Shown: in pieces, positions 1 to 57,182 of the stretch
How the letters are laid out: each line of letters starts with the position of its first letter
Position numbering within the stretch: position 1 is the stretch's first letter
Assembly: GCF_000337035.1 (NCBI RefSeq)
Contig: NZ_AOJL01000044.1
Coordinates: forward strand, 1-57,182
Origin: Halorubrum coriense DSM 10284
GTDB lineage: Archaea; Halobacteriota; Halobacteria; Halobacteriales; Haloferacaceae
Direction of reading: 5' to 3'
Length of the DNA: 57,182 nt
Made by a program: the position numbers and the translations under genes
The notes under the pieces: generated by a model
Database searches by the model: none
What the model was told of the DNA's origin: nothing
Seen by the model: only the letters and a program-made list of their open reading frames with translations

Positions 1-12
1 TCGCGCCATCAG

Positions 13-31
13 AGATGTGTATAAGAGACAG
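13..31 (+). other. Nextera transposase mosaic-end adapter (artefact)
   Basis: The 19 bases AGATGTGTATAAGAGACAG are the Tn5 mosaic end used in Nextera libraries. Bases 1-12 are probably also adapter or read-edge sequence. Peptides such as MCIRDR, MYKRQ and VSYTHL read from these bases are well-known adapter translations, not biology. Genomic sequence starts at about base 32. Confidence 0.97.
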
Positions 32-280
32 GGTGTACACGAGGAACGCGGTCGGGACAGACATCTCGACGTCGAGCGCGCCCAGCACCGCGCGCAGCAT
101 CAGGCTCCACGCGGCGAGCCAGCAGAGCCCCAGCCCGGCCGCCGCGGCGACGAGAGACGGGTCGGCGGCCGCGAGCGCGCCGACCACGCGGTCGACGCCC
201 ACGACGACGAACAGCACCGCGAGGAGCAGGACGGCGCCGCCCGCCCCGAGGATCAGCGCGCGCCGTTGTGGGCCTTCCAT
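32..280 (-). CDS. Flippase-like / lysylphosphatidylglycerol synthase-type membrane protein, N-terminal fragment
   Basis: The first 83 codons of a membrane protein are visible, starting at the ATG whose complement is at 278-280 and running off the contig into the adapter. The translation has two hydrophobic segments (about residues 9-28, rich in Leu/Val, and 44-63, containing CWLAAW), separated by the short VDRVVGALAAADP loop. This matches the N-terminus of the UPF0104/flippase-like family (AglD- and MprF-type transmembrane domain), usually 320-350 aa in haloarchaea and linked to lipid-linked glycan or lipid handling. The gene is divergent from the phosphatase/glycosyltransferase pair, which supports a surface-glycan role. 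The family call rests on pattern only, because most of the protein is missing. Confidence 0.65.
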
Positions 281-301
281 GGACGAGGTGACACCGTAGC
301 G

Positions 302-312
302 AACTTGAAACG
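302..312 (-). promoter_or_regulatory. Promoter box for the flippase-like gene
   Basis: On the minus strand the A/T-rich box TTTCAAGTT is centred about 27 nt upstream of the ATG at 280, the spacing of a leaderless haloarchaeal TATA box. Confidence 0.45.
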
Positions 313-399
313 TCTGCTTCCCGCCCGTCGCGCGTCGGCCGCCGCGGCGGAGGCCCGGAATGAGAATACATACGTACCGGCGGGCCGACGACTCACCCA

Positions 400-1263
400 A
401 TGGAAGATCAGCGGTTCCTCGAGTCGGAGTGGGACTACTGTCTGGTGCTCGACGCGTGCCGGTACGACGTGTTCGCGGACGTGTACGACGAGTACCTCGA
501 CGGGACGCTCGAAAAGCGCGAGAGCGTCGGGTCGTCGACGCCGGAGTGGGCCTACCGCACGTTCACCGGCGACCACGACATCGCGTACTTCTCCGGGAAC
601 CCGTTCATCAACGACCTCGGGATCCCGCTGAACGAGCTCAAGTGGGGCGCGAGCTGCGACTACGAGTGGACCGCCTCCGAGCACATCAGCGACATCCACG
701 ACGTCTGGAAGACCCAGTGGGACGACGACCTCGGTACGGTCCCGCCGGAGGGGCTCACCCGGGCGTACCGGAACAACCTCGACGCGGTCGAGCGCGCAGA
801 CCGCACCGTCCTCCACTACATGCAGCCGCACGCCCCGTACCTCTCCCGGGGGAAGGGCCAGAAGCTCAAGCAGATCCAGAAGGGGATCAGAGAGCAGGGG
901 GAAGAAGACGACCACGGGGACGACGACGACGGCGGGCTGCTCTCCTCGCTCAGCGACTCGGTCCGGCCGAAGATCGAGAGCCGGCTGGACGACAGCGAGT
1001 TCGCCCAGAAGGCGGGGCTGTGGCTCGAACTCGACCCGAAGGACCTCGTGAGAGACGGCACGCGCGTGACGGCGCTGTCGATGTACGAGGAGAACCTCCG
1101 GATCGCCTTAGAGAGCGTCTCCGAGCTCGTCGACGAGCTCGACGGCGACGTCGTCGTCACGGCCGACCACGGCGAGGCGTTCGGCGAGGAGGGCGTCTGG
1201 GAACACCACATCGAGACGTACATCCCCGCGCTGATGGAGGTCCCGTGGCTGGAAGTCGAGTGA
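400..1263 (+). CDS. Alkaline phosphatase superfamily (sulfatase-like) hydrolase
   Basis: A 287-aa protein. It opens with LVLDACRYD (D18 to D23), the first metal-binding strand of alkaline-phosphatase/sulfatase-fold enzymes, and carries VTADHGEAFGEEG near residue 253, the second metal-binding motif, followed by HH near residue 268. An acidic low-complexity insert (EEDDHGDDDDGG) lies at about 168-180. There is no signal peptide, so the active domain is probably cytoplasmic. Family members hydrolyse or transfer phosphate, phospho-glycan or sulfate esters; the substrate cannot be read here. The next gene is a GT4 glycosyltransferase 34 nt downstream, so I infer a role in glycan or polar-headgroup tailoring. 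The ATG at 400 is supported by a GAATACATAC box about 30 nt upstream. Confidence 0.8.
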   Translation: MEDQRFLESEWDYCLVLDACRYDVFADVYDEYLDGTLEKRESVGSSTPEWAYRTFTGDHDIAYFSGNPFINDLGIPLNELKWGASCDYEWTASEHISDIHDVWKTQWDDDLGTVPPEGLTRAYRNNLDAVERADRTVLHYMQPHAPYLSRGKGQKLKQIQKGIREQGEEDDHGDDDDGGLLSSLSDSVRPKIESRLDDSEFAQKAGLWLELDPKDLVRDGTRVTALSMYEENLRIALESVSELVDELDGDVVVTADHGEAFGEEGVWEHHIETYIPALMEVPWLEVE

Positions 1264-1297
1264 TCGACCGCGTCCCGGCCCGCTCCCCGTGTCGACG

Positions 1298-2332
1298 ATG
1301 AGGGTCAGCCACTACTTCGAGTTCGGAGAGCACGTCACCGGCGGCATCGCCGCCTCCGTCGACCACCAGCGCAAGATGTTCGACCTGGCGGGGATCGAGT
1401 ACACGACCGAGCCGACGCTCGACGCCGACGTGCTCCACTGCAACCTGATGGGCCCGCGCTCGGTCTGGCACGCGCGCCGCGCCCGGAAGGCGGGCGTCCC
1501 CGTCGTGGCGCACACCCACGTCACGGCCGAGGACTTCGGCGATAGCTTCCGGTTCACCAACGCGCTCGCGCGCCCGCTCAGGCCGTACCTCCGCCGGGCG
1601 TACGGGCTCGCCGACCGGCTGATCTGCCCCTCGGAGTACAACCGCGACCTGATCGAGGGGTACGCGGACGTGCCGACGACGGTCGTCTCGAACGGGGTCG
1701 ACCGCGAGAAGCTGGCGGGGTTCGAGTCGCTCGAGGCCGAGTACCGCGAGCGGTACGACCTCGACCCCCCGACGGTGTTCCTCGTCGGTCACGTGATCAA
1801 GCGGAAGGGGTTGGAGACGTTCGTCGAGACGGCCCACCGCATGCCCGACGTCGACTTCGCGTGGTTCGGTCCCGTCGACCGGTCGCTGAAGGGTCGCGAG
1901 ACGACCCGTCTCATCGAGGAGGCCCCGTCGAACTGTACGTTCACGGGCTTCGTCGACGACATCCGCGGCGCGTACGCCGCGGGCGACGTGTTCTGTTTCC
2001 CGACCCACGAGGAGAACGAGGGGATCGCGCTGCTGGAGGCGATGGCGGCCGGGAAGCCGGTCGTCGTCCGAGACATCGAGACGTTCTCGTGGCTGGACGA
2101 CGGCGAGGAGTGTCTGAAGGTGGGCGACGGGCGAGACGGATCGGACGCCGCGAGCGCGCCCGCGGACGGCGCTCCCGGCGACAACGTCTCGGGGTTCGTC
2201 GACGCGATCGACGAGCTACGCGACGCGGACCGGCGGGCGGAACTCGGCGCGAACGTCGCCGCGCGCAGCGAGGCGTTCGCCCTCGACGCGATCGCCGACC
2301 GGTACCGGTCGCTGTACGCGGAACTGGCCTGA
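1298..2332 (+). CDS. GT4-family glycosyltransferase
   Basis: A 344-aa protein of GT-B fold. The N-terminal acceptor domain starts MRVSHYFEFGEHVTGGIA, the usual opening of haloarchaeal GT4 enzymes, with the glycine-rich loop at residues 14-16. The C-terminal donor-binding domain has the retaining-GT4 E-x7-E motif in ENEGIALLEAMAAGKPVV (about residues 237-254) and an SNGVD motif near residue 130. It transfers a sugar from a nucleotide- or dolichol-activated donor. It follows the phosphatase-like gene on the same strand, so the two are probably one transcript. ATG at 1298 is preferred over the in-frame GTG at 1289 because family members begin at MRV. Confidence 0.88.
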   Translation: MRVSHYFEFGEHVTGGIAASVDHQRKMFDLAGIEYTTEPTLDADVLHCNLMGPRSVWHARRARKAGVPVVAHTHVTAEDFGDSFRFTNALARPLRPYLRRAYGLADRLICPSEYNRDLIEGYADVPTTVVSNGVDREKLAGFESLEAEYRERYDLDPPTVFLVGHVIKRKGLETFVETAHRMPDVDFAWFGPVDRSLKGRETTRLIEEAPSNCTFTGFVDDIRGAYAAGDVFCFPTHEENEGIALLEAMAAGKPVVVRDIETFSWLDDGEECLKVGDGRDGSDAASAPADGAPGDNVSGFVDAIDELRDADRRAELGANVAARSEAFALDAIADRYRSLYAELA

Positions 2333-2420
2333 GACCCCCTCGCGGCCGTCTCTCGGCCGGCGTTCGGAAATTTGCGAAAACCGCAGTTGGTATGTCGGGC
2401 GACCGAGTCCGTAGAGCCAA

Positions 2421-3197
2421 ATGATCCGAGTGAGCGTTATCGGCTGCGGCAACATGGGGGGTGCCCTGCTCAGGGGGTTGGCCCGCGCGGAGGGGTACCA
2501 CCTCACGGCGATCGACCTCGACCCCGAGGCGCTCGCCGCGATCGAAGGCGTCGTCGACGAGACGACGGAAGACGTGGCGGCGGCGCGAGACGCCGACATC
2601 GCCGTCCTCGCGGTGAAGCCGGACGTGGCCCCGGCGGTGCTCGACGACCTCGACCTCCGCGCCGACCAGCAGCTCGTGACCTTGGCGGCGGGCCTCCCCC
2701 GCGAGTTCGTCGCCGAGCGCACGGACGCGTCGGTCGTCCGCATCATGCCCAACCTCGCGGCCGAGACCGGCGACATGGCCGCCGCGGCGACGAACGCCGG
2801 CCTCACCGACGAGGTGCGAGCCATGCTCGACGACGTCGGCGAGTTCGTCGAGGTCGACGAGTCGCTGATGCACGTCTCGACGGCCGTCAACGGGAGCGGT
2901 CCCGCCTTCGCCTTCTACCTGATCGACGCGATGAAACAGGGCGGGATCGAGAGCGGGCTCGACCCCGAGCAGGCCGAGACGCTGGCCGCGCAGACGTTCA
3001 AGGGCGCGGCGGAGACGGTGCTGCGCGACGACCGGAGCGTCGACGAGCTGATCGACGCGGTCTGTTCGCCGAACGGCACGACCATCGAGGGCATGGACGT
3101 GCTGTGGGACAGCGACGCCGACGCCGCGGTCGAGGAGGCCGTCGCGGCCGCGGAGCGTCGGTCGCGCGAGCTCGCCGAGGCGTTCGACGATGCCTGA
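2421..3197 (+). CDS. proC: Pyrroline-5-carboxylate reductase
   Basis: A 258-aa enzyme for the last step of proline synthesis, NAD(P)H reduction of pyrroline-5-carboxylate. The Rossmann fingerprint [13 protein letters not shown] is at residues 8-20, AVKPDV near 72, and [16 protein letters not shown] near 109. The C-terminal helical dimerisation domain contains the ProC signature around [15 protein letters not shown] (about 156-170). Length and domain order are normal. Its TGA is inside ATGCCTGA, so the last 8 bases overlap the start of proB and imply translational coupling. It heads the proC-proB-proA operon. Confidence 0.95.
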
Positions 3198-4065
3198 GGA
3201 CGCGGGCGTCGAGCGGGTGGGCGCGACCGACGGCGAGCGCGTCGCGGCCGCTCGGAGGGAGGCGGCCACGGCGGACCGAGTGATCGTCAAGGCCGGGACG
3301 AACTCGCTCACCGACGACGACTCCCGGCTCGACCGGGTGAAGCTCGACAAGCTCGTCGCGGACGTGATGGACCTCCGCGAGCGCGGCACCGAGGTCGTGC
3401 TGGTGTCGTCGGGCGCGGTCGGCGCGGGGACCGGTCGGCTCGACGTGGGACCGGAGTCACGGGACGGCGTCGACTCGATCGCGGAGAGCCAGGCGCTCTC
3501 GACGGTCGGACAGGGGCTGCTGATGCGACACTACACGCAGAGCTTCGAGCGGTTCGACCAGGACGTCGCGCAGATCCTCGTGACGGGCACAGACCTCGAC
3601 GCGCCCGACCGCTTCGACAACTTCACCAACACGGTGGAGACGCTCCTCTCGTGGGGCGTCGTCCCGGTCGTCAACGAGAACGACGCGGTGGCGACCGACG
3701 AGCTGCGGATCGGCGACAACGACATGCTGTCGGCGTCGATCGCGATGGGCCTCGACGCGGACCTCCTCGTGACGCTCACCGACGTCGACGGCGTCTACAC
3801 CGGGAACCCGAAGCGCGACGCCGGCGCGGAGCTGGTCGAGGCGGTCGACGACGGCTACGACCGCCTGCGGGAGATCGTTGGCGACGGCACCGAGACCGAC
3901 TTCGGGGGGATCCGGACGAAGGTGGAGGGTGCCCACGACGTGAGCCGCCACGGGATCCCCGCGATCATCGCGGGCTCGGCCGAGCGCGACGTGTTAGACC
4001 GGATCGCAGCGGGTAAGCCGACGGGCACGCTATTCGTGCCGAAGACGGGTGACGACGATGAGTGA
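3190..4065 (+). CDS. proB: Glutamate 5-kinase
   Basis: A 291-aa amino-acid kinase that phosphorylates glutamate as the first step of proline synthesis. Visible motifs are [13 protein letters not shown] (phosphate-binding loop, about 33-45), [13 protein letters not shown] (about 74-86), [21 protein letters not shown] (about 162-182) and [11 protein letters not shown] (about 197-207). The C-terminal PUA domain of the E. coli enzyme (367 aa) is absent, which is common in archaea and many bacteria. It overlaps proC and proA by 8 bp each, so the three enzymes are translationally coupled. An N-terminal extension of about 25 residues precedes the kinase core; a later start cannot be excluded, but the overlap supports 3190. 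Confidence 0.95.
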
Positions 4066-5413
4066 CACCGACACGGAACCGGACACCGACGTGGAAGCCG
4101 ACACGGACGAACTGGCCCGCGAGGCGGAGCGCGCCGCGCTTCGGCTCGCGAACGCCGACGAGGCGACCCGGAACGAGGCGCTCCGGGCCATCGCCGACGA
4201 GATCCGCGAGCGCGAGGCGGCGATCCTCGACGCGAACGCGGTCGACGTCGAGGAGGCGGAGGCGATGCTCGCGGACGGCGAGTACACGCAGGCGCTCGTC
4301 GACCGCCTGAAGCTCGACGAGACGAAGATCGAGGAGATCGCGTCGATGGTCGAGTCGGTCGCCGAACAGGACGACCCGCTCGGCGAGACGCTCGCGGCCC
4401 GCGAACTCGACGAGGACCTCGAGCTGTACCGGGTCGCCGTCCCGATCGGCGTCGTCGCGACCGTGTTCGAGTCGCGGCCCGACGCCCTCGTCCAGATCGC
4501 GGCGCTCGCGCTGAAGTCGGGTAACGCGGTCGTACTCAAGGGCGGCAGCGAGGCCAGCGAGTCGAACCGGGTCCTCCACGAGGCGATCCTCGACGCGACC
4601 GCGGACCTCCCCGACGGCTGGGCCGCGCACATCGAGGCGCACGAGGAGGTCGACCGCCTCCTCGAACTCGACGACCGCGTCGACCTCGTGATGCCGCGCG
4701 GCTCCTCCGAGTTCGTCTCGTACATCCAAGAGAACACGCAGATTCCCGTGTTGGGCCACACGGAGGGTATCTGCCACGTCTACGTCGACGAGGCGGCCGA
4801 TCTGGAGATGGCCGAAGACGTCGCCTTCGACGCGAAGGTCCAGTATCCGGCGGTGTGTAACGCCGTCGAGACGCTGCTCGTCCACGACTCCGTCGCCGAC
4901 GCGTTCCTCCCCGACCTCGTCGAGCGGTACGAGGCGGCCGGCGTGGAGCTGCGCGGCGACGAGCGGACCCGCGAGGTCGTCGACGTCGACCCCGCGACCG
5001 ACGACGACTGGGACACCGAGTACGGCGACCTCGAACTGTCGATCGCCGTCGTCGACGGCGTCTACGCCGCGGTCGAACACGTCAACGACCACGGGTCGAA
5101 ACACACCGAGTCGGTCATCACCGAGGACCCCGGGACGGCCGAGACGTTCATGACCGGCGTCGACGCCGCGAGCGCGTTCCACAACGCGTCGACGCGGTTC
5201 GCGGACGGCTACCGCTACGGGCTCGGCGCGGAGGTCGGCATCTCGACCGGCAAGATCCACGCCCGCGGCCCGGTCGGACTGGCCGGACTCACTACCTACA
5301 AGTACTACCTGGAGGGCGACGGCCACCTCGTCGCCAGCTACAGCGGCGAGGACGCCGTCCCCTTCACCCACCGCGAACTCGGCGGCGTCGACTGGACGCC
5401 GGGCGGGAAGTAA
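4058..5413 (+). CDS. proA: Gamma-glutamyl phosphate reductase
   Basis: A 451-aa aldehyde-dehydrogenase-fold enzyme that reduces gamma-glutamyl phosphate to glutamate semialdehyde. The catalytic cysteine is in [15 protein letters not shown] (about residue 267). Other family hallmarks are [20 protein letters not shown] (about 145-164), PRGSSEFV and [12 protein letters not shown] (about 213-245). The start is ATG 4058 inside ATGAGTGA, overlapping proB by 8 bp; an in-frame GTG at 4049 is less likely. The N-terminus carries a short acidic leader ([15 protein letters not shown]) typical of haloadaptation. Its product cyclises spontaneously to the ProC substrate, so the operon is a complete route from glutamate to proline. 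Confidence 0.96.
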
Positions 5414-5441
5414 GCCGGGGTCGGCGACCGCTCGGCCGGTT

Positions 5442-6095
5442 TCACCCCTGAAGGAGGTTCAGCACCTCGTCGGTGACCTCGGGCTCGACGGCGACGACGT
5501 AGCGCTTCCCCGGTGTGAGCGTCGTGTCGGACCGGGCGACCCGATGCGCGTCGTCGGCGGAGACGACCACCGCACCGTCCGGGAACCGGACCTGCGTGAG
5601 CGGCTTCCCGGCGGCCGGCGCGCCCTCCGCGACGCGGACGAGCATGATGTCGAGGTCCCCCGTCACGTCCGCCAGCGTCTGGACGTCGTCGCCGACGACC
5701 TCGTTCGCCGCCACGCGGGCACCGGCTCGCTCCGGGAACAGCACCGCGTCGACAAAGCGCGTGTACGCCTCGCCGGCGGCGCGGTCGATGCGGGCCACCG
5801 TCCGGATCTCCGGGGCCAGTTGCCGAGCGGCCAGACAGACGGCGAGGTTGAGCCCGGTCTCCCCGGTGAGCGCCGCGACCACGTCCGCCCGCTCGATGCC
5901 GGCCTGCTCGATGATGTCGGGGTTCGTCGCGTCGCCGCGGATCACCGTCGCGACGTACGCGTCGGCGATCTCGGAGACGACGCGTTCGTCGCGCTCGACG
6001 ATCGTCACCTCGTGGCCGTGCTCCGCGAGGATCTCAGCCGTTTGGAAGCCGACACGTCCGCCGCCCGCGATCACGATGTCGAGTGAGCTCGTCAT
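5442..6095 (-). CDS. TrkA/RCK-type NAD-binding regulatory protein (copy 1)
   Basis: A 217-aa cytosolic protein with an N-terminal RCK_N Rossmann domain (IVIAGGGRVGFQTAEIL; GxGxxG at residues 11-16, acidic adenosine-ribose ligand E in IVERDE) and a C-terminal RCK_C domain (about 135-217, ending VLNLLQG). Such proteins gate K+ transporters or other channels in response to NAD(H), ATP or cyclic dinucleotides. The gene lies 4 nt after the permease stop on the same strand, so it is probably the regulatory subunit of that permease rather than of a Trk K+ channel; no TrkH is nearby. It is a clear paralogue of the protein at 7759-8412, with the same length and motif order. Confidence 0.85.
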   Translation of the reverse strand: MTSSLDIVIAGGGRVGFQTAEILAEHGHEVTIVERDERVVSEIADAYVATVIRGDATNPDIIEQAGIERADVVAALTGETGLNLAVCLAARQLAPEIRTVARIDRAAGEAYTRFVDAVLFPERAGARVAANEVVGDDVQTLADVTGDLDIMLVRVAEGAPAAGKPLTQVRFPDGAVVVSADDAHRVARSDTTLTPGKRYVVAVEPEVTDEVLNLLQG

Positions 6096-6099
6096 GAGT

Positions 6100-7554
6100 T
6101 CAGTCCTCCGCTTCCGGCGCGGGCGTCGCGTCCGTCGCCGGGGAGTCCGCGTCCGGTTCCGCCCGCAGTCTGTTGAGCGCGAGATACGCAGCGCCGCCGA
6201 GCAGGATCCACGCCGCGCTGAGCGCCAGCGCCAACGGGTCCGTCCGCAGCAGGTACTCCACGAGCACCCCGGTCAAGACCAGGTTGAGCGCGATGCCGAT
6301 CAGCGGCGGGGCCGGGTAGAACGGCATCTCGTAGGGCCGGTGCATGTTGGGTCGCTCGCGGCGGAGCCGGATCGCTGCGACGTTGACGATGACGAACGAG
6401 AGCAGGAAGAAGAGGCTCGACATGTTCCCCGCGCTCTGGGTCGGCAGCGCGACGGAGCCCAACATGACCACGGCGCTCGCGAGGATCGCGACGAACGGCG
6501 TCCCGTACCGGTGATGGATCTGGCCGAACGAGGGGAGCAGCTGCCCCTCGCGTCCCATCGAGAACACGACCCGCGAGGAGGCGATCACGACCGCGTTCAG
6601 CGCCGTCAGCGTCGAGAACACCGCGCCGAAGACGACCAGCGCGCCGCCGTTCTGGATGATCGGCAAGCCGGTCGGCATGAACGAGGTCGCGGCCGTGGCG
6701 ATCCCGGCCTCTCCCGCCTCCGCGAGCCCCTCGGCCCCGAGGGTTCCGACGGCGACGGTGACGACCGCTAGGTAGACCACCACGGTCACGGCGAGGCTCA
6801 CGAAGATCGCCTTCGGGATGTTCTCTCGCGGGTTCTCCACCTCTTCGGTGACGGTCGTGATCAGGTCGTACCCCTCGAAGGCGATGAACGTGAGTCCCAT
6901 CGCCGGCAGGACCGCTCCCGCCCCGCTGCCGGCGGGGAACAGCGGCTGGAACTCCGCGCCGGAGAACATCGGGGACGCCAGCCCGAACGCGACGAACACC
7001 ACTAGGATGCTCACCTTGATGATCGTGAACACCGTCTCGGCCTTCCCGCTGGCGGCCGTGGAGACGGCGTTGAGCGCCACCAGCCCGAAGACGGCGACGA
7101 ACGCGAGCAGGAAACCCGGGCTGAGCTCCGCGCCGACGACCGGCAGGACGACGGCCCCGATCTCGTCCGGCGGGGCGACGGCCCCGTAGACGTGGAGCAG
7201 TTCGAGGAAGTTCGGGGCGAATCCCAGCGCGTAGAGGGCCCCGGCGATCATGTACGCGAACCAGAGCATCCAGCCCATGATGAACGACGAGAGGTCGTCG
7301 AATATCTCGCGGACGAACGCGTATCCGCCCCCGCTCTTCGGGATCGAGCTGGCGAGTTCGGCGTACGAGAGCCCGGTGAACGCGGTGACGACCCCGTTCA
7401 GCGCGAAGACGACGATCGCCGCCGGCCCGGCGATCTCCGCGGCGAGTCCGGTCAGTACGAAGATGCCGGCACCGATCATCGCTCCCATGCCGATCATCGT
7501 CGCGTCGAGCAGTCCGAGTTCGGCCTCCGGGGACCGAGTCTTGCTTCCACTCAT
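6100..7554 (-). CDS. APC-superfamily amino acid permease
   Basis: A 484-aa membrane protein with about 12 hydrophobic segments. The family signature GMGAMIGAGIFVLTG in TM1 (about 22-36) is the unwound substrate-binding loop of LeuT-fold APC transporters, and SIPKSGGGYAFVREIF is the conserved TM3 region. TM8 carries GREGQLLPS-type loops. The tail is acidic (DADSPATDATPAPEAED). The start MSGSKTRSPE at 7554 is chosen because TM1 follows directly; the open frame extends further upstream but is not protein-like. It is the first gene of an operon with the RCK protein 4 nt downstream, implying regulated uptake. The substrate is not deducible. Confidence 0.9.
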   Translation of the reverse strand: MSGSKTRSPEAELGLLDATMIGMGAMIGAGIFVLTGLAAEIAGPAAIVVFALNGVVTAFTGLSYAELASSIPKSGGGYAFVREIFDDLSSFIMGWMLWFAYMIAGALYALGFAPNFLELLHVYGAVAPPDEIGAVVLPVVGAELSPGFLLAFVAVFGLVALNAVSTAASGKAETVFTIIKVSILVVFVAFGLASPMFSGAEFQPLFPAGSGAGAVLPAMGLTFIAFEGYDLITTVTEEVENPRENIPKAIFVSLAVTVVVYLAVVTVAVGTLGAEGLAEAGEAGIATAATSFMPTGLPIIQNGGALVVFGAVFSTLTALNAVVIASSRVVFSMGREGQLLPSFGQIHHRYGTPFVAILASAVVMLGSVALPTQSAGNMSSLFFLLSFVIVNVAAIRLRRERPNMHRPYEMPFYPAPPLIGIALNLVLTGVLVEYLLRTDPLALALSAAWILLGGAAYLALNRLRAEPDADSPATDATPAPEAED

Positions 7555-7725
7555 CGGTCGGGGGGGTCGTGTCCCGTGTCGTCCATCGTACGCTCCGGTA
7601 TACCGTATTCTTGCCACTTTATCCCTCGGGTGAATTCGGGCGGTCTCGGAATCTTGGGGGGGCCTGATACGCCCGTCCTTCGAGAAAGCGCACGTAGCCG
7701 TCCCAGCCACGCGGAATACGGCCCG

Positions 7726-7733
7726 GATTAAAG
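7726..7733 (+). promoter_or_regulatory. Promoter box for trkA-like copy 2
   Basis: The sequence GATTAAAG is centred 29 nt before ATG 7759, the leaderless spacing. In the same 204-bp divergent region a perfect 8-bp palindrome GGTATACC (7598-7605) lies about 45 nt upstream of the permease start and could serve the opposite promoter. Confidence 0.5.
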
Positions 7734-7758
7734 GAGTCGGACGCCGAGGCATGACACG

Positions 7759-8412
7759 ATGACCCAATCTAAGCGATTCGTCATCGCCGGCGGCGGGCGC
7801 GTCGGGCTCCAGACCGCGGAGAACCTCACCGATCAGGGGCACGAGGTGCTGCTGATCGAGGCCGACGCCGACCGCGTCGAGGAGCTGTCCGACGCGTACC
7901 TCGGGCCGGTGATCCACGGCGACGCCACCGAGCAGTCGATCCTCAGACAGGCCAACCTCGGGAGCGCCGACGCCATCGCGGCGCTGACCGACGAGACGGG
8001 GACGAACACGGAGATCTGTATGACCGCCCACCACCTCGCGCCGACCATCCGGACTCTGGCCAGGTCGGAGGACCGGACCGGAGGGGATTACGGCGAGGTC
8101 GTCGACGCCACGCTGCTGCCGCAGTCGCTCGGCGGCGACCACGCGGCCGACATGCTCACCGGCGAGGAGATCCGAACGCTCGTGTTCCCCACCGCCGACC
8201 TCGACATCATCCAGGTGACGGTCGCCGAGTCGGCCCCCGTCGCGGGACGACGGCTCGACGAGATCGCGCTTCCCGCCGGGAGCCTCCTCATCTCCACGTC
8301 GGACCGAGAGTCGCTCGCCGGTCCCGACACGCTGCTCGAACCGTCCGAACAGTACATCCTCGCCGTCGAGTCGGACGTCGTCGACGAAGTCGTCAACCTC
8401 TTTCGCGGGTGA
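7759..8412 (+). CDS. TrkA/RCK-type NAD-binding regulatory protein (copy 2)
   Basis: A 217-aa RCK_N plus RCK_C protein, closely parallel to copy 1: FVIAGGGRVGLQTAENL at residues 7-23 (GxGxxG at 11-16), IHGDAT near 53, and an identical-length C-terminal domain ending VVNLFRG. It is transcribed divergently from the permease/RCK operon, with the two starts 205 bp apart. RCK domains assemble as homo- or hetero-octameric rings, so the two paralogues could co-assemble (inference). It has no membrane segment of its own. Confidence 0.85.
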   Translation: MTQSKRFVIAGGGRVGLQTAENLTDQGHEVLLIEADADRVEELSDAYLGPVIHGDATEQSILRQANLGSADAIAALTDETGTNTEICMTAHHLAPTIRTLARSEDRTGGDYGEVVDATLLPQSLGGDHAADMLTGEEIRTLVFPTADLDIIQVTVAESAPVAGRRLDEIALPAGSLLISTSDRESLAGPDTLLEPSEQYILAVESDVVDEVVNLFRG

Positions 8413-8494
8413 CCGCCGCGCGACGGGAGCGACGCCCGTCGCGGCCGCTTCGGGTCCGTTCGTGACTGACCGTGTCCGGTAGCGCGACAACCGA

Positions 8495-8525
8495 ATTCCA
8501 TATAGCGAGATACAGTTTACCTGTC
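8495..8525 (-). repeat. 31-bp repeated palindromic element, copy A
   Basis: Read on the minus strand this matches 26 of 31 positions of copy B at 19138-19168. The shared core is GTATnTCGCTATA, with flanking GACA-GTAAA and GAAT. It lies between the stop of the RCK gene and the start of the UlaG-like gene, about 110 nt before that ATG. It looks like a regulator-binding site; the protein is unknown. Confidence 0.6.
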
Positions 8526-8603
8526 CCACCTCAGACGAAAATGCGTTTCTTCGAGTCCGACAGATTCGAACACATCGAGCCGAATTCGGGCTCACTCCGG
8601 AAT

Positions 8604-8609
8604 CATTAC
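8604..8609 (+). promoter_or_regulatory. Promoter box for the UlaG-like gene
   Basis: CATTAC is centred about 28 nt before ATG 8635, consistent with a leaderless transcript. Confidence 0.4.
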
Positions 8610-8634
8610 CCTCGGCGCTCACGCAGCACGGGGT

Positions 8635-9468
8635 ATGACCGACTCCGACTGGGGCGACTGGCTGCCGCGCGCGGTCGCGGACGCCGACCCCGACACGGTG
8701 GCGCTGTGGTACCTGGGCTGTAACGGCTTCGCGATCAAGGGGCGCGAGGGGACCGTCCTCTGGATCGACCCGTACGTCGGGACGGGCGACCCGCCGCGGA
8801 CCGTTCGGATGATCCCAGTTCCCTTCGACCCCGAAGACATCGAAGTCGCGGACGCGGTGCTGGCGACGCACGAGCACACGGACCACGTCCACGGGCCCTC
8901 GCAGGCGCCGATCCTCGCCGACACCGACGCCGACCTCGTCGCGCCCGACGACTCGCTCGCGGTCGCGCGCGAGGAGGAGCGCTGGACTGACGAGTACGCC
9001 GTCGACGAGGCGGCGTTCACCGAGGTGACGGAGGGCGACGAGCTTCGGATCGGCGAGTTCACCGTTCACGTCGTCGAGACGCACGACCCGGACGCGACCC
9101 ATCCTGTGGGCTACGTGATCGAACACGACGCCGGGACGGTGTTCCACGCCGGCGACAGCAAGCCCTCGCCGTCGTTCACGGGGCTCGCCGATCGGTTCGA
9201 CATCGACCTCGGGATCCTCGCGTTCGGCTCCGAGGGGACGGTCCCGGACAAAGAGACCGGTGAACCGGTCCGGACCAAGTGGTACAGCGACGAAAACGAG
9301 GTCGCGAGAGCGGCGAACGACCTCGGCCTCGACCGGTTGGTCCCGACCCACTGGGACATGTGGAAGGGCCTGACCGCGGACCCGACCGCGCTCCACGACC
9401 ACGTCCGGAGCTACGCGTCGCCGAACCGGCTGGAGATCGTCGAGATCGGCGACCGAATCGACCTGTAA
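8635..9468 (+). CDS. MBL-fold metallo-hydrolase, UlaG-like
   Basis: A 277-aa metallo-beta-lactamase-fold enzyme. The metal-binding motif THEHTDHVHG is at about residues 78-87, the third-ligand region HAGDSKPSP at about 170, and PTHWDMW near 238 supplies the late histidine. The order and spacing resemble UlaG (L-ascorbate-6-phosphate lactonase) and related archaeal hydrolases rather than RNase J or glyoxalase II. There is no signal peptide. The true substrate is not visible, and no ascorbate or sugar genes are nearby, so the lactonase role should not be transferred. It is monocistronic, with its own promoter and a copy of the 31-bp repeat upstream. Confidence 0.82.
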   Translation: MTDSDWGDWLPRAVADADPDTVALWYLGCNGFAIKGREGTVLWIDPYVGTGDPPRTVRMIPVPFDPEDIEVADAVLATHEHTDHVHGPSQAPILADTDADLVAPDDSLAVAREEERWTDEYAVDEAAFTEVTEGDELRIGEFTVHVVETHDPDATHPVGYVIEHDAGTVFHAGDSKPSPSFTGLADRFDIDLGILAFGSEGTVPDKETGEPVRTKWYSDENEVARAANDLGLDRLVPTHWDMWKGLTADPTALHDHVRSYASPNRLEIVEIGDRIDL

Positions 9469-9532
9469 ACCGCAGTCGAACGCCTGTTTTCACGGCGTTT
9501 CGGTTATCACCCACGAAACGCGGCCCGTGGAA

Positions 9533-9538
9533 TTTAAG
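9533..9538 (+). promoter_or_regulatory. Promoter box for the coiled-coil protein
   Basis: TTTAAG is centred 26 nt before ATG 9562, an ideal leaderless arrangement. Confidence 0.6.
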
Positions 9539-9561
9539 CCCCTGCTCCGGGACGTGCGGAT

Positions 9562-11388
9562 ATGAGTGAACGGACGGCGGAGGCGGCCACGACCGTCGAC
9601 GAGGACGGGATCCGCGTCGAGAAATCCTTCACTGACGACGCGTTCCCCGTGCCCGCGGTGATGTACACCCTCTCCTCACACCGCGAGGACCCCGTACGGG
9701 TGCGCATCGTCGACCGGATCCCGGAGTCGTTCCCGATGGACCGTGTGGGGTTCCACCCGGAGTACGAGAGCGAGAACTGGACCGCGTACAAGGACCACCG
9801 CGTGGAGTTCGAGCGCGTGATAGACCCCGACGAGACCGTCGAGACGGTGTTCGGGATCCGCGACGACGACCCCGACCTCGACGGCTTCCTCGGGACGCCG
9901 GTGATCGAACACGTTCCGGTCGGCGAGGAGATCGAAGACGTCCTCGGGGCGGGCGACACCGACGCCGTGAGAGAGGTCCTCTCCGGCGACCGCGCGACGC
10001 TCCCGGGAATGGCCGAGGGCGACGAGCTCCTGCCGGAAGACCCCGCCGAGGAGCCCGCGACCGACGAGTCGGACGCGGAACCGAGCGACGCGCCGGACGT
10101 CGACGCCGAGCCGGAGGCCGACGATGAGGCCGAGGTCGACGCCGAGCCGGAAGCCGACGCCGAACCCGAGGTCGACGCGCCCGAGCCGCGCGCGGTCGAG
10201 AGCGAGAACATGGCCGCCGTGACGTCTCACGGAGGCGATTCGGCCGTCTCAGCGGTGGAATCGGAGCCAGATGCCGAATCGGATCCGGAGATCGAGCCGG
10301 ATGCCGAATCGCCGACCGAAGACGAACAGTCGAGCGGCGACGATGTCGACGAGCGCGACGAGACGCCCGAAGTCGACGACGCGGAGGCGCCGGACACCGA
10401 CGAGGAGAGCGAAGTCGCCGACGCGGACGAGGCCGACGAGACGCCGAACCTGCCCGGAGAGGGGGGGCTCGCGGCGACGCTGGCGTCCGAGATCCGCTCG
10501 GGCGCCGCCGACGAGGCGGACATCGCGACCATCGAAGAGGCGTTCGACGCCGGCGTCCCGCGCAGCGTCGACGTGCGGATCGCCCGTCTCCAGTCGAGCG
10601 TGGCGGACATCGAGGCGTACGCCGACGCGCTCGCGGAGTTCATCGACGGCGAGGGGACCGCCCGGGAGATCCTCGACGGCATCGACGAGCGCGTCGACGC
10701 CGTCGAGTCCGAGGTCGACGCCCTCGACGACCGGCTCGACACCGCCGACGACGAGCGCGAGGCGATCGAGTCGGACGTCGAGCGAGTGGATTCGGCGGTC
10801 GACTCCGCGACGGAGGCGGTCGACTCGGTCGAAGACCGGGTCGATTCCGTCGAGAGCGACGTGGAGACGGTCGACGCCGACGTGCGCGACGTCGAGGACG
10901 ACGTTCAGGCGGTCAAGACGGACGTCGAGTCGGTCGACGAGAGCGTCGAATCGGTTCGAGACGCCGTCGACGCCGTCGAGGGCGACGTCGGCGACCTCGC
11001 CGCCGACGTCGAGCGGGTCGACGGAGAGGCCGACGCCGTCGCGGAGACGGTCGACGACCTGGGCGACGACGTCGAGACGCTGTACGAGGAGGTCGACAAG
11101 GCGGCCGAACGCGCCGAGGACGCCGAGAAGGCGGCCGAGAGCGCGGACGAACTGGCGGCGGACACCGCGGAGCGCGTCGACGGCGTGGAGTCCGGGCTCG
11201 ACCGCTTCGACGAGGAGTTCGACGACCTGTGGGGCGACCTCGCGGAGGTCGACTCGCGGCTCACCGACATCGAGGACCGCCTCGGCGAGGACCTCGACGA
11301 CGTCGCCGCCGAGATCGACGAGATCAACGACCACCTCGACGAGCTCGACGAGTTCCGGACGCGCCTCAACGAAGCGTTCGGTCCGTAA
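9562..11388 (+). CDS. Acidic coiled-coil protein with a conserved N-terminal domain
   Basis: I do not recognise a named family for this 608-aa protein. Residues 1-125 form a compact, normal-complexity domain (SFTDDAFPVPAVMYTLSSHR, RIVDRIPESFPMDRVGFHPE). About 135-300 is extremely acidic low complexity with E/D/A repeats. From about 303 to 605 the sequence is a long helical coiled coil built of heptads of the type VDxVExD (VESDVETVDADVRDVEDDVQ). No membrane segment or signal peptide is visible, so it should be cytosolic. The architecture suggests a structural or scaffolding protein in which the head binds something and the rod multimerises. It is followed 108 nt downstream by the HisG-like gene on the same strand. 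Confidence 0.8.
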   Translation: MSERTAEAATTVDEDGIRVEKSFTDDAFPVPAVMYTLSSHREDPVRVRIVDRIPESFPMDRVGFHPEYESENWTAYKDHRVEFERVIDPDETVETVFGIRDDDPDLDGFLGTPVIEHVPVGEEIEDVLGAGDTDAVREVLSGDRATLPGMAEGDELLPEDPAEEPATDESDAEPSDAPDVDAEPEADDEAEVDAEPEADAEPEVDAPEPRAVESENMAAVTSHGGDSAVSAVESEPDAESDPEIEPDAESPTEDEQSSGDDVDERDETPEVDDAEAPDTDEESEVADADEADETPNLPGEGGLAATLASEIRSGAADEADIATIEEAFDAGVPRSVDVRIARLQSSVADIEAYADALAEFIDGEGTAREILDGIDERVDAVESEVDALDDRLDTADDEREAIESDVERVDSAVDSATEAVDSVEDRVDSVESDVETVDADVRDVEDDVQAVKTDVESVDESVESVRDAVDAVEGDVGDLAADVERVDGEADAVAETVDDLGDDVETLYEEVDKAAERAEDAEKAAESADELAADTAERVDGVESGLDRFDEEFDDLWGDLAEVDSRLTDIEDRLGEDLDDVAAEIDEINDHLDELDEFRTRLNEAFGP

Positions 11389-11496
11389 GCCGACGCGTTC
11401 GAGCACCGATCGACCGTCCTATCGCTTCGCCGACGGTCCGCGCCCGTCCGTGGAGAAAACGCAACCCGTTTCAGGTGTGCGGCCGCAGATAGCGCA

Positions 11497-12402
11497 ATGA
11501 CAGACCCGGTTCCGGTCGCCGTCCCCCGCAAAGGACGCCCGCTCGAAGCGGTCTTAGAGCGGTTCGCGGCCGTGACTGACGGCGAGCGTCTCGACCGGCT
11601 CGCGGACGACGTGAGCAACACGCTCCGGTACGAGAAGGCCGTCACGAAGGGGTCGGTAGAGGCCGACGAGGGGCCCTACGAGCGGCTGGCCGAGTACTCC
11701 GACCCCGCGACTCCGGCGGAGCCGGAGTTCACGCTGCTGCGCGACGACAGAGACGGGAAGCCCCGCCGGATCGTCTTCGACGCCGCTACGGTCGAGTTGG
11801 GCGACGTGACGGTCAAACTCGTCGGCCGCGAGGAGCCGTTTCGGGCGCTGCGAACCCACGAGTTCGCGCTCGGATTCGACTCCGCGGACCTCGTTCTGGA
11901 GGAAGTGGTCGAGATCAGAGAGAGCGGGCTCGGCACCATCGCCGACATCAACGACCGCATCGACCCGGTCGACACCGACGTGCGGGTCGTGACCGGACTC
12001 GGCGATACGGTGTACCACACCCTGATGGGGCGCCAAGACCGTCGAGACCCGAACACGACGTTCGACCGCGAGTATCTCACCGACTACGAGGGGCCGCTGT
12101 GTATCTCGCCGCGGTACGAGCGCCTCGTCACGGCGGTGTTGGGGACCGACGCGCTCGACGGCGTGGAGTTCGTCTACCCGGACGCACACGAGGAGGAGGA
12201 GGGCGCAATCGCCCGGTTCGGCCTCGGGGTGTACCTCACCGTCACCGGGTCGACGGCCCGGGAACACGGCCTCTCCGTCGGCGAACACCTGTTCCCGAGC
12301 GAGACGGTCCTGATGCGTAACGCGGCCGAGACGGAGGAGTCCGTCTCCCGCGTCCTCCGAGCGCTCGAACGCGAGGCGGCCGACTCGGAGATCCGCGTCT
12401 GA
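11497..12402 (+). CDS. Uncharacterised haloarchaeal protein, HisG-like periplasmic-binding fold (tentative)
   Basis: A 301-aa protein without membrane segments. Its beginning, VAVPRKGRPLEAVLERF, resembles the start of ATP phosphoribosyltransferase HisG (IAVPNKGRL...), and FALGFDSADLVLEEVVEIRESG (written here in part) resembles the HisG region around the ITG and DIVETG motifs. Other parts (VTGLGDTVYHTLMG, EREYLTDYEGPLCISPRYE-like text) do not match HisG. I infer a relative that reuses the fold; it is unlikely to be the histidine-pathway enzyme, because no his genes are near and the PRPP-loop is not evident. It sits directly after the coiled-coil gene and the two may be co-transcribed. Confidence 0.75.
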   Translation: MTDPVPVAVPRKGRPLEAVLERFAAVTDGERLDRLADDVSNTLRYEKAVTKGSVEADEGPYERLAEYSDPATPAEPEFTLLRDDRDGKPRRIVFDAATVELGDVTVKLVGREEPFRALRTHEFALGFDSADLVLEEVVEIRESGLGTIADINDRIDPVDTDVRVVTGLGDTVYHTLMGRQDRRDPNTTFDREYLTDYEGPLCISPRYERLVTAVLGTDALDGVEFVYPDAHEEEEGAIARFGLGVYLTVTGSTAREHGLSVGEHLFPSETVLMRNAAETEESVSRVLRALEREAADSEIRV

Positions 12403-12548
12403 CCCCGCGGTAGTCGAGACTGATCCGCTCGATACACGGGCGACAGAACAGCGCGATCGTCGAGAGCCCGTAATAAATCACCCGTCAGAGCGCCGCTCCT
12501 CCACCGGGTACGGGGGGACGAGCTCGCGAGGGGACGTTGAAGCGCCAC

Positions 12549-13877
12549 TCACTCCGTGACCTCCGACCGGTCCGGTTGCGGACCTCGCTCCCGGGAACCG
12601 TTCACAACCGTCTTCTCCGGGAGTTCCTTCCGTCGTCGCGGCGGTCGGGTGAGCAATCGCTGTAGCACCGTCTCGTCGTCCGGGTCCGATTTCTCGATCA
12701 CCTCGTACTCGACGAGGACGTCGCCGTCATCGGCCGCGGAGAGCCGGAAGTAGTTGAGCTGGTAGGCGGCGTAGTAGACCGGTGGGAGAACCCCGAGCAG
12801 CGGGTCGACTCGGCGGAGGCGTTTCAGCCACGTTCCGGTGTTGACGACGAGTCGCTCGTCGATTTCGGTCACCGACGGACGGTGCGTGTGCCCGTACACG
12901 TACACGGCGACCCGCGGTTCCGACGCGAACACGTCTCTGGCCCTGTCGAGGTATTTCTCGACGGGCTCCCGTTCGGTCGACGGCCGGACGAGTCCGAACC
13001 GCCTGAGCGTCCTGCGGGCATCCCACACGAATACGGCGAGTGGGACGGAGATCGCCAGTATCAGGACGATCATGACCAGATTTCCGGCGAGCACGAGTTC
13101 GACCAGTCGCCCGGCCGGCCCGAAGGAGCCGAGTAGTTCCTCGACCAGTGTGAGCGGCAGCGACCACACGTCGAACCAGTCGAGCGCGAATATCGCGACG
13201 TACAGCACACCGATGTTGAACAGGAGGAAGAACGGAACGACCGAGAACCGGAGCCACGAACTCATCTCCCGGTAGAAGTAGTTCGAGACCAGCCACTCGG
13301 GGATCTCGGTCATCGGCGTCACGGCCTGAATGTCCTTCAGCCAGTTGTACTTTCCACGGTCGGAGAGCTGTCCCGCGCGACTCGTTATCTGTCGGTTCAC
13401 GAAGTAGCCCGGGGGGTTCGCGTACGGATTCCCGAAGTCCGGAGTCCGGTTGTTCGGGTCCTCTTGCATGCCGTGTTCGACGTGGACGAGCGAGTCACCG
13501 ACCGTCCGTTCGATAGACACCTCCTGCTCCAGCGTGACGTTGTACTCCGCCAGTCGATCAACGTACTCCGGGTAGGCGGCGAGCTCGTAGTCGTGGTTCC
13601 CCGGGATGAGCGTGATCGAGACCGCTCGGCCGGTCGCTTCGAGCTGCTCGAACAGTTCGGGGTAGCGGTCGAGGAGCGCGTCGAACTTCGCCGGCCCCTC
13701 GACCTCGGTGAACTCCCAGAGCCCGAACGCGTCGCCGTTGATTATCAGTTCGGCGTCCTCGTCGCGCTCTTCGAGGTCCCCGAGAAATGCGAGCAGTTCG
13801 TCGAGAAAGTCCACCTGCCGGAGCTGCTCGTCCCCGCCGACGTGGAGGTCGCTGATGAAGTAGTACACGTCGGCCAT
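12549..13877 (-). CDS. Membrane-anchored metallophosphoesterase, LpxH-like
   Basis: A 442-aa calcineurin-like phosphoesterase. Metal-binding motifs in order: SDLHVGGD (D10, H12), NGDAFGLWEF (about 47-56), PGNHDYE (about 92) and YGHTHRPS (about 329), with VNTGTW after it. Between the third and last motifs are two hydrophobic segments, about 213-235 (PFFLLFNIGVLYVAIFAL) and 262-285 (LVLAGNLVMIVLILAISVPL), so the catalytic domain is split by a membrane hairpin. Related bacterial enzymes cleave UDP-diacylglucosamine, but archaea lack lipid A, so another nucleotide-lipid or phosphodiester is likely. The C-terminal tail is basic and hydrophilic. It converges with the HisG-like gene. Confidence 0.85.
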   Translation of the reverse strand: MADVYYFISDLHVGGDEQLRQVDFLDELLAFLGDLEERDEDAELIINGDAFGLWEFTEVEGPAKFDALLDRYPELFEQLEATGRAVSITLIPGNHDYELAAYPEYVDRLAEYNVTLEQEVSIERTVGDSLVHVEHGMQEDPNNRTPDFGNPYANPPGYFVNRQITSRAGQLSDRGKYNWLKDIQAVTPMTEIPEWLVSNYFYREMSSWLRFSVVPFFLLFNIGVLYVAIFALDWFDVWSLPLTLVEELLGSFGPAGRLVELVLAGNLVMIVLILAISVPLAVFVWDARRTLRRFGLVRPSTEREPVEKYLDRARDVFASEPRVAVYVYGHTHRPSVTEIDERLVVNTGTWLKRLRRVDPLLGVLPPVYYAAYQLNYFRLSAADDGDVLVEYEVIEKSDPDDETVLQRLLTRPPRRRKELPEKTVVNGSRERGPQPDRSEVTE

Positions 13878-14416
13878 ATCGCTACTCGCTGTCCGGGGTT
13901 CCGGAGTTCCGGCCCCTCGATTCGATCTGGTCGGTTACGGTCCGCGTCTCTCCGGCGCGTCGAACGACCGCTCGCGTCGGTTCCGACCGCAGTGTGGCCG
14001 CCGGACACCGACCATCGAGGTGGACGACATCGTGACGGCGATGCGGCCGGTGACGTCCTCGGAGACAACGGTCTCGCGTCCCCGTCGCGCCGAAGGTCGA
14101 TCTCCCGAACGTACACATACCAGCGACTGAATCGTGTCGGACATAGTTATTACCGCGTTACACGGGCGGTGATCGAACCGCCGGTGAGAAAGGTCGGCAT
14201 AGACGAGCGGGCGTCCGAGGAGCCCGCACCGAAACGAACACACGACCGGATACTCTTTGCTCTCCGAGCCGGTGCTCCCCCTTGACGACGTTCCGAGACC
14301 ACGGAGACCGGCTCGATTCCCCCCTCGTGTCCTCCCGTGGGACGCGCGGAGGGGTAAGCAAGTCTTTCGTTCGAATGCCTGTTCCTAACTAACTCCCTGG
14401 CAAGGGTAGCGTCGGT
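13878..14416. other. 539-bp divergent intergenic region
   Basis: No convincing gene. It separates the metallophosphoesterase (minus) from the DUF1269 gene (plus). Reading frames here are Arg-rich and have no family character. A TAATAAC box near 14152 (minus strand) could start a leader of roughly 240 nt for the phosphoesterase. The plus-strand promoter box is listed separately. Confidence 0.6.
14384..14392 (+). promoter_or_regulatory. Promoter box for the DUF1269 gene
   Basis: CCTAACTAA is centred about 28 nt before ATG 14417, in a locally A/T-rich patch; leaderless spacing. Confidence 0.4.
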
Positions 14417-14920
14417 ATGAGTTCACTCGTTGTACTCAGATTCGGCGACATGGACGGTGCTGAAGCCATGCGCGACAGGATGTACGGCCTCCAGAAGCGG
14501 GAACTGGTCAAGATCGAGGACGCAGCGGTCGTCGTCCGGAACGAGAAAGGGCGTGCGAAGGTCAAACAGGCGCACAGCCTCGTCGGTGCGGGCGCGCTTG
14601 GCGGTGCCTTCTGGGGCATGCTCATCGGGTTGTTGTTCTTCGCTCCGTGGCTCGGGCTGCTGGCCGGCGCCGCCGGCGGCGCGCTCTCCGGAAAACTCGG
14701 CGACATCGGCGTCGACGACGATTTCATCGACGAAGTTCGGGACGCGATCGAGCCCGGAAACTCCGCCCTGTTCCTGCTGGCCCGCGAGGGAAACACCGAC
14801 CGCATCAAAGAGGAGCTGTCTGACTTCGAGTACGACTTCGAGATCATCGACACGAACCTCGACCCGGAAGACGAGAGGAACCTCCGCGAGACCTTCGCCG
14901 CGGAGGAAGTGGCCGGGTAA
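14417..14920 (+). CDS. DUF1269 domain-containing membrane protein
   Basis: A 167-aa protein. The N-terminal ferredoxin-like part (LVVLRFGDMDGAEAMRDRM) is followed by KVKQAHSLVGAGALGGAFWG, a glycine-rich stretch and a hydrophobic hairpin (about 56-98, LLFFAPWLGLLAGAAGGALSG), then a C-terminal half that resembles the first (ALFLLAREGNTDRIKEELSDF). This layout and the GxxxG-rich core are typical of the DUF1269 family, often general-stress-related in bacteria; molecular function is unknown. It has its own promoter, and the MFS gene 298 bp downstream is on the same strand. Confidence 0.85.
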   Translation: MSSLVVLRFGDMDGAEAMRDRMYGLQKRELVKIEDAAVVVRNEKGRAKVKQAHSLVGAGALGGAFWGMLIGLLFFAPWLGLLAGAAGGALSGKLGDIGVDDDFIDEVRDAIEPGNSALFLLAREGNTDRIKEELSDFEYDFEIIDTNLDPEDERNLRETFAAEEVAG

Positions 14921-15218
14921 CCCACTGACGCGCAGCACCGTCGCAGGTCGAGTCTCCGGGCGGGGACCGATTCCGTTCCGCCGTCTCGACCGATCGCACG
15001 ATCGACACTCCGACTCATATGCCTCCAACCGCTTCGTCGGTCCTCAAGAGAACCCGCTCGCTCACCCTCGCCACCATCGACGACCGCGTTACCGCACGGT
15101 GTACTAGGCCCGTCGTCGCCCGCGTCGAACGTGTCGACGTACGGCGGGCCCGCAGCCAAGAGGCGGGTCGACGGCGGAACCGTCTGCGCGAGCGAGCGAT
15201 CTCGCTTAGAACGTCCCA

Positions 15219-16877
15219 ATGAGCACCGGAAAGAGCGGACCCCGGGACGGAGTCGACGCCCCAAAACAAAAGCAGGGGACGCTGGCATACTGGGGGCCCG
15301 CCATCGCGGTGAGCCTGTCGATGTTTATCGCGGTCATCGATTCGACCCTGATGAACGTCGCGATCCCCGCTATCGTGTCGGACCTAGACACCACCGTCTC
15401 CGTCGTCCAGGGGGCGATCGCGGTCTACTCGCTCGTGATGGCGGCGCTGATGCTTCCCGGTGGGAAGCTCCCGTCGATCTACGGCGTTCGGCGGCTCATG
15501 CAGGGAACGCTCGTCGTCTACGCCGCCGGGACGCTGCTGGCAGCCGTCAGCTGGAGCCCCGCCGTCCTGTACTTCGGCTGGTCCCTCGTCGAGGGCGCTG
15601 CGGCCGCCGTGTTGATGCCCCTGACCTTCACGGTGCTCATCGTCACCTACGACGGGAGAGACCGCGCGAGGGCCCTCGGGGTGCTGGCGGGCGTGAGCGC
15701 GGCGGGCGCGGCCGTCGGGCCGATCTTCGGTGGGGCGTTGACGACGTTCGCGAGCTGGCGGTGGGGGTTCGCCCTCGAGGCGGTCGTCGTCGCCGTCGCG
15801 CTAGTGTTCGTTCGCTACGTGAGTGCCGCCCCGCTGACGTCCGACCCCGACTCGCTCGACGTTGGAGGGACCGTCCTCTCCATCGTCGGCGCGACGTCGC
15901 TCGTCGTCGGCTTCCTCCTCGCCGGCAGGTTCGGATGGCTGGTCGCGACGCGTCCGTTCGTCGCCTTCGGCGTCCGGTTCAATCCCTTCGGGACGTCGCC
16001 GGCGCTGTGGACCGTCGGCCTTGGGCTGCTCGCGTTCGCCGCGTTCGTCCAGTACGAGTACCGCCTCGAGCGGGCCGGCCACTCGCCGCTCGTCCCGATG
16101 GGAATGCTCTCGAACCGCACCTTCACCGCCGGATCGCTTACCTTCGGCGCCCGGGCGCTCGTCATGGCCGGGTTCATCTTCGTCATCCCGGTGTACCTCC
16201 AGTCCGGCCTCGGCTACACCGCCTTCGAGGCGGGGGTCGCGATGCTCCCGTTCTCCGTCGGGACGCTCCTCGTCTCGACGTTCACCACCGGCTGGCGCGC
16301 GTACGTGGCTCCGAAGACCCTCGTCCAAGTCGGGGCCGTGCTGGTCGGCGTCGGCCTCTTGTTGCTGTTCCGGGACACGAACCCGGACCAGACGGTGCGA
16401 AGTATGGCCGTCCCGATGGCGGTCGTCGGCGTCGGTATCGGGCTGATGACGCCTCAGCTCGTCAACTCGACGCTGTCGGCGGTCCCCCAGGCGAACTCCT
16501 CGGAGGCCTCGGGCGTCATGAACGCGGCCGGGATGCTCGCGTACGCGCTCGGGACGGCCATCGTCGGAGCCTTCCTGCTCGGGGAGTTCTACCGCGGCGT
16601 GATAGACGGCACGTTCCGAGCGACCGGCGCCGCAGTGTCGATACCCCGACGCGACGAACTCGCCCGGGCGCTACAACGGGCCGCAGAGACAGCGACGGAG
16701 CCGACCCGACAGGCGTTCCTCGCCGGGTTGACCCCCGCGGAGCAGGCGCTGCTCGAAGAGATCTTCGAGGCCGCGTTCGTCGGCGCCCAGCGCGCGACGT
16801 TGCTACTCCTAGCCGTGTTCGCGGGGCTTACCCTCCTCATTTCGGCGTTCTTGCCGCGTAACCCCGAGAATCCGTGA
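15219..16877 (+). CDS. MFS transporter, DHA2 (EmrB/QacA) family
   Basis: A 552-aa multidrug-type exporter with about 14 hydrophobic segments. TM1 reads AVSLSMFIAVIDSTLMNVAI (about 26-45), containing the D-S-T-x-x-N-V-A-I motif D1 characteristic of the DHA2 family. LPGGKLPSIYGVRR (about 81-94) corresponds to the TM2-TM3 motif A, in a variant form. GVSAAGAAVGPIFGGAL (about 161-177) is the antiporter motif C. A long hydrophilic loop of about 60 residues rich in Arg/Glu/Ala lies before the last TM. It probably exports hydrophobic compounds using the H+ or Na+ gradient. No TetR-type regulator is adjacent. The ATG at 15219 follows a 298-bp gap without a clear gene. Confidence 0.93.
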   Translation: MSTGKSGPRDGVDAPKQKQGTLAYWGPAIAVSLSMFIAVIDSTLMNVAIPAIVSDLDTTVSVVQGAIAVYSLVMAALMLPGGKLPSIYGVRRLMQGTLVVYAAGTLLAAVSWSPAVLYFGWSLVEGAAAAVLMPLTFTVLIVTYDGRDRARALGVLAGVSAAGAAVGPIFGGALTTFASWRWGFALEAVVVAVALVFVRYVSAAPLTSDPDSLDVGGTVLSIVGATSLVVGFLLAGRFGWLVATRPFVAFGVRFNPFGTSPALWTVGLGLLAFAAFVQYEYRLERAGHSPLVPMGMLSNRTFTAGSLTFGARALVMAGFIFVIPVYLQSGLGYTAFEAGVAMLPFSVGTLLVSTFTTGWRAYVAPKTLVQVGAVLVGVGLLLLFRDTNPDQTVRSMAVPMAVVGVGIGLMTPQLVNSTLSAVPQANSSEASGVMNAAGMLAYALGTAIVGAFLLGEFYRGVIDGTFRATGAAVSIPRRDELARALQRAAETATEPTRQAFLAGLTPAEQALLEEIFEAAFVGAQRATLLLLAVFAGLTLLISAFLPRNPENP

Positions 16878-17270
16878 AACGTCGATCGCCCGTACGCTGT
16901 CAATTGCCTAGCGCCGTCGGCGTTATCAAGTAAGCCGTGCGTTACCGCTGTAGCAACTGCCAGTGACCGACTCTCAGCCGTGCGTTCCGCCTCTCCCGTA
17001 GATGCTGCTGCGACCGGAGACTCACTGAGGGCTGCTTCGGCACACCCCCTGTGGGTTCGCCGCACTAGCACCGGGTATCGGTCGAAGTCGCTCGCGCGAT
17101 CACGGCCAGCAGTATGACTCGATCAGGAGCGGTCGTGAGGACCGCCGGAGCGGCCTTCGTTCGGTTACGCATCGGATAGACCCTCTCGACGTCGATAGTG
17201 TCTCTCTTCGATTCGGCACCGCGGGACTGAATCGGTCGGTGGGTGTCGCTTCTTCCGGACGCCGGCGACG

Positions 17271-17289
17271 ATATCGCGACATGCGATAT
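17271..17289. repeat. Inverted repeat ATATCGC-5-GCGATAT
   Basis: Perfect 7-bp arms separated by GACAT. The arm sequence shares TATCGC with the 31-bp repeated element. It may be a protein-binding or recombination site; nothing else in the region explains it. Confidence 0.4.
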
Positions 17290-17517
17290 ACGTGTCCGCA
17301 CGTCGAGGGACGAGGCCGTTTAATTCGCGTTCGGTGGTCTGCGACTCGTCACCGAGTACGCGATCCGCGGTGTTCGGGAGATCGATTCAAGCCACGCGAG
17401 ACATCGGCTCGGTCACAGCCCAGTTCTCGTCGGCTGCCCCCGCCCGCTTCTCGACCGATGTGAAGTGCGTGCGCGACATCGGACGCATCCGCGGAGCCGC
17501 TTCGTGTATACGATATT

Positions 17518-17527
17518 GTAGTACTAC
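17518..17527. repeat. 10-bp palindrome GTAGTACTAC
   Basis: A perfect palindrome in the A/T-richer part upstream of the recombinase operon. It is short enough to arise by chance; listed because it is one of four palindromes in about 400 bp. Confidence 0.3.
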
Positions 17528-17599
17528 TCTGTCTGCTTTGTAGCGCCTCAAATACGGATATTAAATTGAACGCGCCCAGTTAGAGGGCCTACGCTAGAA

Positions 17600-17615
17600 G
17601 ATAAGTGACCTTATC
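17600..17615. promoter_or_regulatory. Operator-like palindrome GATAAG-4-CTTATC
   Basis: Perfect 6-bp arms with spacer TGAC, centred about 60 nt before ATG 17668 and just upstream of the TATA-like box at 17627. The position suits an upstream regulator site for the DUF5805-like/recombinase operon. Confidence 0.5.
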
Positions 17616-17626
17616 CGGAAATCTGG

Positions 17627-17634
17627 GATATATT
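17627..17634 (+). promoter_or_regulatory. TATA-like box of the DUF5805-like/recombinase operon
   Basis: GATATATT is the best A/T box before ATG 17668. A start of transcription 26-28 nt downstream would fall near 17657, giving a leader of about 10 nt and placing the 17644-17663 palindrome over the start site. Confidence 0.5.
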
Positions 17635-17643
17635 GAAGTGACC

Positions 17644-17663
17644 CGAACGAGAACCCTCGTTCG
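17644..17663. promoter_or_regulatory. Operator-like palindrome CGAACGAG-4-CTCGTTCG
   Basis: Perfect 8-bp arms with spacer AACC, ending 4 nt before ATG 17668 and overlapping the predicted transcription start. This is the strongest palindrome in the region and is well placed for repression, possibly autorepression by the encoded ribbon-helix-helix-like protein. It could alternatively be a binding site of the tyrosine recombinase. Confidence 0.6.
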
Positions 17664-17667
17664 AGAG

Positions 17668-18048
17668 ATGGGAGGCGACCGACAGTCGGTGAAGACGTAC
17701 GTGCCGACGGAACAGAAAGACGTGTGGCGCGACCACGCCGACGAACTCGACATGTCGCTGAGCGAGTTCGTCAGGACGATGGTCCAAGCCGGGCGGCGAG
17801 GGTTCGCGCCGGCCGAGTCGCCGGAGCGCGAGGAACCCGCTTCCGAACCCTCTGACCCTAGGGGTCACGACCTGAAAAGCGGCGTCCGCGAGGCCCTTGA
17901 ATCGGGCCCCCGTTCGTGGGACGAGCTCGTCGAGGCGGTGGTCGGCGACGTGGAAGACGAGCTCGAAGCGACGCTCGACGAGCTCCAAGATCGAAACCGC
18001 GTTCGATACAGCGGTCGCGACGGGGGGTACGTGTTGACCGATGAGTAG
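17668..18048 (+). CDS. DUF5805-like putative DNA-binding protein
   Basis: A 126-aa protein. Residues 1-45 (SVKTYVPTEQKDVWRDHADE, then MSLSEFVRTMVQAGRRG) have the strand-helix-helix pattern of a ribbon-helix-helix (CopG/MetJ-type) DNA-binding fold. Residues about 70-126 (KSGVREALESGPRSWDELVE ... YVLTDE) look like a winged helix. A polar linker joins them. This matches the haloarchaeal DUF5805 family as I remember it; the DNA-binding role is inferred. ATG 17668 is chosen over an earlier in-frame ATG at 17605 because the latter would precede the TATA-like box. Its last 8 bases (ATGAGTAG) overlap the recombinase start, so the two are coupled. Confidence 0.78.
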   Translation: MGGDRQSVKTYVPTEQKDVWRDHADELDMSLSEFVRTMVQAGRRGFAPAESPEREEPASEPSDPRGHDLKSGVREALESGPRSWDELVEAVVGDVEDELEATLDELQDRNRVRYSGRDGGYVLTDE

Positions 18049-19072
18049 CACGCGCGCGGCCCCCGACCCCGACGACCCGGTCGGGTACTTCCTCGAAGAC
18101 CTCACCTACCACGGGAAGACGGACCGAACCAGGGAGGCGTACGAGCGAGTCCTCCGGCGGTTCGAGGCGTTCCTCGACGGTGCCGACCCGGGGTCGGCGT
18201 CGCATCGCGACTGTATGTCGTTCGTCCACTCGCTGCGGGGGGACGTCGCGGACAGCACCGTCGCGACCTACGCCGCGTACCTCCACCGGTTTTACGGCTA
18301 TATGACGGAGGTGGGCGCGTTCGACGGGAACCCGATGACGCTCGTGATGGAGGAGATGGACGAGACCGTCGACAAGGACCCCGCTCGCCGCGACGTCTCG
18401 ATCCCGGCGATGCGGTCGTTCGTGGCCGGGATCCGCCACCCGCTCCACCGCGCGCTCGTCGTGACGCTGTTGAAGACCGGAATGCGGGTGGGAGAGCTGT
18501 GTAACCTTGACCTGCGCGACGTCTCGGTCGTCGACGCGGAGCTCGAAGCGGCGTACTCGCTCGGGGACCGACCGGCGCTCTCCGAGCGGCCGGACTCGGT
18601 CTTCGTGACGGCCGAGGCCGCCGTCGGCGAGGAGCTGAACGGCGAGGTGCGGACGGCCGCGAACAAGCGGAAGCGCGGGACCGTGATTCCGGTCGACGAC
18701 GAACTCCGTCGGACGCTGAAGCGCTGGCTCGCGGTCCGACCGGACTCGCCGTCGCCGGCCGAGCCCCTGTTCGTCGGCACCGCGGAGGGGTGGGGCGAGC
18801 GGCTGGAACCGCAGGCGGTCAGGCACGCGGTCGAGCGATACGCTAGGGAGGAGGGGTGGTATCGCACGGGCGGCGGCGCCGACGAGAACGTCACTCCTCA
18901 CTACTTCCGCCACTTCTTCACGACGCACCTCCGGGACCGGACCGGCGACCGCGGCGTGGTGAAGTATCTCCGGGGTGACGTCGCCGACGACGTGATCGAC
19001 ACGTACACCCACAACTGGGGGGACCAAGTCCGAGAGACGTACGAGGCGAACGTCTACCGACTGTTCCCCTAG
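18041..19072 (+). CDS. Tyrosine recombinase / XerA-like integrase
   Basis: A 343-aa site-specific recombinase. The N-terminal core-binding (SAM-like) domain spans about 12-110 (YFLEDLTYHGKTDRTREAYE). The catalytic domain shows all expected residues: Arg I in KTGMRVGELCNL (about 148), the beta-hairpin Lys in ANKRKRGT (about 207), H-x-x-R in TPHYFRHFFTTHL (about 286-289), His in YTHNW (about 322) and the nucleophile Tyr in RETYEANVY (about 333). An insert of about 40 residues lies between Arg I and Lys. It is intact, therefore probably active. The overlapping DUF5805-like gene suggests a resident regulated recombinase rather than a phage leftover; no phage genes or att repeats are visible around it. 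Confidence 0.9.
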   Translation: MSSTRAAPDPDDPVGYFLEDLTYHGKTDRTREAYERVLRRFEAFLDGADPGSASHRDCMSFVHSLRGDVADSTVATYAAYLHRFYGYMTEVGAFDGNPMTLVMEEMDETVDKDPARRDVSIPAMRSFVAGIRHPLHRALVVTLLKTGMRVGELCNLDLRDVSVVDAELEAAYSLGDRPALSERPDSVFVTAEAAVGEELNGEVRTAANKRKRGTVIPVDDELRRTLKRWLAVRPDSPSPAEPLFVGTAEGWGERLEPQAVRHAVERYAREEGWYRTGGGADENVTPHYFRHFFTTHLRDRTGDRGVVKYLRGDVADDVIDTYTHNWGDQVRETYEANVYRLFP

Positions 19073-19137
19073 TCAGATCTGCCGCTCCGCCTCGCGTTTT
19101 TAGTTGTCCCGTAGACGACGAATTTCGTCCGCTCGCC

Positions 19138-19168
19138 GACAAGTAAATTGTATATCGCTATACCGAAT
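19138..19168 (+). repeat. 31-bp repeated palindromic element, copy B
   Basis: It matches copy A (8495-8525, opposite strand) at 26 of 31 positions. In this copy the core is the perfect inverted repeat GTATA-TCGC-TATAC. It lies 100 nt before the PAP2 start at 19269, in the 196-bp gap after the recombinase. Confidence 0.6.
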
Positions 19169-19268
19169 AGATGAGTGCGCGCCCCGTTCAGCTCCGGTCA
19201 ACGGGAGGGTGTCGGCCGCGCGGAGACACCGTGTCACTCATGTGTCGCGAAGGGCGTGTGGAACGACG

Positions 19269-20129
19269 ATGGCGCTTCTCGAAGTGACGGCCGCGACCGG
19301 CCTCTCGGTGGTCACCGGAACGGCCGTGACAGCCCTCCTCTGTGTCGGACCGCGGCAGGTGTCCCGAGCGATGACCGACGTCGACGACCGCGTGCGCGAG
19401 GTCGCTCCCTACCTCGGCGCGGCGCTCGCGCTGCTCGCGGTCAAACAGCTCACGCAGGGCTACCGGCTGCGGCTCTCGCGGGCCCTCGACTGGAACATCA
19501 CCGACGAGCTGTACGCGCTCGAAGGCGGATTCGTGGCGGGCCTCCAGCGGCTGACGCCGGAGGCGACGCTGGAGTTCTTCACCGTGAGCTACATGATCGG
19601 GTTCGCGTTCCTCCTCGTCGCGGCACCGGTGACGTACTTCCTCTCCGCCGAGGGCGGACGGCGCTACCTGAAGGAACTGCTCGTCGCGTACATGCTGAAC
19701 TACGCCGTCGGGACCGTCTGTTACACCCTGTTCATCTCGTACGGCCCGCGGAACCACCTCGAAACGGTGTCGGGTCTGATGTACCGGGTGTACCCGCAGA
19801 CGCAGGACCTCACCGCGGCGGTGGCGTCGAACACCAACGTGTTCCCGTCGCTTCACACGTCGCTCTCGGTGGCCGTCCTCGTCGTCGCGTGGCGGTCGCG
19901 CCGTACGCACCCCCGGTGGACGCCCGTCGCCGCCGCGGTCGCGACCGCCGTGGTGTTCTCGACGATGTACCTCGGCATCCACTGGCTGACCGACGTCGTC
20001 GTCGGCGTCGCTCTCGGCGTCGGGTCGGTGATCGCCGCGGCCCGAATCGTCGATCGGGCGGAGCCGCCGTCGGTCGCGGCCGACGGTGACCAGCGCCGAG
20101 AGCCCGCCGGTCGGGCCGGCGACGACTAG
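19269..20129 (+). CDS. PAP2-family membrane phosphatase
   Basis: A 286-aa integral membrane protein with about six hydrophobic segments. The PAP2 motifs are FPSLHTSLS (about 191-199, catalytic His donor) and GIHWLTDVVVG (about 236-246, nucleophile His and Asp). The upstream KxxxxxxRP motif is replaced by SYGPRNHLE, as in the PAP2_3/inositol-phosphoceramide-synthase-like branch. Members dephosphorylate isoprenoid or lipid pyrophosphates, or exchange lipid headgroups, on the outer face of the membrane. A role in dolichol-phosphate recycling for glycoprotein synthesis is a reasonable inference. ATG 19269 is chosen because TM1 follows; earlier in-frame starts lead through non-protein-like sequence that includes the repeat. 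Confidence 0.85.
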   Translation: MALLEVTAATGLSVVTGTAVTALLCVGPRQVSRAMTDVDDRVREVAPYLGAALALLAVKQLTQGYRLRLSRALDWNITDELYALEGGFVAGLQRLTPEATLEFFTVSYMIGFAFLLVAAPVTYFLSAEGGRRYLKELLVAYMLNYAVGTVCYTLFISYGPRNHLETVSGLMYRVYPQTQDLTAAVASNTNVFPSLHTSLSVAVLVVAWRSRRTHPRWTPVAAAVATAVVFSTMYLGIHWLTDVVVGVALGVGSVIAAARIVDRAEPPSVAADGDQRREPAGRAGDD

Positions 20130-20217
20130 CTGTCTCGGGGCAAGTCGAGAGCCGAGGCTCTAGGAGTCTGTGTCTCAGAGAGAGGTGAACGCGTCGAGGA
20201 TCGCTCCTCGCCGGGAG

Positions 20218-21303
20218 TCACTCCTCGTCGAGCAGGCTCTCGACCAAGTCCTCGGGGTCGAACAGGGTGATGTCGTCGTACCCCTGTCCGGTCCCGAGGA
20301 AGAGGATCGGCTTGCCCGTGACGTACGCAACCGAGATGGCCGCCCCGCCGGACGAGTCGGCGTCGGCCTTCGTCAGGATCGCGCCGTCTATCGCCGCGGC
20401 GTCGTTGAACTCTTTCGCGCGGTTCACGGCGTCTTGGCCCGCGACCGCCTCGTCGACGAACAGCGTCATGTCCGGGTCGACGACGCGGTCGATCTTCTCC
20501 AGTTGCGCCATGAGGTCGTCGCTCGTGTGGAGTCGTCCCGCCGTGTCACCGAGCACGACGTCGACGTCGTTCGCCTCCGCGTACTCGACGCCGTCGTAGA
20601 TGACGGCCGCCGGGTCGCCGCCTTGATCGTGGCTGATCAGGTCGCGGCCGAGCCGGTCGGCGTGTTCGCGGATCTGCTCGTTCGCGCCCGCGCGGTAGGT
20701 GTCGCCGTTCGCGAGGACCGAGGAGTAGCCGCGGTCGGCCAGCCACTCGGAGAGCTTCGCGATGCTCGTCGTCTTCCCCACGCCGTTGACGCCGGTGAAG
20801 ACGATGGTGACGGGCTTGTCGGCCTCGGCGATCCGCTGTTCGAAGTCGAACTGCCCGACCGCGATGACGTCGAGGAGGGCGTCGTGGAGCGCCGACTCGA
20901 CGAGCTCGCCGGTCGTCTCGACCTGCTTGCGCGACTCGCCGAGCATGCTCTCGCGGACGCTGTCGAGGATCTGTTCGGCGACGCTCATCTCCACGTCGCT
21001 CTCGAGTAGCGCCATCTCGAGGTTCCACAGCGGCTCCTCTAAGTCCTCCTCCTCGATGATGATCCGGCCGGTCGCGAACGCCTTCGCGCGCTGGAACGTG
21101 CTCGGCTCGTCCGCGTCGGTCTCGTCGGAGTCGGCCTCGTTCGCACCGGCTTCGGTGGCGGCTCCGTCGGCCGGCGCGTCGCTCGCGTCGGCGGAGCTCT
21201 CGGGGCTCGCCTCGTCGTCGGGCGATGCGTCCTCCTCGGGCTCGGCCGACTCCTCGACGTCCTCCCGGAAGCCGGAGAGCTTGTCTTTCAGTCCGTCGAA
21301 CAC
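20218..21303 (-). CDS. ftsY: Signal recognition particle receptor FtsY
   Basis: A 361-aa SRP GTPase that docks ribosome-SRP complexes at the membrane. The first ~95 residues are highly acidic (EEDASPDDEASPESSADASD), the halophile form of the A domain. The NG domain follows, with G1 GVNGVGKTTS (about 170-179), G3 DTAGRLH (about 254), G4 TKADADSSGG (about 313) and a closing GTGQGYDD motif near 340. The gene is last in the rpl18a-pfdA-ftsY operon, 15 nt after the prefoldin stop, an order I recall as standard in haloarchaea. Confidence 0.96.
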   Translation of the reverse strand: MFDGLKDKLSGFREDVEESAEPEEDASPDDEASPESSADASDAPADGAATEAGANEADSDETDADEPSTFQRAKAFATGRIIIEEEDLEEPLWNLEMALLESDVEMSVAEQILDSVRESMLGESRKQVETTGELVESALHDALLDVIAVGQFDFEQRIAEADKPVTIVFTGVNGVGKTTSIAKLSEWLADRGYSSVLANGDTYRAGANEQIREHADRLGRDLISHDQGGDPAAVIYDGVEYAEANDVDVVLGDTAGRLHTSDDLMAQLEKIDRVVDPDMTLFVDEAVAGQDAVNRAKEFNDAAAIDGAILTKADADSSGGAAISVAYVTGKPILFLGTGQGYDDITLFDPEDLVESLLDEE

Positions 21304-21318
21304 GGTCGAATCCCCGGG

Positions 21319-21780
21319 TTACTCCCCGTCGTCTTCCTGCGCCTGCTGCATCTGCTGCATCTGCTGTTGCTGCATCTGCTGTTGCATCTGCTGGGCCTGC
21401 TGTTCGAGCTCGTCGCTCTCGGACTCGAGCTCGTCGACCTCTTCTTCCGTCTCCGCGATGCGGTCGTCGAGCGCCTCCTGCTTGCGCCGGAGGACGTCGA
21501 TGGCGTCGTCCTGCTCCTGCTCCGCGGAGTAGTTCCCGCCGAGCGAGACGATGACCTCGTCGATGTCCTGGACTTCCGCGCGGAGGTACGCGCCACCGCC
21601 GAGCGGCACCTGAACCGTCGCGCCGGTGTCGAGGGTCTCGATGGCCTCGATGGCGTCGTCGATGTCGGCCTTCTCTTCGCGGTAGTCGGCGATTTCGCCT
21701 TCGAGGGCCTCGATCTCCTCGTCGAGCGCCTGGATCTCCTGCGAGAGCTGCTGGAGCTGCTGTTGTCCGCCACCCATCAT
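21319..21780 (-). CDS. pfdA: Prefoldin subunit alpha
   Basis: A 153-aa chaperone subunit; two alpha and four beta subunits form the jellyfish-shaped hexamer that captures unfolded proteins. Residues about 8-45 and 85-130 form the coiled-coil arms, flanking the beta-hairpin core (TLDTGATVQVPLGGGAYLRA, about 49-68). The C-terminal end is unusual: a Gln/Met-rich tail of about 22 residues (QQMQQQMQQQQMQQ) encoded by a CTG/CTGCAT-rich tract at about 21340-21400. Its ATG overlaps the stop of the L18Ae gene (ATGA), so the two are translationally coupled. Confidence 0.95.
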   Translation of the reverse strand: MMGGGQQQLQQLSQEIQALDEEIEALEGEIADYREEKADIDDAIEAIETLDTGATVQVPLGGGAYLRAEVQDIDEVIVSLGGNYSAEQEQDDAIDVLRRKQEALDDRIAETEEEVDELESESDELEQQAQQMQQQMQQQQMQQMQQAQEDDGE

Positions 21781-21953
21781 GCCTCGGACACCTCCTCGAT
21801 CTCGATCTGCGTGCGCTTCCGGTTGTGCTGGCTCCCGACCGTCGTGTAGATCCGCTCGCGGGCGAGGTCCTCGTTCTCCGCGTCGACGTCCTTCGTGAAC
21901 GGCTGGTCGCCGTCTCGGCTCTGGAACCGTCCGCTCACTGTGTAGGTACTCAT
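21777..21953 (-). CDS. rpl18a: Ribosomal protein L18Ae (LX)
   Basis: A 58-aa protein: MSTYTVSGRFQSRDGDQPFT, then DVDAENEDLARERIYTTVGS, then KRTQIEIEEV. This is the archaeal LX/L18Ae (L20A) protein of the large subunit, of normal length. ATG at 21953; its TGA overlaps the pfdA ATG. In the haloarchaeal gene order I expect it directly after eif6, but here 2 kb with an ABC transporter intervenes, so it relies on its own promoter. Confidence 0.93.
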   Translation of the reverse strand: MSTYTVSGRFQSRDGDQPFTKDVDAENEDLARERIYTTVGSQHNRKRTQIEIEEVSEA

Positions 21954-21987
21954 GTTCCTCGATCCGGCAGGGACAGGGAAGTATCTT

Positions 21988-21996
21988 CCTAAAAGG
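21988..21996 (-). promoter_or_regulatory. Promoter box for rpl18a-pfdA-ftsY
   Basis: CCTTTTAGG (minus strand) is centred about 39 nt upstream of ATG 21953, giving a leader of about 12 nt. It supplies the promoter needed where the cluster is split from eif6. Confidence 0.5.
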
Positions 21997-22050
21997 GGAC
22001 AGACCAATTCGCCGCCGCGAGCGACGCGGAGCGGCCGCGAACGGGCGCTC

Positions 22051-22866
22051 TCACCCGGAGAGATCCGCGAGCCGGAAGCGGACGACCGCGAGCGCGACGA
22101 GGACGGCCGCCGCGGCGGTCAGGGTCGCCGCGCCCGCCAGATCGTACTCGCCCAACACGAGCACGGCGGAGGGGTCGTAGTGGGCCGTGGGGCTGAGGTC
22201 GGCCGCCGCCGAGAACTCGGTGTTCGCGACGAGCGACTCGAACATGAACAGGGCGAACAACGCGCCGAGCGCGACGCGCTGGGCGACGCCGGGCCGGGAG
22301 ACGAGCGTCGACACGGCGAGGCCGAGACCGACGCAGGTCAGGTGATACGGCACCGCGAGCGCGTGGACCGCGAGGAGCCGTCCGACCGCGATCGTCTCGC
22401 CGACCGCGAGGACGCCGACGTAGGCGACGACCGGCAGCGCGACGTTCAGGAGGACGACGAGCGGGACCAGCCCGAGGAACCGGCCGATAACCACGTCGCG
22501 GCGCGCGACGGGGGCCGACAGCGTGAGGTCCATCCGCCCGGAGGCGACGTCGCCGGCGATCGTTCCCCCCGCGAGGTACGCGAGGTAGAGCCCGACCAAC
22601 AGCAGCCACGCGAACTGATAGAACTCCACCGCGAGGAACCCTTCTATCGAGGAGATGGCGATGATCCCGAACGCCTCTCGGAGCGCGGGCGGGAACGCCT
22701 CGACGTACGCGTCGAGGTCGACGTCCGCTGTCGCCAAGGACGGGAAGAAGGCGAGGAACAGCAGGAGGAACGCGGAGAGCAGGCCGGTCAACACGAGCGA
22801 CCCGCGGGCCCGGCCGGCCGCGTCGTACCGCGCGATCGCGAGCCACGGGGTCGCGCGGTCGCTCAT
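22051..22866 (-). CDS. ABC transporter permease, ABC-2 type
   Basis: A 271-aa membrane protein with six hydrophobic segments: about 24-45, 88-110, a GDVASGRMDLTLSAPVARRD coupling-loop region (about 104-123), 130-155, 160-190, 205-225 and 245-262. The loop sequence and topology match the ABC-2/CcmB-like exporter permeases (NatB- and YhaP-like). Its ATG overlaps the stop of the ATPase gene by 4 bp (ATGA), so the two form an obligate pair. The substrate is unknown. No duplications or terminal repeats mark the insertion. Confidence 0.85.
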   Translation of the reverse strand: MSDRATPWLAIARYDAAGRARGSLVLTGLLSAFLLLFLAFFPSLATADVDLDAYVEAFPPALREAFGIIAISSIEGFLAVEFYQFAWLLLVGLYLAYLAGGTIAGDVASGRMDLTLSAPVARRDVVIGRFLGLVPLVVLLNVALPVVAYVGVLAVGETIAVGRLLAVHALAVPYHLTCVGLGLAVSTLVSRPGVAQRVALGALFALFMFESLVANTEFSAAADLSPTAHYDPSAVLVLGEYDLAGAATLTAAAAVLVALAVVRFRLADLSG

Positions 22867-23837
22867 CGGGTGTCACCTCCCGACGCGGCGGTCGAATCCG
22901 CCGGCGTCTCGGCAGGGGTAGTCCCCTCGGATCGCTGTCGCTCGCCGCCGACCGGCCCCGGCACGTCGCCGTCGTAGAACGTCATGAACGCCTCTTCGAG
23001 CGGCGCGTCGACGACGTCGAGGTCGCGGACGGTGTACCCGGAGAGCAGGTCGATCAGCGCGTCGTACTCGCCGGTCCAAGTGAACGAGACGGTCTCGCCG
23101 ACGCGGAGGTTCATGATCCCGCGGCGCTCGAAGTCGCCGCGCTCGACGTCCTCCGCGACGCGGACGCGGACCTGTTTGCCGCCCCGCGAGCGGAGTTCTG
23201 CGACGGACTCGACCGCGACGAGGTGCCCCTCCCGGAGGACGCCGACGCGGTCGCACAGCGCCGCCACCTCGCCCAGCACGTGCGAGGAGAGGAGGACGCT
23301 CGCCCCGTCGTCGACGCGCTCGCGGACGAGGCTCGCGAACTCCTCTTGAAGCAGCGGGTCGAGCCCGGAGGTCGGCTCGTCGAGCAGCAGGAGGTCCGGG
23401 TCGTGTATGAACGCGGCCACCAGCGCCACCTTCTGTCGGTTCCCCCGCGAGAGGTCGCCGACGCGGCGCGACTCGTCGAGCCCGAACCGCTCGACCAGTC
23501 GGTCGCGGCTCGATTCGCCGCGCAGCGCCGCCTGATGGTCGAGGAACGCCCCGGCGGTGCGGTCGCGGTCGAGCCCCGGATCTCCGGGGAGGTACCCGAT
23601 CCGCTCGCGGGCGCGACGCGATTCGACCGGATCCGTCGCGTCGTGACCGAGGAGCGTCGCACCGCCGTTCGTCGGCGAGAGGAACCCCAACAGCGTGCGG
23701 ATCGCGGTCGTCTTCCCCGCGCCGTTCGGGCCGAGGAAGCCGAAGACCTCGCCGTCCTCGACGGCGAACGAGACGTCTTCGATCCCGCGGACGTCGCCGT
23801 AGTACTTGGAGAGGCCGCGACACTCGATGGCGGGCAT
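22863..23837 (-). CDS. ABC transporter ATP-binding protein
   Basis: A 324-aa ATPase partner of the permease. Walker A GPNGAGKTTAIRTLLG (about 36-51), signature LSRGNRQKVALVAAF (about 131-145), Walker B LLLLDEPTSGLDP (about 149-161) and H-loop SSHVLGEV (about 184) are intact. It belongs to the CcmA/DrrA type, with a C-terminal domain of about 110 residues after the H-loop. The pair sits between eif6 and rpl18a on the same strand. Confidence 0.92.
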   Translation of the reverse strand: MPAIECRGLSKYYGDVRGIEDVSFAVEDGEVFGFLGPNGAGKTTAIRTLLGFLSPTNGGATLLGHDATDPVESRRARERIGYLPGDPGLDRDRTAGAFLDHQAALRGESSRDRLVERFGLDESRRVGDLSRGNRQKVALVAAFIHDPDLLLLDEPTSGLDPLLQEEFASLVRERVDDGASVLLSSHVLGEVAALCDRVGVLREGHLVAVESVAELRSRGGKQVRVRVAEDVERGDFERRGIMNLRVGETVSFTWTGEYDALIDLLSGYTVRDLDVVDAPLEEAFMTFYDGDVPGPVGGERQRSEGTTPAETPADSTAASGGDTR

Positions 23838-23942
23838 ACCGCCCCCAACACCGCTGCGGCTGTTAAATGTGAGAGTACGCGGAGGGAGGGATGGCGGCGC
23901 AGCCGAAGACGACTGGCGCCTCGGTCGAAGAGAACCGGCGGC

Positions 23943-24608
23943 TCAGTCGATGAACGCGAGCGTCTCTTCGATGCGGCCGAGCTCGGGCCCGGTCGTGTCC
24001 TCGCCGACGACGTACCCCTCGTCGGTGGCGACGAGGCCGGAGCCGACGAGCGGCGCGCCGTAGTTGACGGTGCCGAGGTCGGCGCGGACGTCGAGCGCCT
24101 CCTCGACCGCCTGAAGCTCCGACTCCGTCGACTGGGGGTGACAGAGCACGCCGGTGTCGTTGGCGACCGCCGCCGTCCCGACGGTGCGGACGTCGCCGAG
24201 GTCGCCCCGAATCACCGGGACGTCGAGCGCCGTTTTGATACTCTGGATCGACTCGCGCGAGAGGTCCGGATGGACGTACGCGCCGTAGTCGTTCGCGAGG
24301 ACGACGTTGCCGGCGGCGTTGATCTCGCCCGGGAGTTCGTGTACCGGCACGCCGGCGGCGTCGGCGATTCGGTCCTTCTCGCGTTCGGTCGCGCGCGACG
24401 AGACGAGGATGCCGTTCTCGTTGCCCGTCGCGAGGGCACCGACCGTGTTGGACCTCCCGACCGTCGTCAGCAGCGGCTCCGCGCCGAGTTCCGCCCCGAG
24501 GTCCTCGGCGAGCGTCTCGTCGACGTCCGGTCGGACCAGCAGGAGGTCGTCGACGGCGCGGGCGAACACGCCCACGTACGACGAGCCGGTGAAGGTCGCC
24601 CGTAACAC
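23943..24608 (-). CDS. eif6: Translation initiation factor 6
   Basis: A 221-aa anti-association factor that binds the large ribosomal subunit. Five repeats of the pentein fold are recognisable through recurring [18 protein letters not shown]-, [12 protein letters not shown]- and [20 protein letters not shown]-like segments. The GTG start at 24608 lies 1 nt after the rpl31e stop, so it is coupled to rpl31e. Normal length; no oddities inside the gene. Confidence 0.95.
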
Positions 24609-24609
24609 G

Positions 24610-24888
24610 TTACTCGGCGTGTTCGGCTTCGACGACCGGCTCGCCGTCCTCGACGAACCGGGCCGCGCGGACTCGCACGGTGCTGGGCGGGTTCTGTCGC
24701 CCGTTCTCCCAGACGGCCTCGTTGACGGACCCGTCGATGATCACGTCGGATTCGTCGACGGAGAAGTGCTTGGCGAGGTGCTGGCGCGTGATCTTCATGG
24801 CGTAGTCGGCGCGCTGCTGGACGGGCTTCTCCTTGGCGTCGCGGAGCGGGACGGTGACGACGCGCTCCTCGAAGTCGTTCGTCGACAT
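24610..24888 (-). CDS. rpl31e: Ribosomal protein L31e
   Basis: A 92-aa large-subunit protein located near the peptide exit tunnel. The sequence runs [20 protein letters not shown], then [16 protein letters not shown], then [21 protein letters not shown]-like text, all typical of archaeal L31e. Its ATG begins immediately after the rpl39e stop codon (no gap), and eif6 follows after 1 nt. Confidence 0.95.
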
Positions 24889-25041
24889 TTACTCGTCCAG
24901 GTCGTTCCGACGCCAGTTGCGCCGCTTGGGGTTTCGCGTCACGTTCATGTCAGTCTTCATCATGACCCACGCGGGGACGCGGGTGTTCTGGCGCTCCGCC
25001 TTCGCCAGACGCTTCTTTTGAGCCTTCGACTTGTCTCCCAT
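24889..25041 (-). CDS. rpl39e: Ribosomal protein L39e
   Basis: A 50-aa basic protein lining the exit tunnel: [20 protein letters not shown], then [20 protein letters not shown], then [10 protein letters not shown]. Canonical archaeal L39e at canonical length. It is the first gene of the rpl39e-rpl31e-eif6 unit and has a leaderless promoter. Confidence 0.95.
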
Positions 25042-25066
25042 AGTGGCGCACACTTTCCGCGGCGCG

Positions 25067-25073
25067 CATAAAA
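25067..25073 (-). promoter_or_regulatory. Promoter box for rpl39e-rpl31e-eif6
   Basis: TTTTATG (minus strand) is centred 29 nt upstream of ATG 25041; leaderless spacing. Confidence 0.6.
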
Positions 25074-25145
25074 CCCCTTCCATACGGGGTCGCGCGAGGC
25101 CGCCGCGGACCCCCCTCCCGTCGGGAGTTCCCCTCTCCGCGGCCG

Positions 25146-26264
25146 CTACAGTTCCCGCTCGGCGATCCCCGCGTAGATCCGACGACAGCGGTCGAGGGCT
25201 TCCAGACTCGCGCTCTCGGTGTCCGTGTGCGCCTCGCCCGGTTCGGAGGCCCCGCAGACGAGGCAGTCGGTGCCCGCCTCCGCGAGCCAGCCCGCGTCGG
25301 TCGCGTGCGGCTTCGTGACGTGTTCGGGCGCGTCGAGGTCCCGCTCGTCGTGGACCGCGCGGGCGATGTCGAGGGCGGCGTCCGCGAACGCGGCGTCGCC
25401 GCAGGCCATCGGCGGGAGGTCCTGATCGACGACGAGTTCGACGCCGGGCGTCGCGTCGGCGACGCCGGCCAGGTCCGCGCGGTCGCCGGGGACGGTGCGC
25501 TCGTCGACGGTCGCCTCGCACCGCTCCGGGATCACGTTCCACGTCTCGCCGCCGTCGACGATCGTGACCGCGAGCGACCCGGACACGTCGTTCCCGAGGA
25601 CCGTCGCCTCGGGCGCGTCGAGCCCCCGGACCCCGTCGACGGCGTCGCAGGCGCGGTAGATCGCGTTCTCGCCGGCTTCGGGCTCCGAGGCGTGCGCTGC
25701 CTCGCCGTGCGCGACGAGCCGCGACCCGCGCCGTCCGCGGTGGGCGACGACGACGTCGGTCACGCCCGGCTTCGAGTAGTCCGTCGACCCCTCCGCGACG
25801 ACGGCGCGGTCCGGCGCGAACCCGGCGTCGATCGCGTGCCGCGCCCCCTCGCCGCCGACCTCCTCGCCGACGAACGACGCGAAGACCAGTTCCCGGCCCG
25901 CGGGCGGCGTCGCGTCCCGGAACGCGAGCATCGCGGCCGCGACCGACCCCTTCATGTCGGCCGTCCCGCGGCCGTAGATCCGGCCGTCGCGGCGCTCGAC
26001 GACGTACTCGCCGGCGAGCCCCTCGCCGGCCGTCTGCTCGGGCGCGGGCGGGACGACATCGTGATGGCCGACCAAGGCGAGCGACGCCGCGTCGGGGTCG
26101 TCGGTCGCGCCGGCGAACGCGAGGACGTTGCCGGCGTCGTCGCGCTCGACGGTCGCGTCGGTCTCCGCGCGCAGCCACTCCTCGATCGCGTCGCCGGCGG
26201 CCGTCTCGTCCTCGTGAGAGGGGATCGAGACGAGCCGCTCGGTGAGGTCCGCGAGTTCGTCCAT
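25146..26264 (-). CDS. M20-family metallopeptidase / deacylase (DapE/ArgE-like)
   Basis: A 372-aa zinc amidohydrolase. Metal-binding motifs are [10 protein letters not shown] (about 63-72), [17 protein letters not shown] (about 94-110), [10 protein letters not shown] (about 131-140, catalytic Glu pair) and the lid-domain dimerisation region around [20 protein letters not shown] (about 175-194). The final ligand His is in GEAHTDTES near 350. Substrate could be succinyl-diaminopimelate, N-acetyl-ornithine/lysine or a peptide; the sequence does not decide. The gene stands alone between rpl39e and the DUF357 gene. Confidence 0.88.
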
Positions 26265-26346
26265 GGGGGCAGTGGCGGTCGTCGACGCATAAGCGTCGCC
26301 CCTCTCGGCGGTCGCCGCGAGCGCGAACGCCGGCGGGGACCGGCGC

Positions 26347-26631
26347 TCAGGTCGTGAACAGCTCCGTGTCGTCGGGCACCGCGAACAGCCCGAGCCGGAC
26401 CCCGGCGTCGAGCCAGCCGTACCCGTACGAGTACGAGGCGAGCGCGTTCACCGGGTCGCCGTCGGAGCGGAAGTGGCGGCCGTCGTCGAGGTACGACTCG
26501 GCCATCTCCGTCACGTCCGCCGCGGCCTCGCCCAGCGGCGTGTCGGCGGGGGGCCGCGGCTCCGCGACGGCCAGCGCGTCCGCGAGCATCCGCTCGTAGC
26601 GGTCCGTCTTCTCCTCTAGGTCGGCGGCCAT
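26347..26631 (-). CDS. DUF357 domain-containing protein
   Basis: A 94-aa all-helical protein starting MAADLEEKTDRYERMLADAL, with AESYLDDGRHFRSDGDPVNA and LASYSYGYGWLDAGVRLG, the DUF357 signature. The last helix repeats Tyr/Gly/Trp as usual in the family. Function unknown. ATG 26631 matches the family start; the longer frame upstream adds an Arg/Pro-rich segment that is not conserved-looking. Confidence 0.88.
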   Translation of the reverse strand: MAADLEEKTDRYERMLADALAVAEPRPPADTPLGEAAADVTEMAESYLDDGRHFRSDGDPVNALASYSYGYGWLDAGVRLGLFAVPDDTELFTT

Positions 26632-26731
26632 GTCCGAGTGTTCCGTCCGGCGGACAAAAGCGACGGGGTCGGGGCGAGGGCGGCGCGGACGCAACGGGCG
26701 GTCGGAGCGCCGGCGCCCCCGACCCGAAGGC

Positions 26732-26738
26732 TTTCAAT
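26732..26738 (+). promoter_or_regulatory. Promoter box for the pentapeptide-repeat channel gene
   Basis: TTTCAAT is centred about 26 nt before ATG 26760; leaderless spacing. Confidence 0.45.
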
Positions 26739-26759
26739 CCGTCCGTGCGAGCGCGAAGC

Positions 26760-28451
26760 ATGACCGGAGCGGCGGCGTGCGCGTACGTCCACGACGTCAG
26801 CGGCGATCGCTTCGACGACGTCGACGGCGACGTGTGGCGGTGCCCGCACGACGCTCACGCCGACACCGACTACTGCGTCTTTCACCAACCGATCCGGTCG
26901 CTCCCGGAGCGGGGCGTCTCGGCCGAGCGCCTCGGTGCGGCGATCGTTGACGTCGTCGAGTCGGAAAACGCCGGCGAGAACCGGTTGTTCGGCGCCGTCT
27001 GCCCGGGGATCGACCTCGAATACGCGGTCGTCGACGGCGAGACGACGCACCCGATCGACCTCCGCGAGTCGTGGATCCTCGGCGACGTCGAGTGCTACAA
27101 CTGCCGGTTCGAGAACGTCGTCCGATTCGACGGGTCCGTCTTCGAGTCGCGAGCCGTGTTCGAGGACGGGAGCTTCGCCGCCAGCGCGAGCTTCACCGGC
27201 GTCAAGTTCCGCGGCCCGGTCTCGTTCAACCTGACGGCGTTCCGGCGCTGGGCCGACCTGAAGGACGCGACGTTCCGGGACGAGGCCTGCTTCCGCGGCG
27301 CGGCGTTCGAGAAGGGGCTGTTCGGCGTCGGCGTCGCCTTCCGCGGCGCGGCGGACTTCATGAACGCCGACTTCGACTCGGTCGCGAACTTCTACGACGC
27401 GACGTTCGAGCGCGGGGGGTTGTTCTCCTCCGCGACGTTCCGCGGCGACGCGAAGTTCACGGGCAGCGACCTCGGCGCGCCCGTCGCCGTCGGCACGAAC
27501 TTCGTCGACGACCCGTCGCTCGCGGGCTCCGGCCTGCCGTACAGCGACGGGGCGATCCCCGAGACGTGTCTGGTGCTCACGTCGGGAGTGTGCGTCGGCG
27601 ACATCCAGCTGGCCGACGCGACCGCCGAGTCCCGGATCCTCGTCAGGGATGTCGACCTCCGGGGTGACGTCGAACTGCGGGACTTGGCCGCCGGAGGGGA
27701 CGGTCCGGTCACCGTCGACTTCCGGAACGTCGACGCCGTCTCGGGCGTGATCGAGGTCGCGGGGGACCACGCGTTCGACTTCGGCGGGAGCGTCCTCGGC
27801 GACGTGGTGCTCGAGGGGGCCGCGTCGGCGGAGCCGGACCTCGAGCGGTTCCGGTTCGAGAACGCCGTCTTCGACGGGTTCGACTTCGGCGCGTACCGGT
27901 CGCTGTTCGACCGGCTGGAGTGGCGGCTCCACGGGGACGACGGGGCGACCCCGGCGGAGCGCGAGAACACGTACCTCCGGGCGAAGAACGGCGCGGTCGA
28001 CGTGGGCGAGAACACCGCGGCGCGCGAGTTCCACTTCCGAGAGATGCTCAACCGCGGCCGGTCGTATCGCCGGGCGGCGTTCGGCGGTGAGGACTCGGAC
28101 CGGCGGGAGGCGGACGGGCGGGCGCGGCTCCGCTTCGCGCGGAAGTGGCTGAGCAATCAGGTACTGCGGTACACGTGCGGATACGGCGAGCGCGCGGGAC
28201 GCGTCGTCTACGCCTCGGTCGCCGTCATCGCGTTCTACGCCGCGGCGTACGCCTGGTTGGGCGTCGAACTGACGTATGAGGGGCCGCTCGCGGCGCTCGC
28301 GTTCAGCTTCCAGTCGTTCAACGCCCTCGTGTTGGGGATCCCGGAGGTGTCGACGCCGGCGCTTGGCGTGGTCGTCGCCAGCGAGGCGTTCATCGGGCCG
28401 TTCTTCGTGGCGTTGTTCGTCTTCGCGATCACGCAGTCCGTCGGGAGGTGA
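26760..28451 (+). CDS. Pentapeptide-repeat protein with C-terminal ion-channel-like domain
   Basis: A 563-aa fusion. Residues 5-45 carry spaced Cys/His (CAYVHD, WRCPHDAH, DYCVFHQP), a possible small metal site. About 100-240 is a pentapeptide-repeat solenoid with Phe/Leu every fifth residue (FTGVKFRGPVSFNLTAF, FRGAADFMNADFDSVANFYD). A second repeat-like region spans about 280-380. About 455-563 holds two transmembrane helices around SFQSFNALVLG, aligned with the pore loop of two-TM (Ion_trans_2) channels but without the TxGYG filter. The solenoid should be cytoplasmic and may act as a sensor or scaffold. ATG 26760 is chosen from promoter spacing over the in-frame ATG at 26745. Confidence 0.85.
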   Translation: MTGAAACAYVHDVSGDRFDDVDGDVWRCPHDAHADTDYCVFHQPIRSLPERGVSAERLGAAIVDVVESENAGENRLFGAVCPGIDLEYAVVDGETTHPIDLRESWILGDVECYNCRFENVVRFDGSVFESRAVFEDGSFAASASFTGVKFRGPVSFNLTAFRRWADLKDATFRDEACFRGAAFEKGLFGVGVAFRGAADFMNADFDSVANFYDATFERGGLFSSATFRGDAKFTGSDLGAPVAVGTNFVDDPSLAGSGLPYSDGAIPETCLVLTSGVCVGDIQLADATAESRILVRDVDLRGDVELRDLAAGGDGPVTVDFRNVDAVSGVIEVAGDHAFDFGGSVLGDVVLEGAASAEPDLERFRFENAVFDGFDFGAYRSLFDRLEWRLHGDDGATPAERENTYLRAKNGAVDVGENTAAREFHFREMLNRGRSYRRAAFGGEDSDRREADGRARLRFARKWLSNQVLRYTCGYGERAGRVVYASVAVIAFYAAAYAWLGVELTYEGPLAALAFSFQSFNALVLGIPEVSTPALGVVVASEAFIGPFFVALFVFAITQSVGR

Positions 28452-28485
28452 TCCCGCGGGAGAGCCGGGAGGACGCCCCGAGCGA

Positions 28486-28492
28486 TTTTATT
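28486..28492 (+). promoter_or_regulatory. Promoter box for the DUF6498 gene
   Basis: TTTTATT is centred about 28 nt before ATG 28518; leaderless spacing. Confidence 0.6.
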
Positions 28493-28517
28493 TCTCGCGG
28501 CGCCACGAACGAAACGG

Positions 28518-29351
28518 ATGAATCCCCGCAGTCGCCTCCCCGAGACGGGGCGATTCGCCCTCGCGGTCGTGGTCGCGACGAACCTCCTCCCGCTCGCCGG
28601 CGTCGTCGGGTTCGGCTGGCGCGTCGGCGAGCTGCTCGCGGTGTACTGGATCGAGGTCGCCGTCCTGGTGGTCGCCCACAGCGTCGCCGCGCTGTTCGCC
28701 GAGCGGCCGATCCGCCTCGAAGACCGCTCGTTCTACATCGTCGGGTACTCGCAGGACGACGAGCGCGACGAGGTGTGGGAGAGCGACCCGGTGCCGATCC
28801 GCCTCGCCTCGCGGCTCCCGCCGATCTACCGCCGGAACGTCCGCGTTGTCGGCCGCTCGCTCGGCGTCTTCGCGTTCCTGCTGTTCCCGCTCGTCGCGGT
28901 CGGCTGGGACGCGCTCTCGTATCTCACGCCCACGGTCGGGCTGGCGACGCTCGGCGTCTGCGGCGCTCAGGTCGCGGAGGTGCGCCGAGAGTTCTTCGCC
29001 GAGCGCGCCTACGAGGAGCGGTCGCCGTACATGGTCGTCGAGGCCGCCCAGCGCGTCGTCTTCTTCTACTTCGTCGTCGGGACGCTGACCGTCGTGCCGG
29101 TCACCTTCGGGATCTTCGCGGTGGAGGCGGCGCTCGCCCCGGGGCTGCTCGACGCCGTCGCCGACGCGGTCGGCGTCGAGGTCGTTCTCCTCCCGTACCT
29201 GCTCCCGATCGCGCTCGGGAAGGCGCTCGTCGAGTGGAGCCGGCGGCGCGCCGCCAGCGAGGACGACCCGGACGGCGTCGCGACGTGGTTCACGGGCGAG
29301 GACCCCAGGCGGGAGTGGAAGAAAGACGAGGAGTCGGCCGGAGACGGCTGA
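28518..29351 (+). CDS. DUF6498-like polytopic membrane protein
   Basis: A 277-aa membrane protein with about six hydrophobic segments. The opening FALAVVVATNLLPLAGVVGF, then WRVGELLAVYWIEVAVLVVA, contains the conserved YWIE motif of the haloarchaeal DUF6498 family. A soluble loop of about 50 residues (FYIVGYSQDDERDEVWESD) follows TM2. The C-terminus is charged (EDPRREWKKDEESAGDG). Function unknown. It precedes the RNase P gene by 125 nt on the same strand. Confidence 0.75.
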   Translation: MNPRSRLPETGRFALAVVVATNLLPLAGVVGFGWRVGELLAVYWIEVAVLVVAHSVAALFAERPIRLEDRSFYIVGYSQDDERDEVWESDPVPIRLASRLPPIYRRNVRVVGRSLGVFAFLLFPLVAVGWDALSYLTPTVGLATLGVCGAQVAEVRREFFAERAYEERSPYMVVEAAQRVVFFYFVVGTLTVVPVTFGIFAVEAALAPGLLDAVADAVGVEVVLLPYLLPIALGKALVEWSRRRAASEDDPDGVATWFTGEDPRREWKKDEESAGDG

Positions 29352-29476
29352 TGTCGGAGAGAACGAACGCGTCGACGACGCGGGAAAGCGGCCGCGGCGA
29401 CGACGCGGCAAAGCGCGCTCACTGTCGCGGTCCCGAAAGCGCAACGCCGATACCCCCGGCCGCGAAACGGCGGGGC

Positions 29477-30229
29477 ATGTACGAGGCCGTTCACGCCTAT
29501 CCCGACGGGGAGGCGACCGTCGCGCGCCACGCCGCGACCGCCGCTCGGCAGGGGTACGACGGGATCGCGGTGCGGTCGCGCGACGCGCTGGCGGCGGCGG
29601 GGGACGGCGGCCCGTCCGCGGCGGACCGCGGCGAGAGCCCGGCCCGCGATCCGGACGCGCTCCGCGAGGAGTACGGGATCGACGTCGTCGACGCGGTCGA
29701 GATCGACGCCGACGACCCGACGAGCGCCTCGGGCGCGGTCGGCAACTACCGGTCCGACCGGACCGTGGTCTGCGTGGTCGGCGGCGACGACGCCCTGAAC
29801 CGGTTCGCGGTCGAGCAGGCCCGCGTCGACGTCCTCGTCCGGCCGATGGCGGGCGGCGGCGACTTTAACCACGTCCTCGCGAAGGCGGCGCGCGACAACG
29901 GCGTCCGGGTCGAGTTCGACTTCGGCCCCGTCCTCCGCGAGACCGGCGGAAGGCGGGTCCGGGCGCTCGCCGACCTCCGGAAACTCCGGGAGATCGTCGC
30001 CCACTACGACGCGCCGTACGTGGTGAGCGCGAACGCGCGGTCGCACCTCGAACTCCGCGCGCCCCGCGAACTCGTCGCGGTCGGCGAGGCGATCGGCTTC
30101 GACGCCGAGGCCGTCCGCGAGGGGCTCCAAGCGTGGGGCGACCTCGCCGAGCGGAACCGGGACCGGCGCTCCGAGGGCTTCATAGAGCCGGGGGTTCGAC
30201 GTGGCAAGTATGAAGAAGACGGTTGCTGA
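29477..30229 (+). CDS. rnp3: RNase P protein component 3 (Rpp30)
   Basis: A 250-aa TIM-barrel-like protein that forms the Pop5-Rpp30 core activating RNase P RNA for tRNA 5' maturation. It begins MYEAVHAYPDGEATVARHAA and contains VVCVVGGDDALNRFAVEQAR, VDVLVRPM, FNHVLAKAARDNGVRVEFDF and PYVVSANARSHLELRAPREL, the typical archaeal Rpp30 order. An acidic, Gly/Ala-rich insert occurs at about 40-65. The 3' end overlaps the methyltransferase start by 20 bp. The partner rnp2 lies one gene downstream. Confidence 0.92.
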   Translation: MYEAVHAYPDGEATVARHAATAARQGYDGIAVRSRDALAAAGDGGPSAADRGESPARDPDALREEYGIDVVDAVEIDADDPTSASGAVGNYRSDRTVVCVVGGDDALNRFAVEQARVDVLVRPMAGGGDFNHVLAKAARDNGVRVEFDFGPVLRETGGRRVRALADLRKLREIVAHYDAPYVVSANARSHLELRAPRELVAVGEAIGFDAEAVREGLQAWGDLAERNRDRRSEGFIEPGVRRGKYEEDGC

Positions 30230-30833
30230 ACACGCCGAGCGCTTCTCCGAGAAGGCCGCGGCGTACGACGACTCGAAGAGTGACGAGTACCACGCCTGCG
30301 CGAGCCTCGTGATCGACCGCGCCTCGCCGGAGTCGGACGACGTCGTCCTCGATCTGGGGGCCGGGACCGGCGCGATCGCGCTGGCGGTCGCCGAGGACGC
30401 CGACCGCGTCCTCGCCCGCGATATCAGCGAGGGGATGATGGACGAGGGGCGGCGGAAGGCGGCCGATCGCGGCCTCGACAACGTCGAGTTCGCGTACGGC
30501 GAGTTCCGCGACCCCGGGCTCGACGCGGACGAGAGGGTCGACGTCGTCACCTCGAACTTCGCGCTCCACCACCTCGCGGACGACGAGATGCGCGAGGCGA
30601 TCCGGGTGATGGGCGAGATGGGCGCGCGGCGGATCGTCCTCGGCGACGTCGCTTTCTTCGAGGACCCGGACCCCGAGGCCCCGTTCTACAGCCCGGAGGT
30701 CGACGACCCCGCGACGGTCGGGACGCTGGTCGAGGCGTTCACCGACGAGGGGTTCGCGGTGACGGCCGTCGAGCGCGTCCACGACCAGGTCGCGGTGATC
30801 GTCGCGGACCGGATCCCCGAGCTCCCGGCGTGA
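30210..30833 (+). CDS. Class I SAM-dependent methyltransferase
   Basis: A 207-aa protein with the Rossmann-type SAM site VLDLGAGTGAIALAVAE (motif I, about 46-62), ARDISEGMMDEGRRKA (motif II) and VDVVTSNFALHHLADDEM (motif IV, about 110-127). It lies between the two RNase P genes and overlaps rnp3, a position I recall as conserved in haloarchaea, so a role in tRNA or ribosomal RNA/protein modification is a fair inference; the substrate is not known. ATG 30210 is preferred over the in-frame GTG at 30201. Confidence 0.85.
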   Translation: MKKTVAEHAERFSEKAAAYDDSKSDEYHACASLVIDRASPESDDVVLDLGAGTGAIALAVAEDADRVLARDISEGMMDEGRRKAADRGLDNVEFAYGEFRDPGLDADERVDVVTSNFALHHLADDEMREAIRVMGEMGARRIVLGDVAFFEDPDPEAPFYSPEVDDPATVGTLVEAFTDEGFAVTAVERVHDQVAVIVADRIPELPA

Positions 30834-30840
30834 TATCGCC

Positions 30841-31320
30841 GTGAAGCACCTCCCGAAACACCTCCGGCCGCGGTGGCGGTACCTCGCCGTCGGGCTCGAG
30901 TCGTGGCCGGACGCGGCGATCGGGCGGCGCGCGTTCCAGCGCGCGCTGTGGTACAGCGCCGGCAACCTGCTCGGCGACGCCGGGAGCGCCGACGCCGACC
31001 TCACGCTGCTGTCGTTCGCGCACGCCGACGGAACCGGGGAGGCGGTCGTCAGGGCCAGGCACGGCCACGTCGACGAGGCGCGCGCGGCGGTCGCCTGCGT
31101 GAGCGAGGTCGACGGCGAGCCGGTCGGAACCCTCGTCAGGGGAATTTCGGGGACGGTACGTGCCTGTGAGGAAAGATATATGGGTCGCGCGACCGCCAGT
31201 TCGACACAGCGAGACGTCGCGTTCGGGGGGTCCGAGCGGCCCGCGGTCGTGCGCGGAGACGCGTGCGACGTGGAGACCGAGTCGGACCGCGTCGGCGCGA
31301 CGACCTTCGACACTGAGTGA
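30841..31320 (+). CDS. rnp2: RNase P protein component 2 (Pop5)
   Basis: A 159-aa RNA-binding (RRM-like) protein, GTG start at 30841, beginning MKHLPKHLRPRWRYLAVGLE with the conserved basic N-terminus and WRYL of archaeal Pop5. Further matches are AFQRALWYSAGNLLGDAGSA and VVRARHGHVDEARAAVAC. The last ~45 residues are less conserved and Ser/Asp-rich. Forms a heterotetramer with Rpp30. Its stop is 4 nt before the psmA ATG. Confidence 0.9.
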   Translation: MKHLPKHLRPRWRYLAVGLESWPDAAIGRRAFQRALWYSAGNLLGDAGSADADLTLLSFAHADGTGEAVVRARHGHVDEARAAVACVSEVDGEPVGTLVRGISGTVRACEERYMGRATASSTQRDVAFGGSERPAVVRGDACDVETESDRVGATTFDTE

Positions 31321-31324
31321 TATC

Positions 31325-32098
31325 ATGCAGGGCCAATCCCAACAGCAGGCGTACGACCGCGGCATCACAATCTTCTCTCCGGACGGCCGACTCTACCAGG
31401 TCGAGTACGCCCGGGAGGCGGTGAAACGGGGGACGGCGAGCGTCGGGATCCGCGCCGAGGACGGCGTCGTCCTCGCGGCCGACAAGCGCGCCCGCTCCCC
31501 GTTGATGGAACCGGAGAGCATCGAGAAGCTCCACAAGGCCGACGACCACGTCGGCGTCGCGAGCGCGGGCCACGTGGCCGACGCCCGCCAGCTCATCGAC
31601 TTCGCCCGCCGGCAGGCGCAGGTGAACCGCCTCCGCTACGGCGAGCCGGTCGGCATCGAGACGCTGACGAAGAACATCACCGACCACATCCAGCAGTACA
31701 CGCAGGTCGGCGGCGCGCGGCCGTTCGGCGTCGCGCTCATCGTCGGCGGCATCGAGAACGGCGAGCCGCGCCTGTTCGAGACGGATCCGTCCGGCACGCC
31801 GTACGAGTGGCAGGCGCTGTCGATCGGCTCGGACCGCAGCGACCTCCGCGACTACCTCGAGACGGAGTACGAGGAGGGCGTCTCGACGGACGAGGCGGTC
31901 GGGCTCGCGCTCGACACCCTCGCGCAGTCGAACGACGGCGAGCTGTCCCCGGACGGCGTCGGCGTCGCGACGATCACCGTCGACGACCCCGAGTACGCCG
32001 AGCGACCGGTCGACGAGATCGAGTCGATCCTCGACGAGCGCGACCTGCTCGCGACCGACGAGGACGAGGCGGACGACGAGAACGCAGACGAGGAGTAA
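31325..32098 (+). CDS. psmA: Proteasome subunit alpha
   Basis: A 257-aa alpha-type 20S proteasome subunit. The N-terminal gate and H0 helix read QQAYDRGITIFSPDGRLYQV, followed by EYAREAVKRGTASVGIRAED and VVLAADKRA. It lacks the N-terminal Thr of beta subunits, as expected, and forms the outer rings that gate substrate entry and dock the PAN/Cdc48 ATPases. The C-terminus has an acidic tail (TDEDEADDENADEE). It ends the rnp3-methyltransferase-rnp2-psmA cluster, the archaeal proteasome/RNase P neighbourhood. Confidence 0.96.
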   Translation: MQGQSQQQAYDRGITIFSPDGRLYQVEYAREAVKRGTASVGIRAEDGVVLAADKRARSPLMEPESIEKLHKADDHVGVASAGHVADARQLIDFARRQAQVNRLRYGEPVGIETLTKNITDHIQQYTQVGGARPFGVALIVGGIENGEPRLFETDPSGTPYEWQALSIGSDRSDLRDYLETEYEEGVSTDEAVGLALDTLAQSNDGELSPDGVGVATITVDDPEYAERPVDEIESILDERDLLATDEDEADDENADEE

Positions 32099-32161
32099 CG
32101 ACCCTGTCGTCTCCGGCCGGCGGTCGGCCCCTTGCGTAGCCGATCGCCGGTCGGGAGAGTT

Positions 32162-33028
32162 ATGCCGTCGGAGACAGACCGGAAACGCGTGCAGAAGACG
32201 GCACTCATCACCGGCTGTTCCTCGGGTATCGGCCGCGCCGCGGCGCACGCGTTCCTCGACGAGGGATGGACCGTGTACGCCACCGCGCGGAACCCGGCGG
32301 ACATCGAAGCGCTCGGCGAGGCGGGCTGCGAACTCGCCACGCTCGACGTCACCGAGCAGGACGACGTCGACCGCGTCGTGGACCGCGTTCTCGACGAGGA
32401 GGGCGCGATCGACGCCCTGATCAACAACGCCGGCTACGGGCAGTTCGGCCCGGTCGAGGACGTGACCACGGAGCGGGTCCACGAGCAGTTCGACGTGAAC
32501 GTCTACGGGCCGCACCGACTGATCCGGGCGGTCCTCCCGGCGATGCGTCGCGAGCGCGACGGGACCATCGTCAACGTCTCCTCGGTCGCCGGCCGCGTGT
32601 CGATTCCCGGCGGCGGCGTGTACAGCGGGTCGAAGTTCGCCGTGGAGGCGATGTCAGACGCGCTGCGCAACGAGGTCGCGGACCTCGGGATCGACGTGGT
32701 GGTCGTCGAGCCCGGCCCCGTGAAGACGAACTTCTCGGATCGCGCGGCGTCGGAGGCCGACCCCGAGGAACGCGAGGGGATCGAGCGGACCGAGGCGTAC
32801 GACTCGCTCTACGCGATGTTCGACGACACGCAGCTGATGGGCGGCGACGGCCCCGGCTCGGTCGAGCCGGAGCTCGTCGCGAACGCCATCTACGACGCCG
32901 CGAGCGCCACGCAGCCGCCGGCGCGGGTCCAACCCGGGACCGTCGCTCGCGTCGGCGTCCTCGCGCGGTTCCTCCCGGACGCGCTGCTCGACAAGGCGTA
33001 CGGGTTCGTCCGGAGCTTCACGTCGTAA
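32162..33028 (+). CDS. SDR-family oxidoreductase
   Basis: A 288-aa classical short-chain dehydrogenase. The cofactor motif TGCSSGIG is at 17-24, the NNAG motif near 94, the Ser of NVSSVAG near 141, and catalytic YSGSK at 154-158. YATARNP after the second strand suggests NADP(H) preference (Arg). Substrate unknown; similar proteins act on retinol-like alcohols, steroids or sugars. It stands alone after psmA on the same strand with a 63-nt gap and may be read through from that cluster. Confidence 0.9.
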   Translation: MPSETDRKRVQKTALITGCSSGIGRAAAHAFLDEGWTVYATARNPADIEALGEAGCELATLDVTEQDDVDRVVDRVLDEEGAIDALINNAGYGQFGPVEDVTTERVHEQFDVNVYGPHRLIRAVLPAMRRERDGTIVNVSSVAGRVSIPGGGVYSGSKFAVEAMSDALRNEVADLGIDVVVVEPGPVKTNFSDRAASEADPEEREGIERTEAYDSLYAMFDDTQLMGGDGPGSVEPELVANAIYDAASATQPPARVQPGTVARVGVLARFLPDALLDKAYGFVRSFTS

Positions 33029-33052
33029 GCGACCGCGACCGACTCGACCGTC

Positions 33053-33568
33053 TCACTCGTCGGCGTCGACCGCGAACGGGCTCGCTCCCTCCCGCCAGTC
33101 CCATCCCGGAAGCCGCGTCTGAAACCCCGCGGCGAGCGCGGCGTCGAGGTCGTCCGCGCCGGCCGTCCCCGCGCCCGAACGGTCCGAATCGGCCGTGGCG
33201 TCGCGGTCCACGTAGAGGTCGGCGACGTGGAACGTCGCCTGCGCGAGCAGCGAGAGCGGGCGGCCGCCGGCGATCGTCGCCGCCAGCTCCCGGCCGAGCA
33301 CCTCGTCGACGACGAAGCCGGGATAGTCGTCGGCCACGTCCAGATCGCGGAGGAGCACGACGCAGGCCGCGACGTTGACCGCGACCTCGCCGTCGGCGAA
33401 GACGATATCGGCCTCGCGACGGTACGCGTCGGCCGTCACCGCGTCCACGTCCGCCCCGAAGAGCCGACCGAGCCGGTCGCGGGTGTCGTTGAGGACCGGG
33501 ACCACCACGTCGGCGCGGTCGCGGACCCAGGCGTGTTCGTCGCGGACGGTCTCCGGTGTGACGCGCAT
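33053..33568 (-). CDS. Hypothetical haloarchaeal protein
   Basis: A 171-aa soluble acidic protein that I do not recognise. It begins MRVTPETVRDEHAWVRDRAD, is mostly alpha-helical by pattern (VNVAACVVLLRDLDVADDYP, VVDEVLGRELAATIAGG), has a disordered Ser/Asp/Ala stretch at about 127-143, and ends GWDWREGASPFAVDADE. It converges with the SDR gene and is divergent from aCPSF1, sharing the 33569-33694 promoter region. Confidence 0.75.
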   Translation of the reverse strand: MRVTPETVRDEHAWVRDRADVVVPVLNDTRDRLGRLFGADVDAVTADAYRREADIVFADGEVAVNVAACVVLLRDLDVADDYPGFVVDEVLGRELAATIAGGRPLSLLAQATFHVADLYVDRDATADSDRSGAGTAGADDLDAALAAGFQTRLPGWDWREGASPFAVDADE

Positions 33569-33609
33569 GGGCCGATTTCGGCCGCCGTCGGCTTGCCCTT
33601 TGCGAAGGC

Positions 33610-33617
33610 TTTTATAA
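33610..33617 (+). promoter_or_regulatory. TATA box in the aCPSF1 / hypothetical divergent promoter
   Basis: TTTTATAA is the only A/T box between the two divergent genes. On the plus strand it predicts a start near 33640 and a long leader containing the small ORF at 33695. The TTATAA core is symmetric, so it could also serve the minus-strand gene, whose start is about 46 nt away. Confidence 0.5.
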
Positions 33618-33694
33618 CGGCGGGGCAGTAGCGTGATCCAAGCGGGTTTTCGCTGGCTGTTCCCGCACGGAACACTACGGACAGTACTTCCACT

Positions 33695-33781
33695 ATGCCT
33701 ACCCCGTCACGGTCGACCGATCGCGGCGAGTCGCCGCGCGGCGCGCGGCTCGACGACGGCGGCCTCGACGACCCGCAGTGA
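33695..33781 (+). CDS. Possible 28-aa upstream small ORF of aCPSF1
   Basis: ATG at 33695 opens a 28-codon frame (MPTPSRSTDRGESPRGARLD, then DGGLDDPQ) ending with TGA 3 nt before the aCPSF1 ATG. It lies downstream of the TATA box. The acidic end resembles coding halophile sequence, but a short frame in GC-rich DNA can arise by chance. It may be a coupled leader peptide or a small protein. Confidence 0.35.
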   Translation: MPTPSRSTDRGESPRGARLDDGGLDDPQ

Positions 33782-33784
33782 GAT

Positions 33785-35710
33785 ATGAGTCAAGTCGATA
33801 AGCAACTCGATACGTTGAAATCCGAGATCGAACAGGAGATTCCGAACGACATCACGGTCACAGATGTCAAATACGAGGGCCCGGAGCTGGTCGTCTACAC
33901 CCGCGACCCCAAGCGGTTCGCCGGCGACGGCGACCTGATCCGCCGGCTCGCCTCGAAGCTCCGGAAGCGGATCACGGTCCGCCCGGACCCGAGCGCCCTC
34001 TCGCCGCCCGTCCGGGCGGAAGAGCAGGTGCGCGAGGTGATCCCCGACGAGGCCGGCGTCACCGACCTCGACTTCCACGAGGACACCGGCGAGGTCGTCA
34101 TCGAGGCCGAGAAGCCCGGCATGGTGATCGGCCGCCGCGGCTCGACGCTCCGCGAGATCACCCAGGAGGTCGGGTGGACCCCGGAGGTCGTCCGGACGCC
34201 GCCGATCGAGTCGTCGACCGTCTCGAACGTCCGCGGCTTCCTGAAGAACGAGCGCGAGGAGCGCCGCGACATCCTCGAACGCGTCGGCCGCCAGATCCAC
34301 CGCGAGGAGATGTCCGACGACGAGTGGGTCCGGATCACGACGCTCGGCTGCTGCCGCGAGGTCGGCCGCGCGGCGTTCATTCTCTCGACGCCCGAGACGC
34401 GGATCCTCATCGACTGCGGCGACAAGCCCGGCGCGGAAGGGGAAGTGCCGTACCTCCAAGTGCCCGAGGCGCTCGGCGCGGGCGCGGCGACGCTCGACGC
34501 GGTCATCCTGACCCACGCGCACCTCGATCACTCCGCGCTGGTGCCGCTCCTGTTCAAGTACGGGTACGACGGCCCCATCTACACGACGGAGCCGACCCGC
34601 GACCTGATGGGCCTGCTCACCCTCGACTACCTCGACGTCGCCGCGAAGGACGGCCGGACGCCCCCGTACGAGTCCGCGCAGGTCCGCGACGCGATCAAAC
34701 ACACCATCCCGCTGGAGTACGGCGACGTGACCGACGTCGCCCCGGACGTGAAGCTCACGTTCCACAACGCGGGCCACATCCTCGGGAGCGCGGTCACCCA
34801 CTTCCACATCGGCGACGGCCTCTACAACGTCGCGTTCTCGGGCGACATCCACTACGAGGACACGCGCCTGTTCAACGGCGCGGTCAACGACTTCCCGCGC
34901 GTCGAGACGCTCGTGCTGGAGTCAACCTACGGCGGTCGCAACGACTACCAGACCGACCAAGAGGACTCCGAGGAGGCGCTGAAGGAGGTCATCAACGAGA
35001 CGTACGAGCAGGGCGGGAAGGTCGTCATCCCCGCCTTCGCCGTGGGGCGGTCACAGGAGATAATGCTCGTCTTGGAGGAGGCGATGCGCGAGGGCGAGAT
35101 CCCGGAGATGCCCGTCCACCTCGACGGGATGATCTGGGAGGCGACCGCCATCCACACGACGTACCCCGAGTATCTCCGCGACGACCTCCGCGACCGCATC
35201 TTCCACGAGGACGAGAACCCGTTCCTCGCCGACCAGTTCAACCACATCGACGCCGGCGAGGACGAGCGACAGGAGGTGGCCGACGGCGACGAGTGTATCG
35301 TCATCTCCACGTCGGGGATGATCGAGGGCGGCCCGATCATGTCGTGGCTCCGCCACATCGGTCCCGACCCGGACTCGAACCTCGTCTTCGTCGGCTATCA
35401 GGCGCAGGGGACGCTCGGCCGCCGGATCCAGAACGGCTGGGACGAGATCCCGGTCGACGGCTGGGGCGGCGGGAGCCGCGGCGACACGCTCACGCTGGAG
35501 ATGGGCGTGGAGGTCGTCGACGGCTTCTCCGGTCACGCCGACCGGCAGGGGTTAGAGAACTTCGTGAAGACGATGAACCCGCGCCCGGAGAAGGTGCTCT
35601 GCGTCCACGGCGACGAGAGCTCGGTACAGGACCTCTCGTCGTCGCTGTACCACGATTACAACATGCGGACGTTCGCGCCGAAGAACCTGGAGACGTTCCG
35701 GTTCAAGTAG
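33785..35710 (+). CDS. Archaeal beta-CASP ribonuclease aCPSF1 (FttA)
   Basis: A 641-aa RNase of the CPSF73 type that acts as the general transcription-termination factor in archaea (named FttA/aCPSF1 in Methanococcus work). Domain order: N-terminal KH domains (about 1-180; GxxG loop in MVIGRRGSTLREITQE near 113), the metallo-beta-lactamase domain with THAHLDHSALVPLL (about 241-254) and SGDIHYED (about 351), the beta-CASP domain with PAFAVGRSQEIM (about 416), and the closing GFSGHADRQGL (about 579) and LCVHGDESSV (about 605) motifs. All metal-binding residues are present. Normal length for the family. Confidence 0.94.
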   Translation: MSQVDKQLDTLKSEIEQEIPNDITVTDVKYEGPELVVYTRDPKRFAGDGDLIRRLASKLRKRITVRPDPSALSPPVRAEEQVREVIPDEAGVTDLDFHEDTGEVVIEAEKPGMVIGRRGSTLREITQEVGWTPEVVRTPPIESSTVSNVRGFLKNEREERRDILERVGRQIHREEMSDDEWVRITTLGCCREVGRAAFILSTPETRILIDCGDKPGAEGEVPYLQVPEALGAGAATLDAVILTHAHLDHSALVPLLFKYGYDGPIYTTEPTRDLMGLLTLDYLDVAAKDGRTPPYESAQVRDAIKHTIPLEYGDVTDVAPDVKLTFHNAGHILGSAVTHFHIGDGLYNVAFSGDIHYEDTRLFNGAVNDFPRVETLVLESTYGGRNDYQTDQEDSEEALKEVINETYEQGGKVVIPAFAVGRSQEIMLVLEEAMREGEIPEMPVHLDGMIWEATAIHTTYPEYLRDDLRDRIFHEDENPFLADQFNHIDAGEDERQEVADGDECIVISTSGMIEGGPIMSWLRHIGPDPDSNLVFVGYQAQGTLGRRIQNGWDEIPVDGWGGGSRGDTLTLEMGVEVVDGFSGHADRQGLENFVKTMNPRPEKVLCVHGDESSVQDLSSSLYHDYNMRTFAPKNLETFRFK

Positions 35711-35842
35711 ACCCGAGGGCGAATTCGCGGCGGGACGGGGCTGTCGAGGTGTTTTCGCGGACTGAGGGTTTGAAACGCGCTTTCCGGACCGATCGCTTGC
35801 CCGCGTTTCTCCGACCGATCGACGCCGGCGAGCGCGTCGCGC

Positions 35843-37255
35843 TCAGTCGTCTTGCCGCTTCGCGGCGGGGGTCTCGTCCGACGGTTCCGAGGGGTCGGTC
35901 GGATCCGAGGGGTCCGCATCGCGACCCAAGTACGTCGCCAGCGCGCCGGTCCGGGTGGTCCGCGGGCGCGCGTAGGCCAGATACCACGCGAGGCTGCCGA
36001 CGCTGATGCCGACCGCGCCGAGTATCGAGAGGAGGCCCATCTGGACGATCAGCACGACGCCGCCGATCACGCCGAGTATCTGTACCACCGGGTAGCCGGG
36101 CGAGCGGAAGTCCGGGTCGTATGAGTCGACGCCGGCCTCCCGGAAGACGATCACGGAGAGGTTCTCCAGCGAGAAGACGAGGATGAGGAAGGCGCTCGCG
36201 AGCTTCGCCAAGTCGACGACCGGAACGAACGCGATGAGCGCCAAGAGCAGCCCGCCGGTGACGAGGACGGCGGTCACGGGCGTCAGGAAGCGGGGATTGA
36301 TCCGGCCGACCCGCTCCGGCAGGAGCGAGTCGCGGCTCATCGCGAGCAGGAACCGAGAGGTGCCCAGCACGCCCGCGTTCGCCATGCTCGTGAGCGCGAG
36401 GACGGCGGTGACGGCGACGACGGTGACGCCCGCGCCGCCGAACACCCGCGCCGCGCTGTCGGCCATCGGCGTGAGGGAGGTCCCGCCGCCCGGGCCGCCG
36501 CCGACGAGCGTCTCGCCCGGCACGACGCCGACGACGACGGCCACGACCGCCGTGTAGATGACCATCATCACCCCGATGGAGATGAGCATCGCGAGCGGGA
36601 TGTTCCGGCTCGGTTCGGCGATCTCCTCGGCGACGGACGCGACCTCGCCGATCCCGGCGTACGAGACGAACACGAAGGCGGTCGCGGTCGCGACGCCGCC
36701 GATCCCGTGGGTGGTGAACGGGGCGTACTGCGAGGGTTCCGCGGGCTGGACCCCGCCGAGGACGTACGCGCCGAGGACGAGGACGACGAGGGAGACGAGG
36801 ACGCTCTGTACCTGCCCGCTCTTCTCGGTGCCGACGATGTTGAGCAGGATGACGACGACGCCGAGCACGAGCGCGACCGCCTTCACGAGCCCCGCGGGGA
36901 TGTTCACGAGCAGCAGCAGGTAGGCCCCGAGCCCGACGAGCGCGAACGCGCTCTTGAACACGAGCGAGAACCAGACGCCGATGCCCGCGATCGTCCCGAA
37001 CAGCGGTCCCATCGCGCGGTCGATGTAGATGTAGGTGCCGCCGTCCTCCGGCATCGCCGTCGCCATCTCGGCCTTCGAGAGCGCGTTCGGCAGAACTGTC
37101 AGTCCGGCCAACAGGTACGCGAAGACGACCGCCGGTCCGGCCTTCTCGAATCCGACCGCGGGAAGGACGAAGATCCCGCCGCCGATCATCGCGCCCATGC
37201 TCAGCGTGACCGCTGAATAGAGCCCTAAGTCTCGGCTCAGGTCCCCGTCGCTCAT
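35843..37255 (-). CDS. APC-family amino acid/purine permease
   Basis: A 470-aa transporter with 12 hydrophobic segments. TM1 has MGAMIGGGIFVLPAVG (about 20-35), the APC substrate loop, and TM3 AEMATAMPEDGGTYIYIDRA (about 60-79). TM6 carries FVSYAGIGEVASVAEEI (about 200-216). The tail has DPSDPTDPSEPSDE repeats. It is unlike the permease at 6100-7554 in its TM3 motif. It follows hyuB with a 91-bp gap and its own promoter, so it may import the hyuAB substrate (hydantoins, oxoproline or a related cyclic amide). ATG 37255; frames further upstream are not protein-like. Confidence 0.88.
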   Translation of the reverse strand: MSDGDLSRDLGLYSAVTLSMGAMIGGGIFVLPAVGFEKAGPAVVFAYLLAGLTVLPNALSKAEMATAMPEDGGTYIYIDRAMGPLFGTIAGIGVWFSLVFKSAFALVGLGAYLLLLVNIPAGLVKAVALVLGVVVILLNIVGTEKSGQVQSVLVSLVVLVLGAYVLGGVQPAEPSQYAPFTTHGIGGVATATAFVFVSYAGIGEVASVAEEIAEPSRNIPLAMLISIGVMMVIYTAVVAVVVGVVPGETLVGGGPGGGTSLTPMADSAARVFGGAGVTVVAVTAVLALTSMANAGVLGTSRFLLAMSRDSLLPERVGRINPRFLTPVTAVLVTGGLLLALIAFVPVVDLAKLASAFLILVFSLENLSVIVFREAGVDSYDPDFRSPGYPVVQILGVIGGVVLIVQMGLLSILGAVGISVGSLAWYLAYARPRTTRTGALATYLGRDADPSDPTDPSEPSDETPAAKRQDD

Positions 37256-37279
37256 TACGTTTCCCTTGGGATACCCACA

Positions 37280-37287
37280 GTTAATCC
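37280..37287 (-). promoter_or_regulatory. Promoter box for the permease downstream of hyuB
   Basis: GGATTAAC (minus strand) is centred 28 nt upstream of ATG 37255; leaderless spacing. Confidence 0.5.
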
Positions 37288-37346
37288 TTCGCGATCGGCA
37301 GTATTCCGGCCGCGTACCGGGCCAGTAGAAAGTGACAATTGAATTA

Positions 37347-38978
37347 TCACACGCGGTCGTCGCCGTCGGCCTCGGGGGGTCGGTCGTCGACCTTCCCGTC
37401 GCGCCGATCCCGTTCCCGAGCGTCCGGGTCCCGTTCCGCCGGGTCGCCGTGGCCGCCGCCGCCCGGCGTGCGGACGGAGACGGTCGCACCGGCCGCGACG
37501 TCGACGGATGTCTTCGCGGGGACCGGCTCCCCGTCGATGCGGTTCTCACCGACCGCGCCGTCCTCGCCGCCGTCGAGGCCCCGCGGCGCGATCCGCCGGC
37601 GCTCGGTCAGGAGCGAGACCGTCGCGTCGGTCTCGACGGTGACGGTCCGCTCGATCCCCAGTCCGCCGCGGTGGCGGCCGTCGCCGCCGCTCGACGGGCG
37701 CAGGGCGTACCGCTCGACGCGGAGCGGGTACGCCGTCTCCAGCGCCTCGACCGGCGTGTTGAGCGTGTTCGTCATACCGACCTGAACCCCGTCCATCCCG
37801 TCTTTGGCCGGGCGGCCGCCGAAGCCGCCGGCGATCGTCTCGTAGTAGGTGAACCCGCCCGCGCGGTCGCCGATGATCAGGTTGTTCATCGTCCCCTGCC
37901 CGCCCGCGGGGACGACGTCGGGGACCGCCTCGGCGAGCGCGGCCAGCGTCACGTCCGTGACCCGCTGGCTCGTCTCGACGTTGCCGCCGACGACCGCGGC
38001 CGGCGGGCGCGGGTCGAGCAGCGACCCCTCCGGTGCGGTGATCGAGACCGGCTCGTAACAGCCGTGGTTCGGCGGTATCTCCGGGTCGGTGATCGCTCGG
38101 ACGACGAAGTACACCGCGCTCTTCGCGACCGAGAACGGCGCGTTCACGTTGCCGTCCACCTGGTCGGCCGTGCCGGCGAAGTCGACGTCGAGCGCGGCCC
38201 CGTCGACGGTGACCGCGACCTGGATCGGGATCGCCGCGTCGGTCACGCCGTCGCCTTCGAGGACGTCCCGCGCCCGGTACGTGCCGTCCGGGAGGTCCCG
38301 GATCTCGGTCTCGACGCGCTCGCGGGAGTAGTCCACGACGGCGTCGAAGGCGTCGAGCAGGGTCGGGCCGTGTTCGTCGAGCAGTTCGCCGATCCGCTGC
38401 TCGGCGCGGTCGTTCGCGGCGCGCTGCGCGCGGAGGTCGGCCTCGCGCTCGTCCGGCGTGCGGACGTTGGCGAGCAGCAGGTCGCGGACGCCATCGTTGG
38501 GTTCGCCGCCGTCGACGAGCCGGACCGCCGGGAGCCGGAGTCCCTCCTCGAATATCTCTCGGGCCCCGGGCGGCATGCTCCCGGGCGCGCTCCCGCCGAC
38601 GTCCGCGTGGTGCGCGCGCGACACCGCGAAGCCGACAATCTCGCCGTCGGGGGCGATCGGCGACACCAGCGTCACGTCCGGGAGGTGCGTCCCGCCGGCG
38701 AACGGGTCGTTGACGACGAACACGTCGCCGGGCTTCGGGTCCTTCTCTAAGGCGACCGCGACCGCGTCGGGCATCGCGCCGAGGTGGACCGGGATGTGTT
38801 CGGCCTGCGCGATCATCCGGCCGTCGGCGTCGAACAGCGCCGTCGAGCAGTCCTGTCGCTCCTTGATGTTCGGGGAGTACGCGCCCCGGATCAGCACGTG
38901 GCCCATCTCGGCCGCGACGCTCTCCAGTTGGTTGCGGAGGATTTCCAGCGTGACCGGGTCGACGTCGGGGCCGCTCAC
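37347..38978 (-). CDS. hyuB: Hydantoinase B / 5-oxoprolinase subunit B family protein
   Basis: A 543-aa protein of the HyuB family: VDPVTLEILRNQLESVAAEM (about 5-24), then SPNIKERQDCSTALFDADGR, and the catalytic-core region FVVNDPFAGGTHLPDVTLVS (about 80-99), all conserved. The C-terminal part has GGTMNN-like and GGFGGRPAKDGMDG motifs. It pairs with HyuA to open cyclic amides (hydantoins or 5-oxoproline) in an ATP-dependent reaction. The GTG start at 38978 overlaps the hyuA stop (GTGA), indicating coupling. It ends with an acidic/Arg-rich low-complexity tail. Confidence 0.9.
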   Translation of the reverse strand: MSGPDVDPVTLEILRNQLESVAAEMGHVLIRGAYSPNIKERQDCSTALFDADGRMIAQAEHIPVHLGAMPDAVAVALEKDPKPGDVFVVNDPFAGGTHLPDVTLVSPIAPDGEIVGFAVSRAHHADVGGSAPGSMPPGAREIFEEGLRLPAVRLVDGGEPNDGVRDLLLANVRTPDEREADLRAQRAANDRAEQRIGELLDEHGPTLLDAFDAVVDYSRERVETEIRDLPDGTYRARDVLEGDGVTDAAIPIQVAVTVDGAALDVDFAGTADQVDGNVNAPFSVAKSAVYFVVRAITDPEIPPNHGCYEPVSITAPEGSLLDPRPPAAVVGGNVETSQRVTDVTLAALAEAVPDVVPAGGQGTMNNLIIGDRAGGFTYYETIAGGFGGRPAKDGMDGVQVGMTNTLNTPVEALETAYPLRVERYALRPSSGGDGRHRGGLGIERTVTVETDATVSLLTERRRIAPRGLDGGEDGAVGENRIDGEPVPAKTSVDVAAGATVSVRTPGGGGHGDPAERDPDARERDRRDGKVDDRPPEADGDDRV

Positions 38979-40990
38979 GCGTCGCTCACCTCCGCGACCA
39001 GCGCGCCGTCGCCGCGCAGTCGGACGCTCCACCCGGGCGGGACGACCGCCGTGCTCTCCGCGCCCTCGACCACGACCGGCCCCTCGACGCGCCCGTCCGC
39101 CGGGAACCGCTCCCGGTCGTACACCGGCGTCTCGCGGGGTCCGTCGGGGAACACGGCCTCCCGGGTGGTCCGGGGGTCGGCCTCGCCGGTTCCGACGGAC
39201 TCGATCGCCGGCGCGCTCCGGGGCACCGTCGCCGTCGCGCGGCAGTTCACCAGTTCGACCGGCTCGTCGGCGCGGTAGCCGTACGCCGACTCGTGCGCCG
39301 CCGCGAACCGCTCAGCGGCCGCGTCGGGGTCGAACGGGCGCGCCACGTCGACGGTGAGCTCGAAGCTCTGCCCCGCGTAGCGGAGGTCGGCGGCGCACTC
39401 GACGCGCGCCGCGTCCGGATCGCTGACCTCGCCGAGCAGGCCGTCGGCCAGCTCTCCGTAGAGCGCGTCGATCGCCTCGGCGTCGACCTCGGCCAGCGGC
39501 CCCTGGCGGGTCCGCACGGCGTCGCGCGTCTCGTCGGCCGCGAGGAGGCCGTACGCCGAGAGGACGCCGGACGCGTGCGGGACGACGACGCGGTCGACGT
39601 CGAGCCCGTCCGCGATCGAGACCGCGTGCATCGGCCCGGCGCCGCCGAACGCGACGAGGCCGAACTCGCGGGGGTCGTGGCCGCGCTCGACGGTGACGGA
39701 GCGGATGGCGCGGGTCATGTCGGCGTTCGCGACGCGGTGGACGCCGAGCGCGGCCGCGACGGGGCCCTCCATGCCCGCCTCGTCGGCGAGGTCGGCGAGC
39801 GCGTCGCGGGCGGCCGCCGCGTCGAGCGACAGGTCGCCGCCGAGGCTGGTGTCCGCGCCGACGTACCCCAGGACGAGGTTCGCGTCGGTGACGGTCGGCT
39901 CCGTGCCGCCCTTGCCGTAGCAGGCGGGGCCCGGCTCAGCGCCGGCCGAGCGCGGGCCGATCCGGAGCGCGCCGCCGGAATCGACCCACGCGATCGACCC
40001 GCCGCCGGCCCCGACGGTCTCGACGTCGACCATCGGCGTCCCGATCGGTCGGTCGGCGATCGCCGACTCCGTCGTGCGCTCGACCTCGCCGTCGCGGACG
40101 AGGCTCACGTCGCTGGAGGTGCCGCCCATGTCGAAGGTGATCAGGCCGTCGCGGTCGGCGTCCGCCGCCGTCGCGCTCGCGCCCACGACGCCCGCCGCGG
40201 GCCCCGAGAGGACGGTCGTCACGGCGTTTCGCCGGACGGTGTCGGCGTCGGTGACGCCCCCGTTGGCCTGCATGATCTGCGGCTGCGGGAGGCCCATCTC
40301 TCGGGCCCGCTCGGTGAGGCGGCCGACGTAGCCGTCGATCGCCGGCCGCACGTACGCGTCGACCGCCGTGGTCGAGGTCCGCTCGTACTCGCGGAACTCG
40401 GGCAGCACCTCGTGGGAGGCCGACACCGGAACGTCGAGCGCCGCGCGCAGCGCCTCGGCGACGCGCGCCTCGTTCTCCGGGTGCGCGTACGCGTGGAGCA
40501 GGCAGACCGCCACGGACTCGACGCCCACGTCGCGGAGGTCGGCGACGAGCGACTCGATCTCGGCGTCGTCGACGGGCCGCTCGACCCCGTCCGGGCTCGT
40601 CCGCTCGGCCACCTCGAACCGGCGGCGGCGGGGGACGAGCGGCGTCGGCTTCTCGGCGTCGAGGTCGTACAGCGACGGGCGGGTCTGCCGACCGATCTCC
40701 AGCACGTCCCGGAACCCCTCGGTCGTCACGAGCGCGGTCCGCGCGCCGTCGCCCTCCAGCAGCGCGTTGACGGAGACGGTCATCGCGTGAGAGAACTCGC
40801 GCACGCTCCCGGGGTCGACGCCGGCCGCCTCGCAGGCCTTCTCGATCCCGGCCGCGACGCCCTCGCTCTGGTCGTCGGTGCTCGGCACCTTCGCGGTGAC
40901 GAGGTCGCCGTCGAGCGAGAGCGCCACGTCGGTGAACGTCCCCCCGACGTCGACGCCGATCGCCCGACTCTCCGCCGATCTCCCGTCCAT
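38975..40990 (-). CDS. hyuA: Hydantoinase A / 5-oxoprolinase subunit A family protein
   Basis: A 671-aa ATPase subunit with the actin-like fold: IGVDVGGTFTDVALSLDGDL (about 11-30) is the phosphate-1 motif, FSHAMTVSVNALLEGDGART (about 64-83) follows, and TFDMGGTSSDVSLVRDGEV (about 283-301) is the second phosphate motif, then GGGSIAWVDSGGALRIGPRS. Length and motif order are normal. It heads the hyuA-hyuB(-permease) unit, and its ATG abuts a 22-codon in-frame small ORF. Whether the substrate is hydantoin, N-methylhydantoin or 5-oxoproline cannot be read. Confidence 0.92.
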   Translation of the reverse strand: MDGRSAESRAIGVDVGGTFTDVALSLDGDLVTAKVPSTDDQSEGVAAGIEKACEAAGVDPGSVREFSHAMTVSVNALLEGDGARTALVTTEGFRDVLEIGRQTRPSLYDLDAEKPTPLVPRRRRFEVAERTSPDGVERPVDDAEIESLVADLRDVGVESVAVCLLHAYAHPENEARVAEALRAALDVPVSASHEVLPEFREYERTSTTAVDAYVRPAIDGYVGRLTERAREMGLPQPQIMQANGGVTDADTVRRNAVTTVLSGPAAGVVGASATAADADRDGLITFDMGGTSSDVSLVRDGEVERTTESAIADRPIGTPMVDVETVGAGGGSIAWVDSGGALRIGPRSAGAEPGPACYGKGGTEPTVTDANLVLGYVGADTSLGGDLSLDAAAARDALADLADEAGMEGPVAAALGVHRVANADMTRAIRSVTVERGHDPREFGLVAFGGAGPMHAVSIADGLDVDRVVVPHASGVLSAYGLLAADETRDAVRTRQGPLAEVDAEAIDALYGELADGLLGEVSDPDAARVECAADLRYAGQSFELTVDVARPFDPDAAAERFAAAHESAYGYRADEPVELVNCRATATVPRSAPAIESVGTGEADPRTTREAVFPDGPRETPVYDRERFPADGRVEGPVVVEGAESTAVVPPGWSVRLRGDGALVAEVSDA

Positions 40991-41059
40991 CTACGACACC
41001 TCCGCGGCGTCGCGGGGGCCCCGGACGCCGGACGGCGCGATGTCTCGCTCGCGTGGCAT
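40991..41059 (-). CDS. Possible 22-aa leader ORF abutting hyuA
   Basis: ATG at 41059 starts 22 codons (MPRERDIAPSGVRGPRDAAE, then VS) ending in TAG immediately before the hyuA ATG, in the same frame. A promoter box is 27 nt upstream of this ATG, so the leaderless message should begin here. It could be a leader peptide, a small protein, or simply untranslated sequence. Confidence 0.35.
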   Translation of the reverse strand: MPRERDIAPSGVRGPRDAAEVS

Positions 41060-41083
41060 GAGAGCCAATCGTTACCGGACGGG

Positions 41084-41090
41084 CTTAAGA
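41084..41090 (-). promoter_or_regulatory. Promoter box for hyuA
   Basis: TCTTAAG (minus strand) is centred 27-28 nt upstream of the ATG at 41059 rather than the hyuA ATG at 40990. Confidence 0.5.
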
Positions 41091-41184
41091 CCGCCCCGTT
41101 CCGCGGTGCGGCGGTCAGCGTCGTCCCGCGCCCGCCCCAGGGAACCCCGTTCCGCGGTGCGCCGATCCGCGAGCCGGGCCCGGA

Positions 41185-41937
41185 TCAGGGGCACCCGGGT
41201 TTGCTCCGTTCGGCCGGATCGCCGGTCGCCGCGGTCGCGACCGCCGTGACGCGCGTGATCGACAGTTCGTCCTCGGTCCCGAGGAACCGGATCTCGACCG
41301 AGTCGCCGGGTTCCATCGGCCGGTCGCCGCTGAACTCGACGGGGTACCTGTTCTCGACCCGGAAGAACGGCTCGTCGCCGCTGCGCGAGACGTCGTTCTG
41401 ATTCGACTCGACGTACCGGAACGGTCCGTCGGCGGACGGCGGGTCCGTCTGCCCGCCGTCTTGGTACCGGTTGTGCGCCATCCGAATCGTCAGCGCCTCG
41501 CCGGCGGCGAAATCGGCCGTACAGAATTCGCCGGCGACTTCCCCCGGGTGCTCCCGCTGCTCGGTGTCGTCGCTGAAGCGGTTCGGGTTCAGAAATCGGA
41601 CCTGACCTCCCTCCCCGTCGCTCCCCTCCCACCGGACGAGTATCGACCCCACCTCGTCGCCCTCGAAGGTCGGGCCGGCGGCGTACGCCAGCCGGACGAC
41701 GTCGACGTCGCCGCGCGGCGCGTCCGTCACGCCGTCGTTCCAACCGCTCCAAGACCGGTGTTCGGGCCCGAGCGTCACCGTGGCGTCGGTGAACGCGCGC
41801 GGCTCCTGCGGCTCCGTGAGCGTGCCTCCGAGGTCGAGGGCGACGATCCCGATACTCGCCGAGAGTATCACCGCGATACCGACCATGAGGACGGTGGCGA
41901 CGACGGTGGAGACGCCGCGGTCGTCGCGTCCGTTCAT
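41185..41937 (-). CDS. Archaeal type IV pilin-like protein
   Basis: A 250-aa secreted protein. The N-terminus MNGRDDRG followed by VSTVVATVLMVGIAVILSAS is a class III (prepilin) signal: a charged stretch ending RG, then a long hydrophobic helix, typical of haloarchaeal pilins cut by PibD. The ectodomain is acidic, rich in Gly/Asp/Trp early (TLGPEHRSWSGWNDGVTD), and ends with a predicted beta-rich part and KPGCP. It is not next to the pilus motor genes, but shares the cleavage junction with the six secreted proteins at 45.1-50.3 kb. ATG 41937 is chosen from the signal. Confidence 0.82.
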   Translation of the reverse strand: MNGRDDRGVSTVVATVLMVGIAVILSASIGIVALDLGGTLTEPQEPRAFTDATVTLGPEHRSWSGWNDGVTDAPRGDVDVVRLAYAAGPTFEGDEVGSILVRWEGSDGEGGQVRFLNPNRFSDDTEQREHPGEVAGEFCTADFAAGEALTIRMAHNRYQDGGQTDPPSADGPFRYVESNQNDVSRSGDEPFFRVENRYPVEFSGDRPMEPGDSVEIRFLGTEDELSITRVTAVATAATGDPAERSKPGCP

Positions 41938-42049
41938 CGCACTCCGTTCCCCTCGACGTGACTGCGGATCATATCGCGATCGGTTCGCCGTCGCCCGGAT
42001 AGCTGTGTCGACCCACCTATCATTCGAGATACTGGTCGTCAGTACACAC

Positions 42050-42055
42050 TTATAC
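42050..42055 (+). promoter_or_regulatory. Promoter box for mgsA
   Basis: TTATAC is centred about 24 nt before ATG 42076 and 18 nt before ATG 42070. This spacing favours 42076 as the translated start. Confidence 0.5.
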
Positions 42056-42075
42056 CGGACGCGTGAACGATGCGT

Positions 42076-42456
42076 ATGCGCGTCGCGCTCATCGCTCACG
42101 ACGAGCTCAAAGACGAGATGGTCGCGTTCGTGGAGGCACACACCGACGCCCTCGACGAGTGCGAGCTGGTGACGACCGGGACGACGGGGAAGCGCATCGC
42201 CGAGGCGACCGGCCTGTCGGTGAACCGGCAGGCGTCGGGGCCGTACGGCGGGGACCTCCAGATCGGCGGGATGATCGCGGACGACCGGATCGACGGGGTC
42301 GTCTTCCTCCGCGACCCGCTGACCGCGCAGGCGCACGAGCCCGATATCTCGGCGCTGCTCCGGGTCTGCGACGTGAAGGACGTGCCGCTGGCGACGAACG
42401 TCGCGTCTGCGGAGCTGCTCGTCGACGGACTGCTCGACGGCGATTCTCTCGACTGA
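42076..42456 (+). CDS. mgsA: Methylglyoxal synthase
   Basis: A 126-aa enzyme converting dihydroxyacetone phosphate to methylglyoxal and phosphate. Motifs: [20 protein letters not shown] (1-20), [20 protein letters not shown] (substrate phosphate site, about 35-54) and [20 protein letters not shown] with [20 protein letters not shown] (catalytic Asp/His region, about 58-97). Slightly shorter than the E. coli enzyme (152 aa). The ATG at 42070 is an alternative. It acts as an overflow route from glycolysis. It is monocistronic. Confidence 0.92.
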
Positions 42457-42473
42457 TACCGCTACCAGCGGTG

Positions 42474-42480
42474 ATTTAAC
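42474..42480 (+). promoter_or_regulatory. Promoter box for the secreted protein at 42503
   Basis: ATTTAAC is centred about 27 nt before ATG 42503. An ACCGCT-ACC-AGCGGT hairpin sequence (42458-42472) directly precedes it and may mark the end of mgsA. Confidence 0.5.
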
Positions 42481-42502
42481 CCGACCGCGCGAAGAACGGG
42501 TA

Positions 42503-43075
42503 ATGACGCGCTCGCAACGGACTCGCGTCCGCGCCCTCGCCCTCTCGCTGCTGCTCGTCCTCGCGAGCGTCGGCGTCGGCGCGGTCGCGGGACAGGCCGC
42601 GTCGCCGGGAGCGACGGCCCACGGGTCGAGCGCGCCGACCCGCGCGTCCGTCGCGGGGGCCGCGCCCGGTCCCGCTACCGCCGGCCCCGGCGTCGACGCG
42701 AACCGGAGCGAGGTCGCGCCGATCACCCGGTGTTTCACCGGGAGCGGATACCCCATCTCGATCGGCGGCGACGAAGGGGGCGCGACGATGGACACGGTGA
42801 TCCACCTCTCGGTGCTGACCGACCCTCGGGCCGGCAACGAGTTCGGGCTCGAGACCGCGGGGCGGCTCGACGGCGAGTCGATCGTGACGCTCGCGGCCGG
42901 CGTCAGGCTCACGGGGCGTGAGGCGGTCGCGAACGGCTTCGACCCGTTCGCGGCGTTCGACGTGCTGTACACGTACGAGCTACAGCTCCCGATGTTCGCC
43001 GGGTCGGTCGGCGACGCCGACTACGAGGACGACGGCTCGCCGATCGGGTCGAGCGCCGGCGCGGTCGACTGCTGA
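42503..43075 (+). CDS. Secreted hypothetical protein (possibly DUF7332-like)
   Basis: A 190-aa protein with a clear Sec-type signal peptide: TRSQRTRVRALALSLLLVLA then SVGVGAVAGQAAS (cut near residue 33). A Ser/Ala/Pro-rich linker follows, then a folded domain (CFTGSGYPISIGGDEGGATM, FGLETAGRLDGESIVTLAAG) and a C-terminal GAVDC with a final Cys. The two Cys (about 76 and 190) could form a disulfide. I do not assign a function. It is leaderless with its own promoter. Confidence 0.7.
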   Translation: MTRSQRTRVRALALSLLLVLASVGVGAVAGQAASPGATAHGSSAPTRASVAGAAPGPATAGPGVDANRSEVAPITRCFTGSGYPISIGGDEGGATMDTVIHLSVLTDPRAGNEFGLETAGRLDGESIVTLAAGVRLTGREAVANGFDPFAAFDVLYTYELQLPMFAGSVGDADYEDDGSPIGSSAGAVDC

Positions 43076-43118
43076 CCGCTCGCCGCGACCGCTCGTCACG
43101 ACCGCTCTCTCCGACCGC

Positions 43119-43649
43119 TCAGCCCGACCGCTCGCCGGTCGAGCCCGCCGGCCTGACGCCGCGTATCAGCGCCAACACCGCCTGTCTCGTCGCCTCGAAG
43201 CCGTCACCGGTCGGGTAGGCCCCGCCCGCGAGGAGGTACTCGCCGGACGCCCACACCGCGAGCAGCGCCTCCACCGGGACCGATTCGCCGTCGACCGCGC
43301 AGCGCCCGTGGAACACCGAGAGCGTCGCGCGGGACGCGCCGGGGTCGTCGACGTCGAGGCGGCGGTCGTCGCGGCGTTCGAGGTCACCGATGTTCCGCTC
43401 GGCGAGGCGCTCGCGGAACCCCTCGCGGGCCCGCGACTCGACGAGTCGCGTGAGCGCCCGGTTCGGTCCGGTGTCGGGCGAGATCCGGAGCCGACTCGCG
43501 AAGAAGAACGGCCGCGGCGGCGGGGTCTCGCGCTCGTAGCGCGCCGTGCCGGCGGTGACCGAGACCGGTCCCGCGTCGAAGGAGCGCTCGGTCGCCTCCG
43601 CGACGAGCGTCCACCCGTCGAGGTCGCCGGTGACGGTTGGTGGCTCCAT
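43119..43649 (-). CDS. Hypothetical haloarchaeal protein
   Basis: A 176-aa soluble protein that I do not recognise. It begins MEPPTVTGDLDGWTLVAEAT, contains FFFASRLRISPDTGPNRALT and SVFHGRCAVDGESVPVEALL, and ends Ser/Gly-rich. The pattern of alternating beta strands and a long central helix suggests a small alpha/beta fold. It converges with the secreted protein at 42503. The start at 43649 has a well-placed promoter box. Confidence 0.75.
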   Translation of the reverse strand: MEPPTVTGDLDGWTLVAEATERSFDAGPVSVTAGTARYERETPPPRPFFFASRLRISPDTGPNRALTRLVESRAREGFRERLAERNIGDLERRDDRRLDVDDPGASRATLSVFHGRCAVDGESVPVEALLAVWASGEYLLAGGAYPTGDGFEATRQAVLALIRGVRPAGSTGERSG

Positions 43650-43672
43650 GGATGCGCATCTCTCCGGACGGG

Positions 43673-43679
43673 AATAAAA
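43673..43679 (-). promoter_or_regulatory. Promoter box for the hypothetical gene at 43649
   Basis: TTTTATT (minus strand) is centred 27 nt upstream of ATG 43649; leaderless spacing. Confidence 0.6.
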
Positions 43680-43717
43680 CGGACGGGCGGCGAGGGATAT
43701 CGGCGTGAGGGACCCGG

Positions 43718-44038
43718 TCAGTGGTCGTCTTCGCGCCACTTGTGTTCGCACTCGGTACAGACGAAAAAGCGGGTCTCCGACTCGTCGGCCGAGCGGATCT
43801 GCTGCATGTACCAGTACGCGCGGTCGTTGTCGCACTCCGGGCACTGGGCGGTCGTCGTCGGGAGCCCCTTGTCCTCGGCGTCGCTCACGTCGACGACTTC
43901 GGACTCGACCTGCGACTGGGTCGTCCACTCGCTGTCGTCCGACTCGCGCCCGATCTCGTGGCCGCAGGAGTCGCACACCCAGTGGTCTTCGCCCGCGCCG
44001 GATTTCATCATGGATCCGCACTTGTCGCAGAACTTCAT
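43718..44038 (-). CDS. tfs: Transcription factor S (TFS)
   Basis: A 106-aa archaeal homologue of TFIIS, which stimulates transcript cleavage by backtracked RNA polymerase. Two zinc ribbons are visible: N-terminal C4-x2-C7 with CDSCGHE (about 22-28), and C-terminal CPECDNDRAYW with CTECEHKW. The catalytic acidic hairpin is RSADESETRFF, with Asp-Glu in the loop. Normal length. ATG 44038 lies 26 nt downstream of an ATATAAG box; an earlier in-frame start adds MRSAVGSG without support. Confidence 0.95.
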   Translation of the reverse strand: MKFCDKCGSMMKSGAGEDHWVCDSCGHEIGRESDDSEWTTQSQVESEVVDVSDAEDKGLPTTTAQCPECDNDRAYWYMQQIRSADESETRFFVCTECEHKWREDDH

Positions 44039-44060
44039 GCCCGAACCTACCGCGGATCGC

Positions 44061-44067
44061 ATATAAG
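44061..44067 (-). promoter_or_regulatory. Promoter box for tfs
   Basis: CTTATAT (minus strand) is centred 26 nt upstream of ATG 44038; leaderless. Confidence 0.65.
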
Positions 44068-44122
44068 CGGCGGGATCGCGGGCGAGGGGCGCGAAGCGCG
44101 CTCTGACCCGCGAGCGACGCCG

Positions 44123-44920
44123 TCAGTCGTCGTCGAGGTGTTCGGCGAGCGCGAACCGCACGCGCTCCTCGTCGGGGCCCTTCGTCTCCCGACCGGTGAC
44201 GACGACCTCGCCGATCTCGGCCGTGTCCGCGACGTGCGTCCCGGCGCAGGCGGTCCGGTCGTACGGCTCGTCGTCACCGTCAGCGCCCGCGATCTCGACG
44301 ATCCGGAGCTCCTCGATCGAGTCGGGGAGGAGGTCGATCCGCGTCCGGTCGGTGTCGAGCGTCGCCTCCGCGGTCTCACGGTCCATCGTGTAGCTCGACA
44401 CCGCGCGCCCGTCGGCGACGAGCTCGTTGAGCCGTGCCTCGATCCGGTCGAGATCGTCGTCGGTGAACCGGTCGTAGGCCGCGTCGAGGCGCGCGCGGTC
44501 GCGGTAGAGCTGATTGCCGGTCGTCCGCGCGTCGAACTCGTCGAGCAGCAGCGCGGACAGCAGGTGCTGGGCGGTGTGGTACCGCGAGTGGGCCGCGCGC
44601 CGGTCAGCGTCGATCTCGCAGACGACCTCGGTCCCCGGCTCCGGGAGCGCGGACGCGTCGGCCGCGTCACCCGTACCCTCGTGCTCCTCGGCCGGTTCGA
44701 CCGCGTGATGGACCGTGTCCGCCATCTCGACGTCGACGACGCGCCACCGGGCGTCGCCGTCGGCCTCGCGGACCGTTCCGGTGTCGTGCGGCTGGCCGCC
44801 GCCCGTCGGGTAGAAGTGCGTCCGGTCGAGGACGAGCCGGTCCGGGTCCGAGAGGACGCGCTCGACGGTGGCCTCGAAGGTCGTCACCGCGTCGTCGGTG
44901 AGGTAGAGTCGCTCGGTCAC
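44123..44920 (-). CDS. alaX: Alanyl-tRNA editing protein AlaX
   Basis: A 265-aa trans-editing hydrolase that removes Ser or Gly mis-charged on tRNA-Ala. Zinc ligands are visible: H-x3-H in YHTAQHLLSA (H115, H119) and C-x3-H in ACAGTHVADT (C225, H229). The N-terminal beta-barrel begins at LVLDRTHFYPTGGGQPHDTG (about 29-48). The length fits the AlaX-M class. The start is a GTG at 44920; the frame remains open for a long way upstream, but that region is the reverse of the prepilin-like gene. It is divergent from the gene at 45068. Confidence 0.93.
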   Translation of the reverse strand: MTERLYLTDDAVTTFEATVERVLSDPDRLVLDRTHFYPTGGGQPHDTGTVREADGDARWRVVDVEMADTVHHAVEPAEEHEGTGDAADASALPEPGTEVVCEIDADRRAAHSRYHTAQHLLSALLLDEFDARTTGNQLYRDRARLDAAYDRFTDDDLDRIEARLNELVADGRAVSSYTMDRETAEATLDTDRTRIDLLPDSIEELRIVEIAGADGDDEPYDRTACAGTHVADTAEIGEVVVTGRETKGPDEERVRFALAEHLDDD

Positions 44921-44944
44921 GGCCGTGCGAAGGCGCGGCACGGA

Positions 44945-44952
44945 GATATATC
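44945..44952 (-). promoter_or_regulatory. Promoter box for alaX
   Basis: GATATATC, a perfect 8-bp palindrome, is centred 28 nt upstream of the GTG start at 44920. Confidence 0.6.
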
Positions 44953-45036
44953 CACGGCTCTCCGCGGTCGCTCCGGACCCCTCCGAGGCGGTCGCGCCGG
45001 AGCTACGGCTATCGCGACTGATAGACGGGTCTCCAC

Positions 45037-45042
45037 GTTTAT
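45037..45042 (+). promoter_or_regulatory. Promoter box for the large prepilin-like gene
   Basis: GTTTAT is centred 28 nt before ATG 45068; leaderless spacing. Confidence 0.5.
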
Positions 45043-45067
45043 CAGCGCCGTCGGGCAACCGGACCGT

Positions 45068-46891
45068 ATGAACTGCGGTGAGCGCGGAGCTCCGTCCGAG
45101 CGCGCGCAGAGCGAGGTGCTCGGCACGGTGCTGCTGTTGGGGCTCACCGTCGCCGTCGTCGGCACCACGGTCGCGCTCGGCGGGGCCGCGCTCGACGACT
45201 CCCAGCGGACGGCGGACTTCCAGCGCGTCGAGGGGGCGATGACGCAGGTGGACTCGAAGGCCAGCCTCGTCGCGCACGGGGAGTCGCCGGCGCAGCGCGT
45301 CCGGATGGACGTCCGTCGGAACGCCGATCTCCGCGTCGACGAGGACGCCGGCTGGATGCGGATCGAGGTGACGACGAGCGAGAGCCCGAACGCCACGAAC
45401 GAGACGGTCCCGCTCGGCGCGGTCGTCTACGAGCGCGGCGGCGACACCGTGGCGTATCAGGGCGGCGGCGTCTGGCGCTCGACCGGCGGCGGGTCGACGA
45501 TGGTCTCGCCGCCGGAGTTCCACTACCGCGGGACCGGCGGCACCGAGACGCTCACGCTCCCGCTCGTGACCATCGAGAACAGTTCCGAGCGGCTCGGCGA
45601 CGAGGTGCGGATCACGGGGTCCGGAGCGCGGCCGGAGCAGGTGTTCCCGTCGCCGAACGGCTCGAACCCGCTCCTCGGCGGCAACGTCACGATCACGGTC
45701 CAGAGCGACTACGCGGACGCGTGGGGGCGGTTCTTCGAGACGCGGACGAGCGCGAGCGTGACGGACCTGACGGACCGGCGCGTCGAGGTGCGGCTCCGGA
45801 CGAAGACGATTCACCCGACGCTCAGCGCCGGCGTCTCCGCGACCGGTCGGTCGACGTTCGACACCGGGGGCGTCGACCGCCTCGAGGCGGACAGCTACGA
45901 CTCGACGGACGAGACGTACGCCAACCAGACGCCGTCCGACGGCGCGGTCATCCAGACCAGAGACCAGTTCCGCCTCACCGCCGGCGGCGGCGGTAACACG
46001 GAGACGATAACGATCCGCGGAGACCTGATCGCGGAGTCGTACAATATCCCGTCGGGGCAGTCCGACAAACTGAACGTCACCGGCGACCGCCGGACCGAAG
46101 CGGCGTTCGACTCGCTCCCGGCGGTCGACGGAGCGATCACGGCGCGGATCGACGACGTCCGGGACCGAGACCTCGCCGCGAACGGCGACTACCGCGGAAG
46201 CGGCTTCGACCTCTCCGGTGACGACGTGGAGGAGATAAGAAACGACACGTTCGTCGACGGCGACGTCTCGCTCGTAGACCAGGCGACGCTGATCGTCACC
46301 GACGGCGCGACCCTCCACGTCAACGGCACGCTGACCGCCGAGGGGACCGCGAGCCGCGTCGAACTCGACTCCGGAGGCGGCGACGTCGAGGTCCTCACGG
46401 AGGGGGCAGTGAACCTCACCGAGAACGCGACGATTAGGTCTCTCGGCGGCGGAAATGCTGATCTGTCCGTCGACGACTCGCTCAGTCTCGCGGGCACAGC
46501 GTCGGTGACGACCGGCGCGGACACGCGCTTGGAGGTCCACAACACCGGCGACATCGACATCGACGACGCCGCGTCGATGACCGCAGACGAGGATAAGAGC
46601 GGGAACCTCTGGACGTACTCCAGCGCGGACACCATCGAATTCGAGGGCGGTGTGGGGAACGGCGTGCGGTTCACCGGCATGTTCTACGCGCCGCAGAGCG
46701 CCGCCTCGCTCGCGGACGAGATGGAGATATACGGGTCGTTCACGTTCGAGACCTTCTCGTTCGACGACGCCGAGATCGACATCCACTACGACGAGTCGCT
46801 CCAGACGGAGCAGCCGTTCGAGGGGAACTCGGTCCCGGTGGTGAGCCACCTCCACGTCTCGAGACACGGCGTCGTCGTCGAGTCCGACTGA
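45068..46891 (+). CDS. Large prepilin-like surface protein (DUF7289-type)
   Basis: A 607-aa protein. MNCGERGAPSERA followed by QSEVLGTVLLLGLTVAVVGT is a class III signal with Glu at +3 of the mature protein. The ectodomain is beta-rich with about 11 N-glycosylation sequons. About 410-510 reads as a beta-solenoid (LIVTDGATLHVNGTLTAEGT, VEVLTEGAVNLTENATIRSL). The C-terminal part (FTGMFYAPQSAASL then IYGSFTFE and IHYDESL, about 535-580) resembles the closing domain of bacterial PilX-like large minor pilins. It is transcribed towards the motor operon. I infer a filament tip or adhesive subunit. Confidence 0.82.
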   Translation: MNCGERGAPSERAQSEVLGTVLLLGLTVAVVGTTVALGGAALDDSQRTADFQRVEGAMTQVDSKASLVAHGESPAQRVRMDVRRNADLRVDEDAGWMRIEVTTSESPNATNETVPLGAVVYERGGDTVAYQGGGVWRSTGGGSTMVSPPEFHYRGTGGTETLTLPLVTIENSSERLGDEVRITGSGARPEQVFPSPNGSNPLLGGNVTITVQSDYADAWGRFFETRTSASVTDLTDRRVEVRLRTKTIHPTLSAGVSATGRSTFDTGGVDRLEADSYDSTDETYANQTPSDGAVIQTRDQFRLTAGGGGNTETITIRGDLIAESYNIPSGQSDKLNVTGDRRTEAAFDSLPAVDGAITARIDDVRDRDLAANGDYRGSGFDLSGDDVEEIRNDTFVDGDVSLVDQATLIVTDGATLHVNGTLTAEGTASRVELDSGGGDVEVLTEGAVNLTENATIRSLGGGNADLSVDDSLSLAGTASVTTGADTRLEVHNTGDIDIDDAASMTADEDKSGNLWTYSSADTIEFEGGVGNGVRFTGMFYAPQSAASLADEMEIYGSFTFETFSFDDAEIDIHYDESLQTEQPFEGNSVPVVSHLHVSRHGVVVESD

Positions 46892-46952
46892 CGACCGACG
46901 AGGGCCGTCGAAGGCGCACACCGACCGACGCGGCGGGCCGCTCGCCGTGCGC

Positions 46953-47726
46953 TCAGTCGACGAACTCGATTCTGGTGACGGTCCGCTGGACGACGAACCG
47001 GTCGTAGCGGTCGGCGTCGAACGTCACGGTGAGGTCGGGGCCTCCGCCGGTCGACACGTAGACCTGGTCGTGCTCGGACGCGAGGTCTTCGTAGTATCGT
47101 CGCCAAGCGCTCGCACGCGTCGAGTTGATCGAGAGCGTGACGTTCCCGGTCGCCGTCCGGTCGTCGACCGCCGTCTCCCGGGTGGCCCGCTGCCCGACGA
47201 CGAGGACGGTCCGCTCGCCGCCCGCGGACTGCGCCGGCCCGCCGACTCCGTACAGCGAGTAGACGACGGTGTCGCCGACGAGGAGGTCGGGCGCTTCGAT
47301 CATCACGCCGTCGTCCCCATCCATCCGGAAGACGGCCCCGTTCTCGTACACGATGCGCGTGTCGCCGGCGCCGCGGTACACGAGCGATCCGGTCTCCGTG
47401 ACCGGGCGGGACAGCCCGCTCCCGTTGAGCCGGAACGTCGACTCCTGTTCGAGCCGGAGCTCGCCCCCGCCGAGACTGATCTCCGTTGCCCGGCTCGGCA
47501 CGCCGTCGCGGCTGACGTCGTTGAGGTTGTCGTGGAGCACGTCGAACGCGCGCTCGACGTTGTTATCGCGCTCCGCGAGCTGGGCGTCTTCGAGACCGCC
47601 GAGCCCGACGGTGAACGTCACGGCGATGGTGGACGTGATCAGCGCGAACACCAGCACGAACCCGATCGTCTCGCTGACGCCGCGGTCGTCAGAGAGGAGT
47701 CCGGCGTCGGAGTCGGGCGGCCTCAT
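46953..47726 (-). CDS. Prepilin-like secreted protein, last gene of the motor operon
   Basis: A 257-aa protein: MRPPDSDAGLLSDDRG then VSETIGFVLVFALITSTIAV, a class III signal with Glu at +3. The ectodomain (about 45-257) is beta-rich with three sequons and motifs DTVVYSLYGVGGPAQSAGGE and STRASAWRRYYEDLASEH. The latter has a parallel in the 45068 protein (SDYADAWGRFFETRTSASV), suggesting common descent of the two ectodomains. Its ATG overlaps the stop of the upstream gene by 4 bp. Confidence 0.82.
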   Translation of the reverse strand: MRPPDSDAGLLSDDRGVSETIGFVLVFALITSTIAVTFTVGLGGLEDAQLAERDNNVERAFDVLHDNLNDVSRDGVPSRATEISLGGGELRLEQESTFRLNGSGLSRPVTETGSLVYRGAGDTRIVYENGAVFRMDGDDGVMIEAPDLLVGDTVVYSLYGVGGPAQSAGGERTVLVVGQRATRETAVDDRTATGNVTLSINSTRASAWRRYYEDLASEHDQVYVSTGGGPDLTVTFDADRYDRFVVQRTVTRIEFVD

Positions 47727-48208
47727 CGGTCGTCCACCACCACTTCGCCGTCGGTCCCGGCGTCCGGGTCCCACCAGATCCGGAGGTCGCCGCCGTCGAC
47801 GGTCGCGTTCCGGACTGCGACGTCGCCGCTCGTGCGGAACGGGACCTCGACGCTCGCGTCGGTCGCGTCGCTCTCCAAGGCGATCGCCCCCGCCGTACCG
47901 TTCTCGGTGACGCGTATCCGATAGCCGCTCGCGGAGACCCTGTTCGGGAGCGTCAGGGAGCGATTGACGGTGAGTTCGTCCGGCGAGGAGGCGCTCGACG
48001 CCACCCGGTCGACCGTTCCGAGGTCGGCCGCGATCCGCTCGCCGACGACGGTAAGCTCCCCGTGGGCCGCGCGCTCGCGCTGCGTCTCGACGAACGATCC
48101 GCCGGCGACGAACAACCCCGAGAGCAGCAGCGTCGATATCGCGAGCGTCATGACGTAGCCGACGGTTACCGACACGGCGCGGTCCGTCCCGCCGGGGGCC
48201 TCACGCAT
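47723..48208 (-). CDS. Small prepilin-like secreted protein (DUF7266-type)
   Basis: A 161-aa protein: MREAPGGTDRA then VSVTVGYVMTLAISTLLLSG, a class III-type signal. The rest is a small beta-rich domain (VNRSLTLPNRVSASGYRIRV, NATVDGGDLRIWWDPDAG) with three sequons. ATG 48208 is chosen because it overlaps the upstream stop in ATGCGTGA (8 bp) and places the signal close to the N-terminus. It resembles a minor pilin. Confidence 0.82.
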   Translation of the reverse strand: MREAPGGTDRAVSVTVGYVMTLAISTLLLSGLFVAGGSFVETQRERAAHGELTVVGERIAADLGTVDRVASSASSPDELTVNRSLTLPNRVSASGYRIRVTENGTAGAIALESDATDASVEVPFRTSGDVAVRNATVDGGDLRIWWDPDAGTDGEVVVDDR

Positions 48209-49190
48209 CGGGCTCACCCGGCGCGAGCAGGACCACGTCGCCGTACGTCAGCTCCGGCGTCCGGTGGAGGATCTCGACCTCGACGCTGTAGATCCCCTTC
48301 ACTGCGTACGGGCGCGAAGAGGCGTCCGGAACCCCGGCCTCGTCGCGGTCGATACCGTCGTCGACGGCGACGACGAGGCTGTACGTTCCGCGCGCTTCGC
48401 CCCCGTTCTCGTACCGGATCTCGAACGGACCGCTCTCGGTCCGGACCCCCTCTGCCCAGACGAGCGCGTCGAACGGCTCTCCGTTGACCGTTCCGGCGGT
48501 GAGGTCCACGGTGTGGTTCCCGTCCGGCCGCGGTCTGAACGTCTCCGTGACCGCCGTCGTCCCGTTGTCGACCGTCACGTTGAGGTCGCCGCCCGAGTCG
48601 AACAGCGCCACCGACCACGTCTCGTTGGTCCCGTCGGCCACGACCGTGAACGCACCGCTCGCCGAGTCCGACAGCGAGGCGTTGTCGACGGTGAGCCGGT
48701 AGTTCCGCGTCCGGGTGACGTTGCTCGCGACGGTCCAGTCGGTCGTCCCGTCGGGGGCCGTCATGTCGCGGAACCCGGCGTCGGTCTCGTTCTGCGCGAT
48801 GAAATAGCCCGGCTCGACGGTGGAGTCGTTCACGCGGACGTCGGCGACCACCCCGTCGCGCGCCCGGAGGTCCGCGACCGTGCGCCCGTACCGCTCCGCA
48901 CTCGCGAGGAATGGGTCCGTCGCGTCGGCGGTTCCGTTCCGGTGTTCGCGCTCCAAGATCCCGGCGAGGTCGTCGACGGTGCCGTCGCGGAACTCGATCG
49001 CCTCCGCCCCGCCCGCGTCGGCGCCGCGGGTCGCGAGGTTCTCGGTGTAGATGACGGTGTTCAACAGGAGGACGACCGCGACGAAGAGGACCGCGAGCGT
49101 CAGCCCCGTGATCAGGATGATCTGCGCGCGGTCCTCGCCGTCGCCGTCGGCGTCGCGCCCGCGCCGCGGGAAGCTACTCACATCTGCCAT
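48201..49190 (-). CDS. Glycosylation-rich prepilin-like secreted protein (DUF7261-type)
   Basis: A 329-aa protein: about 22 charged residues ending EDRA, then QIILITGLTLAVLFVAVVLL with NTVIYTENLA, a long hydrophobic helix. It lacks the Glu at +3/+5 and resembles TadE/TadG-like pseudopilins. The ectodomain has about nine N-x-S/T sequons (NGT, NDS, NET, NVT, NAS, NET, NVT, NGT, NHT), the second highest in the window. It overlaps the upstream gene by 13 bp and the downstream gene by 8 bp. Confidence 0.82.
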   Translation of the reverse strand: MADVSSFPRRGRDADGDGEDRAQIILITGLTLAVLFVAVVLLLNTVIYTENLATRGADAGGAEAIEFRDGTVDDLAGILEREHRNGTADATDPFLASAERYGRTVADLRARDGVVADVRVNDSTVEPGYFIAQNETDAGFRDMTAPDGTTDWTVASNVTRTRNYRLTVDNASLSDSASGAFTVVADGTNETWSVALFDSGGDLNVTVDNGTTAVTETFRPRPDGNHTVDLTAGTVNGEPFDALVWAEGVRTESGPFEIRYENGGEARGTYSLVVAVDDGIDRDEAGVPDASSRPYAVKGIYSVEVEILHRTPELTYGDVVLLAPGEPDA

Positions 49191-49789
49191 GCGGTGATCC
49201 TCACCTCCGCGACCGTGTACAGGACCTCTGCGCGGTCCGCGTCGACCGGCGGGGCGTAGTACGACGCGGAGCCGTTCTCGGCGAGGGCGTACTCGTCGCT
49301 CGCCCCGAACCGATCGTCGCCGTACAGCGCCACCCGCGCGCTCGCCGTGGCCGCGTTGTCGCTCGGCGACCCCATGTCGACCATCGAGACGCGGCCGGTG
49401 CTGTTCCCCCCGTCTTCCGGGAAGTACACGTCGATATTGAAGGCGATCTGTCTGTCGCCGAACGCCTCCCGCAGCGGCGCGTGGAGCGGGTGTGTGGCGT
49501 TCGGGACCGACGCGTAGGTGCCGTCGTCGCCCGCGCCGACGAACCCGTCCCCGTCGTGGTACAACAGCGCCGCGGACAGGGCTCCGCTGTCGCCCGCCGT
49601 CGCCAAGACGTCCTGCGCCGCGATCGCGGCCTGGTTCTCGACGTGCTGGTTCGACGTGCTCGCGGACAGCGGCGTCACCGCCGTCGCCTGCGTCGCGAAG
49701 ATGAGGCCGGTGACGAGGAGCATCGCGGCCGTGAACGCCTCCAGCGTGTGCGCCTGCCCCCGGTCGTCGGGGAGGTGTTCGACGAACAT
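49178..49789 (-). CDS. Small prepilin-like secreted protein (DUF7288-type)
   Basis: A 203-aa protein: MFVEHLPDDRG then QAHTLEAFTAAMLLVTGLIF, a class III/TadE-like start. The ectodomain includes NQAAIAAQDVLATAGDSGAL and VSMVDMGSPSDNAATASARV and has three sequons. The start at 49789 lies 1 nt after the stop of the previous gene, and the end overlaps the next gene by 13 bp. Probably a minor pilin. Confidence 0.82.
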   Translation of the reverse strand: MFVEHLPDDRGQAHTLEAFTAAMLLVTGLIFATQATAVTPLSASTSNQHVENQAAIAAQDVLATAGDSGALSAALLYHDGDGFVGAGDDGTYASVPNATHPLHAPLREAFGDRQIAFNIDVYFPEDGGNSTGRVSMVDMGSPSDNAATASARVALYGDDRFGASDEYALAENGSASYYAPPVDADRAEVLYTVAEVRITAWQM

Positions 49790-49790
49790 C

Positions 49791-50318
49791 TCACCACACC
49801 CGCAGCGTGAGCCGGTAGGTCTCGGGCGCTGCCCTGTCCTCGGGGTCGTCGACGGTGACGAGGCGGCTCGCGGCCGCGACGCTCCGGTCGCGCGGCGGCG
49901 CGGGCCCGGCCCGCATGGCGACCGCGGTGCCTCCGGCGTCGAGCGTCGCGAGAGTCCCCCCCTGCGTGACGGTGAGGTTGAGTCCGCGGACGTCGTCGAC
50001 CCCGAGTTCCGCGTGGAGGTCGTCGGCGTTCGCCGTCCAGGCGCAGTCCGACTCGTCGCTCGCCGTCTCCGGGTCCGTCCCGTTGAAGAACGCGAGCGTA
50101 CAAGCGTGCGACAGCGTCGCGGCCGACCCGCTCCCGGCGAGCGACGACTCCGCGAGCCGCGCGGCACCGCGCTCGGCGACGATAACGGTCGCGCCCTCGC
50201 CGACCGCGTACGGCTCCAGAAGCGACGGGACGAACGCGAAGGTGAACCCGACCGCGACGAGGAACACCGACATCCCGACGACGAAGTCGAGGACCGTCTG
50301 CCCGCGGTCAGCCGACAT
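49791..50318 (-). CDS. Small TadE-like prepilin protein (DUF7287-type)
   Basis: A 175-aa protein with a very short leader, MSADRG, then QTVLDFVVGMSVFLVAVGFT. The RGQ-x-x-x-[DE]F pattern is close to bacterial TadE (RGQAAVEF). The ectodomain has Cys at about 72 and 91 (SHACTLAFFNGTDP, DCAWTANADDLHAELG), a possible disulfide, and two sequons. Its ATG overlaps the end of the PilC-like gene by 11 bp. Confidence 0.82.
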   Translation of the reverse strand: MSADRGQTVLDFVVGMSVFLVAVGFTFAFVPSLLEPYAVGEGATVIVAERGAARLAESSLAGSGSAATLSHACTLAFFNGTDPETASDESDCAWTANADDLHAELGVDDVRGLNLTVTQGGTLATLDAGGTAVAMRAGPAPPRDRSVAAASRLVTVDDPEDRAAPETYRLTLRVW

Positions 50319-52344
50319 AGATCCACACCCCCAGCGCCAGCGTCATCAGGATCACGGCGTACTTGACGCCGGAGATCAGCTCCGCGTCGCGGATGTAGCC
50401 GCTGATGAACCCCGAGAGGATCGCCTGTATCGTCACCGCGTGGAAGAACAGGAGCGAGAGGACCTCGGGGTCGATGCTGCCGCCGCCGCCGAACCCCGCC
50501 CCGCCGGCGCTCCCGCCGCCCTCGCTCTGTGCGACCAGATCGCCCATCACGTCGATGAACTGCGTCTGGAGGATGGCCATCACGCCGAGCAGCGTCACGT
50601 ACGTCATCACGATGATCGCCACCTGCATCCGGGTGCGGGACTTGCGCTCGCGCTCGATGTCGTCTTGGTTCTCCGAGGCCTGCGCGGCCGTCGTCAGCAC
50701 GTCCGTGATCTGCGAGGAGGCCTCCTGCGCCTCGGTGATCAGCTTCACCGTCCGGGCGAGCCGCGGGACCGCGTAGGAGTTGTTGAACTCCACCAGCGCG
50801 TCGCGCAGGCTCATCCCGTAGTTCACCTTCGCGTGGATCACCTCGAACTCCTCCGCGAGCTTCCCGGTCGACGTCGCCGAGACCGTGCGCACGGATTCGA
50901 GCAGCGTCTGTCCGGTGTCGTTCGCCGACGAGAGCTTCCGCAGCGTCTCCGAGAGCTTCCCGGTCACCGCGCGCCGCGAGCGCTGGTGCCACTCGTAGAA
51001 GACGCCGAGCGGGATCATCACGACGTAGGCGGGCACGTAGAGCCACACGAACGCCGACCACACCGGGCGCGCGATCCAGCCGTCGACCGTCGTCGGAGCC
51101 GAGCCGGACGCGACCGCGATGCCGACGAGCGCGAGCGCCGCGGGGACGCTCAACGCGAGGGTGTACAGCGGGTTCTCGCGGAGGAAGAGGTGCGGCGCGG
51201 AGAGGATCTCCATCGTCTTGTGCGTCCCCTCGCGGTCGCGGATGCGGTCGAAGACGCCGAAGCTCCCGACGAAGGCCTCCACGAGCCCGAAGTGGAGCAG
51301 TCCCTCCCGGCTCGTCTGCCGGAGCCGCTCGCTGCCGCCGTCGGGCTGGAGGTAGCCGTCGCCGGGGTCGTCCTGCTTGACCGTCGAGACCAACACGAGG
51401 AAGCCGACGCCCACGAGCGGGATGAGCAGGTACACCGTGACGTACAGCAGGCGGTCGTCGGCCTCCCCCATCATCCCCATGATGACGAGGATGATGATGA
51501 GGAGGAGCGGGAACAGCGAGAGCGTCATGTACATCTCGCCGAACAGCTCCAGCGTCTCCAGCGTCATCTCGCGCTCCTGTTTCGACGTGCGGAGGTGTTT
51601 CTCCTTCTTGTCTTTCAGGAATCCCTCCATGTCGCCGCCGGAGTTGACGATGGAGAGCATGTCCGCGAGGAACTGCGAGAGCTCGTCGGAGGGCGTCTCC
51701 ATCGACTGTTGGCGGATCGCGTTGCGGTAGTCGGTGCCGAAGTACTCCGTCTCGTTGACGATGCTCTGGAACTCGCGGGACACCTCGCCGTACGTGTCTT
51801 CGGCGGTCGCCATCGCGCGCAGGATCTCGAGCTGATTGAGCCCGCCGACGGAGAGGGCGTACATGAACGAGACGGAGTCCGCGAGCAGGAGGTTGATCTC
51901 CCGCTTCCGCGAGGAGGCGCGCGAGTACGGGACTGCGACGACGCCGCCGAACCCGACCGCGAACCCGATCGAGCCGAAGACGAGCCCGCTGAGCAGCACC
52001 GCCGTCGGCACGACGAGCGACCGGAGCAGCGTCCGGATCTCCGGCGTCGGCGCGGGGGCCCCGAGCGAGAGCGCCTCCGGGTCGATGAGGCCGAGCGAGA
52101 ACGCGCCGTAGCCGACCAGCGTGCCGAACGCCCAGAGCGCCCCGCCGACGAGGAGACCGACCGCCAGCGCCAGCGAGACGTACATCTCGACCTGATCGGG
52201 CATCCGCGCCTCCGCCAGCTTGCGCTCGACGTCCCCGACGAAGTCCCCGTCGTCGTCGAACAGCAGCTCGAACACCGGGTAACACAGCTCCGCGAGGACG
52301 TTCGCGTCGACGCCGCCGTCGCCCGCGTCCACGTCGAGGCTCAC
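50308..52344 (-). CDS. Type II/IV secretion platform protein (PilC/TadC-like, T2SSF)
   Basis: A 678-aa inner-membrane protein with two T2SSF domains: the first between TMs about 50-130 and 270-310, with ADSVSFMYALSVGGLNQLEI and EFQSIVNETEYFGTDYRNAI; the second about 460-640, with TLRKLSSANDTGQTLLESVR and EFEVIHAKVNYGMSLRDALV. About eight membrane segments. It is the platform on which the ATPase acts. The start is GTG 52344, 27 nt after the ATPase stop. Archaeal PilC/FlaJ homologues also usually have a duplicated domain. Confidence 0.92.
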   Translation of the reverse strand: MSLDVDAGDGGVDANVLAELCYPVFELLFDDDGDFVGDVERKLAEARMPDQVEMYVSLALAVGLLVGGALWAFGTLVGYGAFSLGLIDPEALSLGAPAPTPEIRTLLRSLVVPTAVLLSGLVFGSIGFAVGFGGVVAVPYSRASSRKREINLLLADSVSFMYALSVGGLNQLEILRAMATAEDTYGEVSREFQSIVNETEYFGTDYRNAIRQQSMETPSDELSQFLADMLSIVNSGGDMEGFLKDKKEKHLRTSKQEREMTLETLELFGEMYMTLSLFPLLLIIILVIMGMMGEADDRLLYVTVYLLIPLVGVGFLVLVSTVKQDDPGDGYLQPDGGSERLRQTSREGLLHFGLVEAFVGSFGVFDRIRDREGTHKTMEILSAPHLFLRENPLYTLALSVPAALALVGIAVASGSAPTTVDGWIARPVWSAFVWLYVPAYVVMIPLGVFYEWHQRSRRAVTGKLSETLRKLSSANDTGQTLLESVRTVSATSTGKLAEEFEVIHAKVNYGMSLRDALVEFNNSYAVPRLARTVKLITEAQEASSQITDVLTTAAQASENQDDIERERKSRTRMQVAIIVMTYVTLLGVMAILQTQFIDVMGDLVAQSEGGGSAGGAGFGGGGSIDPEVLSLLFFHAVTIQAILSGFISGYIRDAELISGVKYAVILMTLALGVWIYVG

Positions 52345-52371
52345 GCCTCGGCCCTCACGCCGGACATGGCG

Positions 52372-55300
52372 TCACCCGTCCTCCGCGGGCTCGACCGTGC
52401 CGAACCCCCAGTCGTCGATGTCGTCGCCCGATTCGCCGTCGTCGTCGCTCTGGGTCGCGTCCTCCCCGTCGCCGTCACCCACCGATTCGCCGCCTTCGCT
52501 GTCGGTCGCCTCGCGCTCGGGCTCGTCGATCTCGCTCGACACGGGCTCCGCGGGGCTGAACCCCTCGCTCACGTCGGCCGACGCGTCCGGGTCGGGTCGC
52601 GCGTCTCGCCCTGACTCCGCGGGCGACGAGAGGACGTCGACGCCCTCGTCGAACGGCTCCCCGAAGTCGATGTCGCTCGGCTCGCCGGAGCCGTCGCCGG
52701 CCGCCTCGGGGACGCCCTCGAAGTCGCCGTCGGAGGCGGCCGCCGAAGCGCTCGGAGGCGGCGAGTCGTCCCCGGGCCGTCGCGTCGACCCCGGCTCGAC
52801 CGGGTCGCTCGCGTCCGGCGCGGGTTCCGGACCGATTGGGGTCTCGTAGGCCGCGTCCGCCTCGCGCGCCGTCTCGGCGAGCGCCTCGCGGTCGGCCGTC
52901 GGCGCGGCCTCGACGTCGGCGGCGTGGTCCATCTCCAAGAGGGCGTCCGCGACGGAGTCGGGGACCTCGCCGCGGTACGTCTCGAACAGGTCCTCGGCCG
53001 CGTCGAGTATCTCGGCGGCCTCCGTTTCGCCGTCGTCGTCGGGCGTCGGACGGGGGACCAGCTCCTCCTTCTCGCGGTCGACGTTGATCAGTACGGACTC
53101 CATCTCGCGGAGGTCCTCCAGCGAGCGCTCCAGTTCGTCGTTAGCCATCAGCGCCAGCACCGTCTCCGGGTCGTTGATGAACGCCTGGAACGTCGCCGCC
53201 ACCTGCGCGTAGCTGTTGAGCCCGCGGTCGATGAGGTACGCCAGCACGACCCGCCGCTTGCGGAGTTCCTCGTCGAGCGTCGCCCGACTCCAGCCGCGGT
53301 CGAACATGATGTCTTCGAGGGTGTTCGAGTCGCCCATCTGGAGGAACTCGTCCGTCTCGGCCTGCCACTGGAACACGTCTTGGACGTTGATCTCGTCGTT
53401 CTCGGCGTCGTAGTGGTTGATCTCGGTGATCGACTTGTTCCGGCGCACCTTCTTCCCCTGGACGCGGGTGGAGGTCTGGATGGAGACCAGATCGAGCGCC
53501 GTGAACATCGTCTTCGAGACGTTGATCGGGTCGGTGGTGAACCGCTTGAGCACCTCGCCGACGGAGTCGGCGTGGAACGTGGTGTAAGTGGTGTGGCCGG
53601 TCGACATCACCTGGAAGGCGGTTCGGCCCTCCTCGCCGCGGATCTCGCCCATCACGATGTAGTCCGGGCGCTGGCGGAGCGCGGCCTCCAGCAGGTCGAA
53701 CTCGTCGATGTCGCCCTTGTCGTCGTCGGAGAAGGAGGGGCGCGTGACGGAGGCGATCCAGTTTCGCTGGGGGAGCTCCACCTCGCGGGTGTCCTCGATG
53801 GAGACGATCTTCGCGTTCGAGGGGATGAACAGGGAGACGGCGTTGAGGCTCGTCGTCTTCCCGGAGGCGGTGCCGCCGGCGAAGATCAGGCTCTTGTGGT
53901 TCTCGATGGAGAGCCAGAGGAAGGCCATCTCGTCGAGCGAGAACGTCTTCCAGTTGATGAGATCGATCGGCGTGAACGGCACGTCGTTGAACTGGCGGAT
54001 CGTGTAGTTGGTCCCGTGGTCGGACACCTCGCGGCCGAGCGTGAGCTGGGCCCGCGAGCCGTCCGGGAGGGTGGCGTCCACCTGCGGCCTGCGCTTCGAG
54101 ATCCCCTTCCCGGAGCGCTGCGCGAGCTTCACGACGAAGTCGTCCAGCTCGTCGGTGCCGTGGCGGATGTTCGAGATGATCTGCTCGTACTCGGAGTGGT
54201 AGACGAAGACGGGGGAGTTGTATCCGTCACAGGAGATGTCCTCGACGTTGATGTCGTACTTGATCGGGTCGATCCGCTCGTACCCGACGAAGTCGCGCTT
54301 GAGGTAGTACAGCAGCTTCTCGACCTGATGATCGGACAGGGTTCGCGCGTCCTCCGCGAGCACCGCGGGTTCGGGCCGAGCGCTGATCTCCGGCGGGTCG
54401 GACGGCGATTCGACCGGGGGCTCGTACCCGAGCGACTCCGCGATCCGGCCCGCGATCCCCTCGGTCGGGTCGACCCCGAACCGGTCGACGAGCGCGTCCG
54501 CGATCCCGCGCTCGTCGGCGTCGTCCTCGTAGAGCCCGTACCGGTCGAGCAGCGAGCGCGCCTCGTCGACTATCACCTCCTCGCGGAACGCCTCGTCGCC
54601 GCCCGCGATCGACTCGTCGGTGTACTTGATCGAGGTCCGGAGCTTGCCGGTGAGGAACGCCGTGAGGTCCGTCTCGATCTCGGTGCGGTACGGCTGGACG
54701 GCGTAGTACTTCGCCTCGTTCTCCTTCCGCGACCGGAAGACGATGACGAACGCGTACGGCTTGTTCACCCAGTAGCGCTCCTCCTCGCGGAAGTGCGTCT
54801 TCTTCGGCATCGGCACCGCCTTCTCCAGGTCGTACCGGTTCGTCAGCGTGGTGCGGCCCTCCGACGTCGAGAAGAAGGCGTCCTCGTCAATCTCCGGGTT
54901 GACGTCGACGGTGCGCTCGTCGACGAGGTCGGCGAGGTCGGACGCGGTCTCGCCGCCCGCGCCGAGCAGCTCCGCCGTTCGGTCCGGGTCGAAGCCGAGC
55001 GCCTCGGTCTTGTCCTCGTGGGTGAACTCCAGGGGCACCGCCTCTCCCTCCTCGTTCTCCTCGGTCGGCGGGTTCCCCTCCTCGTCGAGGAAGAACTCCT
55101 CGCGGTAGTCGTCCCACGTGTAGTACCCCTTCAACACGGGGACCGAGTAGGGGTCGTACCGGGCCGCGCACAGGTCCCAGAGGGCGTCGCCGACCGCCGC
55201 GGCGGCGCGGAAGCGGTAGTCCGTCTCGCTCGGGTCGAACCCGAGCAGCGCCGCCGGATCGAACTCGACCCGGTCCCACTCCTCCGACGTGGGCGGGCGG

Positions 55301-56229
55301 GACGGAACAGACTCGACGCCGTCCGCGGACGCGACGACGACGACGCCGGAGACGCCGCCGCGACCGACCGGCTCGTCGAAGACGGTGTCCGGGGCCGCGT
55401 CGACGGGTTCGGCCCCCTCGGAGTCGCGTTCACGGCTTCGGCCGACGTCGTCACCGGCCGCCGCGTCACCGTCGGGGGGCGTCGCGTCCGCGCGCTCGTC
55501 AGCGTCGTCTCCGTCCGCGTCATCGCCGTCCGTCTCCGCGGTCTCGTCCGCGTCCGGCTCCGCAGCGTCGCTCACCGATCCTTCCGTCACCGTGCCTTCG
55601 GTGGGGTCCGCGTCCGCGTCGCTGTCGGTTTCGGGGTCCGCGTCCGCTTCGGCCCCGGCTTCGGTGTCTTCCTCGGAGCCGTCGTCTTCGGGACCGTCGG
55701 CCGCCGGGGACGCCGCTCGCCGCTCCCCGGTCGGGACGACGGCCTTCCCGTCGAGGACGACGGCGTCGGGAGCGACCACGAGCGTGCCTCGCTCCGGAGT
55801 CCCGTGACCGGGGACCGCGGTCTCGCCGTCCGCCTCGAAGGGCTCGTCGACGCCGGCGGCCCGGACGACATCGCCGACGCCGTTCGGGCGGTGGAGCGCG
55901 ACGGCGTCGGCGGGGACCGCCGGCACGTCCGGCACGTCGGCGTAGACGCGCTCTGCGGCCGCCTCGTGCCCCCGATCCGCGAGCAGCGACCGCCACGTGT
56001 ACCTGTCGGTGACGGCCGAAGGGCCCCCGTTCGTCGCGTCCGGCTCGGTGCCTTCCTCCTCGGATTCGGCCACCCCTGCGTCCGTCTCCACCGCGTCTGT
56101 ACCCGTCGCGTCCGCCGCTACCGCGTCCGGGTCGGCGTCCTCGTCCCCGGATCCGCCCGCGTCGGACGCCGAGCGAGCGCCCTCGGGACCGGATCGGGGG
56201 GCGGGCCGCTCTGCGTCCTCACTGTCCAT
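52372..56229 (-). CDS. Giant type II/IV secretion ATPase (PilB/TadA-like)
   Basis: A 1285-aa protein, much longer than the 500-800 aa I expect for haloarchaeal PilB. Order: acidic disordered start (1-80); small domain with YTWRSLLADRGHEAAAERVY (about 78-180); acidic low complexity (about 185-310); N-terminal domain from about 340; ATPase core with Walker A FAGGTASGKTTSLNA (about 781-795), Asp box SIEDTREVELPQRNW, Walker B region RPDYIVMGEIRGEEGRTAFQ (about 848-867), His box TGHTTYTTFHADSVGEV; and an acidic tail (about 1060-1285). ATG 56229 is 27 nt after its promoter box. It powers assembly of the filament encoded downstream. Confidence 0.9.
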   Translation of the reverse strand: MDSEDAERPAPRSGPEGARSASDAGGSGDEDADPDAVAADATGTDAVETDAGVAESEEEGTEPDATNGGPSAVTDRYTWRSLLADRGHEAAAERVYADVPDVPAVPADAVALHRPNGVGDVVRAAGVDEPFEADGETAVPGHGTPERGTLVVAPDAVVLDGKAVVPTGERRAASPAADGPEDDGSEEDTEAGAEADADPETDSDADADPTEGTVTEGSVSDAAEPDADETAETDGDDADGDDADERADATPPDGDAAAGDDVGRSRERDSEGAEPVDAAPDTVFDEPVGRGGVSGVVVVASADGVESVPSRPPTSEEWDRVEFDPAALLGFDPSETDYRFRAAAAVGDALWDLCAARYDPYSVPVLKGYYTWDDYREEFFLDEEGNPPTEENEEGEAVPLEFTHEDKTEALGFDPDRTAELLGAGGETASDLADLVDERTVDVNPEIDEDAFFSTSEGRTTLTNRYDLEKAVPMPKKTHFREEERYWVNKPYAFVIVFRSRKENEAKYYAVQPYRTEIETDLTAFLTGKLRTSIKYTDESIAGGDEAFREEVIVDEARSLLDRYGLYEDDADERGIADALVDRFGVDPTEGIAGRIAESLGYEPPVESPSDPPEISARPEPAVLAEDARTLSDHQVEKLLYYLKRDFVGYERIDPIKYDINVEDISCDGYNSPVFVYHSEYEQIISNIRHGTDELDDFVVKLAQRSGKGISKRRPQVDATLPDGSRAQLTLGREVSDHGTNYTIRQFNDVPFTPIDLINWKTFSLDEMAFLWLSIENHKSLIFAGGTASGKTTSLNAVSLFIPSNAKIVSIEDTREVELPQRNWIASVTRPSFSDDDKGDIDEFDLLEAALRQRPDYIVMGEIRGEEGRTAFQVMSTGHTTYTTFHADSVGEVLKRFTTDPINVSKTMFTALDLVSIQTSTRVQGKKVRRNKSITEINHYDAENDEINVQDVFQWQAETDEFLQMGDSNTLEDIMFDRGWSRATLDEELRKRRVVLAYLIDRGLNSYAQVAATFQAFINDPETVLALMANDELERSLEDLREMESVLINVDREKEELVPRPTPDDDGETEAAEILDAAEDLFETYRGEVPDSVADALLEMDHAADVEAAPTADREALAETAREADAAYETPIGPEPAPDASDPVEPGSTRRPGDDSPPPSASAAASDGDFEGVPEAAGDGSGEPSDIDFGEPFDEGVDVLSSPAESGRDARPDPDASADVSEGFSPAEPVSSEIDEPEREATDSEGGESVGDGDGEDATQSDDDGESGDDIDDWGFGTVEPAEDG

Positions 56230-56251
56230 AATCGCGAGAACGCCGTATCCG

Positions 56252-56259
56252 TTGAAAAA
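56252..56259 (-). promoter_or_regulatory. Promoter box for the ATPase operon
   Basis: CTTTTTCA (minus strand) is centred 27 nt upstream of ATG 56229. It is the only clear promoter before a seven-gene operon of about 9.3 kb. Confidence 0.5.
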
Positions 56260-56305
56260 GGTGTCTCGCAAAACACCGCGATTGATAATGGCGTGCGACG
56301 GGCGG

Positions 56306-56312
56306 ATTTTAG
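56306..56312 (+). promoter_or_regulatory. Promoter box for the DUF1405 gene
   Basis: ATTTTAG is centred about 28 nt before GTG 56337; leaderless spacing and the reason for choosing this start. Confidence 0.55.
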
Positions 56313-56336
56313 GTCCCCGCGCACCGACGGTCGACC

Positions 56337-57035
56337 GTGTCACCCGCCGATCGACTTCGACGGCTCCGGCGACTCCGGCGACCCGCGATCAGGCGACGGG
56401 TCCGCGCGGCGGTGGCCGAGGAGCTGCTCGGGACGCCGCGGAGCCTCGCCGTCGTCTGCGCGTTCACGGCGTTCATGTTCGCCGTAGGGCTCGGCTACTA
56501 CGCGCCGACCGCGGACGAGGTGCCGGTCGCCCTCTGGCCGCTGTACGCCGATTCGGCGGTCGCGGTCGCGCTCGGCGGGGGCGTCCTCGCGAGCGTCGTC
56601 GCGACCGTGCGACGCGGCGGCGACGTCACCGCCGACGCGCCGACATCGCGGGGGTTGGCGTACCTCCACACGCTCGCGTTCGTCTGGCTGGTCCAGTTCG
56701 GCCTCTGGCCGCTCGTCTCGCTGAACCTCGCGTTCGGCGAGTACGTCGCCGCGCCGGACGCCTGGATCTACTACTGGGGCGTGATCGGGACGCACCTGCT
56801 GTTCGTCGGGCTCGCGCTCCTGTTTCCCGCGTTCGGTCGCACGACCCGCGGCGCGCTCGCGACCGCGCTGGGGCTCGGCGTCGTGAACGCCGTCGTCGAC
56901 TACTGGGTCGGCTACCACCCGCCGCTGCTGTACGAGCCCGGTCTCGGACTCGCCGCCGCGACGCTCGCGATAGCGGTCGGCGCGGTCGCGCTCGCGTCGC
57001 GGTCGTTCCGCCGGCTGGGCGAAGGGTCGGACTGA
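56337..57035 (+). CDS. DUF1405 family membrane protein
   Basis: A 232-aa polytopic protein, GTG start. After an Arg-rich leader come about six hydrophobic segments: SLAVVCAFTAFMFAVGLGYY (about 36-55), LYADSAVAVALGGGVLASVV (about 69-88), and AYLHTLAFVWLVQFGLWPLV (about 108-127), followed by WIYYWGVIGTHLLFVGLALL (about 143-162) and VNAVVDYWVGYHPPLLYEPG. The YxxDS, GLWPL and DYxxGxHP motifs fit DUF1405. Function unknown. It precedes a tRNA on the opposite strand. Confidence 0.85.
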   Translation: MSPADRLRRLRRLRRPAIRRRVRAAVAEELLGTPRSLAVVCAFTAFMFAVGLGYYAPTADEVPVALWPLYADSAVAVALGGGVLASVVATVRRGGDVTADAPTSRGLAYLHTLAFVWLVQFGLWPLVSLNLAFGEYVAAPDAWIYYWGVIGTHLLFVGLALLFPAFGRTTRGALATALGLGVVNAVVDYWVGYHPPLLYEPGLGLAAATLAIAVGAVALASRSFRRLGEGSD

Positions 57036-57129
57036 GACGCGTTCGAACGGTCCCGGGGAGAGTTCACATCGATATACGAGGGCGCGGCGGGATCTACGCG
57101 AGCGAACGCAGTGAGCGAGCGTGGAGCCA

Positions 57130-57170
57130 GTCGCGCCCGTGACGGAGCGGAGCGAAGTCACGGGCGCGAC
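57130..57170. repeat. 14-bp perfect inverted repeat covering the tRNA 3' end
   Basis: Left arm 57130-57143 (GTCGCGCCCGTGAC) and right arm 57157-57170 (GTCACGGGCGCGAC) are exact reverse complements with a 13-nt loop. The right arm covers part of the T stem, the acceptor 3' strand, the discriminator base and 4 nt of trailer of the tRNA. Confidence 0.7.
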
Positions 57171-57182
57171 GGGATTCGAACC
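57161..57182 (-). tRNA. Partial tRNA, 3' end (isotype not resolved)
   Basis: Read on the minus strand, GGTTCGAATCC is the T-loop signature with G53-C61, followed by a T stem end, the acceptor 3' strand CGCGCCC and discriminator G. The 5' strand should therefore start GGGCGCG. CCA is not encoded. The rest, including the anticodon, lies beyond the window. Confidence 0.75.

Follow-up and report, generated by a model that had tools for sequence, protein, structure and literature searches.

A dif-like inverted repeat upstream of a class-wide DUF5805–tyrosine recombinase operon in haloarchaea: a candidate recombination site

Introduction

Among the described systems, the one closest to the locus reported here is XerA/dif of Thermococcales and Thermoplasma, which likewise comprises a single chromosomal archaeal tyrosine recombinase with a SAM-like and a catalytic domain (Cortez et al., 2010, PMC2958812). 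In a dif site, a 6-bp spacer separates two arms of 11 bp each (PMC8371274). In bacteria, XerS/difSL of streptococci and XerH/difH of epsilonproteobacteria are modules of one recombinase and a near-symmetric site that adjoins the recombinase gene (PMC5357621). Within haloarchaea, the integrase operon of the pleolipovirus SNJ2 encodes a tyrosine recombinase that is co-transcribed with recombination-boosting small proteins, one of which is predicted to bind DNA (PMC8371274). For Haloferax volcanii, a review published in 2020 counted 12 XerC/D-like genes, four of which were deleted without loss of viability, and left haloarchaeal dif sites and a termination role undetermined (PMC7776575).

Here, we analyze a 57,182-nt stretch of chromosomal DNA from Halorubrum coriense (hereafter the window), in which a gene of the DUF5805 family precedes a gene for an Xer-like tyrosine recombinase and a short inverted repeat lies upstream of both (Table 1). 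The locus resembles XerA/dif in its single-copy candidate site, with a 6-bp spacer and inner arms of the ATAA/TTAT type, and it resembles XerS/difSL and XerH/difH in combining one recombinase with a near-symmetric candidate site beside the gene. It differs from XerA/dif in that the recombinase scores below the XerA profile cut-off, carries Asp in place of His/Trp and has a DUF5805 partner, and also in that the site lies in the promoter region of the recombinase operon and has a spacer of no fixed orientation. The streptococcal and epsilonproteobacterial systems are set apart by being bacterial and FtsK-dependent and by having no DUF5805-like partner, and the difSL spacer is 11 bp long. The SNJ2 operon, in turn, is viral and serves integration at a tRNA gene, with the integrase as orf1 and with coiled-coil and MarR-like partners that are not known to be DUF5805 proteins.

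Table 1. Coordinates of the features discussed, as positions in the window.
Feature	Position	Strand	Evidence
GATAA, left arm of the conserved repeat; candidate half-site for the recombinase	17600..17604	+	ATAA invariant in 49 Halorubrum species; repeat in 186/203 loci
Spacer GTGACC, 6 bp, asymmetric; relatives have this or the reverse-complement form (GGTCAC)	17605..17610	.	15 orientation changes on the 49-species tree, aligned flipped pairs, controls
TTATC, right arm of the inverted repeat	17611..17615	+	Same conservation and tree analyses
Promoter-like element GGGATATATTGAAG (GGGATAGATTGAAG in relatives)	17625..17638	+	Repeat-anchored column conservation; upstream comparison
Palindrome 2, CGAACGAG-4-CTCGTTCG; perfect here, not conserved, probably chance	17644..17663	.	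Upstream regions of relatives and chance expectation
DUF5805 gene; ribbon-helix-helix at about residues 7–43, linker, winged helix at about 66–123	17668..18048	+	PF19121, alignment, AlphaFold secondary structure (modest confidence)
Xer-like tyrosine recombinase gene; R149, K209, H287, R290, D313, Y322	18041..19072	+	PF00589, 190 homologues, fold match 4a8e

Results

The Gene Pair and Its Distribution

The operon is flanked by a major-facilitator transporter gene on one side and by a PAP2-type phosphatase gene, followed by ftsY and a prefoldin gene, on the other. The best start of the first gene is an ATG, which gives 126 codons, and the gene overlaps the intact recombinase gene by 8 bp, as the first-pass annotation of this DNA had described. 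The encoded protein is a member of Pfam family PF19121 (DUF5805; residues 56–121, E = 6.6e-28, 97.3 bits against a gathering threshold of 28.5). The Pfam model spans the winged-helix C-terminal part only, its entry describes neither the ribbon-helix-helix (RHH) half nor the upstream site, and no paper of the literature searched mentions DUF5805. Alignment and predicted secondary structure point to an RHH-like N-terminus, in which an SVKTYVP stretch is followed by helices 14–26 and 31–43, and to a C-terminal winged helix of three helices and a two-strand wing. Together with the Pfam match they support the earlier view of the leader gene as an RHH plus winged-helix protein, which is probably correct, the AlphaFold model being of modest confidence (mean pLDDT 66). 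Matches to RHH antitoxin, Arc and MazE in a check of the RHH superfamily were all weak, and a Foldseek search with this low-confidence model gave no significant match.

The second protein belongs to the tyrosine recombinase superfamily by its Phage_integrase domain (PF00589, E = 1.4e-17), its fold and its nucleophilic Tyr, and the archaeal Xer structure 4a8e was among its best structural matches. Five catalytic residues (R149, K209, H287, R290 and Y322) are invariant among 190 homologues, and the sixth position is D313 (codon 18977–18979) instead of His or Trp, with Asp present in all 189 sequences that have this residue. On the XerA equivalog profile NF040815 the recombinase scores 110.6 bits against a curated cut-off of 220; this score and the Asp at the catalytic His/Trp position rule out canonical XerA as its identity. 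No gene in 25 haloarchaeal genomes reached the XerA cut-off, so a different recombinase must perform chromosome resolution there, if it is performed.

DUF5805 was found in 383 of 391 Halobacteria genomes, representing 83 of 86 genera, and in 165 of the 170 genomes of the family Haloferacaceae. It lies immediately 5' of the recombinase gene in every core-set locus checked, and in two families without a Pfam match (f5 and f11) a divergent RHH–winged-helix gene still precedes the recombinase. The gene pair was linked in all loci tested, so that synteny is conserved, and the pair is a class-wide chromosomal core operon rather than cargo of a mobile element. None of the viral contigs carried a close relative of the recombinase. 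Both genes are absent from one near-complete single-contig genome (G101, 98% complete), which appears to have lost them. Distant paralogues of the pair, whose recombinases are 29–35% identical, were seen at three loci (L365, L366 and L370); in place of the dif-like repeat, they are preceded by inverted arms of 8 bp around a 7-bp spacer, for example AAAGAGTG-CACAGGA-CACTCTTT, and these repeats are possibly attachment sites of mobile elements.

The Conserved Inverted Repeat

Both palindromes noticed previously are present, GATAAGTGACCTTATC (palindrome 1, 17600–17615) and, nearer to the first gene, CGAACGAGAACCCTCGTTCG (palindrome 2). A-T-rich 6+4+6 repeats number two in the window against 0.27 expected. 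Conservation upstream of orthologous gene pairs, which the first-pass annotation had named as a test, holds for palindrome 1: of 203 loci examined across Halobacteria, 186 have the GATAAG-4-CTTATC repeat before this gene pair, usually about 60–70 bp before the start codon and at a nearly constant distance from the promoter element. The dif-like repeat next to the gene at these loci is a candidate for a recombination site of the single-recombinase Xer type. In the 51 Halorubrum genomes searched, the perfect palindrome 1 gave 14 matches, all at this operon and none elsewhere, that is, one site per chromosome in each of the 14 genomes holding the perfect form.

When the alignment was anchored on palindrome 1, ATAA-N6-TTAT and not GATAAG-N4-CTTATC emerged as the invariant unit. 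Of 106 diverse loci, only 41 have complementary bases at the innermost G..C pair, and all have A..T at the next pair outward. Changes in the arms are two-sided (GATTA..TAATC, TCTTA..TAAGA), with pair 3/12 complementary in 104 of 106 loci, although counts at the positions favored by the locus scan (TWAG-N4-CTWA) are somewhat inflated. Covariation across the dyad gave z values of 5.5 for pair 3/12, 2.9 for 0/15, 4.2 for -1/16, 2.9 for -2/17 and 2.6 for -4/19, and the last three pairs covary although they lie outside the reward of the site-finding score. The arms are strongly symmetric over about 5 bp each and more weakly so out to about 9 bp, with no clear extension to 11 bp, and complementarity within the spacer is at or below expectation. 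The asymmetric 6-bp spacer, the symmetric conserved arms, the ATAA/TTAT sequence, the single copy and the adjoining tyrosine recombinase gene together make this layout dif-like.

A second conserved motif, TAG-N4/5-CTAC, is found in many Halorubrum on the upstream side of the site center, at a distance of about 21 bp, or two helical turns; in the window it occupies 17580–17594, with homologous columns at -20 to -7. In a search of viral contigs for elements integrating at the site, the exact 16-mer had six matches, on contigs of 39–57% G+C; none shared flanking sequence with the promoter region studied here, and they were taken as chance.

Spacer Orientation

The spacers of 49 Halorubrum species fall into two forms, GTGACC and its exact reverse complement GGTCAC, each with variants. 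About 15 changes of spacer orientation were placed on the tree of these species, against no change in the eight ATAA/TTAT columns. Flipped sister pairs were also observed in other genera (L039/L040, L148/L149 and L112/L220), with flanks that otherwise align straight through. All of these flips come from comparisons between species, and none was seen within one species. In pairwise comparisons, which are not independent events, the spacer of the site was flipped in 70 and identical in 156 of 239. For control short inverted repeats from the same 7-kb loci, with 4-bp arms conserved between the two species compared, spacer flips to the reverse complement numbered 1 in 585 noncoding comparisons (a small set, from 156 positions) and 0 in 12,586 coding comparisons (a set under selection).

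Displaced, Shared and Missing Sites

In three genomes from two lineages (G271 and G349 of one genus, and G168), a complete site lies 1.6–3.3 kb from the operon, while the promoter and an apparent right half-site, read by eye, stay with the operon. The arrangement would fit an insertion or inversion of DNA at the site. The loci concerned are L063 (5290–8500), L122 (1000–3120) and L247; in L063, the site is inverted and is separated from the operon by two VapBC-like pairs and a threonine-synthase-like gene. In four genomes of family f4 (G212, G360, G365 and G293; loci L350, L359, L360 and L369), two divergent operons have a single dif-like site between them, and one of the two operons in each genome has only a partial DUF5805 match, mostly to the C-terminal half.

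Where gene pairs reside on large non-chromosomal replicons (two replicons, of Natrinema and Halomarina), the site is present too, and an orphan DUF5805 gene without recombinase on a Halobaculum plasmid has none, cases so few that they weigh little. Families f5 and f11 are also without this form of the site. In genera g10 and g16 the recombinase is intact and no recognizable site was found within 13–16 kb; at loci L047, L053, L172, L174, L179 and L249–L253 of these genera, the intact pair has neither the site nor the usual promoter element upstream. Candidates for relocated sites in genera without a site at the operon turned out to be random DNA or unrelated coding sequence, and the equal distance seen in two genomes, about 113 kb, was coincidental.

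Discussion

Our best reading, to which we assign a probability of roughly 0.55, is that the operon is a recombination module and that palindrome 1 would be the site of its recombinase, possibly doubling as an operator. A recombination site is favored over a plain operator by the ATAA-N6-TTAT layout, the asymmetric and flipping 6-bp spacer, the survival of the site away from the promoter and its absence at the orphan DUF5805 gene. Counting against it are the near-fixed distance to the promoter, which such a site would not need, the arm symmetry that does not clearly reach 11 bp, the genera g10 and g16 without a recognizable site and the families f5 and f11 without this form of it, the Asp in the sixth catalytic place, and the finding of neither a flip within one species nor a recombination product; either theory would have to explain why g10 and g16 keep an intact recombinase with no recognizable site nearby. 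With few independent changes available, arm type could not be linked to residues of the recombinase, and E265, in the helix before HxxR, was a tempting covariate that was set aside for having too few such changes on the tree.

Alternatively, the repeat could be an autoregulatory operator, bound by the RHH part of DUF5805, which would repress or activate its own promoter while the recombinase acts elsewhere; we regard this as the main rival, at less than even odds. RHH proteins commonly bind inverted repeats of this kind, the half-sites are 10–11 bp apart, and the near-constant distance to the conserved promoter element argues for contact with the transcription machinery. Residue 5 of the RHH strand is non-aromatic mostly together with TTAG arms (16 of 18 loci), but this association reflects about three residue changes and has no power, and the usual Tyr is found with TTAG arms as well; for RHH strand residues in general, independent changes on the tree were too few for a test of covariation with arm type. 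Flips could be accommodated, as a symmetric dimer would be indifferent to spacer orientation and template switching during replication could invert hairpin loops, but other short inverted repeats show next to no such flips. Moreover, the site persists far from the promoter in three genomes, and one orphan DUF5805 gene has no site. Of the autoregulated recombination module envisaged in the first-pass annotation, the intact recombinase, the leader gene and one conserved palindrome, set at a fixed distance from the promoter, are upheld, whereas palindrome 1 as a plain operator is made doubtful by its layout and flips. A site serving both recombination and regulation is possible, and it may reconcile the facts most simply.

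It is improbable that an unrelated host regulator drives the operon from this site with neither encoded protein contacting it: the fixed promoter geometry would suit such a regulator, but with the perfect site only at this operon in 51 genomes it would have one target, and the asymmetric flipping spacer would be left unexplained. Least probable, and already largely refuted, is the notion that both palindromes are operators, since palindrome 2, a perfect GC-rich 8+4+8 repeat near the expected transcription start that had been taken for an operator, is lost in the nearest relative (L006, with a 95% identical protein) and not kept in the 47 other Halorubrum species compared, and is at chance level, with nine such perfect repeats in the window and about 4.7 expected. 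Within the last 60 nt before the RHH codons of the 49 species, there was no other perfect 8+4+8 repeat, one scoring 7 of 8, and a search for further genomic copies of palindrome 2 found only look-alikes with two mismatches.

If palindrome 1 is a recombination site, the Xer-like recombinase would act on a single-copy inverted repeat before its own operon, with one monomer on each ATAA/TTAT arm and strand exchange across the 6-bp spacer, whose asymmetry would make the site polar. Encoded on the transcript of the recombinase, DUF5805 would most likely assist or restrain the recombinase and/or set the expression of the operon, and, when bound at the promoter-adjacent site, it would also autoregulate. 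The comparison establishes the gene pair, the repeat with its layout, conservation and uniqueness, and the spacer flips; that the recombinase binds and cuts palindrome 1, its function in resolution and what DUF5805 contributes are inferred.

Haloarchaea have several replication origins and are polyploid, with about 20 genome copies, and to our knowledge they are without FtsK. The most likely job of the module would be chromosome upkeep, namely the resolution of multimers of these polyploid genomes, as by XerA/dif, XerS/difSL and XerH/difH elsewhere. More tentatively, we propose that a non-XerA recombinase and its RHH–winged-helix partner resolve haloarchaeal multimers at a site in their own promoter region, and that antiparallel pairing of the near-symmetric arms in polyploid cells has repeatedly inverted the spacer, leaving an evolutionary record of recombination; this combined proposal is possible rather than probable. 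If the spacer flips between fixed arms do reflect recombination, they would be an unusual evolutionary footprint. The comparison singles out one class-wide, usually single-copy recombinase operon for the unlinking of multimers in haloarchaea, and its conserved repeat is a candidate for their missing chromosome-resolution site. With an exact candidate site of 16–20 bp, the question of chromosome resolution in haloarchaea would become testable in one model organism.
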